Below are positions 1 through 64,000 of a DNA stretch of 64,000 nt, in pieces; the first letter of the stretch is position 1, and every line of letters starts with the position of its first letter. The notes below the pieces were generated by a model that was given only the letters and a program-made list of their open reading frames with translations, was not told where the DNA came from and made no database searches. The position numbers and the translations under genes are program-made. The stretch comes from Blastococcus tunisiensis (GTDB taxonomy: Bacteria > Actinomycetota > Actinomycetes > Mycobacteriales > Geodermatophilaceae): positions 80,191 through 144,190 of the forward strand of contig NZ_FOND01000015.1 in NCBI RefSeq assembly GCF_900112815.1, given 5' to 3'.

Positions 1-1577
1 GCGAACTCGTCGCCGCCGAGGCGGGCGACCAGGTCGTCCTCGCGGACGACGGTGTGCAGCCGGCGGGCCACCTCGACCAGCAGGTGGTCGCCGGCCTCGT
101 GCCCCGCGACGTCGTTGACGGCCTTGAAGCCGTCCAGGTCCAGGACCAGCAGGCACCGCGGCTCGACCGAGGGGGCGGTGAGCTCGCGGAACAGCAGCGC
201 GCGGTTGGGCAGCCCGGTGAGGTGGTCGCTGTAGGCCAGCCGCTCGAGCTCCCGTTCCCGGCGGCGGCGGGTGGTGACGTCGCGCAGGTAGAGCACCCGG
301 CGGCCGCTGCCGGGGCGCTCGGTGGAGGTGGCCTCCAGCTCGCGCGGGGAGCCGCCCGCCGGCAGGACCCGGAAGTGCAGCGGCGTCCCGGAGCCCGCGG
401 GGATGTCGGCGGTCGCGGACCGGACGGCGTCCCGGTCGGCGGGGTCGACCAGGTCGAGCAGTGACACCTCGTCGTCGGCGTCGGCGTCGAGGCCCAGCAG
501 GCTGCGGGCGGCGGGGGAGGTGAACAGCAGGCGGAACTTCGCGTCCATGATCGCGATGCCGTCGGAGCTGGCCTCGATGAGCCCGCGGAAGTCCTCCTCG
601 CTGCGGACCAGGTCCTGGGTCATCCGGCCGTCCTCGCGGATCCGCAGGACCAGCCGCAACGCCATGAGGCTGAGGACGACGGCGATGCCGATCTCGGCGG
701 CGGTGGAGTGCGAGTGGTCCTTCCACTCCATGAGGCCGATGGCGACCGGTAGCGAGAGCAGCGCTCCCACGACCAGCACCACGCCCACGGGGCTGACGAC
801 GGGGGCGGCGGCGCGGGCGGTGTGGTCGGCGAAGCGGCGGGGCGCGAAGGAGGCGGCGACGACGGCGGTCTGCAGGCCCATCGCGACCGCGACGTCGGAG
901 ATCGCCGTCCAGAAGGACGACGGGTCGACGATGGCCATGGCCTCGGCCACGCCGGCGGTGGCCTGCCAGGCCACCACGGCGATCATGACGCTGACCGAGC
1001 GGCGCAGCGCCGCCGTCGACACGGTGCACATCGCACCGGCGCCACCGAGCATCACGGCGGCGTAGGCGCCGTACATGAGGACGAGGGAGCGCAGGTCGTC
1101 CGGGGCGTTCGCCGGGTTGACCAGCGGGGTGCGGAGCACCTCGGTGACCACGAGCAGGGCGACGGTGATGACCAGGCCGTCGACGACGAGCGCCGGCCAC
1201 CGGGTGCGGCCGACCCGGCGGGCCAGCAGCCCGCAGATCACCAGCGGGGAGGCCGCGCCGCCGAAGAGCAGGACGTCGTCGAAGCCGAAGCCGTCGAGCT
1301 CCGGGCCCGGGAAGGCGGCCGCCAGCCACTGGGCGGTCATGAACAGCAGGGCGGCGTACCCGCCGATCCGCCAGGGCCGGCCGGCGGAGCGGGTCATCGG
1401 GCGGGCGATCCGGAAGATCGCCCACGCCGAGCTCGCGGCGACGCCGCCGAGGACGATCTCGTCCCACTGCATGCCGGTGCCGTCCGGCGCGCTGTGCGGC
1501 ACGGTGATGAGCAGGCCGAGGAGCGCCAGCGGCACCGTCCACCGGACGGAGCGGGGGATGCTCCGGCGGGGGATCAC
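1..1577 (-). CDS. Membrane PAS-GGDEF diguanylate cyclase (C-terminus cut by window edge)
   Basis: Partial gene, read from a GTG at 1577 whose bases overlap the TGA of the upstream gene (GTGA), so the two are translationally coupled. About 525 residues are visible. The first ~300 form a multi-helix membrane region; then comes a PAS domain beginning near VRSEEDFRGLIEASSDGI, then a GGDEF domain with the conserved LTGLPNRALLF entry and LDLDGFKAVND. The visible protein stops exactly after an intact GGDEF signature (bases 3-17), so the last third of the cyclase domain lies outside. Known for the family: condensation of two GTP to cyclic di-GMP at the membrane in response to a signal sensed by the N-terminus. 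An intact GGDEF implies an active cyclase. An EAL domain beyond the edge cannot be excluded. Confidence 0.88.
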   Translation of the reverse strand, partial: MIPRRSIPRSVRWTVPLALLGLLITVPHSAPDGTGMQWDEIVLGGVAASSAWAIFRIARPMTRSAGRPWRIGGYAALLFMTAQWLAAAFPGPELDGFGFDDVLLFGGAASPLVICGLLARRVGRTRWPALVVDGLVITVALLVVTEVLRTPLVNPANAPDDLRSLVLMYGAYAAVMLGGAGAMCTVSTAALRRSVSVMIAVVAWQATAGVAEAMAIVDPSSFWTAISDVAVAMGLQTAVVAASFAPRRFADHTARAAAPVVSPVGVVLVVGALLSLPVAIGLMEWKDHSHSTAAEIGIAVVLSLMALRLVLRIREDGRMTQDLVRSEEDFRGLIEASSDGIAIMDAKFRLLFTSPAARSLLGLDADADDEVSLLDLVDPADRDAVRSATADIPAGSGTPLHFRVLPAGGSPRELEATSTERPGSGRRVLYLRDVTTRRRRERELERLAYSDHLTGLPNRALLFRELTAPSVEPRCLLVLDLDGFKAVNDVAGHEAGDHLLVEVARRLHTVVREDDLVARLGGDEF

Positions 1578-3517
1578 GAGGCCACCGCCGGGAGCACGGG
1601 CGCCGGGACCGCGGTCCGGACGTCCCAGTCGCCGGCGGCCAGCCGGCCGGCCTCGAGCGGCCGGGCGAAGACGTAGCCCTGCAGGTACCGGTGGCCCATG
1701 TCGCGGAGCAGGGTGAGGACGGACTCGTCCGTCACGCCCTCGACGATCACCGGCAGGCCGAGGCTGGCCCCCAGCTGGAGCACCGCGCGGCACATGGCGC
1801 GGCGGGCCGGGTCGTGCTCGACGTCGGACAGGAAGTACTGGTCCATCTTCAGCACGTCGACCGGCATGCCGACGAGGTAGGCCAGCGAGGACCAGCCGGT
1901 GCCGAAGTCGTCGACGGCGATGCGGACGCCGAGCCGGCGCAGCACGGTGAGGTCCTCGAGGACGTGCGAGTCGTCGAGCAGCACCGACTCGGTGATCTCG
2001 ACGACCAGCCGCGACGCGGGGAGCCCGCTGGCCTCGAGGGCGCCGAGGACGTCGGGCACCAGCTCTCCGGTGCGGACCTGGCGGGCGGAGACGTTGACCG
2101 CCACCGCCAGCTCGGGATCGGCGAGCGCGGCGACGGCGGTGCACGCCTCGCGCAGCACCCACCGGCCCAGCTCGGTGATCAGCGGGGACTCCTCGGCCAG
2201 CGGGACGAACTCGGTGGGCGAGACCTCGCCGTAGGAGGGGTGCCGCCAGCGCAGCAGCGCCTCCACCGAGACGGTGCGGTGCATGACGACGTCGACGACG
2301 GGCTGGAAGACCAGCCGCAGCTCGCCGCGGGCCAGCGCGCCGTCGAGGTCGGTGCGCAGCGCGGCGCGGCGGTGCTCCTCCACCCGCAGGGCGTCGTCGT
2401 AGCGGTGCACCGAGCCGGGGCCGGCGGTGCCGGCGCTGCGCAGGGCCAGCTCGCCGCGGCGCAGCGCCTCGCCGGGGTCGACGTCGGGGAGTACGGCGGT
2501 CACGCCGGCGACGGCGGTGAGCCGCAGCGAGCCGCCGGGGATCGGCAGCGGCCCGACGGCGGCGACCAGGCGGGCGGCCAGGGTCTCGGCGTCGGCGATG
2601 CTGCCGTCGACGAGGACGACGAAGTCGCCGTCCCGGCCGCGGGCCAGCCAGTCCTCACCCCGCAGGGCGCGGGTGAGCCGGGTGGTCAGGGTGCGCAGGA
2701 CGGCCGTCTCGGTGTCGGGCGCGAGGACCGCCGAGGCCAGGCCGCTGATCCGCACGAGGGCGAGCGCGGCCGGCCGGGGATGGACGGCGCCCAGCCGGCG
2801 GACCAGCGCGGCCCGGTTGGGCAGGCCGGTGACCGGGTCGGTGAGCGAGAAGCCGGACAGGTCGGCGTCGGGGCCCGCGGCCGGTGCCTGCGCGGTGACG
2901 TCACGGCAGTACAGGACGAGCGCGCCGACGTCGGGGTCGGCGCGCAGGTCGCGGACGGTGGCCTGGATCAGCCGCCACCGGCCGTCGGCGTGCCGCACCC
3001 GCGCGGTGCGGACGGCGACCTCCTCGGGGCGGGGCCGGCCGGTGTCGAGCGCGCCGGGGAGCGTGCCGCGGTCGTCGGGGTGCACGGCGGCGAGCACCGG
3101 CCGGCCGAGCACGGCGGCCGGGTCGAGGCCGAGCAGGTCGGCGATGCCCTGGGAGGCGAAGGTGATGCGGAACCGGTCGTCGAGGATGACGACCGGGTCG
3201 ACGCTGCTCTTCACCAGCGTGCGGAAGGAGGACTGGCTGCGCTGCAGCGCGCCGCTCAGCCGGCGCTGGCGGGACCAGAGGGTGGCCTGCGCCGCGAGAA
3301 GGACGGTGAGCCCGGCCACCGCGAGGATGACGCGCGTTCCGCCGGACGCGGCCAGCAGACCGGCCACGACGGCGGCGACGGCTGCCCCCGCGGCGACGGC
3401 GGCCCCCGCGGCGACGGCGGCTCCCGCCGCGGGGACGGCGAGCAGCCCGGTGCGCCCGCCGGGGGGCGCGACCGGGCGCGCAGCCGCGGGCTGCCCCTGC
3501 ACGGGGGCGGTGGTCAC
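1574..3517 (-). CDS. PAS / degenerate GGDEF / EAL protein, probable c-di-GMP phosphodiesterase
   Basis: A 647-residue protein starting at GTG 3517; the frame stays open upstream to about 4510, but that part is low-complexity shadow of the opposite gene. Order: N-terminal membrane region (residues ~25-85) containing repeated AAGAAV blocks encoded by an 18-base repeat, PAS domain (~95-205), GGDEF-like domain (~225-385), EAL domain (~395-640). The cyclase signature has decayed to RDGDF near residue 294, so synthesis is unlikely. The EAL domain keeps VSVEALLRWRHP near residue 418, DDFGTGWSSLAYL and the YLQGYVFARPL end, so cyclic-di-GMP hydrolysis is expected. It overlaps the downstream cyclase gene by four bases, pairing a likely hydrolase with a likely synthase. 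Confidence 0.88.
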   Translation of the reverse strand: MTTAPVQGQPAAARPVAPPGGRTGLLAVPAAGAAVAAGAAVAAGAAVAAVVAGLLAASGGTRVILAVAGLTVLLAAQATLWSRQRRLSGALQRSQSSFRTLVKSSVDPVVILDDRFRITFASQGIADLLGLDPAAVLGRPVLAAVHPDDRGTLPGALDTGRPRPEEVAVRTARVRHADGRWRLIQATVRDLRADPDVGALVLYCRDVTAQAPAAGPDADLSGFSLTDPVTGLPNRAALVRRLGAVHPRPAALALVRISGLASAVLAPDTETAVLRTLTTRLTRALRGEDWLARGRDGDFVVLVDGSIADAETLAARLVAAVGPLPIPGGSLRLTAVAGVTAVLPDVDPGEALRRGELALRSAGTAGPGSVHRYDDALRVEEHRRAALRTDLDGALARGELRLVFQPVVDVVMHRTVSVEALLRWRHPSYGEVSPTEFVPLAEESPLITELGRWVLREACTAVAALADPELAVAVNVSARQVRTGELVPDVLGALEASGLPASRLVVEITESVLLDDSHVLEDLTVLRRLGVRIAVDDFGTGWSSLAYLVGMPVDVLKMDQYFLSDVEHDPARRAMCRAVLQLGASLGLPVIVEGVTDESVLTLLRDMGHRYLQGYVFARPLEAGRLAAGDWDVRTAVPAPVLPAVAS

Positions 3518-3570
3518 AGAGGTCTGATCGGGATGCCGGGGCCGGTGCCGCAGCCCTGTTCGGGAACTGT

Positions 3571-3584
3571 CACCCGATCGGGTG
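3571..3584. promoter_or_regulatory. 14-bp palindrome upstream of the EAL gene
   Basis: The sequence CACCCGATCGGGTG is a perfect palindrome lying 54 bases upstream of the GTG start of the EAL-domain gene. Position and symmetry suit a dimeric repressor or activator site. No regulator can be named, and the operator role is inference. Confidence 0.35.
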
Positions 3585-3612
3585 TGGGCGTCGGCCGTGG
3601 GTGGACCTCGCC

Positions 3613-3696
3613 GGGCCCAGGGTCGAGCCGGGCCCAGGGTCGAGCCGGGCCCGGGGGCGAGCGGGCCCCGGGGCGAGCTGGGCCCGGGGGTGAGCC
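3613..3696. repeat. Tandem ~17-base repeat array, about five copies
   Basis: Five consecutive copies of a unit close to GGGCCCAGGGTCGAGCC. The first two are identical and the later ones diverge to GGGCCCGGGGGCGAGC-like versions. Each copy contains a GGGCCC core. The array is non-coding and directly abuts the hairpin at 3704-3741. It may be a slipped-strand expansion; its role is unknown. Confidence 0.75.
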
Positions 3697-3703
3697 GGTG
3701 CAG

Positions 3704-3741
3704 CGGACGTTGAGCCGCGTCATGGCACGGCTCAACGTCCG
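3704..3741. other. Perfect 14-bp inverted repeat with 10-base loop
   Basis: Left arm CGGACGTTGAGCCG (3704-3717) and right arm CGGCTCAACGTCCG (3728-3741) are perfectly complementary around a 10-base loop. No run of T follows on either strand, so it is not a standard intrinsic terminator, although actinobacterial terminators often lack T-tracts. Alternatives are an operator for a dimeric regulator or a structured 5' leader of either divergent gene. Confidence 0.7.
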
Positions 3742-3952
3742 GTGGTGGGGCTCCACCTGCCGGCGTCCTCGTCCGTGCGGGGCCGTCAGTCACCGAATGG
3801 GGGCGGACTCGGGGTGTGTGCCATCCGGGGCGCGGGTAGCAGACGCGCCAGTTCCGCATGACCGCTGCGGGCGCGCCCCGTTCCTGCCAGGAGCCGCGCC
3901 CGGGGCGAGCCGGGTGGCGGGGATCCGCCGCAGAGGTCCGGTGGGGGAGATC

Positions 3953-5185
3953 ATGAGCGAACCGGGTGGGCGGCACCGCGTGCCGTCCGACGCGCACGAC
4001 GAGACGCCCGCCGCGGGCCGGCACCGCGCACCGGAGGACGACGAGGCGCGGGTGGCCGTCGTCCGGGAGCGGGCGGTCCCGGCGCTGTGGGGGGCGAGCG
4101 GCACGCTGGCGGTGGCCGCGGCGGCGGTCCTGCTGGTCGTCGGGCAGCCGGAGTCGGGGGGATGGCCGGGGGCGGCGCCGCCGGGCTACGGCCTGCCCGA
4201 CGTGGCCCCGGACGGGCCGGGTGACGGACGGCCGGACGACGGGGGACCGGGGGACGACGGGGGACCGGGGGACGACGGGGCCGGTGGGTCCGCCGTCACG
4301 CCGGTGGGCCGGCAGCTGACGCCGGGTGTCGGCGGGATGGGCAGCAGCTGGCCCGGCGGCGCGGGGACGTCGTCGTTGCGCGAGGCCGCGCTGGCCGCCA
4401 CGGCGGCGGTGTGCGCCGCGGTGGGGGGACCGTCCGCACCCGGTGCCGCGACCCCCGGTGCCGGAGCTGGGTCGGGGGCGCGACCGTCGGCGGGGACGCC
4501 CGCCGCGCAACCGGCGCCCGTGGCCCAGTCGGGCTCCGTCGCGCCGACTGGTCCGGCCGCGGTGGATCAGCCTGCGGCGCCGGCACCGGGCGGGGCGCCG
4601 CAGGGCACCGTCGGCTCCCCGCCGCCGGCAGCCGGGGCGCCGTCCACCCCGCCGGGGGGCGACGTGCCGGCTCCCGGGCCGGGACCGGTCGCCGACGTGG
4701 TGGAGCCGGCCGCGGAGGTGGTCGAGCCGGTGACCGACGGCGTCGAGCCCGTGGTCGAGGCGGTCGAGCCGGTCGTCGAAGCGGTGGATCCCGCTCCCGA
4801 GGTGGCGGAGCCGGTGCCCACCCCGGTGCCCCGGGCGGTGGACCCGGTCGTGGAAGCAGTGGAGCCGGTGGTGGAGGCCGTGGAGCCGGTGACCGCGCCG
4901 GTCGCCCAGGCGGTGGAGCCGGTGGTGGAGGCCGTGGAGCCGGTCACGGCTCCGGTCGAGCGCGCCGCAGAGCCGGTGGTGGAGGCGGTGGAGCCGGTGA
5001 CCGCGCCGGTCGCCCAGGCGGTGGAGCCGGTGGTGGAGGCCGTCGAGCCGGTCACGGCTCCGGTCGAGCGCGCCGCAGAGCCGGTGGTCGAGGCCGTCGA
5101 GCCGGTCGTCGAGGAGCTGCCCGGACCGGCCGATCTGCCGGTCTCCGGAGCCACGGAGTCACTGCCCGTCCAGCTGCCCGGCTGA
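3953..5185 (+). CDS. Single-pass membrane protein with Glu/Pro/Val repeats
   Basis: A 410-residue protein from ATG 3953, with a purine-rich GGGGGA a few bases upstream. It has a charged cytoplasmic N-terminus (~45 residues), one hydrophobic helix around GTLAVAAAAVLLVVG, a Gly/Pro/Asp-rich linker, then a C-terminal half built from VEPVVEAVEPVTAPV-like repeats. Family and function are not recognised. The repeats are acidic and regular, suggesting an extended stalk or wall-spanning segment. Nothing resembles a catalytic domain or LPXTG anchor. It lies divergent to the c-di-GMP genes, so shared control is possible. Two other proline-rich single-pass proteins and the tail of a third occur in this window. 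Confidence 0.72.
   Translation: MSEPGGRHRVPSDAHDETPAAGRHRAPEDDEARVAVVRERAVPALWGASGTLAVAAAAVLLVVGQPESGGWPGAAPPGYGLPDVAPDGPGDGRPDDGGPGDDGGPGDDGAGGSAVTPVGRQLTPGVGGMGSSWPGGAGTSSLREAALAATAAVCAAVGGPSAPGAATPGAGAGSGARPSAGTPAAQPAPVAQSGSVAPTGPAAVDQPAAPAPGGAPQGTVGSPPPAAGAPSTPPGGDVPAPGPGPVADVVEPAAEVVEPVTDGVEPVVEAVEPVVEAVDPAPEVAEPVPTPVPRAVDPVVEAVEPVVEAVEPVTAPVAQAVEPVVEAVEPVTAPVERAAEPVVEAVEPVTAPVAQAVEPVVEAVEPVTAPVERAAEPVVEAVEPVVEELPGPADLPVSGATESLPVQLPG
4889..5104 (+). repeat. 108-bp tandem duplication inside the Glu/Pro/Val repeat protein
   Basis: Bases 4889-4996 are repeated almost exactly at 4997-5104, a period of 108 bases (36 codons) that keeps the frame. The unit contains two shorter VEPVVEAVEPV-type half-repeats with alternating APVAQ and APVERA linkers. 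Near identity at DNA level, including synonymous positions, points to recent duplication. Confidence 0.85.
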
Positions 5186-5248
5186 CCGGGCCGACGACCA
5201 CTCCTCCGGTGGGCAGACGGCCCATGCCCGCTGTGGCAGCCTTCCGGT

Positions 5249-5434
5249 GTGGCGAAGTTCCTGGCCGTGCTGCTGGCCGTGGTGGTGCTCGTGGAGCTGG
5301 TGCTCGTCATCGGGGTGGCCGGTGCGCTGTTCTGGATCGGCGGCACCGGGACGATCGTCGCCGGCGCGGCGATGCTCGTCGTCGCGGGAGCCGGCGGGGT
5401 GCTGGCGCTGCGGGCGATGCGCGCGCCGGGGTGA
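5249..5434 (+). CDS. Small membrane protein, two predicted helices
   Basis: A 61-residue protein from GTG 5249, almost entirely hydrophobic. It shows two membrane segments (AVLLAVVVLVELVLVIGVAG and IVAGAAMLVVAGAGGVLAL) around a short glycine-rich turn, and a basic C-terminus (RAMRAPG). Codon third positions are strongly G/C. No family is recognised. Its stop overlaps the GTG of the next small gene, suggesting a two-gene unit. Confidence 0.6.
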   Translation: MAKFLAVLLAVVVLVELVLVIGVAGALFWIGGTGTIVAGAAMLVVAGAGGVLALRAMRAPG

Positions 5435-5733
5435 CCGCCGTCATGGCGCCGTCGCCCGATCGCGTACCGGCCTGCGTGTTCCCGATCACGGTGCTTGCCC
5501 ACCGCCCCGCGACGGCGGAAGCTTCGCTCGTGATCGGTGACGCCGAGGTGTTGGATCCAGCTCAGCGCGACGCCGACCGCGTCGTCCTCTGCCGCTGCGG
5601 CGGTGCGGGCCGCGTGGTCCATGCGCCGGTCCACCGGCCGGGCGAGCCCGAGACCTACGTCCGCGCCACCTTCACCTGCACGTGGGACCGGTCGGGTCCG
5701 CACGAGCCCCTGCTCCCGCCCCGGCGCCGCTGA
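5431..5733 (+). CDS. Hypothetical ~100-residue protein
   Basis: Reads from GTG 5431, overlapping the TGA of the preceding gene; ATG 5443 is an alternative start. Nearly every codon ends in G or C, as expected for a real gene here. The protein is about 100 residues with a CRCGGAG stretch and FTCTWDRSGPHEP near the end, perhaps a small metal- or nucleic-acid-binding fold. No family recognised. Antisense frames are also open here, so confidence is moderate. Confidence 0.5.
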   Translation: MTAVMAPSPDRVPACVFPITVLAHRPATAEASLVIGDAEVLDPAQRDADRVVLCRCGGAGRVVHAPVHRPGEPETYVRATFTCTWDRSGPHEPLLPPRRR

Positions 5734-5884
5734 CGCCGGCGCGCCGGGGAGCAGTTATCGGCCGGCCCCGGCGCGGAGATAACGGATGCCCGACGTCGTG
5801 TCCCATCCGTCCCCCGAGTCACATCCGTCGACCGGCCTCCCCCGCCCGTCAGTAGCTTCGGTGCCTACGACGAGAGGGGAAGCC

Positions 5885-6019
5885 ATGGCCAGCAACTGGC
5901 GCTCGGACCACCACCACGTCGACGCTGTGCGCAAGTGCTTCACCGTCGGCTTCTGGCTGCTGGCGGCCGGCGCGTCCGCCGTGCTCGGCCTCGACCTGGA
6001 GATCGACGCCCGGTCGTAG
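5885..6019 (+). CDS. Small membrane protein (44 residues)
   Basis: Starts at ATG 5885 behind GAGAGGGGAAGCC, a good ribosome binding site. The product has a His-rich polar start (SDHHHVDAVRKC) and one hydrophobic helix (FWLLAAGASAVLGLDL). It ends with TAG at 6017-6019. Function unknown. The normal TAG ending matters here because TAG is read as selenocysteine in fdhA. Confidence 0.5.
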   Translation: MASNWRSDHHHVDAVRKCFTVGFWLLAAGASAVLGLDLEIDARS

Positions 6020-6252
6020 CCGCGCGGCGGCCGGGTTCTCGAACCGGGACGCCTGCCGGTGCCGTGAACCGTGCGACCGAGCTCCGGCTGCGGCGGCGCC
6101 GGCGAGCTGGGCACCGGATCACCCTCTGCCACGGTGGACGCACGGCGTGCCGCATTCCCCGTAGCGTCGGGCTCATCCGCCGGCGCTCGAAACGTGGGCT
6201 CGTTCGCGGTCAGGCTCCATCGGTCGACTGCAGGCGTCCGGTGGAGCCGCCC

Positions 6253-6534
6253 CTACTCGGCCGGAGTGTGGCCGTCCTGCTCCCGGGCGTAGCGGTCCCA
6301 CCGCGATTCGTTGAACCGGGCGCGGTTCTCCTCCGTCGGCCAGCCGTGCGCGCGGCCGTACTTCTGGACGGTGTTCGGCGACAGCCCGAGCTCCGCCACC
6401 GCGCGCACCGAGGCGCCGTCCAGCAGGGCTCGGGCGACGGCGACCTCGAGGTCGTCCTGGGCAGTGCGCACACCGGCGAGCGCGGTACGGATGCGCGCTG
6501 CGGCCTGGTCGCTGACCGGCCGGGCATCGGGCAC
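6253..6534 (-). CDS. Small helix-turn-helix protein
   Basis: A 93-residue protein. The centre, DGASVRAVAELGLSPNTVQKYGRAHGW, looks like a Hin/resolvase- or Xre-like helix-turn-helix, with a preceding amphipathic helix and a polar tail. It probably binds DNA. It lies downstream of the toxin-antitoxin pair on the same strand but is separated by about 55 bases. The specific family is unclear. Confidence 0.65.
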   Translation of the reverse strand: MPDARPVSDQAAARIRTALAGVRTAQDDLEVAVARALLDGASVRAVAELGLSPNTVQKYGRAHGWPTEENRARFNESRWDRYAREQDGHTPAE

Positions 6535-6588
6535 GACGTCGAGGCTAGGTCCACCGCCACCGTGTCACCACCTGACGAGACGGGCTGC

Positions 6589-6957
6589 TCAGAGCCGTTC
6601 GCGCCCCCGGCCGAGGAAGTCGCGGAGCCACTGGTCGACGTGGCGCATGGTGTCGGTGCCCGCAGTCCCCGTTCGCCGCGCGATCCGAGTGGTCGAGATC
6701 GTTCGCGGCTGCTCGGTCATCGCGAAGCTGGACCTGGCGAGACCGGTGCGCTCGCCCTCGACGAGCACATGGTGGGGCCAGCGCCGGTCCACCGAGGTGA
6801 GCGGGACGACGATCGCCAGGTCGCGGACGCTGGACAGGTAGTCCGTGCTGGACACGACCAGGGCGGGGCGGGTGCCGCGCTGCTCCCGTCCTGCGGTGGG
6901 GTCGAGGTCGACCCAGACGATGGCACCGCGCTGGAGCGACGGGGCGTCGTCCGTCAC
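6589..6957 (-). CDS. mazF: MazF/PemK-family toxin (endoribonuclease)
   Basis: A 122-residue protein from GTG 6957. It carries the family's N-terminal RGAIVWVDLDPTAGREQRGTRPALVVS block, the central strand LAIVVPLTS and the HHVLVEGERTGLARSSFAM region. These are typical of CcdB/PemK-fold toxins that cleave mRNA at short sites. The GTG start overlaps the antitoxin TGA, so the pair is coupled with antitoxin first. The PRTISTTRI stretch matches the usual substrate-groove strand. Length is normal for the family. Confidence 0.88.
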   Translation of the reverse strand: MTDDAPSLQRGAIVWVDLDPTAGREQRGTRPALVVSSTDYLSSVRDLAIVVPLTSVDRRWPHHVLVEGERTGLARSSFAMTEQPRTISTTRIARRTGTAGTDTMRHVDQWLRDFLGRGRERL

Positions 6958-7187
6958 GAGTGCAGACCGTCGTCAGTCACCGCGTCCCACGCCTCGGTCT
7001 CCTCGCGGTAGGACGCGTCCGTGTTCGCGTAGGCCTCGCGGACGGCGGCGAACCGCGCGTGCCGGTCCGCCTCGTCGAGCAGTTCGGTGATGACCTCGGC
7101 GGCCGTCACCCCTTGCTGACCTGCCCGTGCGGCGATGCGTTCGCGCAGGCTCCGCGGCACCTTGATGGTGGTCACCGGGTCAGACAT
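6954..7187 (-). CDS. mazE: Ribbon-helix-helix antitoxin of the MazF pair
   Basis: Chosen start is the ATG at 7187 (MSDPVTTIKVPRSLRERIA); a GTG at 7214 would add nine residues. A start at 7187 leaves an imperfect inverted repeat (7196-7212) just upstream, a sensible operator position. The N-terminus TTIKVPRSLRERIAARAG followed by VTAAEVITELL is a ribbon-helix-helix DNA-binding fold. The acidic C-terminus (REETEAWDAVTDDGL) would wrap the toxin. The antitoxin should neutralise MazF and repress its own operon. Confidence 0.82.
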   Translation of the reverse strand: MSDPVTTIKVPRSLRERIAARAGQQGVTAAEVITELLDEADRHARFAAVREAYANTDASYREETEAWDAVTDDGLHS

Positions 7188-7195
7188 ACCGCTGA

Positions 7196-7212
7196 GGATA
7201 CCAACGATATCC
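7196..7212. promoter_or_regulatory. Probable operator of the mazEF pair
   Basis: Imperfect inverted repeat GGATACC-AAC-GATATCC, six of seven arm bases paired, about nine bases upstream of the preferred antitoxin start. Ribbon-helix-helix antitoxins commonly bind such short palindromes; binding here is inferred. Confidence 0.45.
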
Positions 7213-7259
7213 ACTCCGGTGACGAGGTCGGCGTGGCGCCGGGGACCGGACGCCCGCCC

Positions 7260-8081
7260 TCAGGGCGGGGGTTCGGTCGCGTCGACGGCGGGGTCGAGGC
7301 CGGGCTCGTCGGCGAGCAGCCCGCGGACGACGGGCTCGATCCGGTCGGCGAGGTAGGCGTGCCCGGCGTCGGTCGGGCTGATGGCGTCCGCGGCGATCAG
7401 CCCGGTCTCGTCGAAGAACCAGCCCTCGGTGAGCGGGTCGAGGAACGTCGCGCCGGCGGCGGTGGCGGCCGCCTGGACGGCGTCGCGGACCGGCACGAGC
7501 TCCGCCGGTACGGCCGCGTCGGTCCACGCCGGCCCGATCACCAGCAGCACGGTGCCGGGGGCGGCCGCCCGGATCGTCTCGTAGGTCTGCGTGGCTGCGG
7601 CGGTGATCGCGGCCGGCGGGACCTGGTAGTCGTTGCGGCTGCCGAAGACGATCGTCACGTCCGCTTCCGGTTCCGGGGCGCCCGCCGCGAGGGTCGGGAA
7701 GGTGTCGCCGGTGGTGGCCGCCTCGGCGACGTAGCCGGCGCCGGCGACGGCGTGCGGAACCGTGGCCTCGGCGCCGATCCGCTCGCTGACCAGCGCCGGC
7801 CAGCCGGCCGGCCCGAGCCCGCCCTGCTCGGTGCCCGACACGTACCAGTCGCCGTAGACGGCCAGCACCGGGGCGCGGGCATCCGGCTCGGGAGGAGCCG
7901 GGGCGGCCGCGTCGTCCGGCGGGTCGAAGACCGGTGGGGTGCGGGTGCTCGCGTACCAGGCGGAGATGCCGACGGCGATCGCCGTCACCAGCAGGACGGC
8001 GAGGATCACCAGGCCCTCGGTGCGGCTGGGGAGCGGCAGGCGGGCGAAGAAGCCCGGCCGGTCCCTCGCCACGAGCGGCAC
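7260..8081 (-). CDS. SGNH-hydrolase-like membrane-anchored protein lacking the nucleophile serine
   Basis: A 273-residue protein from GTG 8081. A short basic N-terminus precedes one membrane helix (LVILAVLLVTAIAVGISAWY), then a Pro/Ala linker, then an SGNH/GDSL-fold domain. Later blocks are present: FGSRNDY, and SPTDAGHAYLADRI with the usual Asp and His near residues 243-246. The block I motif, normally GDS, reads GDWYVSG: residue 79 is Trp (TGG at 7847-7845), where one base change would restore Ser (TCG). The protein may have lost esterase activity, or the base may be wrong. Extracytoplasmic location is expected. Confidence 0.75.
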   Translation of the reverse strand: MPLVARDRPGFFARLPLPSRTEGLVILAVLLVTAIAVGISAWYASTRTPPVFDPPDDAAAPAPPEPDARAPVLAVYGDWYVSGTEQGGLGPAGWPALVSERIGAEATVPHAVAGAGYVAEAATTGDTFPTLAAGAPEPEADVTIVFGSRNDYQVPPAAITAAATQTYETIRAAAPGTVLLVIGPAWTDAAVPAELVPVRDAVQAAATAAGATFLDPLTEGWFFDETGLIAADAISPTDAGHAYLADRIEPVVRGLLADEPGLDPAVDATEPPP

Positions 8082-8173
8082 GGTACCGCCCGGTTCAGCT
8101 GCTCGCCGGACGATCCGGCCGACCGTGTCCGGCGCCCTACTCAGCGAGCCCGGACGCTGACAAGATCACCGGC

Positions 8174-8386
8174 ATGGAGGTGCGGCAGCGGCGAGCGGAG
8201 AAGGTCGGGGCCAGTGCGGAGCCGTGCGGCGTCTGCGGCGGGAGCAACGTGGTCGCGATGCGGTCGCGCGCCGTCCGCCGGGGCGCGGACTGGCTGAACC
8301 CGGTGTTCGACCCGGCCCCGCGCACGCACGACCTGTGCCGCGACTGCGGCGCCAAGCACCGCACCGAGAACGGCCTGCGGGTCTGA
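8174..8386 (+). CDS. Small CxxC/CxxC zinc-ribbon-like protein
   Basis: A 70-residue basic protein from ATG 8174. Two cysteine pairs, CGVC near residue 18 and CRDC near residue 56, are spaced as in small zinc ribbons, joined by an Arg-rich segment. No named family. It sits 63 bases before the fdhA start on the same strand, so co-transcription is possible, but no functional link is established. Confidence 0.6.
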   Translation: MEVRQRRAEKVGASAEPCGVCGGSNVVAMRSRAVRRGADWLNPVFDPAPRTHDLCRDCGAKHRTENGLRV

Positions 8387-8449
8387 CTGCGCGAACACGC
8401 GCACAACCCCGTCGTGCCGCAGACGGTTTCGGATGGCAGAGTTCCGGGA

Positions 8450-11400
8450 GTGAAGACCTGGCTCGACGCGTGGCCGGTGTACCGGCAACTGACCGGTACC
8501 GATCCCCTGGGTCGCGGCAAGGCCGCGCGCAGCAAGGCGACCGATGCCACGGTCTCCCGCACCGCCACGGCCGACAAGGTCGTGAAGAGCGTCTGCCCGT
8601 ACTGCGCGGTCGGCTGCGCGCAGAACGTCTACGTGAAGGACGAGGCGATCGTCCAGATCGAGGGCGACCCGGACTCCCCGATCAACCGCGGCCGGCTGTG
8701 CCCCAAGGGCAGCGCGAGCAAGCAGCTGGTCACGAGCCCGAGCCGGGTCACCACGGTCAAGTACCGCCGTCCGTACGCCACGGACTGGGAGGACCTCGAC
8801 CTCGACACCGCGATGGAGATGATCGCCGACCGCGTCCTGGAGGCCCGCAACAAGGGCTGGCAGGACGAGGACGGCGGCGAGCGGGTCAACCGCACCATGG
8901 GGATAGCGAGCCTCGGAGGGGCGACCCTCGACAACGAGGAGAACTACCTCATGAAGAAGCTCTACAGCGCCCTGGGCGCGATCCAGATCGAGAACCAGGC
9001 CCGGATATAGCACTCCGCGACGGTGCCCGGTCTGGGTGCCTCGTTCGGCCGTGGTGGCGCAACCAACTTCCTGGAAGACCTGGCGAACTCCGACTGCATC
9101 GTCATCGAGGGTTCGAACATGGCCGAGTGCCACCCGGTGGGCTTCCAGTGGGTGACGGAGGCCAAGGCGCGCGGCGCCAAGGTCATCCACATCGACCCGC
9201 GGTTCACCCGCACCAGCGCGATCGCCGACCTGCACGTGCCGCTGCGCATCGGCACCGACATCGCCTTCCTCGGCGGGCTGATCCGCTACGTGCTCGACAA
9301 CGAGCTGTACTTCGCGGACTACGTCACCGCCTACACGAACGCCGCCGCCCTGGTCGGTGAGGAGTTCGTCGACGCCGAGGACCTCGACGGCCTGTTCTCC
9401 GGGTTCGACCCGGCGAACAACGTGTACGACGAGACGAGCTGGCAGTACGAGTTCGAGGAGGCGCCGGAGTCCGGCGCCGACGACCCGGCCGAGGCCGCCG
9501 AGCAGGAGCGCAGCGAGCAGGACCCGGCCGTGAAGAAGTCCGACCGCGCCCAGGCGGCCGGCAGCGGCGGCCCGCCGATCCCGGCCAAGCCCAAGCGGGA
9601 CGAGACGCTGCAGCACCCGCGGTCGGTGTTCCAGATCCTCAAGCGGCACTTCGACCGCTACACCCCGGAGATGGTGTCGGAGGTCTGCGGCATCGAGCCG
9701 GAGGTCTTCGAGCAGGTCGCTGCGTGGGTGACCAGCAACAGCGGCCGCGACCGGACGACGGCGTGGGTGTACTCGGTGGGCTGGACGCAGCACAGCGTCG
9801 GCGCGCAGTACATCCGCACCTGCTCGATCCTGCAGACGCTGCTGGGCAACATCGGCCGCCCCGGTGGCGGCATCCTCGCCCTGCGCGGGCACGCCAGCAT
9901 CCAGGGCTCCACCGACGTCCCGACGCTGTTCAACCTGCTGCCCGGCTACCTGCCGATGCCGCACGCCCACCAGCACCACGACCTCGAGGAGTACGTCGCC
10001 GACGCGGCCGGCAAGGCCGGCTTCTGGGGCAACAAGCCCGCCTACATGACCAGCCTGCTCAAGGCCTGGTGGGGCGAGGCGGCGACGGCGGAGAACGACT
10101 ACGCCTTCGACTACCTGCCGCGGATCAACGGCGACCACAGCTCCTACCGGACGATCACCGACATGATCAAGGGGAAGGTGTCGGGCTACTTCCTGGTCGG
10201 CGAGAACCCCACGGTCGGGCACCCGAACAGCCGGATGAACCGCTTCGGGCTGGCCAACCTCGACTGGCTGGTCGTCCGCGACCTGCAGATGATCGAGTCG
10301 GCGACCTTCTGGAAGGAGGGCCCGGAGATCGAGACGGGGGAGATGTCCCCCGAGACGATCGGCACCGAGGTCTTCTTCGTCCCGGCGGCCACGCACGTGG
10401 AGAAGGAAGGCACGTTCACCCAGACCCAGCGGGTGCTGCAGTGGCGGCACAAGGCCGTCGAGCCGCCGAACGACGCCCGCAGCGACCTGTGGTTCTTCTT
10501 CCACCTGGGCCGGATCCTGCGCGACCGGCTGAAGGACTCGACCGATCCCCGCGACCGGCCGCTGCTCGACCTCACCTGGGACTACCCGGTCGAGGGCGAG
10601 ACGGCCGACCCCAGCGCCGACGCCGTGCTGCGCGAGATCAACGGCTTCGGCCCCGACGGCGAGCTGCTGAACAGCTACATGCAGATGAGGGACGACGGCT
10701 CGACGTCCGGCGGCTGCTGGATCTACACCGGCGTCTACGCCGACGGGGTCAACCAGGCCGCCCGCCGGAAGCCGGCCAAGGAGCAGGGCGCCGTCGCCTC
10801 GGAGTGGGGCTGGGCCTGGCCGCTCAACCGCCGGATGCTTTACAACCGCGCCTCGGCCGACCCCGACGGCAAGCCGTGGAGCGAGCGCAAGAAGTACGTC
10901 TGGTGGGACGAGGACGCCGGCGAGTGGACCGGCCTGGACGTCCCCGACTTCGAGAAGACCAAGCGGCCGGACTACGTGCCCCCGGACGGCGCCAGGGCGC
11001 AGGACGCCCTCGCCGGCAACGACCCGTTCGTCATGCAGGGCGACGGTAAGGCGTGGCTGTTCGCGCCGGCCGGCGTCGTCGACGGGCCGCTGCCCACGCA
11101 CTACGAGCCGGCCGAGTCCGTCGTCGAGAACGGCCTGTACAAGCAGCAGGCCAACCCGACGCTGGAGATCATCGAGGGCCCGTGGAACCGGGCCAACCCG
11201 AGCCGCAGCGACGTCTTCCCGTTCGCCGTCACCACCTACCGGCTGACCGAGCACCACACCGCCGGCGGGATGAGCCGCACGCTGCCCTACCTGGCCGAGC
11301 TCCAGCCGGAGTTCTTCGTGGAGGTCAGCCCGGAGCTCGCGGAGCTGCGCGGCCTGACGCACAACGACTACGCCACGCTGGTCAGCGCGCGGACGGCGGT

Positions 11401-11740
11401 CGAGGCGAAGGTGCTGGTCACCGAGCGGGTGCGGCCGATCAGGCTGCGCGACGGCACCGTCGTCCACCAGATCGGCATGCCGTACCACTGGTCCTACACC
11501 GGCATCTCCACCGGCGACGCCGCCAACGACCTGCTGGGCATCGTGATGGACCCCAACACCCACATCCAGGAGTCGAAGGTGTCCACCTGCGACATCCGGC
11601 CGGGCCGGCGCCCCCGCGGGCCGGAGCTGCTGGAGTTCGTGGAGGCCTACCGACGGCGGGCCGGGGTGGACTCGGGCCGGGTCGGGGTGAACGGCCGCGA
11701 TCCCGTGGACGTCGCCGCGGGCGAAGGGTCCGCGCTGTGA
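8450..11740 (+). CDS. fdhA: Formate dehydrogenase alpha subunit with selenocysteine encoded by TAG
   Basis: One 1096-residue reading frame interrupted only by TAG at 9008-9010 (residue 187). A naive reading splits it into 8414-9010 and 9023-11740. Chosen start is GTG 8450 (VKTWLDAWPVYRQL), matching the N-terminus I recall for actinobacterial relatives; GTG 8414 is the alternative. The N-terminus holds a [4Fe-4S] motif (Cys 49, 52, 56, 84) followed by the bis-MGD molybdopterin fold. Residues flanking the TAG, ENQARI-U-HSATV and then FGRGGATN, align exactly with the selenocysteine site of E. coli-type formate dehydrogenases, with the catalytic His next. Downstream, AECHPVGFQW and the C-terminal molybdopterin dinucleotide-binding domain are intact. 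It oxidises formate to CO2, passing electrons to FdhB. The frame after TAG has no further stop for 910 codons, so it is not a decayed gene. Confidence 0.92.
9008..9010 (+). other. In-frame TAG selenocysteine codon of fdhA
   Basis: TAG stands where other formate dehydrogenases have UGA (Sec) or a Cys codon: preceding residues ENQARI, following residue His. A hairpin with the bacterial SECIS apical loop begins downstream at the standard distance. TAG ends other genes in this window (for example at 6019, 39375 and 63564), so it has two meanings here, depending on the hairpin. Confidence 0.9.
9018..9043 (+). promoter_or_regulatory. Bacterial SECIS element within fdhA
   Basis: RNA hairpin: 7-bp stem 9022-9028 with 9034-9040 (five Watson-Crick and two G-U pairs), apical loop GGUCU at 9029-9033, a bulged C at 9021 and a further 3-bp helix 9018-9020 with 9041-9043. 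The loop motif GGUCU is that of the E. coli fdhF SECIS. There are 18 bases between the recoded codon and the loop, the same count I obtain for E. coli fdhF. It should bind SelB carrying Sec-tRNA. Confidence 0.85.
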
Positions 11741-11750
11741 CCGCGGCTGG

Positions 11751-11767
11751 GATCAGGTTCCCTGATC
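11751..11767 (+). promoter_or_regulatory. Perfect 7-3-7 inverted repeat between fdhA and fdhB
   Basis: GATCAGG-TTC-CCTGATC is a perfect inverted repeat starting 11 bases after the fdhA stop. In RNA it is a stable small hairpin with a three-base loop. It could be an mRNA-stabilising or attenuating structure, or a protein site. There is no T-tract. Confidence 0.5.
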
Positions 11768-11773
11768 GTGGCG

Positions 11774-11807
11774 CGTCCTCCCTCATGGTGGGCGGTGGGG
11801 GAGGACG
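11774..11807 (+). promoter_or_regulatory. Second hairpin in the fdhA-fdhB spacer
   Basis: CGTCCTCCC (11774-11782) pairs perfectly with GGGAGGACG (11799-11807) over a 16-base loop. A further GGGAGGACG copy lies slightly downstream, so alternative pairing is possible. The structure precedes the fdhB ribosome binding site by about 30 bases and could tune subunit ratio. Confidence 0.5.
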
Positions 11808-11852
11808 ACTCCCGGTGAGGGAGGACGGCGACATGAGGGTGAAGGACGCGGC

Positions 11853-12923
11853 ATGACCTCGATCAGCTCGGCGAGCCCGGGGCTCAGCCAGAACGATCCG
11901 AAGAACCGGCTGTTCGGGCCGCTGCCCGACGTGTCGGCCGAGGCCGGCTACGTCGAGGAGCACCCCAAGCGGGTCGGCTTCTTCACCGACACCTCGGTCT
12001 GCATCGGCTGCAAGGCCTGCGAGGTGGCCTGCAAGGAGTGGAACACCCTCCCGATGGACGACGCGGACGGCAAGCGCGACGCCATCGGGATGTCGGGGAT
12101 GTCCTACGACAACACCGGCATGCTCGGCGCCAACTCGTGGCGGCACGTGGCCTTCATCGAGCAGACCCGCGTGGTCGACCTGCCGATGCCGGCCGTCGGC
12201 CTGCCCGGGGCGAAGAACCGGCCGGACGTGCCGCAGCTGGGAGCACCGGACACCGGGGACGTCGACACCACCGCCAAGGCGCAGGCCAGCGTGCTCAACG
12301 CCGAGGCGCTCGCCGAGTTCGACCCGCAGACCGGCCAGACGGGGGCGGACAAGCAGATCCGCTGGCTGATGAGCTCCGACGTCTGCAAGCACTGCACGCA
12401 CGCCGGCTGCCTCGACGTCTGCCCGACCGGGGCGCTGTTCCGCACCGAGTTCGGCACCGTCGTCGTCCAGCAGGACATCTGCAACGGCTGCGGCTACTGC
12501 GTGCCGTCCTGCCCGTACGGGGTGATCGACCAGCGCAAGGACGACGGCCGGGTCTTCAAGTGCACGATGTGCTACGACCGGCTCACCGACGGGCTGCAGC
12601 CGGCGTGCGCCACGGCGTGCCCGACGCAGTCCATCCAGTTCGGCGACCTCGACGAGCTGCAGGCCCGGGCCGACGCCCGGCTGGCCACGCTGCAGGAGCA
12701 GGGCGTGGAGACGGCGCGACTGTACGGGCGGGACGAGGACGACGGCGTCGGGGGAGCGGGCGCGTTCTTCCTGCTGCTCGACGAGCCTGAGGTGTACGGG
12801 CTGCCGCCGGACCCGGTCGTCACCACCCGGGACCTGCCGGCCATGTGGAAGGCGGCCGCCACCGGCGCGGCGATGATGGTGGGGGTCGCGCTGTCGGCGG
12901 TCCTCGGCTCGCGGAGGCGCTGA
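11853..12923 (+). CDS. fdhB: Formate dehydrogenase iron-sulfur (beta) subunit
   Basis: A 356-residue protein from ATG 11853, with GAAGGA upstream. It is a poly-[4Fe-4S] ferredoxin: the first cluster motif is CIGCKACEVACK (Cys 50, 53, 56, 60). Further motifs CKHCTHAGCLDVCPTG, CNGCGYCVPSCPYG and CTMCYDRL...CATACPTQ provide four clusters in all, as in FdnH/FdoH-type subunits. A C-terminal hydrophobic segment (TGAAMMVGVALSAVLG) could anchor it to the membrane. It passes electrons from FdhA to the membrane subunit. The stop is one base from the next start, so the genes are in one operon. Confidence 0.93.
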   Translation: MTSISSASPGLSQNDPKNRLFGPLPDVSAEAGYVEEHPKRVGFFTDTSVCIGCKACEVACKEWNTLPMDDADGKRDAIGMSGMSYDNTGMLGANSWRHVAFIEQTRVVDLPMPAVGLPGAKNRPDVPQLGAPDTGDVDTTAKAQASVLNAEALAEFDPQTGQTGADKQIRWLMSSDVCKHCTHAGCLDVCPTGALFRTEFGTVVVQQDICNGCGYCVPSCPYGVIDQRKDDGRVFKCTMCYDRLTDGLQPACATACPTQSIQFGDLDELQARADARLATLQEQGVETARLYGRDEDDGVGGAGAFFLLLDEPEVYGLPPDPVVTTRDLPAMWKAAATGAAMMVGVALSAVLGSRRR

Positions 12924-12924
12924 C

Positions 12925-13965
12925 ATGACGCAGGGAATCACCACGCCCGGCGCCGGCTGGCGGCGCGCGGACGGGCCGCCGGCGCAGAAGAGCCAGAAGC
13001 GGCGCCGCAAGGGCGGACGACGCGGGCGCAACGCCGAGATCGCGATGGTCGACGAGGCCGAGTTCACCTCCTACTACGGCCGGCCGATCATCAAGCCGCC
13101 GGTGTGGAAGACCCCGGACGTGCCGCTGTACCTGTTCCTCGGTGGAGCCGCGGGTTCGTCGGCGGTGCTGGGCGCGATGGCGGACCTGTCCGGGCGGCCG
13201 GCGCTGACCCGGGCGGCGCGGCTGGTGGCCGGTGGTGGGTCGATCGCCTCGGTGGGCTTCCTGATCCACGACCTGGGTCGGCCGGAGCGGTTCCTGCACA
13301 TGCTGCGGGTGTTCAAGCCGACGTCGCCGTTGTCGGTGGGCACCTACATCCTGTCGCCGTTCAGTGCGGCGGCCGGGGCGACGGCGGCGGTGGAGCTGCT
13401 GGGCTGGTTCCCGCGGCTGAAGCGGTTCGGCGGGATCGTGGGCGGGCTGTTCGGGGGGCCGATGGCCACCTACACGGCGGTGCTGCTGAGCAACACGGCG
13501 GTGCCGTCGTGGCACGAGTTCCACACCAAGCTGCCGTTCGTGTTCGCCGGTTCGGCGATGGCCGCCGGTGGGGGGCTGTGCATGGCCTTCACGCCGGTGG
13601 AGGAGGCGGGCCCGGCGCGGAAGATGGCCGTCGCCGGCGCTGCGCTCGAGCTCGCGGTGGTGCACCAGGTGGAGAACGACGAGAGCATCGTCTCCGAGCC
13701 GTACCACGAGGGGCGGGCCGGGAAGCTGATGCGGGCGGCGAGGACGTGCACCGCCGCGGGCGCCGGTCTCACCGTCGTGGCCGGGCGTACCCGGCTGGGG
13801 GCGGTTGCGTCAGGAACGCTCCTGGCGGCCGGCTCGCTGCTCACCCGCTTCGGCGTCTTCGACGCCGGCATGGCCAGCGCCCGCGACCCGAAGTACACCG
13901 TCGTCCCGCAGCGGGAGCGGCTCGCGGCCCGGGAGAACGGGCACGCGCCGTCGGTCAGCCGCTGA
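12925..13965 (+). CDS. nrfD: NrfD-like membrane subunit of formate dehydrogenase
   Basis: A 346-residue protein. A basic, polar N-terminus (KRRRKGGRRGR) is followed by the characteristic FTSYYGRPIIKPPVWK entry and about eight membrane helices. NrfD/PsrC family proteins carry electrons from an iron-sulfur subunit to the quinone pool without haem. HDLGRPERFLHMLRVFKPTSPLS is the conserved loop of the family. One spacer base separates it from fdhB. This replaces the cytochrome b gamma subunit of FdnI-type enzymes. Confidence 0.9.
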   Translation: MTQGITTPGAGWRRADGPPAQKSQKRRRKGGRRGRNAEIAMVDEAEFTSYYGRPIIKPPVWKTPDVPLYLFLGGAAGSSAVLGAMADLSGRPALTRAARLVAGGGSIASVGFLIHDLGRPERFLHMLRVFKPTSPLSVGTYILSPFSAAAGATAAVELLGWFPRLKRFGGIVGGLFGGPMATYTAVLLSNTAVPSWHEFHTKLPFVFAGSAMAAGGGLCMAFTPVEEAGPARKMAVAGAALELAVVHQVENDESIVSEPYHEGRAGKLMRAARTCTAAGAGLTVVAGRTRLGAVASGTLLAAGSLLTRFGVFDAGMASARDPKYTVVPQRERLAARENGHAPSVSR

Positions 13966-13980
13966 GGCACGGCCGGCCGA

Positions 13981-14397
13981 TCAGGTCCCCTCGATGATCT
14001 CGAGGCGGACCCCGAGACCGGTGTAGGTACCCAGGGCGCGGGCGTCGCGGGTGGCCAGCGGAACGTCACCCGCCCGCGCTGCGAGACCCACCAGGGCGTC
14101 GTAGACGGCGCCCCCGGCGATCCCCAGCGGAGCGAGCACGCGCGGTAGGCCGGTCGATTCCGCGGCCGGCACCTCGAGCACGGTGTCGAAGGTGGCCTCC
14201 AGCAGCCGGGCGGCATCGTCCCCTGCCACGCGGGCGTCCCCGGGGAGACGGGTGAGCACCGAGTACGTCTCGGCCAGGGAATGGGTCGTCAGGACCAGCG
14301 ACCGCCCGGCCGCGTGGCGCCGGACGGCGGTGTGTGCGGTGTGGGAGCGCAGCAGCAACGGAACGGCGGCGCTGGTGTCGAAGGCCAGTCGCGTCAC
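13981..14397 (-). CDS. vapC: VapC-family PIN-domain toxin
   Basis: A 138-residue protein starting at GTG 14397, overlapping the antitoxin stop by four bases. The PIN fold's acidic residues are visible: FDTSAAVPLL (first Asp), LAETYSVLTRLP (Glu), YDALVGLAARAGDVPLATRDARA (last acidic positions). VapC toxins are Mg2+-dependent RNases acting on tRNA or rRNA. It is convergent with the formate dehydrogenase operon, separated by 15 bases. Confidence 0.88.
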   Translation of the reverse strand: MTRLAFDTSAAVPLLLRSHTAHTAVRRHAAGRSLVLTTHSLAETYSVLTRLPGDARVAGDDAARLLEATFDTVLEVPAAESTGLPRVLAPLGIAGGAVYDALVGLAARAGDVPLATRDARALGTYTGLGVRLEIIEGT

Positions 14398-14654
14398 CGG
14401 CGGCCGGAGTCCAGGAGCCCGAACACGTCGTCGTCGGTGACCGCGGTGGACGAGTCGGCCACCAGCGCACCGTCGACCTCGACGAGCCGCGCCGTACGCC
14501 CGGCCGGGATCAGCTGCAGGCCTGCTCCGTATCGGCTGACGTCGAGGGTCGAGCCGGGCGTGAGCCCCAGAGCGTCCCGCAGGGCCTTCGGCACGACGAT
14601 CCTGCCGAGGCTGTCGATCGTGGTCCGCACTGGTGGAACGCTACCAGTGAACAT
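14394..14654 (-). CDS. vapB: AbrB/MazE-type antitoxin of the VapC pair
   Basis: An 86-residue protein from ATG 14654. The N-terminus VRTTIDSLGRIVVPKALRDALGLTPGSTLDV is a SpoVT/AbrB swapped-hairpin DNA-binding domain. The C-terminal DDDVFGLLDSGRR probably covers the toxin active site. A downstream GTG (VRTTID) is an alternative start. It should repress the pair and neutralise VapC. Confidence 0.87.
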   Translation of the reverse strand: MFTGSVPPVRTTIDSLGRIVVPKALRDALGLTPGSTLDVSRYGAGLQLIPAGRTARLVEVDGALVADSSTAVTDDDVFGLLDSGRR

Positions 14655-14881
14655 CCATCACGGTGTCCTCCCGCCAACGGGACGCTGCGGGCGGGGAAGC
14701 TCCGGCTGTCTGCGCCTCGGTTCACCCGCTCGCGCCGGCCGGTCGGCTGCGGGTGCGTCTCCGGTCCCGGTGCGCGAGGCCGTTGACGGCGTTCCGGAAG
14801 TCCGTTACCCCTCCACCTGAGGCTCCGGCCCGGCGCACTCCTCGCGCGGCGAGGTGAGCCGGCACGGGCTCGAAGGGGAGG

Positions 14882-15982
14882 ATGCTCGTGGCGCCACAGA
14901 CCGTGCTCATCACCGGCGGGGCCGGCTTCATCGGATCCCGGCTGGCGTCCCGGCTGGTCGGCGAGGGGCACGAGGTCGTCATCGCCGACGTCCTGCACCC
15001 CCAGGTGCACGACGGCCGCGGATGGCCGGCCGACACCCCCGAGGCCGCGGTGCGGTACCCGGTGGACGTCACGAGCGCGAGCCAGTGCGACGCCCTGCTC
15101 CGGCTCTGCACCCCGGACGTCGTCGTCCATCTCGCCGCGGAGACGGGGACGGGCCAGTCGCTCACCCAGGCCAGCCGTCACGGCCGGGTCAACGTGGTCG
15201 GGACGACGGAGCTGCTCGACGCCCTCGCCCGTGCGGGGCACGTGCCGGAGCACGTCGTCCTCGCCTCCTCGCGGGCGGTCTACGGCGAGGGTCGGTGGTC
15301 GGCCTCGGACGGCAGCACGTACTACGCCGCTCCCCGTTCGGCGGCCCAGCTGGAGGCGGGGCAGTGGGACCCCCAACCGCCGACGGCGGGGCTGCGGGCC
15401 GTCGCGCCCCTGCCGCACGCCGCCGCCACCACCGAGCCCCGGCCGACCAACGTCTACGCCGCGACCAAGCTGGCCCAGGAACACATCCTCGGTGCCTGGA
15501 CCGTGGCCATGGGGTCGCGCTTCTCCGTGCTGCGGTTGCAGAACGTGTACGGGCCGGGTCAGTCGCTCTCGAACCCCTACACCGGGATCATGAGCCTCTT
15601 CGCGCGCAAGGCCCTCGCCCACGAGCAGATCGACGTGTACGAGGGCGGCCAGATCATCCGGGACCTGGTCTTCGTCGACGACGTGGTCGCCGCTCTGCAG
15701 AGCTGCCTGGGCCGCTCCGGTAGCGAGCCCTTGCTGGCCGACATCGGCTCGGGCCGCGCGGTGAGCCTGCAGGAGATGGCCGAGTTCCTGGCGCACGAGA
15801 CGGGAGCCCCGGAGCCCCTGACCTCCGGCCACTTCCGGGCCGGCGACGTCCGCGCGGCCTCGGCCGACATCTCGCACGCCGCCACCACGCTCGGTTACCG
15901 GCCGGCCGTGGAGCCGAAGGCCGGTCTGCGCCGGCTGCTGGAGTGGATCGCCGGCGATGCGCCCGGCGACCAGGGGCTCTGA
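14882..15982 (+). CDS. NAD-dependent sugar-nucleotide epimerase/dehydratase
   Basis: A 366-residue extended short-chain dehydrogenase. ATG 14882 lies behind GGGGAGG. The nucleotide-binding motif [11 protein letters not shown] is at residues ~11-21. SSRAVYGEG and YAATK (the catalytic Tyr-x-x-x-Lys) are present, and LQNVYGPGQSLSNPYTGI resembles dTDP-L-rhamnose or UDP-sugar 4-epimerases. A loop of about 60 residues around GRWSASDGSTYYAAPRSA is longer than in typical GalE. It probably supplies an activated sugar for the polysaccharide genes that follow. The substrate cannot be fixed from sequence. Confidence 0.85.
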   Translation: MLVAPQTVLITGGAGFIGSRLASRLVGEGHEVVIADVLHPQVHDGRGWPADTPEAAVRYPVDVTSASQCDALLRLCTPDVVVHLAAETGTGQSLTQASRHGRVNVVGTTELLDALARAGHVPEHVVLASSRAVYGEGRWSASDGSTYYAAPRSAAQLEAGQWDPQPPTAGLRAVAPLPHAAATTEPRPTNVYAATKLAQEHILGAWTVAMGSRFSVLRLQNVYGPGQSLSNPYTGIMSLFARKALAHEQIDVYEGGQIIRDLVFVDDVVAALQSCLGRSGSEPLLADIGSGRAVSLQEMAEFLAHETGAPEPLTSGHFRAGDVRAASADISHAATTLGYRPAVEPKAGLRRLLEWIAGDAPGDQGL

Positions 15983-16258
15983 CCACGAGGGATCGCGCGC
16001 CGGGAACTGCGGACCCGGGACCCGGTCGCCGGTGACGGCCCTTCCCGGCGCTTCCGAACGAGTGCGTTCCACTCCGCAGCAGGCGGGCGCGGTTACCGAT
16101 GGTGAGGGACGCCCGGGAAGTGGCGCACTTCTCAGAGGTGCGGGGCCAAGGTTGTTCCCCTTCGTCGTGTCCGACGAAACCCTCCGGTCCGGACGGGTGG
16201 ACCCGACCTCCCACGAGGATCGCTCAGCACCCGGCCGGAGGTACCCAGGAGGTACGAG

Positions 16259-18117
16259 GTGCGCAGCAGCCGCACGACCGAGGGAGCGCACGGCACCGCC
16301 GTGTCGCTGCCCGGTGCCGCTGCGCACACCCGGCGGACGGCGTGGGAGCGACGGATCCTCCTGGCCGCGGTCCTCCTGGCCGGAATGTGGGCGCTCCTCG
16401 TCGCCCTCGCCACCGGCGCTGCCGCGAGCGGCGATCCGGTCGCGAACGGTGCCGTTCCGTCACCGGGTCACGCGGCTGGTCCGACACCTGGGCAGGGTGC
16501 GGCCGCGGCAGTGCAGCATCCGCCCGCTGGACCGAAGAGCCCGCACCCCGGGCCGCCACCGGCCGACCCAGGGCCGACGCCGCGACCCGCCGGCGCAGGG
16601 TCCGGCGCAACGGCGCCCGGCCCTCCCGCGCCGGCCCCCGTGCCGGACGCCGGACAATCGGACGTCGTCTCGCCGGAGGGCAACGCCGGCCAGGGCAAGC
16701 CGGACAGCGGCAACGCCGGCCAGGGCAAGCCGGAGGTCACGCCCGGCCAGCGGAAGCCGGACGCCAGCACGGCGGGCCATGGCAAGCCGGACGTCACGCC
16801 GGGCCAGGGCACTCCGGGCGTCGTCACTCCCGGCCAGGGTGCACCGGGCGGCGGTAAGCCGGACGTCGCTCCGGGTGGGGTTTCCCCGGGCCAGGGCACG
16901 CCGGGCGTCGTCGCTCCCGGCCAGGGTGCGCCGGGCGGCGGCAAGCCGGACGTCGCTCCGGGTGGGGTTTCCCCGGGCCAGGGCACGCCGGACGTCACGC
17001 CGGACGTCACGCCGGGCCACGGCACGCCGGTCCACGGCACGCCGGGCCAGGGCACGCCGGGCGGCGGCAAGCCGGACGTCACCCCGGACCAGAGCGCGCC
17101 GGACCAGAGCGCGCCGGGCCAGAGCGCGCCGGGCGTCGGCACGCCGGACATCGTCACTCCGGGCCAGAGCGCGCCAGGCGTCGTACGCCGGACATCGTCA
17201 CTCCGGGCCAGAGCGCGCCAGGCGTCGGCACGCCGGACATCGTCACTCCGGGCCAGGGTGCATCGGGCCAGGGGTCAACGGGACAGGGTGCATCGGGCCA
17301 GGGCGAGCCGGACGTCACCCCGAGCGGTGTCACCCCGGGCCAGGGCGAGCCGGACGCCGTCGCGTCGGACCAGGGCGAGCCCGACGCCGTCACGCCGGGC
17401 AAGGCGAAGCCGGGGAGCAGCACCCCGGACGTCACGCCGGGCCAGGGTGCGGCGACGGCCGGGACGACCGGCGAGGTCGTCCCGACCGTGGATGTCCCGA
17501 CCGTGGATGTCCCGATCGTGGATGCGGCGAGCGGGGACACGGCGAAGGCGGATCCGGTGGCCGGGGGCAAGCCGGGCGACGCGAAGAAGAGCGGGACGCC
17601 GGACGGCACGACCGCGGCGTCCCTGGCCCCGTCCAGTACGCCGGTCCCGCCCGCGCCGTGGGCACCCGTCGCGCCGGACCTCGAGCGGCCCATGGCCGCG
17701 GAGGACGGCCCCAAGCGGAGCGCGCACAGTTCGGGCGCCGCGCCCCCCGCACCCGACGGCTACACCGGCCGACGCATCCAGATGCGGGCCGGCGGGAACG
17801 ACCCCGGCCGGGCGGCCACCTCGGTGACCCAGGCGGGCGCAGCAGCCGATCCCGGCCCGATCGGCGGGGCGGCGCTGCCGCCGCGGAGCCGGGCGCCTGC
17901 GCCGATGCCGCCCCCGGCGCCCGTGGCACCGAGCAGCGCGAACGCGCCCAGCGCGTCGGCCTCGGGCGGCGGGAACCACGGGTCGTGGGGTCTCGTCCAC
18001 GCCATCCTGACCGGCGACATCGCCGGCCCCCCTGCACTGGCTCCGGGCGACGTCGTGGTCGGCGCCGCAGAGGCAGTCGTCGGCGGTGCCGCGGATCCGG
18101 GTTCCCGCCCGGACTGA
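16259..18117 (+). pseudogene. Proline/glycine-rich repeat membrane protein, frameshifted in the repeats
   Basis: Starts at GTG 16259 with a perfect AGGAGG at 16247-16252. The N-terminus has a basic stretch and one membrane helix (ILLAAVLLAGMWALLVALA), followed by long PGQGTPGVV/PGGGKPDVAPGG repeats. At about 17184 one base is missing relative to the neighbouring copy of the same repeat (GGCGTCGTACGCC against GGCGTCGGCACGCC). The reading frame then moves by one and stays open in the same style to 18117 (ends VVGGAADPGSRPD). The two parts together would make ~619 residues. It may be a real inactivation, a phase-variable slip or a sequence error. Function unknown; a surface-exposed stalk is likely. 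Confidence 0.75.
16801..16974 (+). repeat. 87-bp tandem duplication in the proline-rich gene
   Basis: Bases 16801-16887 and 16888-16974 are near-identical copies (29 codons each). The unit encodes PGQGTPGVV-PGQGAPGGGKPDVAPGGVS. Shorter 30-45-base repeats flank it, including the ~45-base copies at 17138-17250 in which the single-base deletion lies. Confidence 0.85.
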
Positions 18118-18359
18118 ACCCGTCCCGCGTCCGGCCGGCGGACGTGTGCCCACGGCACGCCCGGACCGCGAGCAGGACGCCACCGGCAGGGCCGCCCACC
18201 GGGGGGCTCCGCACAGACAACCGATCAGCCCGCAGGGCCACAGCGTGGTCCGCCCCGGTCCTCCGGTGACGTCACCGAGGACACCGGCTCCCGCAGCGTC
18301 GCGGGACGCCCCGTCGGACCAGCCGAGACACCGAGCAGCACACGACACGAGGTCGAGTC

Positions 18360-19265
18360 ATGAACCAGCAGCAGCACGTTGCGATTCCGGAGCAGCGCCA
18401 CGTCGACGCGGTGGTGTCCGCCTTCCCCGCGCGGGAGGCCCGCCGGCATGCCATGCCCCGGGTGAGCGTCGTCATCCCCACCCTGAACGAGGCCAAGAAC
18501 CTGCCCACGGTCTTCGCCCACCTGCCCGCGGACCTCCACGAGGTGATCGTGGTGGACGGCCGCAGCGTGGACGACACGATCGACGTCGCCCGTGCCCTGC
18601 GGCCGGGGGTCCGCGTCGTCCTGCAGAACCGCGCCGGCAAGGGCAACGCCATGGCCTGCGGCTTCGCCCGTGCGACCGGTGACATCGTCGTGATGCTCGA
18701 CGCCGACGGATCGGCCGACCCGCGCGAGATCCCCCGCTTCGTCGAGGCACTGATGACCGGTGCGGACTTCGCGAAGGGCACCCGTTTCGCCAACGGGGGC
18801 GGGAGCAGCGACATCACGCGGGTGCGGTCGTGGGGCAACCGCTGGCTGAACCGGGCCGCGAACGTCCTGTTCGGCACCCGGTACACCGACCTCTGCTACG
18901 GCTACAACGCCTTCTGGACTCACTGCCTGGAGGCGCTGGACATCGATCCCCGGCCGGCGGAGGAGGCCGGCCGGCTCTGGGGGGACGGGTTCGAGATCGA
19001 GACGATCATCAACACCCGGATGGCCAAGGCCCGGATGCGGGTCACCGAGGTGCCCAGCTTCGAGTTCCAGCGCCTGCACGGCACCAGCAACCTCGACACC
19101 TGGCGGGACGGGGGCCGGGTGCTCCGGGCCCTGCTGGTCGAGCGGATCAACGGCAAGGGCGTGCGCCGCACCCACGTGTTCCTCGACAACGTCGCCGTCG
19201 CCCCGCCGGAGGCCGGCCGGCTGCAGCACGAGGCCGGCCCGCGCACCGGTACGGACCGGTCCTGA
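18360..19265 (+). CDS. Family 2 glycosyltransferase (DPM1/UDP-glucose type)
   Basis: A 301-residue protein. From residue ~35 it shows VSVVIPTLNEAKNLPTVF, then IVVDGRSVDDT and IVVMLDADGSADP (the DxD-type metal and nucleotide site), and a C-terminal domain with YGYNAFW and GDGFEIETIIN. This resembles polyprenyl-phosphate sugar transferases, but no membrane helices follow, so it is probably cytoplasmic and membrane-associated. It adds a sugar to a lipid or polysaccharide acceptor. The 50-base gap to the acyltransferase gene suggests an operon. Confidence 0.87.
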   Translation: MNQQQHVAIPEQRHVDAVVSAFPAREARRHAMPRVSVVIPTLNEAKNLPTVFAHLPADLHEVIVVDGRSVDDTIDVARALRPGVRVVLQNRAGKGNAMACGFARATGDIVVMLDADGSADPREIPRFVEALMTGADFAKGTRFANGGGSSDITRVRSWGNRWLNRAANVLFGTRYTDLCYGYNAFWTHCLEALDIDPRPAEEAGRLWGDGFEIETIINTRMAKARMRVTEVPSFEFQRLHGTSNLDTWRDGGRVLRALLVERINGKGVRRTHVFLDNVAVAPPEAGRLQHEAGPRTGTDRS

Positions 19266-19315
19266 ACGCCGTCCGGGCGCCGGGTCTCGCACCTCGCACC
19301 GAGGCGGGAGGACCT

Positions 19316-20542
19316 GTGCGCGCTCAGCGGTACGCGGCGCTCGACGGCCTGCGCGGGTTCGCGGCCGTCGTCGTGGTGGTGTTCCACGCCGGCATGGCCG
19401 CGCCCGTCCTCGCCGGGGACGTGGGCATCGAGGAGGGCCACTGGTCCTGGTGGGCGGCGGAGACGCCGCTGCACCTGTTCTGGGCCGGGCCCCAGGCGGT
19501 GTACCTGTTCTTCGTGCTGTCGGGCTTCGTGCTGACGCTGCCCTTCCTGCGGCGGCCGCGGCCGTCCTGGCTGGGCTACTACCCGCGCCGTCTGGTGCGG
19601 CTCTACCTCCCGGTGTGGGCCTCTCTCGCGGTCGCGGTGGGGCTGTACTTCCTGTTCCCCCGGGAGAGCAGGCCGGGCGCCAGCTGGTGGATCAACGCCC
19701 ACGACATGCCCCTCACGCGGGACGGGCTGCAGCACGACCTGTCGCTGCTCGAGTGGACGACGATGCTCAACAGCCCGCTCTGGTCCCTGCAGTGGGAGGT
19801 GTACTTCTCCCTGCTCCTGCCGGTGTACGTCCTGCTCGCCGCCCTCTCCCGCAGGGTGCGGTTCCTGGCCCCGGTGCTGGCGCTCGCGCTGCTGGGGCTG
19901 ACCGCACTGGGTGAGAGCACCCTGACCGCCTGGCTCGTCTACCTCCCGATGTTCGGGCTGGGGACCCTGCTGGCCGCACACCGCGAGGAGGTCGGCCGGC
20001 TGCTCCGCGGGATGCGGACGTGGGCGTGGGGGCTGCTGCTCGTCGTCGCGCTGCTGCTCGTCGAGACCTCGTGGTTGCCCTCCCCGGTCGCGCCCATGAT
20101 CGCCACCCCGCTCAGCGTGGCGGGGGCGGCCCTGGTGGTGTGCGCCTTCCTCTACAGCCCCGGCGCGGTGCGCGTCGGCGAATTCCGGGTGAGCCAATGG
20201 ATCGGCCGGCGCTCGTTCAGCCTCTACCTGGTGCACGAGCCCGTCCTGGTGAGCCTGGCCGTCGTGCTCGCCACCACGAATCCCGCCGTCATCCTGGGGA
20301 TCGGGCTGCCGCTCGCGGTGCTCGCCTCGGCCGTCTTCTACCGGCTCGTCGAGGCCCCGGCGCACCGGTTCTCGGGGCAGGTGGGCCGGGCCTTCGGGGG
20401 CGGTGGACGCAGCCGGGCCGTGACCCCGCCCGCTGCGGCCGCCCCCGTCGCCGTCGCGCCCGCGGGTGCGCCCGTCCCCGTCGCGCCCGTCGCCGTCGCG
20501 CCCGCGGTCGCGCCCGTCGCCGTCGGGCGACCGGAGGACTGA
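19316..20542 (+). CDS. Acyltransferase family 3 membrane protein
   Basis: A 408-residue protein from GTG 19316, behind GCGGGAGG. It opens with the family signature RYAALDGLRGFAAVVVVVFH, then VYLFFVLSGFVLTLPFLRR and RRLVRLYLPVW, and has about ten membrane helices. The family (OafA/NodX type) transfers acetyl or other acyl groups to sugars from the cytoplasmic side. The last ~45 residues are an Ala/Pro/Val repeat tail (PVAVAPAGAPVPVAPVAVAP) not normal for the family and encoded by short repeats. It probably O-acylates surface polysaccharide. Confidence 0.9.
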   Translation: MRAQRYAALDGLRGFAAVVVVVFHAGMAAPVLAGDVGIEEGHWSWWAAETPLHLFWAGPQAVYLFFVLSGFVLTLPFLRRPRPSWLGYYPRRLVRLYLPVWASLAVAVGLYFLFPRESRPGASWWINAHDMPLTRDGLQHDLSLLEWTTMLNSPLWSLQWEVYFSLLLPVYVLLAALSRRVRFLAPVLALALLGLTALGESTLTAWLVYLPMFGLGTLLAAHREEVGRLLRGMRTWAWGLLLVVALLLVETSWLPSPVAPMIATPLSVAGAALVVCAFLYSPGAVRVGEFRVSQWIGRRSFSLYLVHEPVLVSLAVVLATTNPAVILGIGLPLAVLASAVFYRLVEAPAHRFSGQVGRAFGGGGRSRAVTPPAAAAPVAVAPAGAPVPVAPVAVAPAVAPVAVGRPED

Positions 20543-20600
20543 TCCGGCGCGGGACCGATCCGGCGCGGGACCGATCCGGCGCGGGACCGATCCGGTGCGG
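20541..20600. repeat. 16-base tandem repeat (3.75 copies) between convergent genes
   Basis: Three exact copies of GATCCGGCGCGGGACC and a partial fourth begin at the acyltransferase stop and fill the gap towards the convergent glycosyltransferase gene. No hairpin with a T-tract is seen. It may serve as a bidirectional terminator region or be simple slippage. Confidence 0.85.
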
Positions 20601-20621
20601 CCGGAGGGCAGAGCCGGCGGG

Positions 20622-21908
20622 TCAGCGCCTGCCGGACAGCACCGCGCGGGCCCGACGACGGCTGCGCAGGTAGGCGACGGGGCCGCAGAGGACGCCGAGC
20701 AGCTCCAGCCGGGTGAGGACGGGCGGGAACGTCGTCGACTTGCCGAGGTTCTTCTTCGAGCCGGGGCTCAGCAGGTAGCGCACGCCCAGCGGGATGCGGC
20801 GGAGGACGGCCGCCGCCGTCCGGCGGTCGTCGAGCATCCACTTGGTGACGGTGGCCGACAGCCCGACGCCGTAGCGGAACATCTGCCGGCGCAGCGCCTC
20901 GTAGGACCGCCGGTGGCTGTGCCACATCAGCGCGGCCGGCTCGTAGACCAGCGTGTGCCCCGCGGAGACGGTGCGCTGGAAGATGTCGAGGTCCTCGCCG
21001 CCGTGCGCGACGGTGCCCGCGCCGAGGTCGACGGCGAACCCGCCCAGGCCCCGGACCGTCTCCGTCCGGAACGCCATGTTCGCCCCCGAGCCGAACAGGC
21101 CGGCGTTGTACGGGTACAGCGGGCTGCCGTGGCGGTGGTCGCCGGTGTCGAAGACCTGCCGCCGGAAGCCCTTGTGGAAGCCGCCGAACTCCTCCAGCCA
21201 CAGCTGCGGCTGGGTCTCGACCTCGGCCGGCATGATGGCCCCGGTCACGCAGCCGACGTCGTCGGCCGCGTCGAACGCGGCGACCAGCCGGGCCAGCCAC
21301 TGCCGGTCCACCCGGACGTCGTCGTCGGTGAAGACGATGATCTCCCCGCGTGCGGCCGCCAGACCGGCGTTGCGGGCGAACGACAGTCCCTGCCGGGGCT
21401 CGTGCACCCAGCGCACCCGCTCCTCGCCGGCGAAGGCGGCGCCCAGCGCGGCCGCGAGGGGCGCGGGGTCGACGTCGTTGTCGACCACGACCACCTCGAA
21501 GGGCGAGTACGCGCTCTCCAGCACCCGGCGCACGGTGGCGACGGTGGAGTCGACGTTGCGGAAGCTGGCGATGGTCACCGTGGCCGGCGGACCGGCGGCC
21601 GGCGTCCCGGCCGGGGACGGCGCCGGCGCGTCCGGCCCGACGTCGGCCAGGGTCTCCGGCGGCCGGAGACCCTGCTCGCGCAGCACGGTGGACAGCTGCG
21701 GCCGCAGCTCCGCCCAGGTCCGCTCGGCCGCGGCCCGGACGACGTCGCTGTCGGGGGCCTCGACCTCCACCATCCCGACCGGTTCCCCGCCGTGCTGGAC
21801 GAGGACCCGGGCCAGGGGGTGGCCGGGCCGCGAACCGGGGTCGGGGTACTCGAGCTCGTGGGTGGCGAGGTCGACCGACAGCACGCGCCGGGGACGGAAG
21901 CCGGTCAC
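20622..21908 (-). CDS. Family 2 glycosyltransferase with N-terminal accessory domain
   Basis: A 428-residue protein starting at GTG 21908, overlapping the deacetylase stop. The first ~125 residues (RPRRVLSVDLATHELEYPDP and following) form an accessory domain of unknown function. The GT2 domain follows: TVTIASFRNVDSTVATVRRV, VVVVDND, GEIIVFTDDDVRVD (DDD metal site) and GGEDLDIFQR. It probably works on the cytoplasmic face on polysaccharide repeat units. It is closely similar in layout to the GT2 encoded at 22750-23784, suggesting duplication inside the operon. It is the last gene of a five-gene minus-strand operon. Confidence 0.88.
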   Translation of the reverse strand: MTGFRPRRVLSVDLATHELEYPDPGSRPGHPLARVLVQHGGEPVGMVEVEAPDSDVVRAAAERTWAELRPQLSTVLREQGLRPPETLADVGPDAPAPSPAGTPAAGPPATVTIASFRNVDSTVATVRRVLESAYSPFEVVVVDNDVDPAPLAAALGAAFAGEERVRWVHEPRQGLSFARNAGLAAARGEIIVFTDDDVRVDRQWLARLVAAFDAADDVGCVTGAIMPAEVETQPQLWLEEFGGFHKGFRRQVFDTGDHRHGSPLYPYNAGLFGSGANMAFRTETVRGLGGFAVDLGAGTVAHGGEDLDIFQRTVSAGHTLVYEPAALMWHSHRRSYEALRRQMFRYGVGLSATVTKWMLDDRRTAAAVLRRIPLGVRYLLSPGSKKNLGKSTTFPPVLTRLELLGVLCGPVAYLRSRRRARAVLSGRR

Positions 21909-22753
21909 CGGTAGTCCGATCCGGGCCGCCGGCGGACGACGGCCCTCGCCCGCCGGTAGGCGCGCCAGCCGGTCGTCGCCGGGGCCTCGCGGTGGGTGCT
22001 CCGCCGGCCGTCCCGCCCCTCCAGCCAGGCCGAGAACCGGGCCGGCGTCAGATCGCGGGTCACCATCAGCCGGGACACGCTGAACGGGTGCTCCCCGGGC
22101 CGGGACACCGCGTTGCGCACCCCCGCCGCGGACGCGTACCCGGCCTCCTCGGTCAGCCGGCGCACCCGCGGCCCGTGGTAGCCGTGCGGATAGGCGAACG
22201 TCGTCACGGGCCGGCCCAGGGCGTCCTCCAGGAGCCGCCGCGGGGTGCTCAGCTCGTCGCGGAGCGCGCCGCCGCCGAGGGTGTCCAGCTGCGGGTGGCT
22301 GTGGCTGTGTGCCCCCAGCTCCACCCCCGCCTCGACCAGTTCGGGCAGCTGGCCCCAGGCGAGCATGCGGTCCTCCGGCCCCGGTTCCCGCACCGGCGAC
22401 CCCGCCAGCCAGCCGGTCGTCACGTACAGCGTCGAGGGCAGTCCGCGCGCCTGGAGCGCGGGCAGCGCGGCCGTGGCGAAGTCCGCGTAGCCGTCGTCGA
22501 AGGTGATCACCGCGATCCGCTCGTCCCCGCGCCACCCGTCGGGTCCACCCCGCCCGCTCATCAGGGCGCCGAAGGGCACGCACCGGAACCCCGCCCCGAC
22601 GAGCAGCGACAGGTGCTCGGCGAAGACGGCCGGGGAGACCGAGTAGGGCGCGATCTGCCGCCCCGGCGTGTCCGTGATCGCGTGGTACAGCAGGACGGGC
22701 ACGGCAGGGGGCACCGCGGCCCGCCGGTTCCCGGTGGCGAGCAGGGCGCTCAC
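21905..22753 (-). CDS. Polysaccharide deacetylase (NodB family)
   Basis: A 282-residue protein from GTG 22753, overlapping the stop of the GT2 gene. NodB motifs: ITFDDGYADF (Asp-Asp metal and catalytic pair), GAHSHSHPQLD (metal-binding His pair) and FAYPHGYHGPRV. It begins AVPVLLYHAITD, typical of the short bacterial family lacking a signal peptide. It removes N- or O-acetyl groups from sugars. A paralog with the same motifs is encoded at 32743-33543. Confidence 0.9.
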   Translation of the reverse strand: MSALLATGNRRAAVPPAVPVLLYHAITDTPGRQIAPYSVSPAVFAEHLSLLVGAGFRCVPFGALMSGRGGPDGWRGDERIAVITFDDGYADFATAALPALQARGLPSTLYVTTGWLAGSPVREPGPEDRMLAWGQLPELVEAGVELGAHSHSHPQLDTLGGGALRDELSTPRRLLEDALGRPVTTFAYPHGYHGPRVRRLTEEAGYASAAGVRNAVSRPGEHPFSVSRLMVTRDLTPARFSAWLEGRDGRRSTHREAPATTGWRAYRRARAVVRRRPGSDYR

Positions 22754-23784
22754 CGCCGTCCGCCCTCGACGGCACCGCGCGGGGCACGCCGCCGGCTGCG
22801 CACCCGGGCGGCGCTGCGCGCGTACAGCAGCGGCCCGGCCAGGTAGCCGGCCAGCTCCAGCGCCACCAGGAGGCGCGAGGTCTCCGCCGGCAGCTTGGCG
22901 TTCCGCGCCGACGTCGGCCAGAGCAGCATGTGCAGCCCGCGCGGGACGCAGCGGAGCACCGCCAGCGCCGGCCGGCCGCCGTGGGCCAGCAGCTTCGTGA
23001 GGCCCGCGGCCATGCCGACGCCGTAGCCGAACATCTGCACCCGGAGCGCCCGGGTGCTCTCCCGGTGGTGGTGCCGCACCACGGCGGACGGCGTGTAGAC
23101 CAGCGTCCGGCCGGCCAGGATCACGCGCCGGTAGATGTCGAGGTCCTCGCCGCCCCGGGCCGGGGTGCCCGCCCCGAGCGCCTCGTCGAAGCCGCCGATC
23201 GCGCGCAGGGCCTCGGTGCGGAAGGCCATGTTGTTGCCGCTGCCGAACTCCCCGGCGGTGTACGGGAAGAACGGTGAGTGCGTGCCTGGTGTGCCCAGGC
23301 CGGACGGCGCGGGATCCAGCGCCCAGACCGTCCGCTCGGTGCCCTTGTCGAAGATGCCGGCGTCCTCGAACCACTCCTGCTCGGCCGTCGCCGTCTCGGC
23401 GGCGAGCACCCGGCCCGTGACGCAGGCGACGGTCCCGGCGGGGTCGGCGTCCAGCACGTCGAGCAGCTCGGCGATCCAGGTGGGATCGGGGACGGCGTCG
23501 TCGTCGGTGTAGGCGACGACGCCGCCCCGCGCCGCGGCGAGCCCGGCGTTGCGCGCCGCGGACAGCCCGCGGGTGGGTTGCGTGACGAGCCGCAGCCGCT
23601 CGTCGGCGACGCCGGACAGCAGCGCGGCCGTGCGGCCGGACGCGGGGTCGTTGTCCACGACCACGAGCTCCAGGTCGGGATGCGTCTGGTCCAGGACGGC
23701 CCGGACCGTCCCGCGCAGCCGGGGCTCCCGGCCGAGCGTGCACACCACCACGGACACGGGCCCCCGCTCGGGGTCGCCGGGCAC
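22750..23784 (-). CDS. Family 2 glycosyltransferase
   Basis: A 344-residue protein; GTG 23784 lies two bases after the stop of the GT14-like gene. Motifs: VSVVVCTLGREPRLRGTVRAV, LVVVDNDPASGR, GGVVAYTDDDAVPDPTW and ARGGEDLDIYRRV. The shared pattern with the 20622-21908 product (TDDD, GSGxNMAFRTE, GGEDLDI, final basic region) shows they are paralogs. It probably adds successive sugars in the same polymer. Confidence 0.88.
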   Translation of the reverse strand: MPGDPERGPVSVVVCTLGREPRLRGTVRAVLDQTHPDLELVVVDNDPASGRTAALLSGVADERLRLVTQPTRGLSAARNAGLAAARGGVVAYTDDDAVPDPTWIAELLDVLDADPAGTVACVTGRVLAAETATAEQEWFEDAGIFDKGTERTVWALDPAPSGLGTPGTHSPFFPYTAGEFGSGNNMAFRTEALRAIGGFDEALGAGTPARGGEDLDIYRRVILAGRTLVYTPSAVVRHHHRESTRALRVQMFGYGVGMAAGLTKLLAHGGRPALAVLRCVPRGLHMLLWPTSARNAKLPAETSRLLVALELAGYLAGPLLYARSAARVRSRRRAPRGAVEGGRR

Positions 23785-23786
23785 GG

Positions 23787-24827
23787 TCAGCCCCCTGCCG
23801 GTTCGGCGGGGGAGAGGGCCGGGCCGTCGGCGTCTCGCAGCACGTGCCGGTCGAGCTCGTCGAGCAGCGCAGTGGCGCGCGGGTCGAACTTGCGGGCGAA
23901 GAAGAGGCCGGAGCCGAGCAGCTGCGCCGCGTCGCCGTCGGCGAGCAGGTCCGGCCGCCCCGTCTCCACGGCGCTCCACCGGATGGCGTGCAGGGACGCC
24001 CGCTCCACCGGCACGTCGGGGGCGTTGCACAGCAGGGTCGCCACCACCGACTCCAGCGGGATGATCGTGCGCTCGTAGTAGGCCATCAGGCCGGGATCCG
24101 CCTCGACCAGCTCCAGCAGCCGGGCCACGCCCCGCCGGGACAGCGCGTACCAGGCGGAGCTCCACCAGCACGGGAACGCGGCGGTGAACGGGCTCCTCGA
24201 CCCGGCGCGCAGCCCGACGCGGTTGGGCAGGCCGAGGGCGTCCGGCAGCTTGAACACGTGCACCAGGCCCTGGGACCGCGCGATCGCGCCGTAGAGCAGG
24301 TCGCGCGCCCGCCGCACCGCGCCCCGCAGCCGTGGCGGCCAGGCGCGGGTGAGGTGCCAGGCGGGCAGGGGCACGTACTGGTAGTCGTACCGGCGGTGGC
24401 AGTCCAGGCGTGCCTCCGCGTCCGGCAGCTCCGTGATCGGGACGGCGTCCAGGACGGCGTCCACCCCGCTGCGGCGCAGCCGCTCGGCGAAGCGGTCCAG
24501 CCGGGCGATCGGGTAGTCCTGCTCCGACAGGAGCACCAGCCAGTCGAACTCGAGGTTCTCGAGGGCCCAGCGCATCACCCGCCAGCGGCTGCGGTCCAGG
24601 GACATGTCGCCCCACACGATCGGGTGCGGGCTGGTGTGCAGGTGGCCGCCGACCTCGGCGACAGTGCCCGGGTCGATCGGGCCGGCGAAGACGTCGTGGT
24701 GGACGACGAGTTCCGCCGTCGGCTGCGCCGCCCGGAGGGTCCGGAGCAGCCGGCTCAGCTGCTCCGGTGACTGGTAGGAGGTGATGAAGTAGGCGATGCG
24801 CGGCGCTCCCGCGGGCGCGGCAGTCAC
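23787..24827 (-). CDS. Core-2/I-branching enzyme-like glycosyltransferase (GT14-type)
   Basis: A 346-residue protein from GTG 24827, with GGAGG about nine bases upstream and a four-base overlap with the preceding gene. Family features: RIAYFITSYQSPEQLSRLL at the start, LENLEFDWLVLLSEQDYPI (the SG/SEQDYP motif) and LGSGLFFARKFDP at the end. In eukaryotes the family makes beta-1,6-GlcNAc branches; bacterial members sit in polysaccharide clusters. A second member is encoded divergently at 27265-28185. Confidence 0.85.
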   Translation of the reverse strand: MTAAPAGAPRIAYFITSYQSPEQLSRLLRTLRAAQPTAELVVHHDVFAGPIDPGTVAEVGGHLHTSPHPIVWGDMSLDRSRWRVMRWALENLEFDWLVLLSEQDYPIARLDRFAERLRRSGVDAVLDAVPITELPDAEARLDCHRRYDYQYVPLPAWHLTRAWPPRLRGAVRRARDLLYGAIARSQGLVHVFKLPDALGLPNRVGLRAGSRSPFTAAFPCWWSSAWYALSRRGVARLLELVEADPGLMAYYERTIIPLESVVATLLCNAPDVPVERASLHAIRWSAVETGRPDLLADGDAAQLLGSGLFFARKFDPRATALLDELDRHVLRDADGPALSPAEPAGG

Positions 24828-26995
24828 CCGTTCCTCCGGGGCAGGTACTCGTAGACCCACAGGTCACCGGTGTGCTCGACGACGCGCCAGTCCGGGTTCT
24901 CCGCCAGGTCGTCGAGCAGGTTCTGGTAGCCGCCCGGCTGGAAGGTGGCGTAGTAGGCGTCCCAGGCGCGCTGGGCCGCGGTGAAGACGATGAACGTCGG
25001 CTCGTCCGGCAGGAGGTCGACGAGGTTCTCCAGCCGCAGGTCGGTGAGCGGCCGGACCTGGAGGGTGATCTGCGGGTCGGTGTCGGGGTTCACGCCGACG
25101 AGCAGCACGTCCAGCGGCGCGTCCTGGTCGTAGAAGTCGAGGTAGTCCACCGAGGCGCGGCCCGGCCAGTTGGCCAGCGGGGAGATCACCACGGCGTCCG
25201 GCGTCTCCTCGGCCAGCCAGCCGGCGGTGGCGACGTCCTCCTCCCGCATCAGGTTCACCGACCAGAGGCCGAAGGACGACTGCGCCGTCAGCGCCGCGGC
25301 CACCAGCGCCCAGGCGACTCCCACGGTCGCCCACAGCAGGCGGGCCTGCAGCAGGCCGGCCAGCGCCGGCCCGAGCACCGCGGCGCAGCCGACGGAGGAG
25401 TAGAGGATGACCCGCAGGCTCGCCTCGCCGCCGTAGCTCTGCGCGGCCAGGAGGACGAACGGGGAGAACGCGAGCGCGCCCGCCACGACGATCCGTTCCG
25501 AGCGCCACAGCCCCCGCAGGCCGTGGCCGGGGATCCGCGCCAGGAGGACGAGCAGCGTCGAGCCCCACATCAGGAAGGCGGTGCCGCGGGCGACCAGGCT
25601 GCCCAGCTCGCTGCCGGGGGCGGTCACGGGCGGGAGGCTGTTCCCGGCGTTGCCGATCGGGTCGAAGCCGCTGATCAGCCCGTAGGCGGCGACCGCCTCC
25701 ATCCGGGACAGGACGTACGCCGCCAGCACCAGCGCCATGGCCGGCGCCAGCCACCACGGCGCCCGGCCCAGGACGGTCAGGGCCACCGCGAGGGCGACCA
25801 GCCAGAACGGGGTGAGCTGGTGGGTGGCGGTCACGACCGCGAAGAGCCCGAGGGCGAGGACGGCGCCGGCGGGGCTCGTGCGCGACTGGACGAGCAGCAC
25901 CAGGATCCCCGCGGCGAGGCACATCGCCAGGGCCTGGGGGGAGAAGTAGTCCTGCCCGACCCAGTTGAACGCGACGACGAGGGCCGCGGCGGCGGTCGCG
26001 CCGGTCGCCGACGAGCCGAGCGCGCGGGCCAGGGCCGCCGCCTGGAGCGCGATCAGCACGTGCACGAGCGGGGTGATCCACCGGGCCAGGTCGATGACGG
26101 CGACGCCGCTGGAGTCGCTGAACCAGCCGGCCCCGGCGAACATCGCCGGCCAGTTCATGTAGATGTCGGTGCCGCCGAGCACCTCCCGGCTCTGCTGCAG
26201 GGTGCCGACGACGCCGATGTGCTTGTACGTCCAGGCGGCGATGGGCACCGGCGCCGCCACCGACGCCGTCGCCCGCAGGAGGAGCAGCAGCGCGGCCGCG
26301 GCGAGCGCGCTCATCCCCACCCGGCGCAGCCGCAGGGCGATCAGCAGGACGATCCAGACCCCGAGCAGCGCGGCGGCGAACGTCGGCGGACCGGACACGA
26401 GCAGGCCGAAGACCGAGGGCTCCGCGTCGCGGATCGCGGGGATCGACCCCGCCCACAGCCCGACGGAGACCAGCAGCCCGAGGCCGAGGAGCACGGTGGA
26501 GCGGCGTGGCCGGGCCAGGTGCGGGGCCACCGGCGGCGCCGTGCCGCGCGACATCGAGACCCCGGCCGACGCCATGCTCGCGACCGCGACCGCCGCCGTC
26601 GCGAGGCCCGGCTCCCAGACGCCGGCCCACGCGCCCGCCGTGGACAGGCCGACGAGGACGGCCAGCCCCACCAGGGGCACCTGGGCCAGCTTCGTCATCG
26701 GTGCCATGCGCAGCCGGATCAGGACGGCGGCCCCGGGCGCGACCAGCCAGAAGGCGAGCAGCACGAGCCCCCGGACGGCGGTGCCGACGGAGCCGGTCGC
26801 GGTCGGGAAGCCGGCCACGACCACGAGCGCCAGCACCGACGACGGGACGATCGCCGCGGTCAGCCATCGGTCCACGGCCGTGGGCTGCGGCGGCAGGGTG
26901 ACCGGCGGGCGGCGGCCCGACCCGGTGCCCGCCTCCGCGCCGGCCCCGGGCCGCGGGGTCGGGGGCGCGATCGAGGGCAGGTGCCGGGTGGTCAC
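24824..26995 (-). CDS. Large polytopic membrane protein (glycosyltransferase-like)
   Basis: A 723-residue protein from GTG 26995. After a Pro/Gly-rich ~45-residue N-terminus come about 14-16 membrane helices (residues ~50-560), then a soluble C-terminal domain (VDYLDFYDQDAPLDVLLVG to WVYEYLPRRNG). The layout, helices then an extracytoplasmic C-domain, is that of GT-C-fold glycosyltransferases or polymer-assembly proteins. The segment GGTDIYMNWPAMFAGAGWFSD in an external loop could hold the acidic catalytic residue, but the family is not certain. It is the first gene of the minus-strand operon. Confidence 0.78.
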   Translation of the reverse strand: MTTRHLPSIAPPTPRPGAGAEAGTGSGRRPPVTLPPQPTAVDRWLTAAIVPSSVLALVVVAGFPTATGSVGTAVRGLVLLAFWLVAPGAAVLIRLRMAPMTKLAQVPLVGLAVLVGLSTAGAWAGVWEPGLATAAVAVASMASAGVSMSRGTAPPVAPHLARPRRSTVLLGLGLLVSVGLWAGSIPAIRDAEPSVFGLLVSGPPTFAAALLGVWIVLLIALRLRRVGMSALAAAALLLLLRATASVAAPVPIAAWTYKHIGVVGTLQQSREVLGGTDIYMNWPAMFAGAGWFSDSSGVAVIDLARWITPLVHVLIALQAAALARALGSSATGATAAAALVVAFNWVGQDYFSPQALAMCLAAGILVLLVQSRTSPAGAVLALGLFAVVTATHQLTPFWLVALAVALTVLGRAPWWLAPAMALVLAAYVLSRMEAVAAYGLISGFDPIGNAGNSLPPVTAPGSELGSLVARGTAFLMWGSTLLVLLARIPGHGLRGLWRSERIVVAGALAFSPFVLLAAQSYGGEASLRVILYSSVGCAAVLGPALAGLLQARLLWATVGVAWALVAAALTAQSSFGLWSVNLMREEDVATAGWLAEETPDAVVISPLANWPGRASVDYLDFYDQDAPLDVLLVGVNPDTDPQITLQVRPLTDLRLENLVDLLPDEPTFIVFTAAQRAWDAYYATFQPGGYQNLLDDLAENPDWRVVEHTGDLWVYEYLPRRNG

Positions 26996-27264
26996 CGGTG
27001 CCCGCCCGGAGCTCGGGAGGGCCGTCGGCGCAGGCCGGCGGGCCGGTTCACGTCCCGACCGCACGCGGGCAGCAACCGGCGGGTCCCGCTGCGCTCGGCC
27101 TGCCCCCGCACCCGCGCAGTCCACCACCAAAACAGCCGTCGTGGAGCCGATTCGTGCGCGCTGGGCCGCCGCGACGTGTGACACTGGCCGCCGCTCGGCG
27201 GCGGTCCGGCCGCCGGGAACCGTGATGACGACGCGAATCGGGCGGACGCCGGAGGGAGTGCCGG

Positions 27265-28185
27265 ATGGATCCCGCGCCCAGCCGCAGTCCGGACGGCGCC
27301 GCCCCGCTCGCCTGCGTCGTCCTCGCGCACACCGATCCGGTCCACGTCCGCCGCCTCGTGGCCGCGCTGGACCCCTTCCCCGTGTTCCTGCACTGCGACG
27401 CGCGGACGCCGGGGGACGTGTACGACCGGATGACCGCCTCCCTGCCGGACCGGGTGACCCTGCTGCCGCGGCGGAGCACCCCGTGGGGTGGCTGGGGCGC
27501 CGTCGAGGCGGAGCTCGACGGCTACCGCGCCGCGCTGGCCGCCACCGACGCGACGCACGTCGCCCTGCTCTCGGGCTCGGACTACCCGCTGATGGCGTCG
27601 GCGGCGATCGCCGGGACCCTGGCCGGCCTGCCCGGCCGCTCGATCGCCTGGTCGCGCCCGATGCCGGTTCCGGAGTGGGGGCTGGGCGGCGGGCTGGGGC
27701 GCCTGCGGTACCGGTTCGCCCCCTGGCGGAAGCGGACCCTCGTGCTGCCGCTGCCCCGCCGGCTCCCGCGGGGTGTGGTGCCGGCGGGCGGCTCGCAGTC
27801 GAAGGTGCTGGCCCGCTCCCACGCGGCGGCGGTGCTCCGGGTGCTGGACGGGCGGCCCGACCTGGTCCGGCGCTGGCGGCGCACCTGGATCCCCGACGAG
27901 ACGTTCGTGTACTCGGTCCTGCACACGCCGGCACTGGTGCCCGGCTGGGAGCGGGAGCGGATCCGCGCCGGCGCCTGGGTCATCCACTGGGCGGAGCGCG
28001 GGCCCGCGAAGAGCCCGGCCTGGCTCACCGTGGACGACCTGGACATGCTGCGCCGGGTCTGCGCGGACCCGCCGGACGGCGCGGCGAAGTTCTTCGCCCG
28101 CAAGTTCGGCACCGCCGTCGACACGGCGGTCCTCGACGAGATCGACGCGTCCTTCCGCGGGGCGCGCACTCCGGCTCCGGAATGA
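27265..28185 (+). CDS. Core-2/I-branching enzyme-like glycosyltransferase (GT14-type)
   Basis: A 306-residue protein from ATG 27265, with GGAGGGAG upstream. It starts LACVVLAHTDPVHVRRLVAAL and has ATHVALLSGSDYPLM (SGSDYP motif) and AKFFARKFGTAVD at the end, matching the paralog at 23787-24827 in order. It opens the plus-strand operon divergent from the large membrane protein. The stop overlaps the flippase start (ATGA). Confidence 0.86.
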   Translation: MDPAPSRSPDGAAPLACVVLAHTDPVHVRRLVAALDPFPVFLHCDARTPGDVYDRMTASLPDRVTLLPRRSTPWGGWGAVEAELDGYRAALAATDATHVALLSGSDYPLMASAAIAGTLAGLPGRSIAWSRPMPVPEWGLGGGLGRLRYRFAPWRKRTLVLPLPRRLPRGVVPAGGSQSKVLARSHAAAVLRVLDGRPDLVRRWRRTWIPDETFVYSVLHTPALVPGWERERIRAGAWVIHWAERGPAKSPAWLTVDDLDMLRRVCADPPDGAAKFFARKFGTAVDTAVLDEIDASFRGARTPAPE

Positions 28186-29612
28186 CGTCGGCGGTCGATC
28201 CGGCGCCCGCCGGTGCGATGTCGGGGCTGTTCGGCCGCGGGCTGCTCTACGTGGCCGTGGCGTCCGTCCCGTTCCTCAGCGCCGTCGTCGTCTCCCCGGT
28301 GCTCGCCTACCAGCTGGGGCCGCGCGGGTTCGGGCTCATGGCCGCGGCGATCGCCGTCCACCAGCTGCTCCTGGTGGTGTCGATCGTGGGACTGGACCAG
28401 GCGCTGGTGCTGCAGCGGGCCGAGGACGGCGACGACCGGGCCGCGCGCGGTCTCATCGCCGCCGGCATCGCCATCGCCGCCGCCACCACCCTCATGGCGG
28501 GTGTGGCCGGCCCGCTGTGGAGCCGGGCGCTCGGGTTCGCCGGCTTCGACGGTCTCGTCCTGGCGACCGTGCTGTGGACGCTGCCCGCCGTCACCGTCCA
28601 GCTGACGCTGGCCCTGCTGATGGCCCAGGACCGGCTGCGGGCGTTCAGCTGGGTCACCCTGCTGTCCACCGTGGGCAGCCAGCTCGTCGGCCTGGTGCTG
28701 CTGTTCACGGTCGGGAAGACCGCCGAGGTCTACGCGTGGGGCGGGGTCGGCGGCCAGGTGCTCGCGATGGCCGTCGGCGTCGCGCTCACCCGGCCGGACT
28801 GGCGCGGCCTGGTCGACGTCCCGGTCTTCCGGCGGTCGCTGCAGCTGGGGATCCCGCTGATGCTCGCCGGGTTGTCGGCGATCGTGCTCAGCGCCGGCGA
28901 CCGCCTGGTGATCCAGCGGCTGCTCGGCCCGGCGGAGACCGGCCGCTACCAGGTGGCCTACACGGTCGGGTTCGTGGCGGTCACCGTGCTCACGCTGACC
29001 GGGCACGCGTGGGGGCCGCGGATCGCCGCCGTCCGGGACGACGCCGAGCGGTGGGCGTTGATCGGCCGCTCCCGCGACGAGCTGTACCGGGCGCTGGCAC
29101 CGATCATCCTCGGCGTCGTCCTGGGGGCGCCGCTGCTGCTCCGGCTGGTGGCGCCGTCGAGCTTCGAGCCGACGCGGCTGCTGCCGGTCGTGCTGCTGGT
29201 GGTCCTGTCGGCGGTCCCGGTGGTGGCCGGCCTGGCGAGCAGCCGGGCGCTGATCACCGCCCGGCGCACCCGGCCGCTCGCGGTCGCGACAGCCGTGGCC
29301 GCGGCGGTCAACGTGGGGCTGAACCTGCTGGTCGTCCCGGCGTGGGGGCTGGTCGGGGCCGCCGCCGCGACGACGGTCGCGTTCACCGTGCAGGCGGTGC
29401 TGCAGCGGCGGGCGCTGCCGCCCGGTCTGGTGTGGCCGCGCACCCCCGCCCGGCTGCAGGTCGGGCTCGTGGGCGTCGCCGCGCTGGCGGCGGCGTCGGT
29501 GCTGCTGCCCCAGGACGCCGGGTGGATCGCCGTCCGCACCGGGCTGGCCGCCCTGTGCATCCCCTGGGTGCTGCACGGCCTGCGCCGCGCGCGGCGGGCA
29601 CCCGCGGCCTGA
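28182..29612 (+). CDS. Polysaccharide flippase (Wzx/MATE-like)
   Basis: A 476-residue protein from ATG 28182, overlapping the previous stop. About twelve to fourteen membrane helices. The features LAYQLGPRGFGLMAAAIAVHQ, SAGDRLVIQRLLGPAETGRYQVAY and the C-terminal VNVGLNLLVVPAWGLVGAA pattern are typical of the polysaccharide transport (PST) family. It should move lipid-linked repeat units across the membrane. A second, more divergent flippase is encoded at 37131-38441. Confidence 0.9.
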   Translation: MTSAVDPAPAGAMSGLFGRGLLYVAVASVPFLSAVVVSPVLAYQLGPRGFGLMAAAIAVHQLLLVVSIVGLDQALVLQRAEDGDDRAARGLIAAGIAIAAATTLMAGVAGPLWSRALGFAGFDGLVLATVLWTLPAVTVQLTLALLMAQDRLRAFSWVTLLSTVGSQLVGLVLLFTVGKTAEVYAWGGVGGQVLAMAVGVALTRPDWRGLVDVPVFRRSLQLGIPLMLAGLSAIVLSAGDRLVIQRLLGPAETGRYQVAYTVGFVAVTVLTLTGHAWGPRIAAVRDDAERWALIGRSRDELYRALAPIILGVVLGAPLLLRLVAPSSFEPTRLLPVVLLVVLSAVPVVAGLASSRALITARRTRPLAVATAVAAAVNVGLNLLVVPAWGLVGAAAATTVAFTVQAVLQRRALPPGLVWPRTPARLQVGLVGVAALAAASVLLPQDAGWIAVRTGLAALCIPWVLHGLRRARRAPAA

Positions 29613-29732
29613 TCGGGCGCCACGACGACGGCGGTTCCCAGGGGTTCCTCCGGCGGGCATGATCCGGGACCCGGTCGTCCGGGGGCTGCGGCGTCCCGGC
29701 GCGCACCCCGACGGATGTCTGGAGCCGATCCG

Positions 29733-30728
29733 ATGGTGGAGCTGTCCTCGCCCCGCGCCGCACTGGACCGCGCCCGCGCGCTCGCCGCCGCCGGAGCGCG
29801 CGCCCGCCAGCCCGACGGGATCACCATCTATCCGGTCGAGCGCCTGGGGAACCAGCTGTTCACCTACGCGGCCGGCCTGGCCCAGGCCCGTCGGCTGGAC
29901 TGCCCGTACTACGTCAGCCTCGGGTTCTTCGGCCCGCTCCGGCCGCAGCGCCCGTACGGGTTCTCCTACGGCCTGGACAGCTTCGACAACGGGCTCGCGG
30001 TGCCCGGGGACGAGGCGGCGCACCGGCCGATCCTGCGCGGCCTGCCGGTGATGTCGACGGCGGACGGGTGGCAGCGGTGGGTCGGGCGCCGCCTCGACGG
30101 CGCCGTCGGCGGGGTGTTCACCGAGGCCTCCTTCGCCTACGACCCGCGGATCGAGCGCATCCCGGTGGGCACCACCCTGCTGGGCTTCTTCCAGTCGTGG
30201 CGCTATTTCGACTCGGTGGCCGAGGAGGTGCGCAGCCGGATGCTGCGGCTGACGGCGCCGTCGTCCTGGTACGAGGAGATGCGCGGCCGGATCCGGCCGG
30301 GCGACGGGTCGATCGTGCTCAACGTGCGCCGGGGTGACTACGTCCTGCCGCAGGTGCAGGCCTTCCACGGGCTGGCGACCAGCGGGTACTACCGCCGGGC
30401 GCTGGAGCTCCTCCGGGATCTGGGCATCGACGGTCCGGTGTACGTGATGAGCGACGCCGTCGACGACGTGCTGGCGGAGTTCACCGGCTTCCCGGAGCTG
30501 GTGCCGATCCGGCCGCCCCGGGGGATCGACGCGTTCGAGCTGATCGCGCTGCTCGCCCGGGCCGACGCGCTGGTCGCCGCGAACAGCTCGTTCAGCTGGT
30601 GGGGAGGGTGGCTGGGGGAGCGCCCGGGGCGGCCGGTCGTCGTGCCGCGGCCCTGGTTCACCGACCGGTCGGTGGACACCGGCGACCTGGTCCCGCCGCA
30701 GTGGCTCACCCTCGGCCGCGAGCTCTGA
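29733..30728 (+). CDS. GT11-type alpha-1,2-fucosyltransferase-like enzyme
   Basis: About 331 residues. ATG 29733 is chosen because GGAG lies eight bases upstream; ATG 29715 would add six residues. GT11 markers are TIYPVERLGNQLFTYAAGLAQA (N-terminal GNQLF motif), LNVRRGDYVLP (the HxRRxD-like donor motif) and AANSSFSWWGGWLG at the C-terminus. The family transfers fucose or related sugars from GDP-donors. GDP-fucose synthesis genes are not in the window. Confidence 0.87.
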   Translation: MVELSSPRAALDRARALAAAGARARQPDGITIYPVERLGNQLFTYAAGLAQARRLDCPYYVSLGFFGPLRPQRPYGFSYGLDSFDNGLAVPGDEAAHRPILRGLPVMSTADGWQRWVGRRLDGAVGGVFTEASFAYDPRIERIPVGTTLLGFFQSWRYFDSVAEEVRSRMLRLTAPSSWYEEMRGRIRPGDGSIVLNVRRGDYVLPQVQAFHGLATSGYYRRALELLRDLGIDGPVYVMSDAVDDVLAEFTGFPELVPIRPPRGIDAFELIALLARADALVAANSSFSWWGGWLGERPGRPVVVPRPWFTDRSVDTGDLVPPQWLTLGREL

Positions 30729-30756
30729 GGCCGGGAGCCCTTGAGGCCGTCGGCCG

Positions 30757-31554
30757 CTACGGCGCCGGGACGGGCACCGTGTAGCTCGGGTCGTAGGAGA
30801 CCCGGTCGACGTAGACGTGCCCGGAGAAGGCCGGGTCGGGCTTCTCCGGGTCCTGCAGGGTGTTGGAGAACTCGACCTGGAGCACCGGGTGCATCGGTTC
30901 CTGGGGCACGTTGGTGGTCACCCGCGTCACCTCCACGCCGTCCTGGAAGAACGCGACGAACTCCGGGCCCCACTGCCACGTGTAGTCGTGGAACTCCGCG
31001 TCGTTCCAGGAGTACGGCACGCGGGACGTCCGGGCCGGGGCGAAGGTGATGGCCGGGTCCGTCGTCTGGAGCACCGCGGGGTAGGGGTGCGTCGCCGTCG
31101 TCTCCCCCTCCGGCCCGTCCAGCTCGTGGGTCCACTGGTCGTCGTTGGGCCACAGCAGGAAGGCGATGTGGTAGCCGGGGAACCGGTCGGTGCGCATGCG
31201 CACGGTGTAGGTGCCGAACTGGAAGCCCTCGTAGCCGAAGGGCAGCACGGCCGCGGCCTGGCTGTCGTGGCACCACCAGTCGAGCACCCCGTTCCGCACG
31301 CTGAGCACCTCGGAGGGGAAGTACTTCCCGCTGGTCCCGTCGCGGTAGGTCAGGTAGTCCGGGTACGCCGCCGGCGCCGAGCCGTCGGCCGGCCACTGCC
31401 CGAGCGGGACCGGGGTGTCGAACTCCTCCACGTAGCCCGCCGGCGGGGGCGAGGCTGGTCCCGGGGGGCGGACCGTGCTCGGCGGGTCGGCCGCGGTGCA
31501 CCCGGCGAGCAGGAGGGGGCCGATGCAGGCGAGGGCCCAGGCGGTGCGGCGCAT
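30757..31554 (-). CDS. GH16-family glycoside hydrolase lipoprotein
   Basis: A 265-residue protein from ATG 31554, with AGGAG upstream. The signal peptide RRTAWALACIGPLLLAGC ends in a lipobox, so it is a lipoprotein. The GH16 active site is HELDGPEGE (E-x-D-x-x-E) around residue 150. FGTYTVRMRTDRFPGYHIAFLLW and WNDAEFHDYTWQWGPEFVAFFQDGVEV are the usual beta-sandwich strands. It is an endo-beta-glucanase or transglycosylase type, probably trimming the secreted polymer. It is transcribed against its neighbours. Confidence 0.9.
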   Translation of the reverse strand: MRRTAWALACIGPLLLAGCTAADPPSTVRPPGPASPPPAGYVEEFDTPVPLGQWPADGSAPAAYPDYLTYRDGTSGKYFPSEVLSVRNGVLDWWCHDSQAAAVLPFGYEGFQFGTYTVRMRTDRFPGYHIAFLLWPNDDQWTHELDGPEGETTATHPYPAVLQTTDPAITFAPARTSRVPYSWNDAEFHDYTWQWGPEFVAFFQDGVEVTRVTTNVPQEPMHPVLQVEFSNTLQDPEKPDPAFSGHVYVDRVSYDPSYTVPVPAP

Positions 31555-31765
31555 CGCGGCTCCTCGTGGCGGGCGGTCGGCCAACCACGCTACGCGCCGG
31601 CCGCACGGATACCGGCTGCTCGCGCGCGACGGGATTGACCCCCCGGAACCGGCGGCCCAAGCTGTCGGCTCAGGTGGGGCAGCCGAGACGGTCGGCGGTG
31701 CCGGGCGCCACCGGGACGAGGCGGGGGACGCGGTGCCGGGAGAGGACCCAGGGACGGCGGGCCGG

Positions 31766-32746
31766 ATGGACGCGCTCGCGCCACTCGATCCGGCGACGCT
31801 GACGATCTCCGTCGTCATCTGCGCCTACACCGAGCAGCGCTGGGACGACGTGCTCGCCGCCGTCGGTTCGGTGCGGGCGCAGCGCCGTCCAGCGCTGGAG
31901 ACGATCCTCGTGGTGGACCACAACCCCGCGCTGCTCGCACGCCTGCGGGCCGAGCTGACGGACGTGCGGGTGGTCGAGAACGGCGGGGAGCGCGGCCTTT
32001 CCGGCGGGAAGAACACCGGCGTCGCCCTGGCCGCGGGCGACGTCGTGGCGTTCCTGGACGACGACGCGGTGGCCGAGCCGGACTGGCTCGGGGGCATGGC
32101 GGCCGGTTACGGCCGGCCGGACGTCGTCGGTGTCGGCGGGATGACCCTGCCGCTGTGGGAGACCGGCCGGCCGCGCTGGTTCCCCGAGGAGTTCGACTGG
32201 GTGGTGGGCTGCACCTTCGTCGGCCGGGAGCCGGGGGAGGTCCGCAACCTGCTGGGCGGCAACGCCTCCTTCCGGCGGGAGGTCTTCGACGTCGTCGGGG
32301 GCTTCCCGACCGGTCTGGGGCGCACCACGGCGAGCACCCGCCCGTTGGGCGGCGAGGAGACGGAGTTCTGCATCCGGGTGACCCAGCAGCTGCCCGGGGC
32401 GGTGTTCCTCTACGAGCCGGGGGCGGTGATCTGGCACCGGGCGCCGGCGGCCCGGGAGCGGTTCGCCTACTTCCGGTCCCGCTGCTACGCCGAGGGGCTG
32501 TCGAAGGCGCTGGTCACCCGCAGCGTCGGCGTGGGGGACGGGCTCGCCGCGGAGCGGGCGTACACCGCGGTGACCCTGCGGCGGGGTGTGGTGCGAGGGG
32601 TCTCCGAGGCCGTGCACGGCAAGCCCGCGGCGCTGGCACGGACCGGCGCGATCCTGGTGGGGCTGTCGGCCGCGACCTGGGGGTACGCGGTGGGCCGGGT
32701 GCAGACCCGCGGCGCCGGCCGGACGGCGGAGCGCCTGCCCGCATGA
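31766..32746 (+). CDS. Family 2 glycosyltransferase
   Basis: A 326-residue protein; ATG 31766 is preferred, though GTG 31733 with GGGGGA upstream is possible. Motifs: ISVVICAYTEQRWDDVLAAV, LVVDHNP, GDVVAFLDDDAVAEPDW (DDD) and LGGEETEFCIR. It resembles mycobacterial and actinobacterial GT2 enzymes for surface glycans. The stop overlaps the deacetylase start by ATGA, repeating the GT2-deacetylase pairing of the minus-strand operon. Confidence 0.87.
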   Translation: MDALAPLDPATLTISVVICAYTEQRWDDVLAAVGSVRAQRRPALETILVVDHNPALLARLRAELTDVRVVENGGERGLSGGKNTGVALAAGDVVAFLDDDAVAEPDWLGGMAAGYGRPDVVGVGGMTLPLWETGRPRWFPEEFDWVVGCTFVGREPGEVRNLLGGNASFRREVFDVVGGFPTGLGRTTASTRPLGGEETEFCIRVTQQLPGAVFLYEPGAVIWHRAPAARERFAYFRSRCYAEGLSKALVTRSVGVGDGLAAERAYTAVTLRRGVVRGVSEAVHGKPAALARTGAILVGLSAATWGYAVGRVQTRGAGRTAERLPA

Positions 32747-33543
32747 CGCCGGCCGTGCCGGTGCTGATGTACCACTCGGTGAGCCCGCAGCCTCCGGCCG
32801 CCACCCGGCGGCTGTCGGTGCACCCCGACGCGTTCGCCGGGCAGCTGGCGGTGCTGCGCCGGCAGGGCTGCACGACGCCCACCTTCGCGGAGCTGGGCGA
32901 CGCGCTGCGGTCGGGCCGGCCGCTGCCCGAGCGGTCGGTGGTGCTGACCTTCGACGACGGCTACGCGGACTTCCACGAGTACGCGCTGCCGCTGCTGGAG
33001 GCGCACGGGTTCACCGCCACGGTGTTCGTCACCACGGGCTGGCTCGACGATGCCGGGTCCGACGCCGCCGGCCGGCCGCTGGACCGGATGCTGTCGTGGG
33101 CCCAGGTGCGCGACCTCGCCGGGGCGGGCATCGAGATCGGCGCGCACAGCCACAGCCACGCCCAGCTCGACCAGATCGCCGCTCCGGCGCTGGAGGAGGA
33201 GCTGCGGCGCAGCAAGCTGCTGCTCGAGGGCGAGTTGGGGCAGCCCGTGGAGAGCCTGGCCTATCCGTTCGGCTACTCGAGCGCGCGGGTGCGGGCGGCG
33301 GTGGCCGACGGCGGCTACCGGTTCGCCGCCGCCGTCGGCAACCGGCTGCCCGGCCCCGGGGGTGACCTTATGGCGGTGCCCCGGCTCACGGTGCGCCGGA
33401 CGACGGGGGAGGCAGCGTTCACCCGGACCGTGCAGGGGGAGGGCATCGCCCGCCGGTTCGCCGTCGACCGGGCTTTGACGCGCGGCTGGGCGGCGGTGCG
33501 GCGGGGCAGGTACGCCGTCAACCGCGTGCGGGGGAGGGTCTGA
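32743..33543 (+). CDS. Polysaccharide deacetylase (NodB family)
   Basis: A 266-residue protein from ATG 32743. Motifs: AVPVLMYHSVSP at the start, VLTFDDGYADFHEYALP, GAHSHSHAQLDQI and LAYPFGYSSARVR. All metal-binding and catalytic positions seen in the paralog at 21905-22753 are kept. It ends with an Arg-rich tail. It probably deacetylates a sugar on the nascent polymer; the substrate is unknown. Confidence 0.9.
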   Translation: MTPAVPVLMYHSVSPQPPAATRRLSVHPDAFAGQLAVLRRQGCTTPTFAELGDALRSGRPLPERSVVLTFDDGYADFHEYALPLLEAHGFTATVFVTTGWLDDAGSDAAGRPLDRMLSWAQVRDLAGAGIEIGAHSHSHAQLDQIAAPALEEELRRSKLLLEGELGQPVESLAYPFGYSSARVRAAVADGGYRFAAAVGNRLPGPGGDLMAVPRLTVRRTTGEAAFTRTVQGEGIARRFAVDRALTRGWAAVRRGRYAVNRVRGRV

Positions 33544-33704
33544 CCGGGCCGTCGTTCGCGACCTGGCCAGCGGCGACGATCCGCGCGATCCCGGGCCGAC
33601 GTCTCTCAGGAGACCGACAGGCGGCGTCCCCTGCCGGCTGCCCTGGGGGCGGTTAGGCTTCCTTCAGAAGTGATGGCCGGCGACCTGGGGGCGAGGACGA
33701 GCTC

Positions 33705-33923
33705 GTGACCACCCCTCCATCGGAACCGGTCGCCGACCGGCAGCAGCCCACCGAGGTCGCGGCGCCGAAGCCGCTGGTCGAGCCGCAGCCCGGCGAGAAG
33801 GTGTGCTCCTGCGGGCACGGGCAGCGGGCGCACACGCACTACCGGCGGGGCAAGGACTGCGCGGTCTGCTCGTGCGGCCGGTTCCGCCAGCCCCTGCTGT
33901 CGCGGCTGGGCCTCAGGCGCTGA
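33705..33923 (+). CDS. Small cysteine-rich protein
   Basis: A 72-residue protein from GTG 33705. A Pro-rich N-terminus is followed by a compact motif CSCGHGQRAHTHYRRGKDCAVCSCG, with five Cys and two or three His able to bind zinc. The C-terminus is basic (FRQPLLSRLGLRR). No named family. It is convergent with the next gene, its stop lying within the end of that gene. Confidence 0.6.
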   Translation: MTTPPSEPVADRQQPTEVAAPKPLVEPQPGEKVCSCGHGQRAHTHYRRGKDCAVCSCGRFRQPLLSRLGLRR

Positions 33924-34473
33924 GTGCGGCCCGCCGTCGCCGGACGACGGCGGCAGCGGTGCCGATCGCGAGCACGCCGAGGTAGCCGGCGTACGGGGCC
34001 GTCACGGCGGTGTCGGAGAGCGGCCACAGCAGCGGCACCCCCGGCCCGGTGGCCAGGTCGCGGACCAGGTGCAGGGCCACGCCGACGGCCAGGCCGGCGA
34101 GGGGTGCGCGCAGGCGCCGGAGCAGTGCGGCGCCGCCGAGCAGGACGGCGATGGTCAACAGGGAATGCGTGACCGGGCGCCCGCTGCCGGCCGCCGCTCC
34201 CACTCCCCAGAAGTACAGCGGCAGATGGTCGACGTCGATGGCGACAATGCCGAGCAGCGCCCAGGGGAGGAGGTGCCGGAGGCGGGCCGGCAGCAGCGCG
34301 GCGAGGAGCACGAGGGCCGTGAGCAGATGCGCCGACTCGTCGAGCGCACCGTGCACGACGATCGGCCAGGCACGCCAGGCCAGCAGGCCGTCGATCGCTC
34401 CGACGAGGGCGAGCGCCACGAGCGGCAGCACCGGGTGCAGCCACACGTGACGGCGGTCCTGGATCCACCTCAC
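33913..34473 (-). CDS. YdjM-like membrane-bound putative metal-dependent hydrolase
   Basis: A 186-residue protein; start GTG 34473, with a purine stretch upstream; a start at 34560 would add 29 basic residues. Six membrane helices. LLGIVAIDVDHLPLYFWG and PVTHSLLTIAVLLGG are the HxxD/DxDH and GxTHS motifs of the DUF457 (LexA-regulated YdjM) family. It may act on a lipid or membrane substrate; biochemical function is poorly known. The end overlaps the convergent small gene by 11 bases. Confidence 0.8.
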   Translation of the reverse strand: MRWIQDRRHVWLHPVLPLVALALVGAIDGLLAWRAWPIVVHGALDESAHLLTALVLLAALLPARLRHLLPWALLGIVAIDVDHLPLYFWGVGAAAGSGRPVTHSLLTIAVLLGGAALLRRLRAPLAGLAVGVALHLVRDLATGPGVPLLWPLSDTAVTAPYAGYLGVLAIGTAAAVVRRRRAALSA

Positions 34474-34728
34474 GGCCGGACGTCCTGCGGAGGCGGTGCC
34501 GACCCGCTGCCGCCGCGGGACCCGGACGGTTCGCGTCCCACACGCCTCGGCACCAGCCACACGTACACGCTGACCACCGGGAACGCACGCCTTGCCGCCA
34601 TCGCCATCGCCATCGCCGGGACGCCGGGGGCGACGGGGACTACGGGACCGCGCTTCTGCCGTGCGCCCGAATCTGCTCAGTGGGCCGAGAGGCCTGAGGT
34701 GACTATCTCTCAGCCGCTGCGCGGGTCT

Positions 34729-35511
34729 TCAGCGGACGCGCCGCTGCATGCGGTGCCGCACCACCAAGGGGAGGTACCCGAGCACGTAGATCGAGTTGCC
34801 CAGGAGGTACCGCCGCCACAGCCGCCTCGGCTCGGAAACCAGCCGCCATGCCCAGTCGAGCCCCGATCGCCGCACCCAAGCGGGGGACATCCGCTTCTCG
34901 TCCGCGAAGAAGTCGAACGCCGCACCGACGCCGACGGCCATGCAGTTCAGCTGGCCGGCGGTTCGGTGCATCCACTCCTCCTGCTTCGGACACCCCAGAC
35001 CTACGAGCAGGACGTCCACGCCGGCCTCTCGGATGCGCTCGACCGACCCATCCGTAGCAAGCCTTGCCGCAGTCCCCACCGGAGGCGACTCGGCGTACGT
35101 CACGGTGAGCTTCGGCCACCCATCGGCCACCTTGGCCTTGATCGCGTGCATGACCGACGCCGAGCCCCCGTAGAAGCCGACCCGCAGTCCAGCCTCAGTG
35201 GCTCTGTCGAGCAGGCCTGTCAGGAGGTCCACGGCGTAGGTGACGGGGGTGGAGTAGGTATGTCCGAGGGCACCGACGCTCAACTCGATCACCCGGCTGT
35301 CGGTGGAGACATAGCGCGCCTGCTCCATCACACGGCGGAAGTCCTCGTCGCGCCAGGCCAGGGTCACCTGGTGGACGTTCGCGACGCAGACGAAGCCGTG
35401 GCGGGCCGCGGCTGCGTCTGCGATCACGGCATCGACCAGTCCGGCTCCGGCTATCAGCGTCAGCCGGGCATTCCTGAGCGAGATCTCCTGCGGCGCGTTC
35501 GCGATGGTCAC
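34729..35511 (-). CDS. WecG/TagA/CpsF-family glycosyltransferase (GT26)
   Basis: A 260-residue protein from GTG 35511, overlapping the stop of the preceding gene. Family blocks are GFVCVANVHQVTLAWRD, GLRVGFYGGSASVMHAIK, DVLLVGLGCPKQEEWMHR and MAVGVGAAFDFFADEKRMSP. These enzymes add the second sugar (ManNAcA, ManNAc or glucose) to a polyprenyl-diphosphate-linked sugar, so it would act right after a priming transferase such as the WcaJ-like protein at 55507-57081. Codon use is less G/C-biased than in the neighbours before 34.5 kb. Confidence 0.92.
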   Translation of the reverse strand: MTIANAPQEISLRNARLTLIAGAGLVDAVIADAAAARHGFVCVANVHQVTLAWRDEDFRRVMEQARYVSTDSRVIELSVGALGHTYSTPVTYAVDLLTGLLDRATEAGLRVGFYGGSASVMHAIKAKVADGWPKLTVTYAESPPVGTAARLATDGSVERIREAGVDVLLVGLGCPKQEEWMHRTAGQLNCMAVGVGAAFDFFADEKRMSPAWVRRSGLDWAWRLVSEPRRLWRRYLLGNSIYVLGYLPLVVRHRMQRRVR

Positions 35512-36848
35512 GCGGTCTCCGTTGTGACGCCCTCAGGGGCACACTCTTCCCGGACCGCTCGCAACGTGTGGTCGAACACCGACGCCAGCGGCATGCTTTC
35601 TAGAGCTGGGTGGGGGGCCTTCCCGCAATCGAAGAATGATCCGTACGTCGTGTGGATGGCGTTTTCGATGGAGACGTGGACGAACAAGGCCGCGAAGTCC
35701 GGGATGTGCCGATCGCCGACGGTAACCGACATCCCGGGAGCCATCTCGCGCGTGTAGGCCACCTTGACGAAAAGGCTGTCGCCTCGCTCGTCTGCGGTGA
35801 AGAGGGCATCGCCGTCCTCCGCGGTCACCGACCGGAGAATGCGAGCTGCCTCTGCGCTCGCTTGTGTGGAGTCGAACCGCACGAGGAAATCGCGGGACAT
35901 GCGAGGTTCGACCGCGGTGACACCACTGATGCCGACGGTATCCAGGACGCCGGCGTGGTCCAGGGGCCGGTAGTAGAAGACGATTTCCGGGTTGGGCACC
36001 TGCGCGAGGCCGGTGGTCACCAGCAGGCGCACGTCATGGGCGTCGCACAGCCGGAAGATCTGTCCCAGGATCGCATCGTAGATCTGGTAGAGGTCCCCGA
36101 CAGGGTCCATATCGGCGGCCACGTACCAAGCGGGATTGCTCTGGCCGCCCACGTAGTACGGCGAGTTGTACATGTAGTGGTGCTGAACGTGCGCAGCCGC
36201 GTTGAGGAACAGGCTCGAGTAGGCGGGACGGTGTCGCAACCACTGCGTCTGGAAGGTGTCCGCCAGAAGGTGGTCCAAGACGCCCGCTCGCAGCCACTTC
36301 CGGTTCCGCGAGCGGCGGGCCAGCCCGACGTAGTCCGGAAGCTTGCGCCAGTCGAGGTTCCGGGACGCACCGGCTGCCAGCTGGATCAGGCTGCGCAGGT
36401 CGAAGGAGCCCTCTGCATTGCTGTTCACGGCGGCCTTCACGGCGCGGTGGAGCAACCTGAGGTCCCAGGACCCGTGGACCTCCGTCTCGGTCCAGGGGTC
36501 GGGGACGAAGAAGGAAGGACGCTCCTTCAGGGCCGTAGCGTTCATCGGCGAAACCGCGCCGACCGATAGACGCAGCTCGCGCTGCACCCGTTCCCACACC
36601 TGTTCGTAGGGCGCATCGACGGCGTCGCCCAAGCGGAAGATGCCATGCTCCGAGAAGTCCAGGCCGGTGTGCACGGTGACCCACTGGATCCAGGGCTCGA
36701 CGTTGACGAACTCCTGCTCGGCCACGGTGCGGTACCGGCGGCTGTCGTCGAACAACCGTCGGAAGTTGCGGAGATCGAGATCGTCGACGTACTTCTCGAC
36801 GAGATCGACACTGAGCTCGTTCAACTCGAGCGAAATCACGCTGGCCAC
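35508..36848 (-). CDS. Alkaline-phosphatase-superfamily-like protein in polysaccharide cluster
   Basis: A 446-residue soluble protein; GTG 36848 has AGAGGAG seven bases upstream. The N-terminus VISLELNELSVDLVEKYVDDL and EPWIQWVTVHTGLDFSEHGIFRLGD resemble proteins of the type I phosphodiesterase/alkaline phosphatase superfamily found in capsule loci. ELNELS lies where the metal-binding Asp and nucleophile are expected, and VHTGL may be the catalytic Thr region. Function unproven; it could release or modify phosphoglycan. It is translationally coupled to the GT26 gene. Confidence 0.68.
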   Translation of the reverse strand: MASVISLELNELSVDLVEKYVDDLDLRNFRRLFDDSRRYRTVAEQEFVNVEPWIQWVTVHTGLDFSEHGIFRLGDAVDAPYEQVWERVQRELRLSVGAVSPMNATALKERPSFFVPDPWTETEVHGSWDLRLLHRAVKAAVNSNAEGSFDLRSLIQLAAGASRNLDWRKLPDYVGLARRSRNRKWLRAGVLDHLLADTFQTQWLRHRPAYSSLFLNAAAHVQHHYMYNSPYYVGGQSNPAWYVAADMDPVGDLYQIYDAILGQIFRLCDAHDVRLLVTTGLAQVPNPEIVFYYRPLDHAGVLDTVGISGVTAVEPRMSRDFLVRFDSTQASAEAARILRSVTAEDGDALFTADERGDSLFVKVAYTREMAPGMSVTVGDRHIPDFAALFVHVSIENAIHTTYGSFFDCGKAPHPALESMPLASVFDHTLRAVREECAPEGVTTETA

Positions 36849-37130
36849 GTGGGACTCCTCTGTAGCGACAGTTGCACTGGCCTGTCGGTGGGCTTTCCGA
36901 CCGCCGATTTCCACTGGTCGGCAGTGTGGACGTGCGGACCAGAGTTCAGGGTGACGCTAATGTGCGTGGCTCCCTCGTCGGGCACCTCTCACCCCATCTG
37001 AGTAGGCGGCGGAGAGGGCAGCCCGTTCTCGACCGCCACATTGTGAGAATCGATCGTGAACGACCGGGGTTCTGCATCAAGGTGCACCACACTCGGCCTC
37101 GACTTATCGCCGAATCGGAGGTGTCCCGCC

Positions 37131-38441
37131 GTGCGGGGTCTGCTGCGCAGGGTCCGGTCCGCGGTGCAACCGATGCTGCGACGGGATGCCCTGTGGATCG
37201 TGTCCGATCAGGCCCTGTGGTCTGGCTACACCTTCCTGGGAGCCGTACTGGCTGCCCGACTCCTGCACCCAGACGCGTACGGCGCGTACGCCCTCGGTGT
37301 GGCGACATGGATCACCGTCATGGCCCTGTCGCGGGCACTCGTCTCCCAGCCCTTCGTCGTGGCTGCGAGCTCGAAGCCGCCTGGCGTCTGGGATCGGGAC
37401 GCGCGAGGTGCGGCAGGCGCCGCACTCCTCGTCGGCAGCGTCATCGGCTCTGGGCTCGTGCTCGTGGGTCTGCTGCTGGGCCTCGGGACGAACACCGGCA
37501 CGGTCCTGGTGCTCCTGGGGGGCTTCGCCCCGGTGCTGGTGGTGCAGGACTTCTTCCGCAATGCCGCATACAGCGTGGGCGCGCCGCGCAGGTCGGTGAT
37601 CAACGGTTGCATCGTCGTATCGATCTGGGGAACGAGCCTCGCGGCCGTCGTCGCCGTGGGAGCGTCGTCGGCAGGAACGGTCTTCCTGGCCTGGGGCCTA
37701 GGCGGCGCAGCCGGAGCATTCGTGGCGTTCCGACAGTTCGCCCTGACACCTGCCCTGGGGCGACCTGCTCTCGCGTGGCTCTCGAGCCACAGGCATACCG
37801 TTGGCTGGTTCGGATGCGCAGAGCTCGCCTATCTGGCAGGCATGCAGTCCGTGTACGTACTCGTCGTGGTCGTCCTCGGGGACGCCGACCTGGGCGGTTT
37901 GCGGCTCGTCATGGCGCTTCTCGGGCCAGTTCAGCTCGTGGTCGCCTCCATCCAGTTCGTCGGACTCCCGTCCGCGTCGCGGAGGCACGCCGAGCACGGC
38001 ATGCATCAAGCGATCGCCCCGGCTCTCCGGCTCTCCGGGACCGCGACCGCTGTGGCATCGGTCTACCTCCTCGTGCTCGCGGTCGGCAGTGAGCAGCTGC
38101 TTGTCGCACTCGTTGGGGCCGCGTACTCCTCCTTCGCCGGACTCGCGCTGCCCGTGGCCCTGGCGTTCGTCGTCTCCGTCGTCGCCCTCGGGCCGACGCT
38201 GGCGATCAAGGCCGCGGGGGCGGGACGTGCGTTCGCCGTGGTGCAGGTGGTGGTTCTCGCTCTGCGCCTCTCACTGACCGCGGTGCTGGCGCCCACTGTC
38301 GGCCTCATGGGCGTGGCCTGGGGTTTGGTCGTGGCATCCCTGGTCGAGGCATCGTTGCTCTGGTTCGCCCTTCGACGTCTTGCGCGCCGAGCCGAAAGGA
38401 CACCCGTGGCGGGCGCCCAGAGCATGCGCGAGTCGGTATGA
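37131..38441 (+). CDS. Polysaccharide flippase-like membrane protein
   Basis: A 436-residue protein from GTG 37131, with GGAGG nine bases upstream. About twelve membrane helices; DALWIVSDQALWSGYTFLGAVLAARLL and PDAYGAYALGVATWI are typical of PST-family exporters. It is more divergent than the flippase at 28182-29612 and has relaxed codon use (more A/T at third positions). It probably serves the polymer made by the 34.7-42 kb module. Confidence 0.83.
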   Translation: MRGLLRRVRSAVQPMLRRDALWIVSDQALWSGYTFLGAVLAARLLHPDAYGAYALGVATWITVMALSRALVSQPFVVAASSKPPGVWDRDARGAAGAALLVGSVIGSGLVLVGLLLGLGTNTGTVLVLLGGFAPVLVVQDFFRNAAYSVGAPRRSVINGCIVVSIWGTSLAAVVAVGASSAGTVFLAWGLGGAAGAFVAFRQFALTPALGRPALAWLSSHRHTVGWFGCAELAYLAGMQSVYVLVVVVLGDADLGGLRLVMALLGPVQLVVASIQFVGLPSASRRHAEHGMHQAIAPALRLSGTATAVASVYLLVLAVGSEQLLVALVGAAYSSFAGLALPVALAFVVSVVALGPTLAIKAAGAGRAFAVVQVVVLALRLSLTAVLAPTVGLMGVAWGLVVASLVEASLLWFALRRLARRAERTPVAGAQSMRESV

Positions 38442-38604
38442 CGGCGCCGCGGACCCCAATAGGGGTCAGGCCGCTCACTGTTGCGGCCAGCTCCGGTTGG
38501 TTGGCCGTTAATGTGGCGGAGCGTTGCCGTGCGGTTTTCCAGAATGTTGTCCGCTTGCTCGCATGTGAATTAGGGTCCGTCAGTCATGAAGCCGGGGGCA
38601 ATAC

Positions 38605-39375
38605 GTGAACCGCCGTTCGTCGAAAAGTCTTCGAATACTCGCCTTGATTGTTCTTGCGGCGGTCGTGGGTGCGCTGGTCGCGGCCGGCGTGAGCATGCGG
38701 CAGGCCGAGACGTTCGAGGCCAAGACGAGGCTTCTTGTCGAGCCGCAGGACGAGACCCGCGTGCTCGATCCCTACGCGCCCTTGCCGGCGGACGACTCGA
38801 CGGTCGACAGTCCTGGACGCCGGTTGTGGACGCACGCCGAGCAGATCCAGAGCGACAGCGTCGCGGCGGAGGTGCGCCGGTCATTGCGAATCGACACGAG
38901 CACCCGCGAGCTGCTCGAGCAGATCTCCGTGTCGCCCGTCGGGCTCGGTTACACGATCCAGATCACGGCGACCGGTGACAGTGCCGAGGAGGCCATCGCG
39001 CTCGCGAACGGCTTCGCGAACGCGTACATCTCCCACGTCGGCGAGCGGAACGCCGATGCGAAAGCTGCGGCTGCGTCGACCATCACCGAGGGACTGGAGT
39101 CCATGGGTGACGCCTCGGCGCAGGGAGAAGTGGTCGACCGCCTTGCGGTACGGGCTGATGAACTTCTCATCGAGGCGACGCTTCCCCTGACCAACATCAG
39201 CGTCGTCAACGAAGCCGTGGAAGCGACGCGCACGGCGCCGTTGGTATTCCGCGACGCGGTTCTGGCCGCCGTACTCGTCGCATTCCTCACGGCCGGAACG
39301 ATGATCCTGGCTGCACAGGGCCGCCGCGGGCGGAGCGGCGCCGGAGTGGCGGCCGACGTCCACGGCCATCAGTAG
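38605..39375 (+). CDS. Wzz/YveK-like chain-length determinant protein
   Basis: A 256-residue protein from GTG 38605. It has a first membrane helix at residues ~10-30 (ILALIVLAAVVGALVAAG), a periplasm-facing region with coiled-coil character (ADAKAAAASTITEGLESMG), and a second helix near the end (FRDAVLAAVLVAFLTAGTMIL). This two-helix layout is that of polysaccharide co-polymerases controlling chain length. No attached tyrosine kinase domain is present. It ends with TAG at 39373-39375. Confidence 0.8.
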   Translation: MNRRSSKSLRILALIVLAAVVGALVAAGVSMRQAETFEAKTRLLVEPQDETRVLDPYAPLPADDSTVDSPGRRLWTHAEQIQSDSVAAEVRRSLRIDTSTRELLEQISVSPVGLGYTIQITATGDSAEEAIALANGFANAYISHVGERNADAKAAAASTITEGLESMGDASAQGEVVDRLAVRADELLIEATLPLTNISVVNEAVEATRTAPLVFRDAVLAAVLVAFLTAGTMILAAQGRRGRSGAGVAADVHGHQ

Positions 39376-39379
39376 TCCA

Positions 39380-40801
39380 TTGGCGGGGACCGCGGCACTG
39401 AGCCGTCTCGAGCAGGCGACCACGGTCGCGGTCGCTGGCGGAGTGGTGTTTCTCGTGGGTCTGGGGCAGCCCGGTCCGGCGGTGGCTATGACCGTCCTTG
39501 CGACGGCCGGCATGGCCATCCGTCTCGGGCACCTGCAGATCACCGCCGTGGCTCCGGTCCTCGCCCTCGGGCTCTTGGCGTTCAAGCCACTGATCGATCT
39601 GTTCTGGGGCGTCTCGTTCGGCGAAGTCCTGGGGCAGACCCTCAACCTGCAGACGGTCGCGGCACTTGCGCTCATCGGCCTCGCCGTAGTGGCGCTGATC
39701 CAGGTGCCTCGACCGGTGAACCTGCCCGAGGCGGCCGCGTTCGCGTTGTGCGGAGTAGCGGCCGTGTCGTGCCTGGTGAGCTCGACGACGTCCGCCATCG
39801 CCGAACTCTTGCGTCTATTGGCCGCGCTCGCTGCCGTCTTCGTGTCGCGGATCGTCTTCACGACCCCGGAGCACCTGCGGCGGCTTATCCGGCTCTTCGT
39901 CGCCTCGACAGCGGTGCCCGTTGTGCTGGCCCTCCTGCAGGCGGCCGGATTCCTGTCGTTCCAACGACAGGAGTGGCAGGCGGGCGCCTACGTCGGGCGG
40001 GCCTCTGGGCTGTACGAGCACCCCATCAACCTGGTGCTGTTTCTCGTGATGGCGATACCCGGCGCCCTGTACCTGCTCGCGGTGGAGCGGGGGACGTTGC
40101 GGCGGGTGGCCTACGTCGCCTTCCTCGCATGCGGGGGCGCGGCGCTGCTTCTGACAACTCATCGGGCCGGACTCGTAGCCGGTGCCCTCGTCCTGGTCGG
40201 CTGGTTCCTGCTCTCCCGGCGCCCCCGGCTCATCGCCGTCGCCCTCGGCGGCCTCGCCCTGCTGGTCGTGGTGCTGTGGTCGCAGTTGGCCGCGCTCTTC
40301 CACGCCGCCCTGGCCAGCCCTACGTTCCTGCGGGGAAGGGGCCCCATCTGGACGGCGTTCGTCGACGGGTGGCTCGACGGCGGCCCCGCGGGATGGCTCC
40401 TCGGCAGCGGCTTTCCGTACGTGACGAGTGATGTCCCGCTCCTCGGCAGCTTGGTCTCCGAGGAGCCGCACAACGACTTCCTCCGCGTGCTCGTGACCTA
40501 CGGCATCGCAGGCCTGACCTGCTATTTGCTCCTGCTGGGCTCGATCACACTGTCGTCCTGGCGGTTGGTGCGGCACGGATCCGGGGAAGCCGCGCTCATT
40601 GGCCGGGCCGTGGTCCTCGTCGTGCTGGCCGTCGTGGTGTTGAGCCTGACTGCAGAACCACTCCGTTACCCCTCGGGCACGTGGCTGCTGCTCGCCCTCG
40701 GCACCTACGTCGCTGGGCGCGGCCCCACGTCGGGACAGGATCGCTCCGCTGTGTCGTCCGAGGCACGCGCATCTGCTCAGGAGCTGCACAGTGTCCGGTA
40801 G
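39380..40801 (+). CDS. O-antigen ligase/polymerase-like membrane protein
   Basis: About 473 residues. The start is uncertain: the frame opens at TTG 39380 with no clear ribosome site. About twelve helices. GRASGLYEHPINLVLFLVMAIP, LLTTHRAGLVAGALVLVGW and SEEPHNDFLRVLVTYGIAGL (the His of the large loop) are the Wzy/WaaL family pattern. It should polymerise or ligate lipid-linked repeat units outside the membrane. The final ~30 residues are polar. The stop overlaps the GT4 gene. Confidence 0.85.
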   Translation: MAGTAALSRLEQATTVAVAGGVVFLVGLGQPGPAVAMTVLATAGMAIRLGHLQITAVAPVLALGLLAFKPLIDLFWGVSFGEVLGQTLNLQTVAALALIGLAVVALIQVPRPVNLPEAAAFALCGVAAVSCLVSSTTSAIAELLRLLAALAAVFVSRIVFTTPEHLRRLIRLFVASTAVPVVLALLQAAGFLSFQRQEWQAGAYVGRASGLYEHPINLVLFLVMAIPGALYLLAVERGTLRRVAYVAFLACGGAALLLTTHRAGLVAGALVLVGWFLLSRRPRLIAVALGGLALLVVVLWSQLAALFHAALASPTFLRGRGPIWTAFVDGWLDGGPAGWLLGSGFPYVTSDVPLLGSLVSEEPHNDFLRVLVTYGIAGLTCYLLLLGSITLSSWRLVRHGSGEAALIGRAVVLVVLAVVVLSLTAEPLRYPSGTWLLLALGTYVAGRGPTSGQDRSAVSSEARASAQELHSVR

Positions 40802-41921
40802 CGAGCACGGGTCGCCGGCCACGACTGTTGTGTTCGTCGTGCCCTCCCTGACCAACAGCTCTGCGCACTGGGAGCCGCTGTTCGGTGCCTTGGGGCGTCT
40901 TGGGGCCTCGGTCGTGGCAGTGGGCACCGGTTCGGCGCCGCCGGGCATCAGCGCCCGCATGGAGCGGTTGCCCGGGACGTTGGTGACGGTGCGACGCCGC
41001 GGTACGGGACACAACCTCCAGTTCTACCTGGTCTCGCCTGCGCTGATCGGGTTGCTCCGGAAAATCCGTCCGGACGTGATCATCTGTATGGAGTACTCGA
41101 TCGCCTCCATGTGGGCGATAGTGGCAGGACGGTGGCTGGGTCGCCGCGTCTACATCTTCCAGGAGCATGCTGCGGCCGCAACGCTGCGACCCGGGTTCCT
41201 CAAGACCGCATACCGTCGGCTTCTCGTACGTCTTGCACAGGGCGTCATAGCGAACACCCCTGAGGCGCGGGCAGAAGTTCTCGACGTGCTGAAGGCGCGG
41301 CCGGACACGGTGGTCGACCTTCCGCTGCTCGTGCCCAGGGACCCTGGCCGGTCGTGCACTCCTCCGGAACCGTCTCCCAGCACGACGGAGGGTCCGGAAT
41401 TCCTCGTGGTGGGCAGACTGGTCGCTCCGAAGAACGTCGAGGCAGTTCTCGACGCTACCGCCGTGCTCCGGGCCGAGGGCTTGCGGTTCGGAGTGACCAT
41501 CGCCGGTGACGGCCCGCATGCCGCTGCGCTGCACGACCACGCGGTTCGTGCGGGAGTGGAGGATGCCGTGACCTTCGTGGGGGCCGTACCTGGCAACAGG
41601 ATCGGGCACTACTACCGGAGAGCTGATGCTTTCGTACTGCCCTCTCTCGGTGACTACCGTTCCGTCAGTGTCCTCGAGGCACTGCAGTTCGGCTTGCCGG
41701 TCGTCGACTCGATCTTCGACGGCAATGCGCACACGACCGTGCGTCACGGTCACAACGGATTCGTCGTCGATCCCCGGTCGGTGAAGGAGTTGGCCGGCGC
41801 GATGCGCACCCTCATCGTGGATGGCGGACTGCGTGCGGCCATGGCCGCGCAGAGCGCCAGGACACTGCGACATCTGACTCCGGAGTCGAGCGCATCTGCC
41901 GTTCTCGAGAGGCTCCGCTGA
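40791..41921 (+). CDS. Family 4 glycosyltransferase
   Basis: A 376-residue GT-B-fold enzyme. The N-terminal half has VVFVVPSLTNSSAHWEPLF. The C-terminal half has EFLVVGRLVAPKNVEAVLDA, VTIAGDGPH and ADAFVLPSLGDYRSVSVLEAL, which contains the retaining-GT EX7E-like motif (the first Glu appears replaced by Asp or Ser; the second Glu is in LEAL). It overlaps the end of the polymerase gene by 11 bases. It adds a sugar from a nucleotide donor during repeat-unit assembly. Confidence 0.87.
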   Translation: MSGSEHGSPATTVVFVVPSLTNSSAHWEPLFGALGRLGASVVAVGTGSAPPGISARMERLPGTLVTVRRRGTGHNLQFYLVSPALIGLLRKIRPDVIICMEYSIASMWAIVAGRWLGRRVYIFQEHAAAATLRPGFLKTAYRRLLVRLAQGVIANTPEARAEVLDVLKARPDTVVDLPLLVPRDPGRSCTPPEPSPSTTEGPEFLVVGRLVAPKNVEAVLDATAVLRAEGLRFGVTIAGDGPHAAALHDHAVRAGVEDAVTFVGAVPGNRIGHYYRRADAFVLPSLGDYRSVSVLEALQFGLPVVDSIFDGNAHTTVRHGHNGFVVDPRSVKELAGAMRTLIVDGGLRAAMAAQSARTLRHLTPESSASAVLERLR

Positions 41922-42098
41922 TCCCGACGATCTGGTCGCCACCGGCCCCCTGGACCCGGAAGTGGGACTGCCGTGACCGGGGTCCCGTCAGGCGTTGATG
42001 GCAAGGCCAGGCTTCGGCGCGGCCAGGTGCCTCACTCGATCGGGCGAGAGTGTGACCGCGTGGTCACACTCGGCGCTCCGCCTGCCGATAACGGTCAG

Positions 42099-42998
42099 GT
42101 GTGGGTGACGTGGGTCCTGGCCGCCCTGGCCGTGTGGCTGGTCCTGAGCTTCGGTGCCGCCGTGGTGATCGGCCGGAGCATCCGGCTCGCTGACCGGCGG
42201 GCCCCCCGCGTGACCGCCGACGCCGTCCACTCGCCGGCCGACCTGGCCCCGGCTCCCCAAGCGGTGGCCGCGCGCGTCCGTCGTCGCGTCGTCCCCGTTC
42301 CGCCCGTCGGCATCGCGCTGTTCGCGATCGCACTCGGCCTGGAGACCGTCGGCTACGTGACCCGGCTGACCGGCGCCACCGGACAGACCGCGCAGCTGCT
42401 GTCGATGGACGCGCCCTGGTCGCTGCCCCGCCTGTTCGTCGCCGCCCTGTTCGCCGCGGCCGCGCTCGCCGCGGTGGCCGGCGCGGGCAGCATCCCCGGC
42501 CGCCGCACCTGGTGGGTCGCCGTCGGCCTGGTGGCCGGCACCGTCGCCGCGGTCAAGGCCGGGAGCACGGTCCACTCCGACGCCCTCAGGTCGCTGGAGG
42601 TGCAGCTCGGGTCCACCGGGGCCCTGGCCGTCAGCGCGCTCGCCGCCGCCGCGGTGGTCGGCGGGCTGTGGTTCCTCAGCCGTACCGAGCGCCGCGACCG
42701 GCGCCGCGTCCTCGGCGTCCTCTCCCTCTACGCCGTCGCCTCGGTCGGCCTCTCCGCGGTCTCCTCCGTCGTGGCCGGCGCCTACGGGGCCGCCAGCAAG
42801 CTGGCCGCCGCGGCCACCTTCCTCGAGGAGTCGGGGGAGGCGTTGGCCGGCGTCTCGTTCCTCGTCGCCGTGCTCGTCGGTGTCGCCCCGCGGGTGGTGC
42901 TCCCCGCCGCCTGGGCGCTGCGCCGCTCGGCCGACGCGCACACCCTCGAGCTCCCCGAGGCGCTGCCCACCCGGGCGGAAGGCTCCGCCCGCAGCTGA
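42099..42998 (+). CDS. Multi-helix membrane protein with RLADRR-type N-terminus
   Basis: About 299 residues from GTG 42099. The first 35 residues, a Trp-rich helix followed by GRSIRLADRRAP, match several separate micro-proteins in this window. The rest has seven or eight helices; the stretch LWFLSRTERRDRRRVLG is shared with the gene at 54352-55188, its paralog. Function unknown. High G/C codon use resumes here after the 34.7-42 kb module. Confidence 0.75.
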   Translation: MWVTWVLAALAVWLVLSFGAAVVIGRSIRLADRRAPRVTADAVHSPADLAPAPQAVAARVRRRVVPVPPVGIALFAIALGLETVGYVTRLTGATGQTAQLLSMDAPWSLPRLFVAALFAAAALAAVAGAGSIPGRRTWWVAVGLVAGTVAAVKAGSTVHSDALRSLEVQLGSTGALAVSALAAAAVVGGLWFLSRTERRDRRRVLGVLSLYAVASVGLSAVSSVVAGAYGAASKLAAAATFLEESGEALAGVSFLVAVLVGVAPRVVLPAAWALRRSADAHTLELPEALPTRAEGSARS

Positions 42999-43008
42999 CG
43001 TCCCTGCG

Positions 43009-44169
43009 TCAGCGCGGGACGTCGGGCAGCGCGTTGCGCTCGAACTCCCCGGCGTTCTGCCCGAGGGAGTCGCTGCGCAGGTAGGCCCACATCCGGTCGC
43101 CGGACACGTTGTCCAGGTACACGACGCTGGCCCGTCCCTCCATGCCCGTGCCCAGCACGGGCGCGGTGAGGAAGTCGATGCTCTCCGGCCGCAGGTTGCG
43201 CAGCGAGTAGGCCAGCCCCAGCAGGTCGGTGTTGCTGAGCGTGTCGTCCACCGTCACCGCGCTGGTCACCGCGCGCAGCGCCGCGTCGAGCCGGCCGGGG
43301 TCGGTGAAGGTGTTCGAGCTGAACAGCTTGCCGAACATCGACTGCAGGTACTGCTGCTGCCGCTTCACCCGGTCGAAGTCGCCGCCCGGCAGCCCGTAGC
43401 GCTGCCCGAGATACCAGCGGGCCTGGTCGCCGTCGAGGTGGTTCACGCCGGCCGGGAAGGTGTACGGCCCGTTGCTGGTCGTCTCCGCGACGACCACGTC
43501 CACCCCGCCCAGGTCGTCGGTCACCTGGATCAGCCCGTCGAAGTCGATGGCCACGTAGTGGTCGATGCGCACCTGGGTGAGCTGCTCGACGGTCTGGATC
43601 AGCAGGGACGGCCCACCGAACGCGTAGGCGGCATTGATCTTGTTCATCCCGCGGCCGGGGATGTCCACCCAGGAGTCGCGGGGGATGGAGATGAGCTGCG
43701 CGTGCTCCCGGTCGGCCGAGAAGCGGGCCAGCATGATCGCGTCCGACCGGCCGTCGGGGGTCTCCCCGGGCTCGAGCTCGGCGCGGGTGTCGGAACCGAC
43801 CAGCAGGAAGGTCACCGGCTCCTCGGCAGCGGGCTCCTCGCCGGCCGGCACCTCGGGCGTGGCCGGCGCGGGACGCGCCTCCTCGTCCAGGCCGTCGAAC
43901 ACGTCGGCGACCCGGTCGATGTTGCCGGCGTACCGCTCGGTGAGGAACCACAGGCCGCCGCCGACGGTGAGCGCCAGCACCAGGCTGAGGACGCCGAGGC
44001 TGATCAGCACCCGGCGCAGTGGCCGGCGGCGCACGCCCGGGGGAGCGCTCGCGTCGCTTCGGATCTCGTCCGGAGCGGCCGTGCTGCCCCCGGTCCGGCC
44101 GCGGAAGAGGTCGCCGCCGTGCGGCTCGTCCACGTTCCTGCCGGAACCACTCGGCTCGTCGGCGCTCAT
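43009..44169 (-). CDS. LytR-CpsA-Psr (LCP) family cell-wall glycopolymer ligase
   Basis: A 386-residue protein from ATG 44169, with GGGGG upstream. It has a polar cytoplasmic start, one helix (LISLGVLSLVLALTVGGGLWF), an Ala/Pro/Glu linker and the LCP domain. LCP markers are FLLVGSDTR, GRSDAIMLARFSADREHAQLISIPRDSWVDIPG (the Arg/Asp pyrophosphate-binding residues) and NKINAAYAFGG. It should transfer polyprenyl-linked glycopolymers to peptidoglycan, which fits the surrounding polysaccharide genes. It converges on the membrane gene ending at 42998. Confidence 0.93.
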   Translation of the reverse strand: MSADEPSGSGRNVDEPHGGDLFRGRTGGSTAAPDEIRSDASAPPGVRRRPLRRVLISLGVLSLVLALTVGGGLWFLTERYAGNIDRVADVFDGLDEEARPAPATPEVPAGEEPAAEEPVTFLLVGSDTRAELEPGETPDGRSDAIMLARFSADREHAQLISIPRDSWVDIPGRGMNKINAAYAFGGPSLLIQTVEQLTQVRIDHYVAIDFDGLIQVTDDLGGVDVVVAETTSNGPYTFPAGVNHLDGDQARWYLGQRYGLPGGDFDRVKRQQQYLQSMFGKLFSSNTFTDPGRLDAALRAVTSAVTVDDTLSNTDLLGLAYSLRNLRPESIDFLTAPVLGTGMEGRASVVYLDNVSGDRMWAYLRSDSLGQNAGEFERNALPDVPR

Positions 44170-44278
44170 GGGACCCCCGTCCGCTTGACGACGGCACCGA
44201 GGGTACGGGGATCGGCGCTGCGCCAGCCGCCGCTTCACTCCTGCGAGCGAGGCGGGATCCTGGCGGCCGGCCGGCCGG

Positions 44279-44440
44279 TCAGAGGCCGGGGCGGAACTCC
44301 CCGCAGCGGCACCGGTAGAGCGAGCCGTTGCCGTAGGGCTCCTCGCCGGCCCAGCGGAACCAGTGCACGTGCGATGTGCCGGCCGTCGCCACGGCAGCGC
44401 GCAGCAATCGCACGGGCGGCAGCTGACGTCGAGCGGTCAT
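44279..44440 (-). CDS. Small protein with CRCG motif (53 residues)
   Basis: Start ATG 44440, with GGAAGGAG upstream. Sequence highlights: a basic start (TARRQLPPVRLLR), then HVHWFRWAGEEPYG and YRCRCGEFRPGL. Two cysteines are too few for a full zinc site unless it dimerises. No family known. Similar small genes are common between larger genes here. Confidence 0.55.
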   Translation of the reverse strand: MTARRQLPPVRLLRAAVATAGTSHVHWFRWAGEEPYGNGSLYRCRCGEFRPGL

Positions 44441-44490
44441 CACAGGCGCTCCTTCCAGGAGGAGAGGATGCCGCCCGGAGGGCGGATCGT

Positions 44491-44661
44491 CTAGCGGTAG
44501 CCGGCCGCCGACGTCGTCCACGCCTCCGGTACGAAGTCCGGGAGGGCTGCCGGGGCCGCCGCCGCCCGCCGGTCGGCCAGGCGGATGGTCCGCCCGATCA
44601 GCAGCGCCAGCGGCACGGCGGTGGCCACCCAGGCGCTCAGGAGGATCAGCATCCAGCTCAT
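44491..44661 (-). CDS. Micro membrane protein of the RLADRR family (56 residues)
   Basis: From ATG 44661, with AGGA upstream, to TAG 44491. Sequence features: SWMLILLSAWVATAVPLALL (one helix) then IGRTIRLADRRAAAA and a short tail. This matches the N-terminal ~35 residues of the 42099-42998 protein and small genes at 47198-47380 and 54986-55333. Function unknown. It is too short for most gene callers, but has a proper ribosome site and G/C-biased codons. Confidence 0.65.
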   Translation of the reverse strand: MSWMLILLSAWVATAVPLALLIGRTIRLADRRAAAAPAALPDFVPEAWTTSAAGYR

Positions 44662-44943
44662 GTGTCATTCCTAGGTTGACGGCCGATCTACTCCTCGATC
44701 CGACGCGGGCACAACATGCTGAAGCCCGGACCTGCTTTGGTCATCCGGGCCTCGCAGGGCCCGGATCGTGTGTCTCCTGTGAACCACGGGGACGACGAGG
44801 CTGGTGCGTCCCGGCCCGAACGGGTTGTCCGGCCCGTTCCGGACTGGCATCGGGTGCGGGTGAGGATCTAGCGTCCGGGGCGACCAGCGGGCGCGGTCGG
44901 GAAGTGCAGTCCCGCTGTCTGACGTCGGACGGGGCAGGAACGC

Positions 44944-46263
44944 ATGAGAATCTCGGTCATCGGCTGCGGCTACCTCGGGGCCGTGCACGCCGCCTCGATG
45001 GCGGAACTGGGGCACGACGTCGTCGGCATCGACGTCGACCAGCCCAAGATCGAGGCGCTGTCGCAGGCAAAGGCGCCGTTCTTCGAGCCCGGTTTCGAGG
45101 AGCTGCTCGCCCGCACCCTGGCGACCGGCCGGCTCCGGTTCTCCACCGACTTCGCCGATGCCGCCGGCGCTGCGGTGCACTTCGTCTGCGTCGGCACCCC
45201 GCAGAAGCGCGGCGAGTACGCCGCCGACATGCGCTACGTCCAGGGCGCGGTCGAGTCGCTGCTCGGTGTCCTGTCCGCCGGTGAGCTGGTGGTCGGCAAG
45301 TCCACCGTGCCGGTGGGCACGGCGGCCGGCCTGGCCGACCTGATCGAGGCCAAGGTCCCCGGCGCTCTGCTCGCCTGGAACCCCGAGTTCCTGCGCGAAG
45401 GGTTCGCCGTCCAGGACACGCTGCATCCCGACCGGCTGGTCTACGGCCTGCCCGCCGGCGCCGACGGCGACACCGCCCGCGCGCTGCTGGACGAGGTGTA
45501 CGCGCCCATCGTCGAGCGCGGCACCCCCAAGGTGGAGAGCGACTACGCCACCGCGGAGATGGTGAAGACGGCGGCGAACTCGTTCCTGGCCACCAAGATC
45601 TCCTTCATCAACGCCATGGCCGAGCTGTGCGAGGCCACCGGCGCCGACGTGAAGCTGCTGGCCGACGCCATCGGCTACGACGACCGGATCGGCCGCAAGT
45701 TCCTCAATGCCGGCCTCGGCTTCGGCGGGGGCTGCCTGCCCAAGGACATCCGCGCCTTCATGGCCCGCGCCGGCGAGCTGGGTGCTGACCAGGCTCTGAC
45801 GTTCCTGCGCGAGGTCGACAACATCAACATGCGACGCCGCATCCGCATGGTCGAGCTGGCCCGCGAGGTCTGCGACGGCTCCCTGCTGGGCAAGCGGGTC
45901 GCAGTCCTGGGGGCGGCGTTCAAGCCCGACAGCGACGACATCCGCGACTCCCCTGCGCTCAACGTCGCCGCCCAGCTGCAGCTGCAGGGCGCCGTCGTGC
46001 AGGTGACCGACCCCGCCGCCGGGGACAACATCCGCCGCAGCTGGCCTCAGCTCGACGTGGTGGACACGGCGGAACAGGCGGCGGACCGTGCCGACGCCGT
46101 CCTCGTGCTGACGGAGTGGAAGCAGTACCGGGAGCTCGACCCGGTCGCCTTCGGCACGCTCGTCAAGCAGAAGCGCGTGCTGGACGGCCGCAACGCCCTC
46201 GACCGGGAGGCGTGGACGGCGGCCGGCTGGACCTACCGGGCACTGGGCCGCCGCGCCGGCTGA
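44944..46263 (+). CDS. ugd: UDP-glucose 6-dehydrogenase
   Basis: A 439-residue protein from ATG 44944, with a GGGGCAGGAA leader. Rossmann motif VIGCGYLGAVHA at residues 5-16; VGKSTVPVGTA, the substrate loop NPEFLREGFAVQD, and catalytic Cys in GFGGGCLPKDIRAF. The C-terminal domain contains LGAAFKPDSDDIRDSPALN. It makes UDP-glucuronate from UDP-glucose with 2 NAD+. Length and motifs are normal for the family. It probably feeds acidic polysaccharide synthesis. Confidence 0.95.
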   Translation: MRISVIGCGYLGAVHAASMAELGHDVVGIDVDQPKIEALSQAKAPFFEPGFEELLARTLATGRLRFSTDFADAAGAAVHFVCVGTPQKRGEYAADMRYVQGAVESLLGVLSAGELVVGKSTVPVGTAAGLADLIEAKVPGALLAWNPEFLREGFAVQDTLHPDRLVYGLPAGADGDTARALLDEVYAPIVERGTPKVESDYATAEMVKTAANSFLATKISFINAMAELCEATGADVKLLADAIGYDDRIGRKFLNAGLGFGGGCLPKDIRAFMARAGELGADQALTFLREVDNINMRRRIRMVELAREVCDGSLLGKRVAVLGAAFKPDSDDIRDSPALNVAAQLQLQGAVVQVTDPAAGDNIRRSWPQLDVVDTAEQAADRADAVLVLTEWKQYRELDPVAFGTLVKQKRVLDGRNALDREAWTAAGWTYRALGRRAG

Positions 46264-46286
46264 GCGGCGTCGGGGATCCTCGACGC

Positions 46287-47078
46287 ATGCCGCCCCGCAG
46301 TGACTCCGACCTCGCCCGCGAGCTGGCGGCCTCCGCCGGTGCGCTCCTGCTGCAGGTGCGCGGCCGGCCTTTCGCCGATGCGGCCGCGCGCCAGGCCGCC
46401 GGCGACGCCGAGGCGCAGCGCTTCCTCGCCGGCCGGCTGGGGGAGCTGCGCCCCGGCGACGCCGTCCTCTCCGAGGAGGCGGCCGACGACGCCGTCCGGC
46501 TGGGCGCCGACAGGGTGTGGATCGTCGACCCGCTCGACGGCACCCGCGAGTTCGCCGAGCCCGGCCGCAGCGACTGGGCGGTGCACGTGGCCCTCTGGGA
46601 ACGCGGCGAGCTGACCGCCGGTGCGGTCGCGATCCCGGCGGAGGGGCTCACCCTGACCACGGGCGAGCCCCCGGCCGTCCCGGAGCGCGCCGACGGGCCG
46701 GTGCGGCTCGCGGTCAGCCGCAGCCGCCCCCCGGCCCTGGTGCAGGACCTGGCCGCGGCCCTCGGTGGTGAGCTGGTGCCGATGGGCTCGGCCGGCGTGA
46801 AGGCCATGGCGGTCGTGCGCGGGCAGGCCGACGCCTACGTGCACGGCGGCGGCCAGTACGAGTGGGACTCCGCCGCGCCGGTCGCCGTCGCCCGGGCCGC
46901 GGGGCTGCACACCAGCCGGCTCGACGGCACGCCGCTGCGCTACAACCAGCCCGACCCATGGCTGCCCGACCTGCTCATCTGCCGCCCGGAACTCGCCGAT
47001 CGGCTGCTGGCCGCCCTCGCCGAACTGCCCCGCGCGGCAGCGCCGTCCCGGCCCAGCCACGGCGGAACCCACGGCTGA
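46287..47078 (+). CDS. cysQ: Inositol monophosphatase family, CysQ-like 3'(2'),5'-bisphosphate nucleotidase
   Basis: A 263-residue protein. Metal-binding motifs: VLSEEAADD (first Glu region), WIVDPLDGTREFAEPG (DPLDGT) and QYEWDSAAPVAVARAAG (the WDxAA motif). These support phosphatase activity. Assignment to CysQ rests on the TREF sequence after DPLDGT, which I recall as typical, and on a nearby CysC homolog. It would remove the PAP by-product of sulfation. Inositol or fructose bisphosphate cannot be ruled out. Confidence 0.83.
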   Translation: MPPRSDSDLARELAASAGALLLQVRGRPFADAAARQAAGDAEAQRFLAGRLGELRPGDAVLSEEAADDAVRLGADRVWIVDPLDGTREFAEPGRSDWAVHVALWERGELTAGAVAIPAEGLTLTTGEPPAVPERADGPVRLAVSRSRPPALVQDLAAALGGELVPMGSAGVKAMAVVRGQADAYVHGGGQYEWDSAAPVAVARAAGLHTSRLDGTPLRYNQPDPWLPDLLICRPELADRLLAALAELPRAAAPSRPSHGGTHG

Positions 47079-47106
47079 CCCACCAGGACGACGAGCTTCG
47101 GCCGAG

Positions 47107-47165
47107 GCGTTCCCGCGGGAACGCGGTCAAGACTCACGGCTTGACGACGCTCCCGCGGGAACGTC
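47107..47165. terminator. Clustered palindromes between convergent genes, probable bidirectional terminator
   Basis: Three structures in 59 bases: a perfect 18-bp palindrome GCGTTCCCGCGGGAACGC (47107-47124), a 6-bp hairpin GTCAAG/CTTGAC (47126-47145), and a second 20-base near-palindrome with the same TCCCGCGGGA core (47146-47165). They lie between the convergent cysQ-like gene and a micro-protein gene. Terminator function is inferred from position; the repeated core could also be a protein site. Confidence 0.55.
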
Positions 47166-47197
47166 CGGCGCCCCGCAGACACGTCCCGGGGTGGCGG

Positions 47198-47380
47198 CTA
47201 CCGGAGGGATGAGGAGAGGGTGCCGCTCCCGCCCGGGTGCCGGGGGCGCCGCCGGCGCTCGGCGCCCCCGCGGCGGAACCAGTCGCGCCGCTCGGCCAGG
47301 CGCAGCGCAGAGCCCAGCCACAGCGCGACGACGCACGCCGTTCCTGCCCAGGCCACGAGCAGCCAGCCCCACCACGCCAT
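47198..47380 (-). CDS. Micro membrane protein of the RLADRR family (60 residues)
   Basis: From ATG 47380. One Trp-rich helix, AWWGWLLVAWAGTACVVALWL, followed by GSALRLAERRDWFRR and a strongly basic tail. Shares the WLL...A...ALxxGxxxRLAxRR pattern with genes at 42099, 44491, 54310 and 55333. It ends with TAG. Function unknown. Confidence 0.65.
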   Translation of the reverse strand: MAWWGWLLVAWAGTACVVALWLGSALRLAERRDWFRRGGAERRRRPRHPGGSGTLSSSLR

Positions 47381-47464
47381 CGGATCGCCCTCGATCCTCC
47401 ACCCCGTGCACCTGCACGGTCCCCCGCGGATCCGGCGTCCGCAAGGGAGTTGCGCGCGTCTCGC

Positions 47465-48493
47465 TCAGGGGCGCAGCACGCCGTCCAGCACCTGGCGGGC
47501 GCACTCGTCGACGCCGCGGCCGGCGGTCTCGACGGTGACCTCGGCGTCGGTGGGCACCTCGTAGGGGTCGCTGATCCCGGTGAACGACGGGATCTCCCCG
47601 CGGCGTGCCTTCGCGTAGAGGCCCTTGCGGTCGCGGGCCTCGCAGTCGGCCAGCGAGGTGGCCACGTGCACCAGCACGAAGCTGCCCGGCCCGGCCTGCG
47701 CCTCCACCTCCCGGCGCACGGCGGCGCGCACCTCGGCGTACGGCGCGATCGGCGCGCACACCGCGATCCCGCCGTGCTTGGCGATCTGCGCGGCCACCCA
47801 GCCGATCCGCAGCACGTTGGTGTCGCGGTCGGCGCGGGAGAAGCCCAGCCCGGCCGAGAGGTGGTGCCGCACCTCGTCGCCGTCCAGCAGCGTCACCGTC
47901 CGGCCGTCCTCCACCAGCAGCTCCACCACGCGGGCGGCGATGGTCGACTTCCCGGCGCCGGACAGGCCGGTGAACAGCAGCACCCGCCCGCCGGTCCGGT
48001 GCGCGGCGTGCTCGAGCCGCTCGCCGGCGAGGCTCGCGCCGTAGGCGGCGGCCAGGTCGGCGGCGGCGACCTCCGGCGCCTCCGGTGACAGCGGCACCGG
48101 GACGACCACGACGTCGCGCCCGCCGGTGCGCACGGCCCGCCACGCGCCGGCCCAGGCCGCGAGCGCCGCCGCATCGGGGGAGAACCCCGCCGCGGGCAGC
48201 AGGACGAGCAGCTGCCCGGGCAGCCCGGACGGGTCGTCCGGCGGCGCCCCCACCCAGGCGGCCGGCGAGCCCCAGCCGCGGTCGTGCAGGTCGGCCGCGA
48301 CGTCGGCCGGCGCCTCCCAGCGGGGCACCTCCACCACGCCGAGGCTCTCCCCGTCGGAGGTGGCCACCAGCACGCCCTGGGCGTCCTCGTACTCCGCGGC
48401 CGGCGGCAGCTCCGGGAGGCCACCGAGGCCGAACCCGTAGCGGGCGACCGCGGCCACCTGGGCGTCGCTGAGCCGGATGCGGGGCGAGGACAT
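47465..48493 (-). CDS. cysC: Adenylylsulfate kinase (CysC) with N-terminal extension
   Basis: A 342-residue protein from ATG 48493. The kinase domain (~residues 165-342) has Walker [29 protein letters not shown] (APS-binding), [29 protein letters not shown] and ISDPYEVP. It phosphorylates APS to PAPS. The first ~160 residues form an extra domain ([20 protein letters not shown] and so on) that may be a remnant of a PUA-like ATP-sulfurylase domain; this is inference. ATP sulfurylase itself is not in the window. With cysQ nearby, a role in sulfation of surface sugars is possible. Confidence 0.88.
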
Positions 48494-48587
48494 GCCGCCA
48501 TCCTGCCGGGCGCCCTCCCGGCCGGGCACGGACACCGGCTGACGACCGCCGACGTCGACATGGGGCAGACTCGACCCCGTCGCCTGA

Positions 48588-50443
<1,856 letters not shown>

Positions 50444-50576
50444 CCCGACCAGCCTGACCCGACCGCGGAGGCGGAGGCCCCGGACGGGGGACGGCCGGGC
50501 CGATCGGTTCCCCCGTGCACACCCGGCCCTCTACGCTGCCGCGAGAGAACATCCAGGCACACGAGCAGGAGGATCC

Positions 50577-51395
50577 ATGGCCGGCCGTCCCGATCTCGCC
50601 CCGGCGGACACCCCCGTCGTCATCCTGTGCGGCGGGATGGGCACCCGGCTGCGCGAAGCCAGCGAGCAGTTGCCGAAGCCGCTCGTGGACATCGGCGGCC
50701 GTCCCATCCTGTGGCACATCATGAAGACCTACAGCCACTTCGGGTTCCGCCGGTTCGTCCTGTGCCTCGGCTACAAGGGCGACATGATCAAGGACTACTT
50801 CCTCGACCACCGGGCCCGCTGGAACGACTTCACCCTGCGGCTGCGGGGGGACCACGAGCTGCAGTACCACACCGCGGTCGAGGACGAGGACTGGGAGATC
50901 ACCTTCGCCGAAACCGGTCTGACCACCGCCACCGGCGCCCGGATCGCCCGGGTCGCGCAGTACCTGGACGCCCCGCGGTTCGCCCTCACCTACGGTGACG
51001 GCATCGGGGCGGTCGACATCCCGGCGGCACTCAAGGCCCACGTCGCCTCCGAGAAGCTCGGCACGCTGACCGGCGTCCACCCGGCCGGCCGGTACGGCGA
51101 GATGGCACTCGCCGGGGACGACGTCACGCAGTTCAACGAGAAGCAGTCGCAGACCGGCTACATCAACGGCGGCTTCTTCTTCTTCGAGCGCGAGTTCATC
51201 GACCGGTACCTCGACCCGCACCTGACCGAGCAGATGCTGGAGCACGCCCCCCTGCAGCGCCTCGCCCGCGACGGCGAGCTCGGGGTGTACCGGCACGAGG
51301 GCTTCTGGATGGGCATGGACACCTTCCGCGACTGGAAGGAGCTCAACAGCATGTGGGACGACGGACGGGCCGACTGGAAGGTCTGGGAGGACTGA
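50577..51395 (+). CDS. rfbF: Glucose-1-phosphate cytidylyltransferase-like nucleotidyltransferase
   Basis: A 272-residue protein from ATG 50577, with GGAGGA just upstream. VVILCGGMGTRLREASEQLPKPLVDIGG is the nucleotidyltransferase signature. The RPILWHIMKTYSHFGFRRFVLCLGYKG block is specific to the RfbF/CDP-glucose branch. GYINGGFFFFE and EGFWMGMDTFRDW complete the fold. It activates glucose-1-phosphate (or a related sugar) with CTP. A divergent relative is encoded at 52060-52866. Confidence 0.85.
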   Translation: MAGRPDLAPADTPVVILCGGMGTRLREASEQLPKPLVDIGGRPILWHIMKTYSHFGFRRFVLCLGYKGDMIKDYFLDHRARWNDFTLRLRGDHELQYHTAVEDEDWEITFAETGLTTATGARIARVAQYLDAPRFALTYGDGIGAVDIPAALKAHVASEKLGTLTGVHPAGRYGEMALAGDDVTQFNEKQSQTGYINGGFFFFEREFIDRYLDPHLTEQMLEHAPLQRLARDGELGVYRHEGFWMGMDTFRDWKELNSMWDDGRADWKVWED

Positions 51396-51396
51396 C

Positions 51397-52056
51397 CTAG
51401 CCGCCCGCCCAGCCCAGCGTCACCGCAGGGCTGGCGAAGGCCTCCGCGTAGTCGGAGCGGCACTCCATCCCGCGCAGCCGGGCGAGAGCGGTGAACGTGT
51501 CCTCGCGGAACCAGTCGTGCCCGCGCTGGGACGCGTAGTGCTCGTGCAGCAGGGCGTACTTGCGCCGGACCAGCTCGGGAGTCAGTGGCCAGTAGGTCTG
51601 GGGCCGCGTCGCGCCCAGGTCGCCGTCGTACTTCGGGATCTCGTAGTGCAGCACCAGGTGGTCGCGGAACGCCGTCCGGACCAGTTCGCCCAGCAGTCGG
51701 TGGTCCTGGTGGGCGTCGGCGGGGGAGGGGGCGAGGACCACGTCGGGCGTGCTGCCGGCGGCGAACTCCTGCAGCAGGTCCTTGACGGCGCTCCAGTGGC
51801 CGGGCATGCGCCCGTCGGGCAGCCCGCCGAACCGGACGGCTGGGACCGCCGGCGCGCAGAACGCGGCGAGGGCGGCCCTAGCCTCCACCTCCCGGTCCGG
51901 GGTGGAGGAGGCGACCAGGACGTCGACCCGTTCGAGCGCACCGCGCCCGGCCAGGTCCAGCAGCAGCCCGCCGCACCCGATCTCCACGTCGTCGCAGTGC
52001 GCGCCCAGCAGTGCCAGCCGCAGCGGGCGTCCCGGTCCGAGAGGGAGGCGTAGCAC
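51397..52056 (-). CDS. PIG-L family deacetylase
   Basis: A 219-residue protein from GTG 52056. Zinc motif GAHCDDVEIGCGG (AHxDD) near residue 18; PSPADAHQDHRLLGELV supplies the third ligand. The family removes acetyl from N-acetyl sugars (as in mycothiol or GPI-like pathways). The ending YAEAFASPAVTL is typical. It ends with TAG one base from the convergent rfbF stop. It follows the nucleotidyltransferase gene at 52060 by three bases, so they share an operon. Confidence 0.9.
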   Translation of the reverse strand: MLRLPLGPGRPLRLALLGAHCDDVEIGCGGLLLDLAGRGALERVDVLVASSTPDREVEARAALAAFCAPAVPAVRFGGLPDGRMPGHWSAVKDLLQEFAAGSTPDVVLAPSPADAHQDHRLLGELVRTAFRDHLVLHYEIPKYDGDLGATRPQTYWPLTPELVRRKYALLHEHYASQRGHDWFREDTFTALARLRGMECRSDYAEAFASPAVTLGWAGG

Positions 52057-52059
52057 CGG

Positions 52060-52866
52060 TCAGCCCACCTCCGCCGGCCGGCCCGAGGCGGCTTCGGCCC
52101 ACAGTGCCCACGGCCGGTGGCCGTGGCGCGCCATGGCGTCGAGCTCGCTGCGCTCCTTGACCGTGTCGGCCGGCTTCCAGAACCCGGTGTAGGGGTAGGC
52201 GACGAGCCGGCGCTGCGCCGCCAGGCGGGGCAAGGCATGGGTCACCAGGTCCTCGCCCTCCCCGAGGTGGTCGAAGACCTCCGGGGTGAAGAAGAAATAG
52301 CCCCCGTTCTCCTGCACGTCCAGCGTCGTCACCGGGGTGATCGCGCGGACGAAGCAGTCGGCGTCGCTGTCGACCATGTGGAAGGCCGCCTGGGGCGGTA
52401 CGGCGAGCAGGCTGCCCACCGCGCCGCTGGCCCGGAACCACTGCTCGATGTGGTCCAGCGGGGCGTCGGTGAGGACGTCCGCGTAGTTCGCGGCGAACAC
52501 GTCCTCGTCGGCCACGTGGTCCCGGACCCGGCGCAGGCGCTCGCCGATCGGGGTGTCCATGCCGGTGTGCACGAAGGTGATGGTCCAGTCGGCGATGTCC
52601 GAGGAGAGCAGCTCGAGCTCCGTGCCGCCCTTCCGCAGCACGAAGTCGTTCGACCGGGTCTCGTCGTACCCCCGGAAGAAGTCGACGACGTGGTGCGCGC
52701 CGTAGCCCAGGCAGAGGACGAACTCCGTATGACCGAAGTGGGCGTAGGTGCGCATCACGTGCCACAGCAGGGGGCGGTCACCCACCATCTGCATGGGCTT
52801 CGGGACGTCGTCGACGTCGTCCCTCATGCGCATCCCGTAACCACCGCAGAACAGCACGACCTTCAC
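52060..52866 (-). CDS. Sugar-phosphate nucleotidyltransferase, RfbF-like
   Basis: A 268-residue protein from GTG 52866, with GAGGGGAG upstream. KVVLFCGGYGMRMRDDVDDVPKPMQMVG is the nucleotidyltransferase start, with GMRM instead of the usual GTRL. RPLLWHVMRTYAHFGHTEFVLCLGYGAHHV parallels the 50577 gene. NYADVL stands where the latter has YGDG. It probably activates a sugar for a side branch. Its gene is divergent from the epimerase at 53076. Confidence 0.83.
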   Translation of the reverse strand: MKVVLFCGGYGMRMRDDVDDVPKPMQMVGDRPLLWHVMRTYAHFGHTEFVLCLGYGAHHVVDFFRGYDETRSNDFVLRKGGTELELLSSDIADWTITFVHTGMDTPIGERLRRVRDHVADEDVFAANYADVLTDAPLDHIEQWFRASGAVGSLLAVPPQAAFHMVDSDADCFVRAITPVTTLDVQENGGYFFFTPEVFDHLGEGEDLVTHALPRLAAQRRLVAYPYTGFWKPADTVKERSELDAMARHGHRPWALWAEAASGRPAEVG

Positions 52867-53075
52867 GTCGCTCCCCTCGTCGCGGCCACCCCGTGCCATG
52901 CATCACGCTGCGTACGCCCTGGTGGCGATGACGCGCCTTCCGGAGGACTCTGGCGCAGATTAGCCAGTATCGTCACGCTGCGTCACCCATCTGGTGGTCA
53001 GGACAGGTAGCGTCCTGGTTGATCGGCCGCGCGGTGACGCACGGTTCACGGAGCGAGAGCAGAGACGAGGCGAAC

Positions 53076-54107
53076 GTGCGAGTACTGGTGACGGGCACGG
53101 AGGGTTACCTGGGCTGTCTGACGGCGCAGGAGTTGATGCGGGCCGGGCACGATGTCGTAGGCGTCGACACGGGCTTCTACAAGCACGGCTGGCTCTATCC
53201 CGGACTCGACCTCACCCCGGAGACGCTGACCCTCGACATCCGCCGGCTCGAGCCGCGCCACCTCGAGGGCGTCGAGGCCGTGGTCCACATGGCCGAGCTC
53301 AGCAACGACCCGATCGGTGACCTGATCGGGGACATCACCTACGACATCAACCACCACGGCTCCGTGCGCCTGGCCGAGGCCGCGCGGACGGCGGGCGTGC
53401 GGCGATTCGTCTACATGTCCTCCTGCAGCGTCTACGGGGTCGCGGAGGGGACGGTCGACGAGTCCAGCCCGGTCGACCCGCAGACCGCGTACGCCCGGTG
53501 CAAGGCGCTCGTGGAGCGCGATGTCGGCGCCCTCGCCGGCGACGACTTCTCGCCGACGTTCCTGCGCAACGCGACCGCGTTCGGTGCCAGCCCGCGCATG
53601 CGGTTCGACATCGTGCTCAACAACCTGTCCGGCCTGGCCTGGACGGTCAACAAGATCGCGATGACGAGCGACGGGACGCCGTGGCGGCCGCTGGTGCATG
53701 CGCTGGACATCGCGAAGGCGATCCGGATGACGCTGGCCAGCCCGCGGGAGCGCGTGCACGGCGAGATCTTCAACGTGGGCAGCGAGAGCAACAACTACCG
53801 CGTCCGGGACATCGCCGAGATCGTCGCGGGGGAGTTCCCCGGCTGCCAGGTCACCTTCGGCGACCCGAGCGCCGACAACCGCAGCTACCGGGTCGCCTTC
53901 GACCGCATCCGCGAGGTGCTGCCCGGCTACGACACCGACTGGGACGCCCGGGCCGGCGCCGCGCAGCTGCGCCGCATCTTCGAGGCGATCGACATGGAGG
54001 AGTCGACGTTCACCGGCCGCGGGCACACCCGGCTCAAGCAGATCGAGTACCTGATGCGGACCAAGCAGGTCGACGCCGAGCTCTTCTGGACGGCGCCCGC
54101 GAGGTGA
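53076..54107 (+). CDS. NAD-dependent epimerase/dehydratase
   Basis: A 343-residue extended SDR protein from GTG 53076. RVLVTGTEGYLGCLTAQ, VYMSSCSVYGVAEG, YARCKALVE (Tyr-x-x-x-Lys), FLRNATAFGASPRMRFDIVLN and EIFNVGSESNNYRVRDIAE. The C-terminus HTRLKQIEYLMRTKQVDAEL is notable, because part of it recurs in the 28-residue remnant at 61614. The substrate is probably a CDP- or dTDP-sugar made by neighbours. Confidence 0.88.
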   Translation: MRVLVTGTEGYLGCLTAQELMRAGHDVVGVDTGFYKHGWLYPGLDLTPETLTLDIRRLEPRHLEGVEAVVHMAELSNDPIGDLIGDITYDINHHGSVRLAEAARTAGVRRFVYMSSCSVYGVAEGTVDESSPVDPQTAYARCKALVERDVGALAGDDFSPTFLRNATAFGASPRMRFDIVLNNLSGLAWTVNKIAMTSDGTPWRPLVHALDIAKAIRMTLASPRERVHGEIFNVGSESNNYRVRDIAEIVAGEFPGCQVTFGDPSADNRSYRVAFDRIREVLPGYDTDWDARAGAAQLRRIFEAIDMEESTFTGRGHTRLKQIEYLMRTKQVDAELFWTAPAR

Positions 54108-54351
54108 CCCCGCAGGGGGACGACGGCGTCCGGTTCGTCCGGAGCGAACCGCCCGGCGACGAGCGCAGCCTCGTCGCCGGGTCCTCCTCCTGCGCGGAGC
54201 GCCTCGCCTCCTGAGCGGTGCGCCGGGAGGTGCGGAGGTGCCCGGGACGGCGTAGCGGTTCCTCGACCGGACGGTCAGGTCCGGGTCCAGTCCTGCCGAG
54301 GACCTGAGCGTGTGGTGGCTCTGGATCTTCGGCGGCGTCCTCGGCTGACTG

Positions 54352-55188
54352 GTGCTCACCGTGCCCGTCGGGCTTGTGCTGGGGAGGTGCATCGGATGGG
54401 GAGACCGAGCCGCGCCGGGCGCCGGCCGCACGCCGGCTATCGCGGGGGCGGTCGCCGGGTCCCGGACCCGGCGTCGCGCCCTTCCCCTGCCTCCGGTCGG
54501 CGTTGCTCTCGTCGCCACCGCTGTCGCCCTGCAGGTCATCGCCTACGCGCTGCGGCTGTCCGGTGCGACCGGCAGCGCCTCGCAGGCGTTCTCCCTGGAC
54601 GGGCCGTTGTCGGTGCCGCGCATGTTCGTCGCAGGGCTCTTCGCCGTGGGGGCGATCGCGGCTGTCGTCGCTGCGGCGCGGATGCCCGACCGTCGCGTCT
54701 GGTGGTTCGGTGTCGCCGTCCTCGCGGCAGGGATCGCCGCAGCCAGGGTCGGCGGCATCCCGCCTGCCGACGCCCGTGGCGGTGACCCGGCGGGGGGCCG
54801 GATCGCCGTCCTGGTCGGTGTCGCGCTCGTGGTGGGAGCCGGAGTGGCACTCTGGTTCCTGAGCCGTACCGAGCGGCGTGATCGGCGCCGCGTCCTGGGC
54901 GGGCTGGTTGGGTACGCGGCCGCGTCGGTCGGTTCGTTCGCGGTCGCCGACGTCGTCCCCGCGTCCTGGGCGGCGGCGACGACCTTCATCGGGGAGAGCG
55001 GTGCAGCGCTCGCCGGCGTCGCGTTCCTGTTCGCCGTCCTCGTAGGGGCGGCGCCGCGCCTCGTGCTGCCTGCAGACTGGGTCCTGCGCCGCACGGCCGA
55101 TGCCCGAACCGTCGACGTCGCGGCCGCCGCGCCGTTCGTCGGACGAGTGACGTCCGGACGCCCGGGGTCTCCGTCGATGGGCGACTGA
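54352..55188 (+). pseudogene. Paralog of the 42099 membrane protein, N-terminus broken by TGA
   Basis: The reading frame from GTG 54352 gives 278 residues with about seven helices and LWFLSRTERRDRRRVLG, clearly homologous to 42099-42998. In the same frame, GTG 54310 begins the expected Trp-rich N-terminus (VWWLWIFGGVLG), but codon 13 is TGA (54346-54348), where the paralog has TGG. Either translation restarts at GTG 54352, giving a protein lacking half of the first helix, or the gene is dying. No SECIS-like hairpin follows this TGA. Confidence 0.7.
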
Positions 55189-55333
55189 GGCCCCGGACGA
55201 ACGCGCCGGCCTCGTCCGTCCGGTCGGCGGGCCCGGTGTCCCCGTTCGCCAGGCGGAAGGCCAGACCGATGGCGAGCGCCAGGCCGGGGGCGAGCACCCC
55301 CCAGGCGAATGCGGCGATCAGCAACCACGACAT
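54986..55333 (-). CDS. Micro membrane protein of the RLADRR family (C-terminal extent uncertain)
   Basis: From ATG 55333. SWLLIAAFAWGVLAPGLALAIGLAFRLANGD matches the family helix and end, with RLAN in place of RLAD. The frame continues antisense to the 54352-55188 gene up to 54986 (115 residues), but that Arg-rich part looks like antisense shadow. The real protein may be the first ~50 residues plus an aberrant tail. Related genes lie at 42099, 44491 and 47198. Confidence 0.45.
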   Translation of the reverse strand: MSWLLIAAFAWGVLAPGLALAIGLAFRLANGDTGPADRTDEAGAFVRGLSRPSTETPGVRTSLVRRTARRPRRRRFGHRPCGAGPSLQAARGAAPPLRGRRTGTRRRRALHRSPR

Positions 55334-55506
55334 GGCCACGTTCCTACGATGCGGGCCGGCGCCTCGGTGAACCGGCCGGGGACGGTGCTCGATCGAGAGT
55401 GAACGACGCTGAAATGCCCGTCATGGGACGGGTGCAAACATGCCTCGGCACCCGTGGCCGGGCCGGCGACCGCGGCGCACCCTTTCGTACCTGGTGACGG
55501 GCCGGT

Positions 55507-57081
55507 TCACCCACCTGCTCGGCGCAGGACCGCGCTCACCGTGCGCAGGATGATCTTCAGGTCGAGCCACAGCGACCAGTTCTCGATGTAGTAGTTGTCG
55601 AACCGGGCCCGCTCGGCGATCGAGGTGTCACCGCGAAGGCCGTGCACCTGGGCCCAGCCCGTGAGCCCCGACGGCACCCGGTGCCGCGCGTGGTAGCTGG
55701 GGTAGAGCGCCTGGAACTGGTTGACGAAGTGCGGCCGCTCCGGCCGCGGGCCGACGAGGCTCATGTCGCCGCGCAGGATGTTGTACAGCTGGGGCAGCTC
55801 GTCCAGCGACGTCGCGCGGAGGAAGCGCCCGAACCGGCTGAGCCGGTCGTCGTGCGCGATATTCCAGTGCGTGGCCGACTCGGCGTCGTCCACCGGTCGC
55901 AGGGATCGGAACTTCAGGACGTCGAAGTGCCGGCCGTCGGCGCCGACCCGCTCCTGACGGAAGAGGATCCCGGGTCCGCCGTCCAGCCGCACTCCGATGG
56001 CCAGCACGGCCAGGAGCGGCGCCAGGAACAGCAGGGTCAGCCCGGAGGCGAGGACGTCGACCAGCCGCTTCACCCGCCACGCCGGGCTGCGGTGGGTCGA
56101 CCGTCGCAGTCGGACCAGCGGGAAGCCCCACGCGGACTCCATGTCGGCGTCCACCTGGTGCAGCTCGAAGAGCCGCGGGACGACGAACAACTCGCACCGG
56201 TAGCGGTCGCAGGTGCGGATGATGTGCACCATCTCCGATTCCTTCATCGAGGAGAAGGCGACCACCACGTTGCCTACCACCCCCTCGCGGAGCAGTGCGG
56301 TCAGGGACCCCGGCCCACCCAGTACGGGTAGCGATCCGCCGTCGTGGCGCAGCGGATCGGCGTCGAGGAAGCCGATCGGGTGCAGGCCGTACTCGGGGTG
56401 CGACTCCAGGATGCCCGACACCTGACGTCCGACCCGGCCGGCGCCGACGACGAGAGCCCGGTGGGCCACCAAGCCGTGGGTCCGCAGCCGGCGGACGACG
56501 GCGTACCCGAGTCCACGCAGCAGGACGGCGACGACCCCAATGGTGAGGGCACCCCAGAGGAACTGCCAGTGGATGATGTAGTTCGCCCAGATGGCCTGCG
56601 ACCAGATCACCTGCCCGAGGACGGCGAGGCCGGCTGCGACCAGCCACCGCCCGGTCATGCTCGGGAGGTCGTCGAGGACCGACATGGACAGGCGGGAGCG
56701 GTGCAGCCCACCGACGGCGAACAGGCCCACGAGGACAGCTCCGAACGCCAACGTCTTGCGCAGCGGGGATTCCAGGTCCAGCTGCCGGCTGAGCACCTCC
56801 ATGCCGATGGCGCCGACGGCGACCGCGAGCATGTCGAGCAGCACCAGGAACGGATGGATGCCGAACCGGGCGAGGTGCGCCCAGCGGGTGGCCAGGACCT
56901 CCGGCTCGTGAATGGTGACGGTGCGGGGCACGTCCGTCGAGATCGACGCCGGATCGTGGTCCCCGGGGGTCCTGCGGGAGCGGACGTTCGGCGCGGAGCG
57001 GTCCTCGTCCGTGCCCGGGAGTTCGGAGGGTGCCGACGGGTGCACCAGGCCGGTGACTTCGACGTACTCGAGATCGCTCAT
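55507..57081 (-). CDS. Polyprenyl-phosphate hexose-1-phosphate transferase (WcaJ/CpsE-type)
   Basis: A 524-residue protein with GGAAGGA upstream. A polar start of ~70 residues is followed by four helices, then a CoA-binding-like domain (ALVVGAGRVGRQVSGIL), then a fifth helix and the bacterial sugar transferase domain. Key motifs are RVKRLVDVLASGLTLLFLAPLLA, ILFRQERVGADGRHFDVLKFRSL, RATSLDELPQLYNILRGDMSLVGPRPE and PSGLTGWAQVHG. It attaches the first sugar phosphate to the lipid carrier and so begins repeat-unit assembly for the polysaccharide genes. Confidence 0.94.
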   Translation of the reverse strand: MSDLEYVEVTGLVHPSAPSELPGTDEDRSAPNVRSRRTPGDHDPASISTDVPRTVTIHEPEVLATRWAHLARFGIHPFLVLLDMLAVAVGAIGMEVLSRQLDLESPLRKTLAFGAVLVGLFAVGGLHRSRLSMSVLDDLPSMTGRWLVAAGLAVLGQVIWSQAIWANYIIHWQFLWGALTIGVVAVLLRGLGYAVVRRLRTHGLVAHRALVVGAGRVGRQVSGILESHPEYGLHPIGFLDADPLRHDGGSLPVLGGPGSLTALLREGVVGNVVVAFSSMKESEMVHIIRTCDRYRCELFVVPRLFELHQVDADMESAWGFPLVRLRRSTHRSPAWRVKRLVDVLASGLTLLFLAPLLAVLAIGVRLDGGPGILFRQERVGADGRHFDVLKFRSLRPVDDAESATHWNIAHDDRLSRFGRFLRATSLDELPQLYNILRGDMSLVGPRPERPHFVNQFQALYPSYHARHRVPSGLTGWAQVHGLRGDTSIAERARFDNYYIENWSLWLDLKIILRTVSAVLRRAGG

Positions 57082-57224
57082 CGGAAGAGTCCTTCCAGGA
57101 ACGCGTGCGTGGAGCGAGCAGCAGCAGAGGAGTCAGGCGCTCCCCGCTGAGGTCCGCGCGTACGGCGCCGGACGTGCGGAAGCGCCTGATGACGCCGGGG
57201 CGGCGTCGGATCAGGCGAGCCCGC

Positions 57225-58583
57225 TCAGTCGGGCTGGGCGCCCGGGTCGTTGCCGGAGCCCACGGCGGCTCCTGAGCCGGCCGGGGCGGAGTTCCACCCT
57301 GCGTTGCTCGACGCGGTGGCACGCACGAGTTCGAGGACGGCGTGCAGGGAGCCGGTGTCGTGGCCGGGACCACCGGAGCCGATGCCGGCGCTGCAGGAGC
57401 CGCCGACCGACGGCCCGGCGGGTCCGGAGGGTGGCGGAACGGGAGCGGGTGCCGGGGCCGGCGGGGGAGGCGGCGGAGCGGGGATCATCGGCTCTGTGGC
57501 AACCGCGACGACGGCCGGTGCAGGAACGGCCGTGCGTCCGCCGGCCATGCCCTGGGGAGTGCCACCGCCCACCCGGTCGACGGCCGCGGCTCCGCGAGCC
57601 TGCCCCTCGGGTCCGGTGGCGGCGCAACCGATGTCTGCCGGGTCGACCGGTGCCACTACGACCGATGCCGGGGCGACCGGCGCCGGGGCCTGCAGGGGCT
57701 CCGCCTGGACGACCGCCGGCTCGGCCGGCTGGTCGACGGGCGGAGCGGCGGTAGAGGGCTCGGGACTGGACGGAACAGGGTCGACGGCGGGGGCGGGCTC
57801 GGCGGTGGTGCCGTCGGCCGGGGGGTCGCAGACCGGCGGGTCCGCCGCGACCTGCACCTCGGGAGGGGCACCGTCGCCGGGAGCCGGCAGAACCGTGTCG
57901 GGCGCGCCGACGTCCGTCGGCACCTCGCCGGTCGGGACCCCGCAGCCCGGTGCGGCCGGCGTCGTCGACTCCGGGGGCAGCTCCTCGGTGCTGATGCCGA
58001 CGGTGGGCTCGGTCTCCGGGCCGGGAAGGGTCTCCGGCACCGCGACGTCCGTCGACGATCCGTCGGGAGTGGGCTCAGGCTGAGGACCCGGCGGGGCAGG
58101 TGCCTCGGCCGCACCGCTGCCGGCGGCCTCCGCGGCCGGCGGTTCCTCGACCGGCCGGCCATCCGCGGGCGCTGATCCGGAGACGGCCGGCGGTGCGTTG
58201 GCGGCGCCCTGCGCCGGTGACGGCTCCTCCGTGTCGGGGTCGTCGGCACCCGGTGTGGTCCCGCGGGCGGGTTGTCCCGACGCGGTCTCGTGGGCCGGTC
58301 CGCGCGACGGCGGATCTCCCACAGCCGGAGCAGGGGGAGCACCGTCGGACGTGGCGACCACGGGCGGCGAGGCCGTGTCGGCGCGGGCGACGTCCTGCGC
58401 GAACGCCATCAGCAACCAGGCGACCGCGGCCAGGACGGGCACGAGCAGCACATGGGCGGATACGAGGCCACGACCCGGAAGCCGTTCACCGGCGGGACGG
58501 GAGCAGGAGAGGGCACCGGTCGGTCGGCCCCGGGCCGGGATACCGGTCGACCGGGTGGCTGTGCCACCCCGCACCACACGCAT
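57225..58583 (-). CDS. Proline/alanine-rich single-pass exported protein
   Basis: About 452 residues. ATG 58583 is directly preceded by GAGGAG, so a nearby GTG (58574) may be the real start. One membrane helix lies at HVLLVPVLAAVAWLLMAFA, then ~330 residues of Pro/Ala/Glu low complexity. The end (LHAVLELVRATASSNAGWN) is ordered and may be a small C-terminal domain. It parallels the frameshifted gene at 16259 in architecture. Function unknown; likely a surface stalk. Confidence 0.7.
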   Translation of the reverse strand: MRVVRGGTATRSTGIPARGRPTGALSCSRPAGERLPGRGLVSAHVLLVPVLAAVAWLLMAFAQDVARADTASPPVVATSDGAPPAPAVGDPPSRGPAHETASGQPARGTTPGADDPDTEEPSPAQGAANAPPAVSGSAPADGRPVEEPPAAEAAGSGAAEAPAPPGPQPEPTPDGSSTDVAVPETLPGPETEPTVGISTEELPPESTTPAAPGCGVPTGEVPTDVGAPDTVLPAPGDGAPPEVQVAADPPVCDPPADGTTAEPAPAVDPVPSSPEPSTAAPPVDQPAEPAVVQAEPLQAPAPVAPASVVVAPVDPADIGCAATGPEGQARGAAAVDRVGGGTPQGMAGGRTAVPAPAVVAVATEPMIPAPPPPPPAPAPAPVPPPSGPAGPSVGGSCSAGIGSGGPGHDTGSLHAVLELVRATASSNAGWNSAPAGSGAAVGSGNDPGAQPD

Positions 58584-59033
58584 CTCCTCTGCTGGTCACG
58601 TCCAGCACCATCGATCCCCGAACACTCTCCGCGTGACGGCGGCGCATGGCAAGCCAGGCGTTCGCGGTGGCTGCCGCCGTCGCCCGAGCCGGTCCGTCCG
58701 GTTCCGGGGTCAGGCGACCGTCGGCCGCGATCCCGGCGCGGCGCGGGGCGACACCGACGACCGGGCGGCAATGGCCGCGGCCGCGATCCAGGTGCCCATT
58801 CCCAGCAGAACGGATCCAGGTGCCCATTCCCAGCAGAACGAGAGTCATGTCCACTAGCTAGCGTGCCGACACGATTACGTATTGTTGCGACACTCGTAGG
58901 CAGAAGGCGGGATTCCGGTTCATCGCACATCAGACCTCCGGGTGATGCGTCGGCGGACCGTCTTGCGCACCATGAGCAGGGGCCGGTCCGGAGGGCCCGC
59001 CGGCCGCTCCCGCAGTCGAGCGTCTGGACGGTC
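58584..59033. other. Intergenic region with exact 28-bp duplication and AT-richer stretch
   Basis: This 450-base gap lies between the divergent proline-rich gene and the GH26-like gene. It contains an exact 28-bp direct tandem repeat and, downstream, a locally A/T-richer stretch (about 58850-58895), likely promoter DNA for the GH26-like gene. Open frames crossing it have no supporting start sites, and I see no convincing gene. Confidence 0.6.
58785..58840. repeat. Exact 28-bp direct tandem repeat
   Basis: Bases 58785-58812 are repeated without change at 58813-58840. The unit begins GATCCAGGTGCCCATTCC and ends CAGCAGAACG. It could be a recent slippage duplication or two binding sites in the GH26-like gene upstream region. 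Confidence 0.9.
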
Positions 59034-60380
59034 ATGCCCCCCTCTACCCCCCGAACGCCCCAGCAGGACCGGGCAGCCGGTCACGGGCCGGCCCGGACCG
59101 GGGCGGCGCTCGCGGTTGCCCTGCTCCTCGTCGGGTGCGGTCCGGCCGTCACCGTGGCCGAGGGGGAGCGCAGAACCCCTCCGGACTGCAGCGCCCCCGC
59201 GATCACGGTGGACTCCCCGGTCGTCGGCGCGGCAATGCACCCAGGACCCTTCTTCGCTGCCGGAACCGTGGCCGGGGACGACCGCATCCTGCGCTGGACG
59301 GTGGAGGACGCCGATGGTCGCCGGGTGGCCCGCGACGAGGTGTTCAGCGGCACGGACGGACAGGCCGGTACCTACACCGTTCCACTCGACCTGGCCGAGG
59401 GTGCGTACACGCTGGTCCTCCGCCCGGCGACCGGGCCGGGCTCGTCCTCGGACTGCCCGGCCACCGCACGTTCGTCGTTCACCGTCGTCCCCGAGTCGGT
59501 CGGCCCGACGTGGCTGTCCGGAGCCTCGGGAAATGCGGTGGCCGACGGCGAGTTCGGGCCCTGGCGCGGCACCGAGGTACCCATCGCCGGCACCTGGGCC
59601 GACAGCAATCGCGGTCAGCGGGCCCTGTGGCAGCTGCAGCCCGACGGCCAGTACGGCGACTGGCCGGGCTCCCTGGAGATCGCCATCGGCGCGATTGATG
59701 CCGGCGAGACGTGGGCAGCCGCGGCGCAGGGCGCCTACGACGACCGGTGGCGGCGCTCGCTGCGTGACATGGCACGGCTCTGGGGGGACCGGCCCGGCCG
59801 GCTCTACATCCGGCTGGCGCACGAGTTCAACGGCGACTGGTACCCGTGGAGCGTCACCGGCGCCAGCCGGGAGGACTTCGTCACCGCCTGGCGCCGGTTC
59901 CGTCTCCTGCAGCTGGAGGAGTTCCCCGGCGCAGCGCTCGTCTTCGCCCCGAACTGCGAGACCCCGGGGAGCAACCAGCTGGACTGGCGCGAGGCGTTCC
60001 CAGGGCCCGAGTACGTCGACGTGATGTCGGTCAGCTACTTCAACGGCTATCCGTGGATCGACACGGCCGAGGCGTTCCAGGACGTCGCCATGCGCGTCGA
60101 CCACATGGGCGCCCCGCGCGGGATCCAGCGCCACCTGGAGTTCGCCCGCAGCATCGGCCTGCCCTTCGCCGTGAGTGAGTGGAACACGGACGCGGCGTTC
60201 GGTGACTCACCCGGCTTCATGCAGCAGATGGACCAGTTCTTCCGCGCCAACGCGGGCGCCGGCCCTGGCCAGCTCCTCTACGAGATCCTGTTCAACGTGC
60301 TGCGGGAGGACAACCGGTTCGCCCTCATGCCGGAGACGCGCGCCCCGCTCGGCGCGGAGGCCTACCGGCGCCTCTGGTGA
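59034..60380 (+). CDS. GH26-like glycoside hydrolase lipoprotein
   Basis: A 448-residue protein from ATG 59034, chosen because it places a signal peptide ending in the lipobox ALLLVGC at residue ~35. A beta-sandwich-like domain (residues ~50-150, APAITVDSPVVGAAMHPGPFF) precedes the catalytic domain. RLYIRLAHEFNGDWYPW holds the acid/base Glu after His, and LPFAVSEWNTD holds the nucleophile Glu, as in GH26 beta-mannanases and related enzymes. It probably cuts a surface or host polysaccharide outside the cell. Confidence 0.88.
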   Translation: MPPSTPRTPQQDRAAGHGPARTGAALAVALLLVGCGPAVTVAEGERRTPPDCSAPAITVDSPVVGAAMHPGPFFAAGTVAGDDRILRWTVEDADGRRVARDEVFSGTDGQAGTYTVPLDLAEGAYTLVLRPATGPGSSSDCPATARSSFTVVPESVGPTWLSGASGNAVADGEFGPWRGTEVPIAGTWADSNRGQRALWQLQPDGQYGDWPGSLEIAIGAIDAGETWAAAAQGAYDDRWRRSLRDMARLWGDRPGRLYIRLAHEFNGDWYPWSVTGASREDFVTAWRRFRLLQLEEFPGAALVFAPNCETPGSNQLDWREAFPGPEYVDVMSVSYFNGYPWIDTAEAFQDVAMRVDHMGAPRGIQRHLEFARSIGLPFAVSEWNTDAAFGDSPGFMQQMDQFFRANAGAGPGQLLYEILFNVLREDNRFALMPETRAPLGAEAYRRLW

Positions 60381-60445
60381 GCACCACGTCCCCGTACGGG
60401 TGAGCGGCGCTCCCGGACTGCCCGGAGCAGTCGTAGGGTGCGCCG

Positions 60446-61498
60446 GTGCTGCCGACGCTCGCCGACCATGCCGAGACCGCCCGCGCGGTCCTGCCCCCCG
60501 AGGTCTGGGACTACTACGCGGCCGGCTCCGGTGAGGAGACCACGCTGCAGGAGGCCGAGCGCTCCTGGGGCTCCTACCGCCTGCGCCCCCGGGTGCTCCG
60601 CGACGTCTCGGTGGTCGACCTCACCACCGAGCTGCTGGGCGTGCGCGTCGCCTCCCCGTTCGTGGTCGCCCCCATGGCCTTCCACGGGCTGGCACACGCC
60701 GACGCCGAGTGCGCCACCATCCAGGGCGCCGGCGACGCCGGCTGCCTCACCGTCGTCTCCACCCGTGCCTCCCGCACGCTGGAGGACATCGGCGGCGCGT
60801 CGACCGGCCCCTGGTGGTTCCAGGCCTACCTGATGCGCGATCGCGGGCTGACCGAAGCGCTGACCCAGCGGGCGGCCGCAGCGGGCGCCCGCGCGGTGGT
60901 GCTCACCGTGGACACCCCCTACGTCGGTCGCAAGAACAAGGTGAGCGGCGTGCGGATCGCGGTTCCCGACGACCAGTACCTGGTCAATCTGGCCCAGCAC
61001 CTGCTGCCCGGTGCGGTCGGCCGCGAGTCGGCCGAGCAGGACCCGTCGATGACCCCCGACGTGATCGGCCGACTCGCCGAGATCAGCGGCCTGCCCGTTG
61101 TGGTCAAGGGCGTGCTGCGCGGTGACGAGGCGCTGCGCTGCGTCGAGGCCGGCGCCGCCGGCGTCGTCGTCTCCAACCACGGGGGCCGGCAGCTGGACCG
61201 GGCAGTGCCCGCGGCGCACGTACTGCCCGACGTCCTCGACGCCGTCGGCGGCCGGGTGCCGGTGCTGGTGGACGGCGGGATCCGCGGCGGGACGGACGCC
61301 CTCGTCGCGCTCGCCCTCGGCGCCGACGCCGTCCTCGTCGGCCGGCCGGTGCTCTGGGCGCTGGCCGCCGGCGGCGCCCCGTCGGTGCGCGTCGCGCTCG
61401 ACGCGCTGGCCGACGACCTCCGGCACGTGCTCGCGGTGGCCGGGGCGACCCGACCCGCCGACCTGGACGCGACGATGGTCGTGCCGGCACCCCGCTGA
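60446..61498 (+). CDS. FMN-dependent alpha-hydroxy-acid oxidase/dehydrogenase
   Basis: A 350-residue protein from GTG 60446. DYYAAGSGEETTLQEAE, VVAPMAFHGLAHAD, TVDTPYVGRKN, PVVVKGVLRGDEALRCVEAG and VVVSNHGGRQLDRAVP (His-Gly-Gly-Arg, the active-site base and substrate Arg) define the lactate/glycolate oxidase family. LVDGGIRGGTDALVALALGADAVLVGRP is the FMN phosphate site. It may be an oxidase or a dehydrogenase feeding the respiratory chain. No clear partner nearby. Confidence 0.9.
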   Translation: MLPTLADHAETARAVLPPEVWDYYAAGSGEETTLQEAERSWGSYRLRPRVLRDVSVVDLTTELLGVRVASPFVVAPMAFHGLAHADAECATIQGAGDAGCLTVVSTRASRTLEDIGGASTGPWWFQAYLMRDRGLTEALTQRAAAAGARAVVLTVDTPYVGRKNKVSGVRIAVPDDQYLVNLAQHLLPGAVGRESAEQDPSMTPDVIGRLAEISGLPVVVKGVLRGDEALRCVEAGAAGVVVSNHGGRQLDRAVPAAHVLPDVLDAVGGRVPVLVDGGIRGGTDALVALALGADAVLVGRPVLWALAAGGAPSVRVALDALADDLRHVLAVAGATRPADLDATMVVPAPR

Positions 61499-61613
61499 GC
61501 CGGCGTCGCCTGCCGGTCACCCGTTGGAGTGGCCGGCCAGGGTCAGGTTCCGCCCTCTGGCGGATGCCCATACGCTCCGAACCGGAGTCTTCGCGCTACG
61601 CAAGGAGAGTTGC

Positions 61614-61700
61614 ATGGTCGGCCGGCCCGATGTCGCCCCCGTCGAATACCTGATGCGCATCGAGCAGGTCGACACGCAGCTCTGCGGGAAGGCGTCGTGA
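61614..61700 (+). pseudogene. 28-residue chimeric gene remnant
   Basis: From ATG 61614, with AAGGAGAG in front, to TGA 61700. The first ~10 residues (MVGRPDVAPV) resemble the start of the RfbF protein (MAGRPDLAPA at 50577). The next stretch (VEYLMRIEQVDTQL) resembles the C-terminus of the epimerase (IEYLMRTKQVDAEL near 54040). It looks like what remains after internal deletion between copies of these two genes. It is still translationally coupled to the next gene (GTGA overlap), so it may survive as a leader peptide. Confidence 0.6.
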
Positions 61701-62266
61701 AGTACACGCCGCTCGCCGTCGACGGGGTGTACCTCGTCGAGATGGAGCCGTTCTCCGACGAGCGCGGCACCTTCGCCCGGGCATTCGACACCAGCGAGTT
61801 CGAGCAGCACGGCATGCGGCCCGAGGTCGCCCAGTGCAACGTCTCGACCAACCACAAGGCCGGCACGGTGCGCGGGCTGCACCTGTCGCTGCCCGGGCAC
61901 CCGGAGTCGAAGTTCATCCGGTGCACCCGCGGGGCGATCGTCGACGTCGCCGTCGACGTGCGGCCGGGTTCGCCGACGTACCTGCAGCACGTCGCCGTCG
62001 AGCTGAGCGCGGACAACCGGCATGCGCTGTACCTGCCGCCGCACCTCGCGCACGCCTACCAGTCCCTCACCGACGACACCGAGGTGCTCTACATGGTGAG
62101 CGTCTCCTACGCCCCCGGCGCAGAGGTCGGGTACCGCTACGACGACCCGGCGTTCGGCCTCAGCTGGCCGCTGCCGGTGTCGGCCATCTCGGACAAGGAC
62201 GCCTCCTGGCCGGCCTTCTCCGACGAGGCGAACGCGGCGACGTTCGCGGCCAGGAGGCCCTCGTGA
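61697..62266 (+). CDS. RmlC-like sugar 3,5-epimerase
   Basis: A 189-residue cupin from GTG 61697. FSDERGTFARAFD, NHKAGTVRGLHLSLPGHPESKFIRCTRGAIVDV (catalytic His in RGLH) and YLPPHLAHAYQSLTDDTEVLYMVS match RmlC family enzymes. It could be the missing rmlC partner of rmlB and rmlD or act on a CDP-sugar. It is coupled to the following oxidoreductase, hinting at a different sugar. Confidence 0.85.
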   Translation: MKYTPLAVDGVYLVEMEPFSDERGTFARAFDTSEFEQHGMRPEVAQCNVSTNHKAGTVRGLHLSLPGHPESKFIRCTRGAIVDVAVDVRPGSPTYLQHVAVELSADNRHALYLPPHLAHAYQSLTDDTEVLYMVSVSYAPGAEVGYRYDDPAFGLSWPLPVSAISDKDASWPAFSDEANAATFAARRPS

Positions 62267-63564
62267 TCGCCGTCGACACGCTGCTGCGGCAGCGGCAGAC
62301 CGAGGGGCGGCCGATCGGGCTGGCCGTCGTCGGAGCCGGCTTCATGGCCACCGGGCTGATCAACCAGGTGGTCAACAGCACGCCCGGCATGCAGCTCGTG
62401 GCCGTGTGCAACCGGACGCCCGGCAAGGCGCACGCGGCGATCACCGCGGCGGGAGCCGTCCCGGTCGCGGCGGATGCGCCGGCCGACGTCGACCGGCTCG
62501 CGGCCGCCGGCGACGTCGCAGTCACCGACGACATCGATGTCGTGACGCAGGCCGGCCGGGTGGACGTGGTGGTCGACGCCACCGGTGCGGTGGCGTTCGG
62601 TGCCGAGCTCGCCCTGGCCTGCTTCGCGGCCGGCAAGCACCTCGTGCTGCTCAACGCCGAGGTCGACGCCACCCTCGGCCCGCTGCTCGTCACCAAGGCC
62701 GACGCGGCCGGGGTCGTCTACTCCGGAGCGGACGGCGACCAGCCGGCCGTGCAGATGAACCTCATCCGGTTCGTCCGTCAGATCGGGCTCCGCCCGCTCG
62801 TCGCCGGCAACATCAAGGGCCTGCAGGATCCCTACCGGAACCCCACCACCCAGGAGGGCTTCGCCAAGCGGTGGGGGCAGGACCCGTGGATGGTCACGAG
62901 TTTCGCCGACGGCACCAAGGTCAGCGTCGAGGAGGCACTGGTCGCCAACGCGGCCGGGATGACCGTGCACAGGCGGGGAATGCTGGGCCGTGACCACCGC
63001 GGGCACGTCGACGAGCTGACCGGCATGTACGACGTGGAGGAGCTCCGGGCGCTCGGTGGCTGCGTGGACTACGTCGTCGGCAGCCAGCCGGGGCCCGGGA
63101 TCTACGTCCTCGGCGAGCACGACGACCCGAAGCAGCGGCACTACCTGGAGCTCTACAAGCTCGGGACCGGGCCGCTCTACAGCTTCTACACGCCCTACCA
63201 CCTGTGCCACTTCGAAGTGCCCACGACGGTGGCGCGGGTGGCCCTGCTGGGCGATCCGGCGATCCGGCCGGCCGGGGCGCCTCAGGTGGACGTCGTGACG
63301 GTCGCCAAGACGGACCTGAAGGCCGGCGAGGAGCTCGACCGTCCCGGCGGTTACCACTACTACGGCGAGGCCGAGCGGGCCGACGTCACGCACCGGGACC
63401 GGCTGCTGCCGCTGGGGCTGGCCGAAGGCGCCCGGTTGCTCCGGGACGTGCGCAAGGACGAGGTGATCGGCTACGCCGACGTCGAGCTGCCCACCGGGCG
63501 GCTGATCGATCGGCTGCGCGCCGAGCAGGACGAGCTGTTCTTCGGCGCGGCCGCCGCGGGGTAG
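62263..63564 (+). CDS. SAF-domain NAD(P)-dependent oxidoreductase
   Basis: A 433-residue protein from GTG 62263, with a perfect AGGAGG at 62252-62257. Rossmann fold IGLAVVGAGFMATGLINQV; EEALVANAAGMTVHRRGM and GTGPLYSFYTPYHLCHFEVP in the middle. The C-terminal ~80 residues (VAKTDLKAGEELDRPGGY) resemble an SAF/antifreeze-like domain. The family occurs in sugar clusters with RmlC-like enzymes, so a role in making a branched or modified nucleotide sugar is plausible. It ends with TAG. Confidence 0.8.
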   Translation: MIAVDTLLRQRQTEGRPIGLAVVGAGFMATGLINQVVNSTPGMQLVAVCNRTPGKAHAAITAAGAVPVAADAPADVDRLAAAGDVAVTDDIDVVTQAGRVDVVVDATGAVAFGAELALACFAAGKHLVLLNAEVDATLGPLLVTKADAAGVVYSGADGDQPAVQMNLIRFVRQIGLRPLVAGNIKGLQDPYRNPTTQEGFAKRWGQDPWMVTSFADGTKVSVEEALVANAAGMTVHRRGMLGRDHRGHVDELTGMYDVEELRALGGCVDYVVGSQPGPGIYVLGEHDDPKQRHYLELYKLGTGPLYSFYTPYHLCHFEVPTTVARVALLGDPAIRPAGAPQVDVVTVAKTDLKAGEELDRPGGYHYYGEAERADVTHRDRLLPLGLAEGARLLRDVRKDEVIGYADVELPTGRLIDRLRAEQDELFFGAAAAG

Positions 63565-63571
63565 CCCGGGC

Positions 63572-64000
63572 TCAGCCGTTCAGGAAGCTGTCGACCATGT
63601 CCGAGAGCGGCGGCACCCCGGTGCTCGGGGCCGGCGGGGGAGGTGGCGGCAACGGCGCGGACGTCGCGGTGGACTCGTCGACGGGTGGCGGCGGCTCGGT
63701 CGGCGTCGGGTCGGCGGGCGGCGGCTCGGTCGGCGTCGGGTCGGCGGGCGGCTCGGTCGGCGTCGGGTCGGCGGGCGGCTCGGTCGGCGTCGGGTCGGCG
63801 GGCGGCTCGGTCGGCGTCGGGTCGGCGGGCGGCACCGTCGGCGTCGGGTCGACCGGCGGGAGCACCGTCGGCGTCGGGTCGGCGATCGTCGGGACGGGCC
63901 CGACGATCGGTCCCGGACCGCCGCTCTGACCGGCGGCGGTGGCGGTCGGGCTCCCCGCTGCGGGCCCGGTGGCGGCGTCCGCGGACCTGGTGGCGGCGTC
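63572..64000 (-). CDS. C-terminal part of a proline/threonine repeat protein (partial)
   Basis: An open frame from the window end to TGA at 63572, with no start inside, so the gene begins beyond 64000. About 142 residues visible: Ala/Pro/Gly-rich, then five copies of ADPTPTEPP, then a Pro run and a short end (VPPLSDMVDSFLNG). It resembles the linker of an exported or wall-bound protein. It is convergent with the SAF oxidoreductase. Function unknown. Confidence 0.65.
   Translation of the reverse strand, partial: DAATRSADAATGPAAGSPTATAAGQSGGPGPIVGPVPTIADPTPTVLPPVDPTPTVPPADPTPTEPPADPTPTEPPADPTPTEPPADPTPTEPPPADPTPTEPPPPVDESTATSAPLPPPPPPAPSTGVPPLSDMVDSFLNG
63691..63860 (-). repeat. 27-bp tandem repeats (ADPTPTEPP, about five copies)
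   Basis: A 27-base unit encoding ADPTPTEPP is repeated about five times with nearly no base changes; flanking degenerate copies differ slightly. Codon-level identity suggests recent expansion and possible copy-number variation among strains. Confidence 0.85.

Follow-up and report, generated by a model that had tools for sequence, protein, structure and literature searches.

The in-frame TAG codon at positions 9008–9010 of the window (the whole stretch of 64,000 nucleotides of Blastococcus tunisiensis DNA analysed here) is almost certainly read as selenocysteine (Sec): the genome has a tRNA-Sec with a CUA anticodon together with selA, selB and selD, and a conserved predicted SECIS hairpin lies behind the codon. 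Since this TAG of the formate dehydrogenase gene fdhA occupies the position of UGA or Cys codons in other fdhA genes, and the anticodon of the tRNA-Sec matches it, UAG is predicted to stand for Sec. The tRNA and the sel genes support the reading already given in the preliminary description of this DNA, under which Sec would be inserted at this codon.

From its putative start, the GTG at 8450, to the TGA that ends it at 11740, the fdhA frame contains no stop codon other than the TAG, which on re-reading was found in frame between ENQARI and HSATV, as described earlier. The 185 residues upstream of the codon (from 8453) correspond to positions 2–185 of the NF041513 model (335.8 bits) and the 909 residues downstream to positions 187–1067 (1564.5 bits), the part behind the codon alone exceeding the cut-off of 1400. 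The product has Fe4S4, Molybdopterin and Molydop_binding domains, and its alignment with solved selenocysteine formate dehydrogenases runs across the codon, the TAG column being the Sec/Cys column of the solved enzymes. These matches bear out the claim of an intact fdhA frame with the TAG at the catalytic Sec site. The long open frame reported behind the codon also stands, but its length, given as 910 open codons, is 909 sense codons followed by the TGA stop.

Table 1. Position of fdhA, its TAG codon and neighbouring genes in the window, with the two ordinary genes that end in TAG
Feature	Position	Strand	Basis
fdhA, formate dehydrogenase catalytic subunit, TAG predicted to be read as Sec	8450..11740	+	NF041513 on both sides of the codon; 1096 aa
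TAG, Sec position, residue 187 counted from GTG 8450	9008..9010	+	codon alignment of homologs
predicted bacterial SECIS hairpin, loop GGUCU 9029-9033	9022..9040	+	conservation and covariation
iron-sulphur subunit, fdhB-like	11853..12923	+	Fer4_11; best NCBIfam TIGR01582, below cut-off
NrfD-like membrane anchor subunit	12925..13965	+	PF03916, PF14589
ordinary gene ending in TAG, O-antigen ligase-like	39380..40801	+	Wzy_C match
ordinary gene ending in TAG, PIG-L deacetylase-like	51397..52056	-	PIG-L match

Apart from fdhA, 27 gene-like ORFs were picked in the window, crudely, by third-position GC; they end in TGA (25) or TAG (2) and never in TAA. The two that end in TAG have Wzy_C and PIG-L matches, in agreement with the earlier remark that TAG also ends ordinary genes here. 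In this small and crude sample UAG is the rarer of the two terminators seen, which may have made its recoding easier. ARAGORN made two tRNA calls in the window, neither bearing on Sec; a tRNA-Arg call at 10987-11080, within the fdhA coding sequence, is probably spurious. An Rfam scan of the window at the gathering threshold gave zero matches. Two small adjoining genes on the minus strand at 13981-14654, one coding for a PIN-domain protein and the other for a MazE-like antitoxin, likely form a toxin-antitoxin pair.

Selenocysteine genes and the predicted SECIS hairpin

The genome containing the window (5.04 Mb in 43 contigs, 99.7% complete) has a tRNA-Sec with the anticodon CUA at G000:C26:210373-210464, which scores 69.1 bits against the cut-off of 47 of RF01852. 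The same model gave six weaker matches in this genome, corresponding to tRNA-Ser (three), tRNA-Tyr, tRNA-Leu and tRNA-Met; one of them, a tRNA-Ser, also exceeds the cut-off with 49.7 bits. To one side of the CUA tRNA-Sec lies selD and to the other selA and selB, all scoring above their curated cut-offs (389.2, 418.6 and 270 bits, respectively), and selD is of the Cys type (GGCACK). A search of the genome for these very genes had been proposed in the preliminary description, which named as contrary outcomes a genome without sel genes or with a UCA tRNA-Sec only; what the genome holds is a CUA tRNA-Sec adjoined by selA, selB and selD. The nearest fdhA and SelA sequences likewise suggest a Blastococcus. 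The fdhA gene and the sel genes are on separate contigs. A second fdhA, on a different contig, also has a TAG, and two UGSC-family genes have one in-frame TAG each, at the U of UGSC.

In the proposed mechanism, SelA would convert Ser-tRNA-Sec(CUA) into Sec-tRNA-Sec with selenophosphate supplied by SelD, and SelB would bind the GU loop of the hairpin and bring the Sec-tRNA-Sec to the UAG, where it would compete with release factor 1. At a UAG that lacks the hairpin, as at the ends of the Wzy_C and PIG-L genes, termination would still take place. We infer the delivery by SelB and the competition, and also that the mature enzyme of this strain contains Sec.

The hairpin spans bases 12–30 past the Sec codon and has seven pairs and the loop GGUCU, with AGUCU in its place in a single TGA row. 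Among the 53 TAG rows of the homolog alignment (the window counted in), none of the seven pairs is broken in more than one row, while in the TGA rows six pairs are kept in 13 of 13 and the outermost is broken in 10 of 13. The Cys rows, 13 in number, have lost the loop letters, and their mean hairpin energy is -4.9 instead of about -11 kcal/mol. Compensatory changes preserve the hairpin in the TAG and TGA homologs, whereas the Cys homologs are without it. The covariation score was computed on 43 rows, 31 of them distinct, which comprise the 13 TGA rows in full, a single UGSC row and 29 TAG rows out of 53; it is 0.294, compared with 0.109 after shuffling; none of 500 shuffles scored as high, and the slid alignment reached at most 0.088. 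The energy z-scores of the hairpin are weak, at -0.65 and, in a second run, -1.15 for fdhA and -0.06 for a UGSC copy. In the UGSC genes the loop GU is found at +20/+21, the same register as in fdhA, in 20/20 TAG copies and 0/7 Cys copies. The hairpin behind the TAG is predicted to act as a SECIS element.

Distribution of the TAG codon and of the CUA tRNA-Sec

The fdhA homologs considered here are the best 80 of 215 loci, 78 of which include the Sec position (L066 and L071 begin downstream of it). The codon at this position is TAG in 52 loci, TGA in 13, TGC in 12 and TGT in 1, and nothing else. The TAG is hence not there by chance, since 78 of the 80 loci hold the position and all of these have TAG, TGA or a Cys codon. 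The alignment with UGA- and Cys-containing homologs, which had been suggested beforehand, places the TAG in the TGA/Cys column. According to their record titles, the TAG loci belong to Blastococcus, Geodermatophilus, Modestobacter, Trujillonella, Goekera and other Geodermatophilaceae, membership of this family being confirmed for Trujillonella and Goekera. One TAG locus is titled 'Bacillus sp. AZ43', in a title that itself says UNVERIFIED. The TGA loci are from other actinobacteria, including Micromonospora, the kin of Actinoplanes, Spongiactinospora and Ornithinimicrobium.

The tRNA-Sec was searched for in 38 of the genomes carrying the 80 fdhA loci. All 25 named genomes with TAG in fdhA have a CUA tRNA-Sec, as do the genomes of L066 and L071, for which the codon lies outside the fetched locus, and all 8 with TGA have a UCA tRNA-Sec; of the three with a Cys codon, one has the UCA form and two have no match above the cut-off. 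This UCA form in every TGA-fdhA genome read is one reason why it is most improbable that UAG encodes pyrrolysine here, or is read by a general amber suppressor, in place of Sec. ARAGORN does label the CUA tRNA 'Pyl', a label given from the anticodon, but the tRNA exceeds the cut-off of the tRNA-Sec covariance model and lies within the selD-tRNA-selA-selB block, and among the 78 homologs the site never has a Lys codon. Among the 25 TAG genomes, only Geodermatophilus sp. LHW52908 has a UCA tRNA-Sec besides the CUA one. The metagenome-assembled G021 has two different CUA tRNA-Sec genes (L131, L114) and may be two strains binned together.

A scan of 112 Geodermatophilaceae genomes gave 124 fdhA matches, spread over 100 genomes and over 9 of the 12 genera. 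Every match that covers the site (116/116) has TAG, and the remaining 8 are fragments starting past it. A lone stop interrupting an otherwise open fdhA frame could also come from a pseudogene or from a sequencing error, but the same TAG is found in 52 of the 78 homologs, from other assemblies, as well as in all 116 family matches, with the surrounding enzyme conserved, and this recurrence across independent genomes refutes such a reading, to which we attach almost no weight. The TGA counted inside four fdhA matches ('1 TGA, 1 TAG') is a plain terminal stop, 902-911 codons past the Sec codon, and the fifth TGA-containing match is a broken copy from G117. In G117 neither fdhA copy (L215, L247) has the Sec stretch, and each has a frame break at that place; two similar copies were probably collapsed in the assembly, though the loss may be real; the TAG in the other copy is the last codon of the match, near a contig end, and not the Sec site. 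For the UGSC family, 33 named genomes gave 25 matches in 13 genomes, 18 with one TAG, 7 with none and 0 with TGA.

The CUA tRNA-Sec pattern (CTAAAGCC in 76/76 matches) differs from the UCA pattern (TTCAAAACC in 8/8 matches) in the anticodon and in the loop-closing pair, which goes from U-A to C-G. The exact UCA pattern was found in 8 of the 112 family genomes: LHW52908, plus seven that belong to the genera g5, g6 and g7. In the UCA genomes of these genera no fdhA match was obtained at E 1e-150, and their Sec codon is presumably UGA, judging by the anticodon. One family genome with a UCA tRNA-Sec has a translation-GTPase gene with one in-frame TAG (G112:C4:7469-8629), which scores 200.7 bits with the selB model, below the cut-off. 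Among 397 genomes drawn from across the order, the 75 family members in the draw, which include no genome of g5-g7, all have the CUA pattern, as does 1/322 of the others. This single case outside the family (G268:C194, L232) comes from a metagenome-assembled genome of another family of the order; its contig, 4.8 kb long, carries sel genes like those of the Geodermatophilaceae, and the partial SelA encoded there falls within the CUA clade; the contig is probably mis-binned. A SelA tree built from 40 rows, in which certain genomes appear twice, shows the CUA form as one change with a support of 100/100, and the four UCA rows of g6 and g7 sit outside the CUA clade. The g5 contigs yielded no SelA. 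The tree fixes no order of g6 and g7 relative to two other actinobacterial UCA rows, and no early branching is therefore claimed for them. The outgroup and the wide spread of the UCA form suggest that it is the older state.

Two tRNA-Sec types in Geodermatophilus sp. LHW52908

On balance, LHW52908 (G026) appears to have two Sec codons, UAG in fdhA and UGSC, read by a CUA tRNA-Sec that was inherited, and UGA in an AhpD-like gene (as CxxU), read by a UCA tRNA-Sec that was imported, with one SelB for both. The UCA tRNA and its client gene, flanked by transposase genes, would then form a minimal mobile Sec cassette that uses the SelA, SelB and SelD of its host. Both tRNA-Sec types are present in this one genome, in which fdhA and the UGSC gene have TAG, and the only SelB above the cut-off is encoded near the CUA tRNA-Sec. 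The UCA tRNA-Sec (L139:1169-1263, minus strand) is the top match of the named-genome search, with 81.8 bits. At 0.3 kb from it and divergent (contig G026:C17) lies the AhpD-like gene (L139:1579-2157, plus strand), with a TGA at 1870-1872, the second position of a CxxC motif. Its product exceeds the cut-off of TIGR01926 and resembles the NF041238 '(seleno)protein' family, below the cut-off of that model; PMC13188914 counts CxxU proteins of the AhpD-like family TIGR01926 among the selenoproteins.

The other possibility, which we hold to be a real though lesser one, is that contamination or a dead import accounts for both the UCA tRNA-Sec and the TGA-split AhpD-like gene, the cell using UAG alone. 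The two lie between transposase genes in a stretch of low GC content (60-64% at 1501-6000), on a 69 kb contig that elsewhere has mostly 69-83%, and the organism from which this contig comes has no independent confirmation. Among the 112 family genomes, the AhpD-like gene with TGA is found only in LHW52908, five others having distant matches without a stop. The hairpin past the TGA, with a GUU loop two bases nearer than that of fdhA, is weak by energy (z -0.49). Against a dead import stand the high score of the UCA tRNA-Sec and the rating of the assembly (100% complete, 1% contaminated), together with the length of the contig. A further argument against it is provided by the 120 AhpD-like homologs listed out of 233, in which the TGA column has 60 Cys, 59 Trp and 1 Leu and the first Cys of CxxC is kept in all 59 Trp rows. 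The Trp would most simply be a TGA translated with code table 4, and this pattern is what is expected if UGA is conserved there and was so translated.

As for the origin of the two genes, a plasmid search for the AhpD-like gene gave only matches below 60% identity. Plasmids of Tsukamurella and Arthrobacter (L248-L251) carry selB, selA, a UCA tRNA-Sec, selD and formate dehydrogenase genes with TGA, and the occurrence of such sets on plasmids makes the import of a UCA tRNA-Sec plausible. The Arthrobacter plasmid is typed as conjugative, and a Tn3-family transposase adjoins its sel/fdh set. These sets share with the present genome the same genes and a similar hairpin past the Sec codon; they differ in combining UCA with TGA, whereas the present genome combines CUA with TAG and has fdhA off the sel contig.

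Relation to known systems and significance

UAG-encoded selenocysteine was reportedly described in Geodermatophilus and Blastococcus by Mukai et al. 2016 (Angew Chem 55:5337). The present case is like theirs in the family, the formate dehydrogenase gene, the UGSC proteins and the CUA tRNA-Sec; what is added is another genome with four UAG-Sec genes, the presence of TAG in fdhA across 9 of the 12 genera and the UCA form in other genera of the family. The excerpts of the Secmarker paper (PMC5330540) describe CUA tRNA-Sec in three Geodermatophilaceae genomes and Sec-TAG in FDH, UGSC and one AhpC, and credit the discovery to an earlier paper, which we take to be Mukai et al. 2016. The preliminary description, which had named UAG-Sec as reported for Geodermatophilus and Blastococcus, was right in substance, and these excerpts agree with it. 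Our results are like theirs in the CUA tRNA-Sec of Geodermatophilaceae and in the FDH and UGSC genes with Sec-TAG, and differ in the genome with both CUA and UCA (LHW52908), which those excerpts do not describe. UAG-Sec in Geodermatophilaceae is also borne out by PMC5133445, recoding of UAG to Sec is reported in general in PMC10778597, and Mukai et al. 2016 is among the references of PMC7609411. UAG-Sec in this family is thus already known in kind; it is ordinary for the Geodermatophilaceae and striking in general. A genome with two Sec codons was not found among the listed titles and abstracts of the open-licence PMC literature, and as far as these searches show, the new element is LHW52908 with both tRNA-Sec types and with TAG and TGA genes.

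Annotation is likely to split or drop UAG-Sec genes, which makes selenoproteins of the Geodermatophilaceae easy to overlook; the Blastococcus genome examined here has four UAG genes. With at least three UCA genera beside the CUA genera, the states before and after a codon change can be compared within this family, and the genome with both types offers a test of two Sec codons sharing one SelB and of whether tRNA-Sec genes travel with their client genes.
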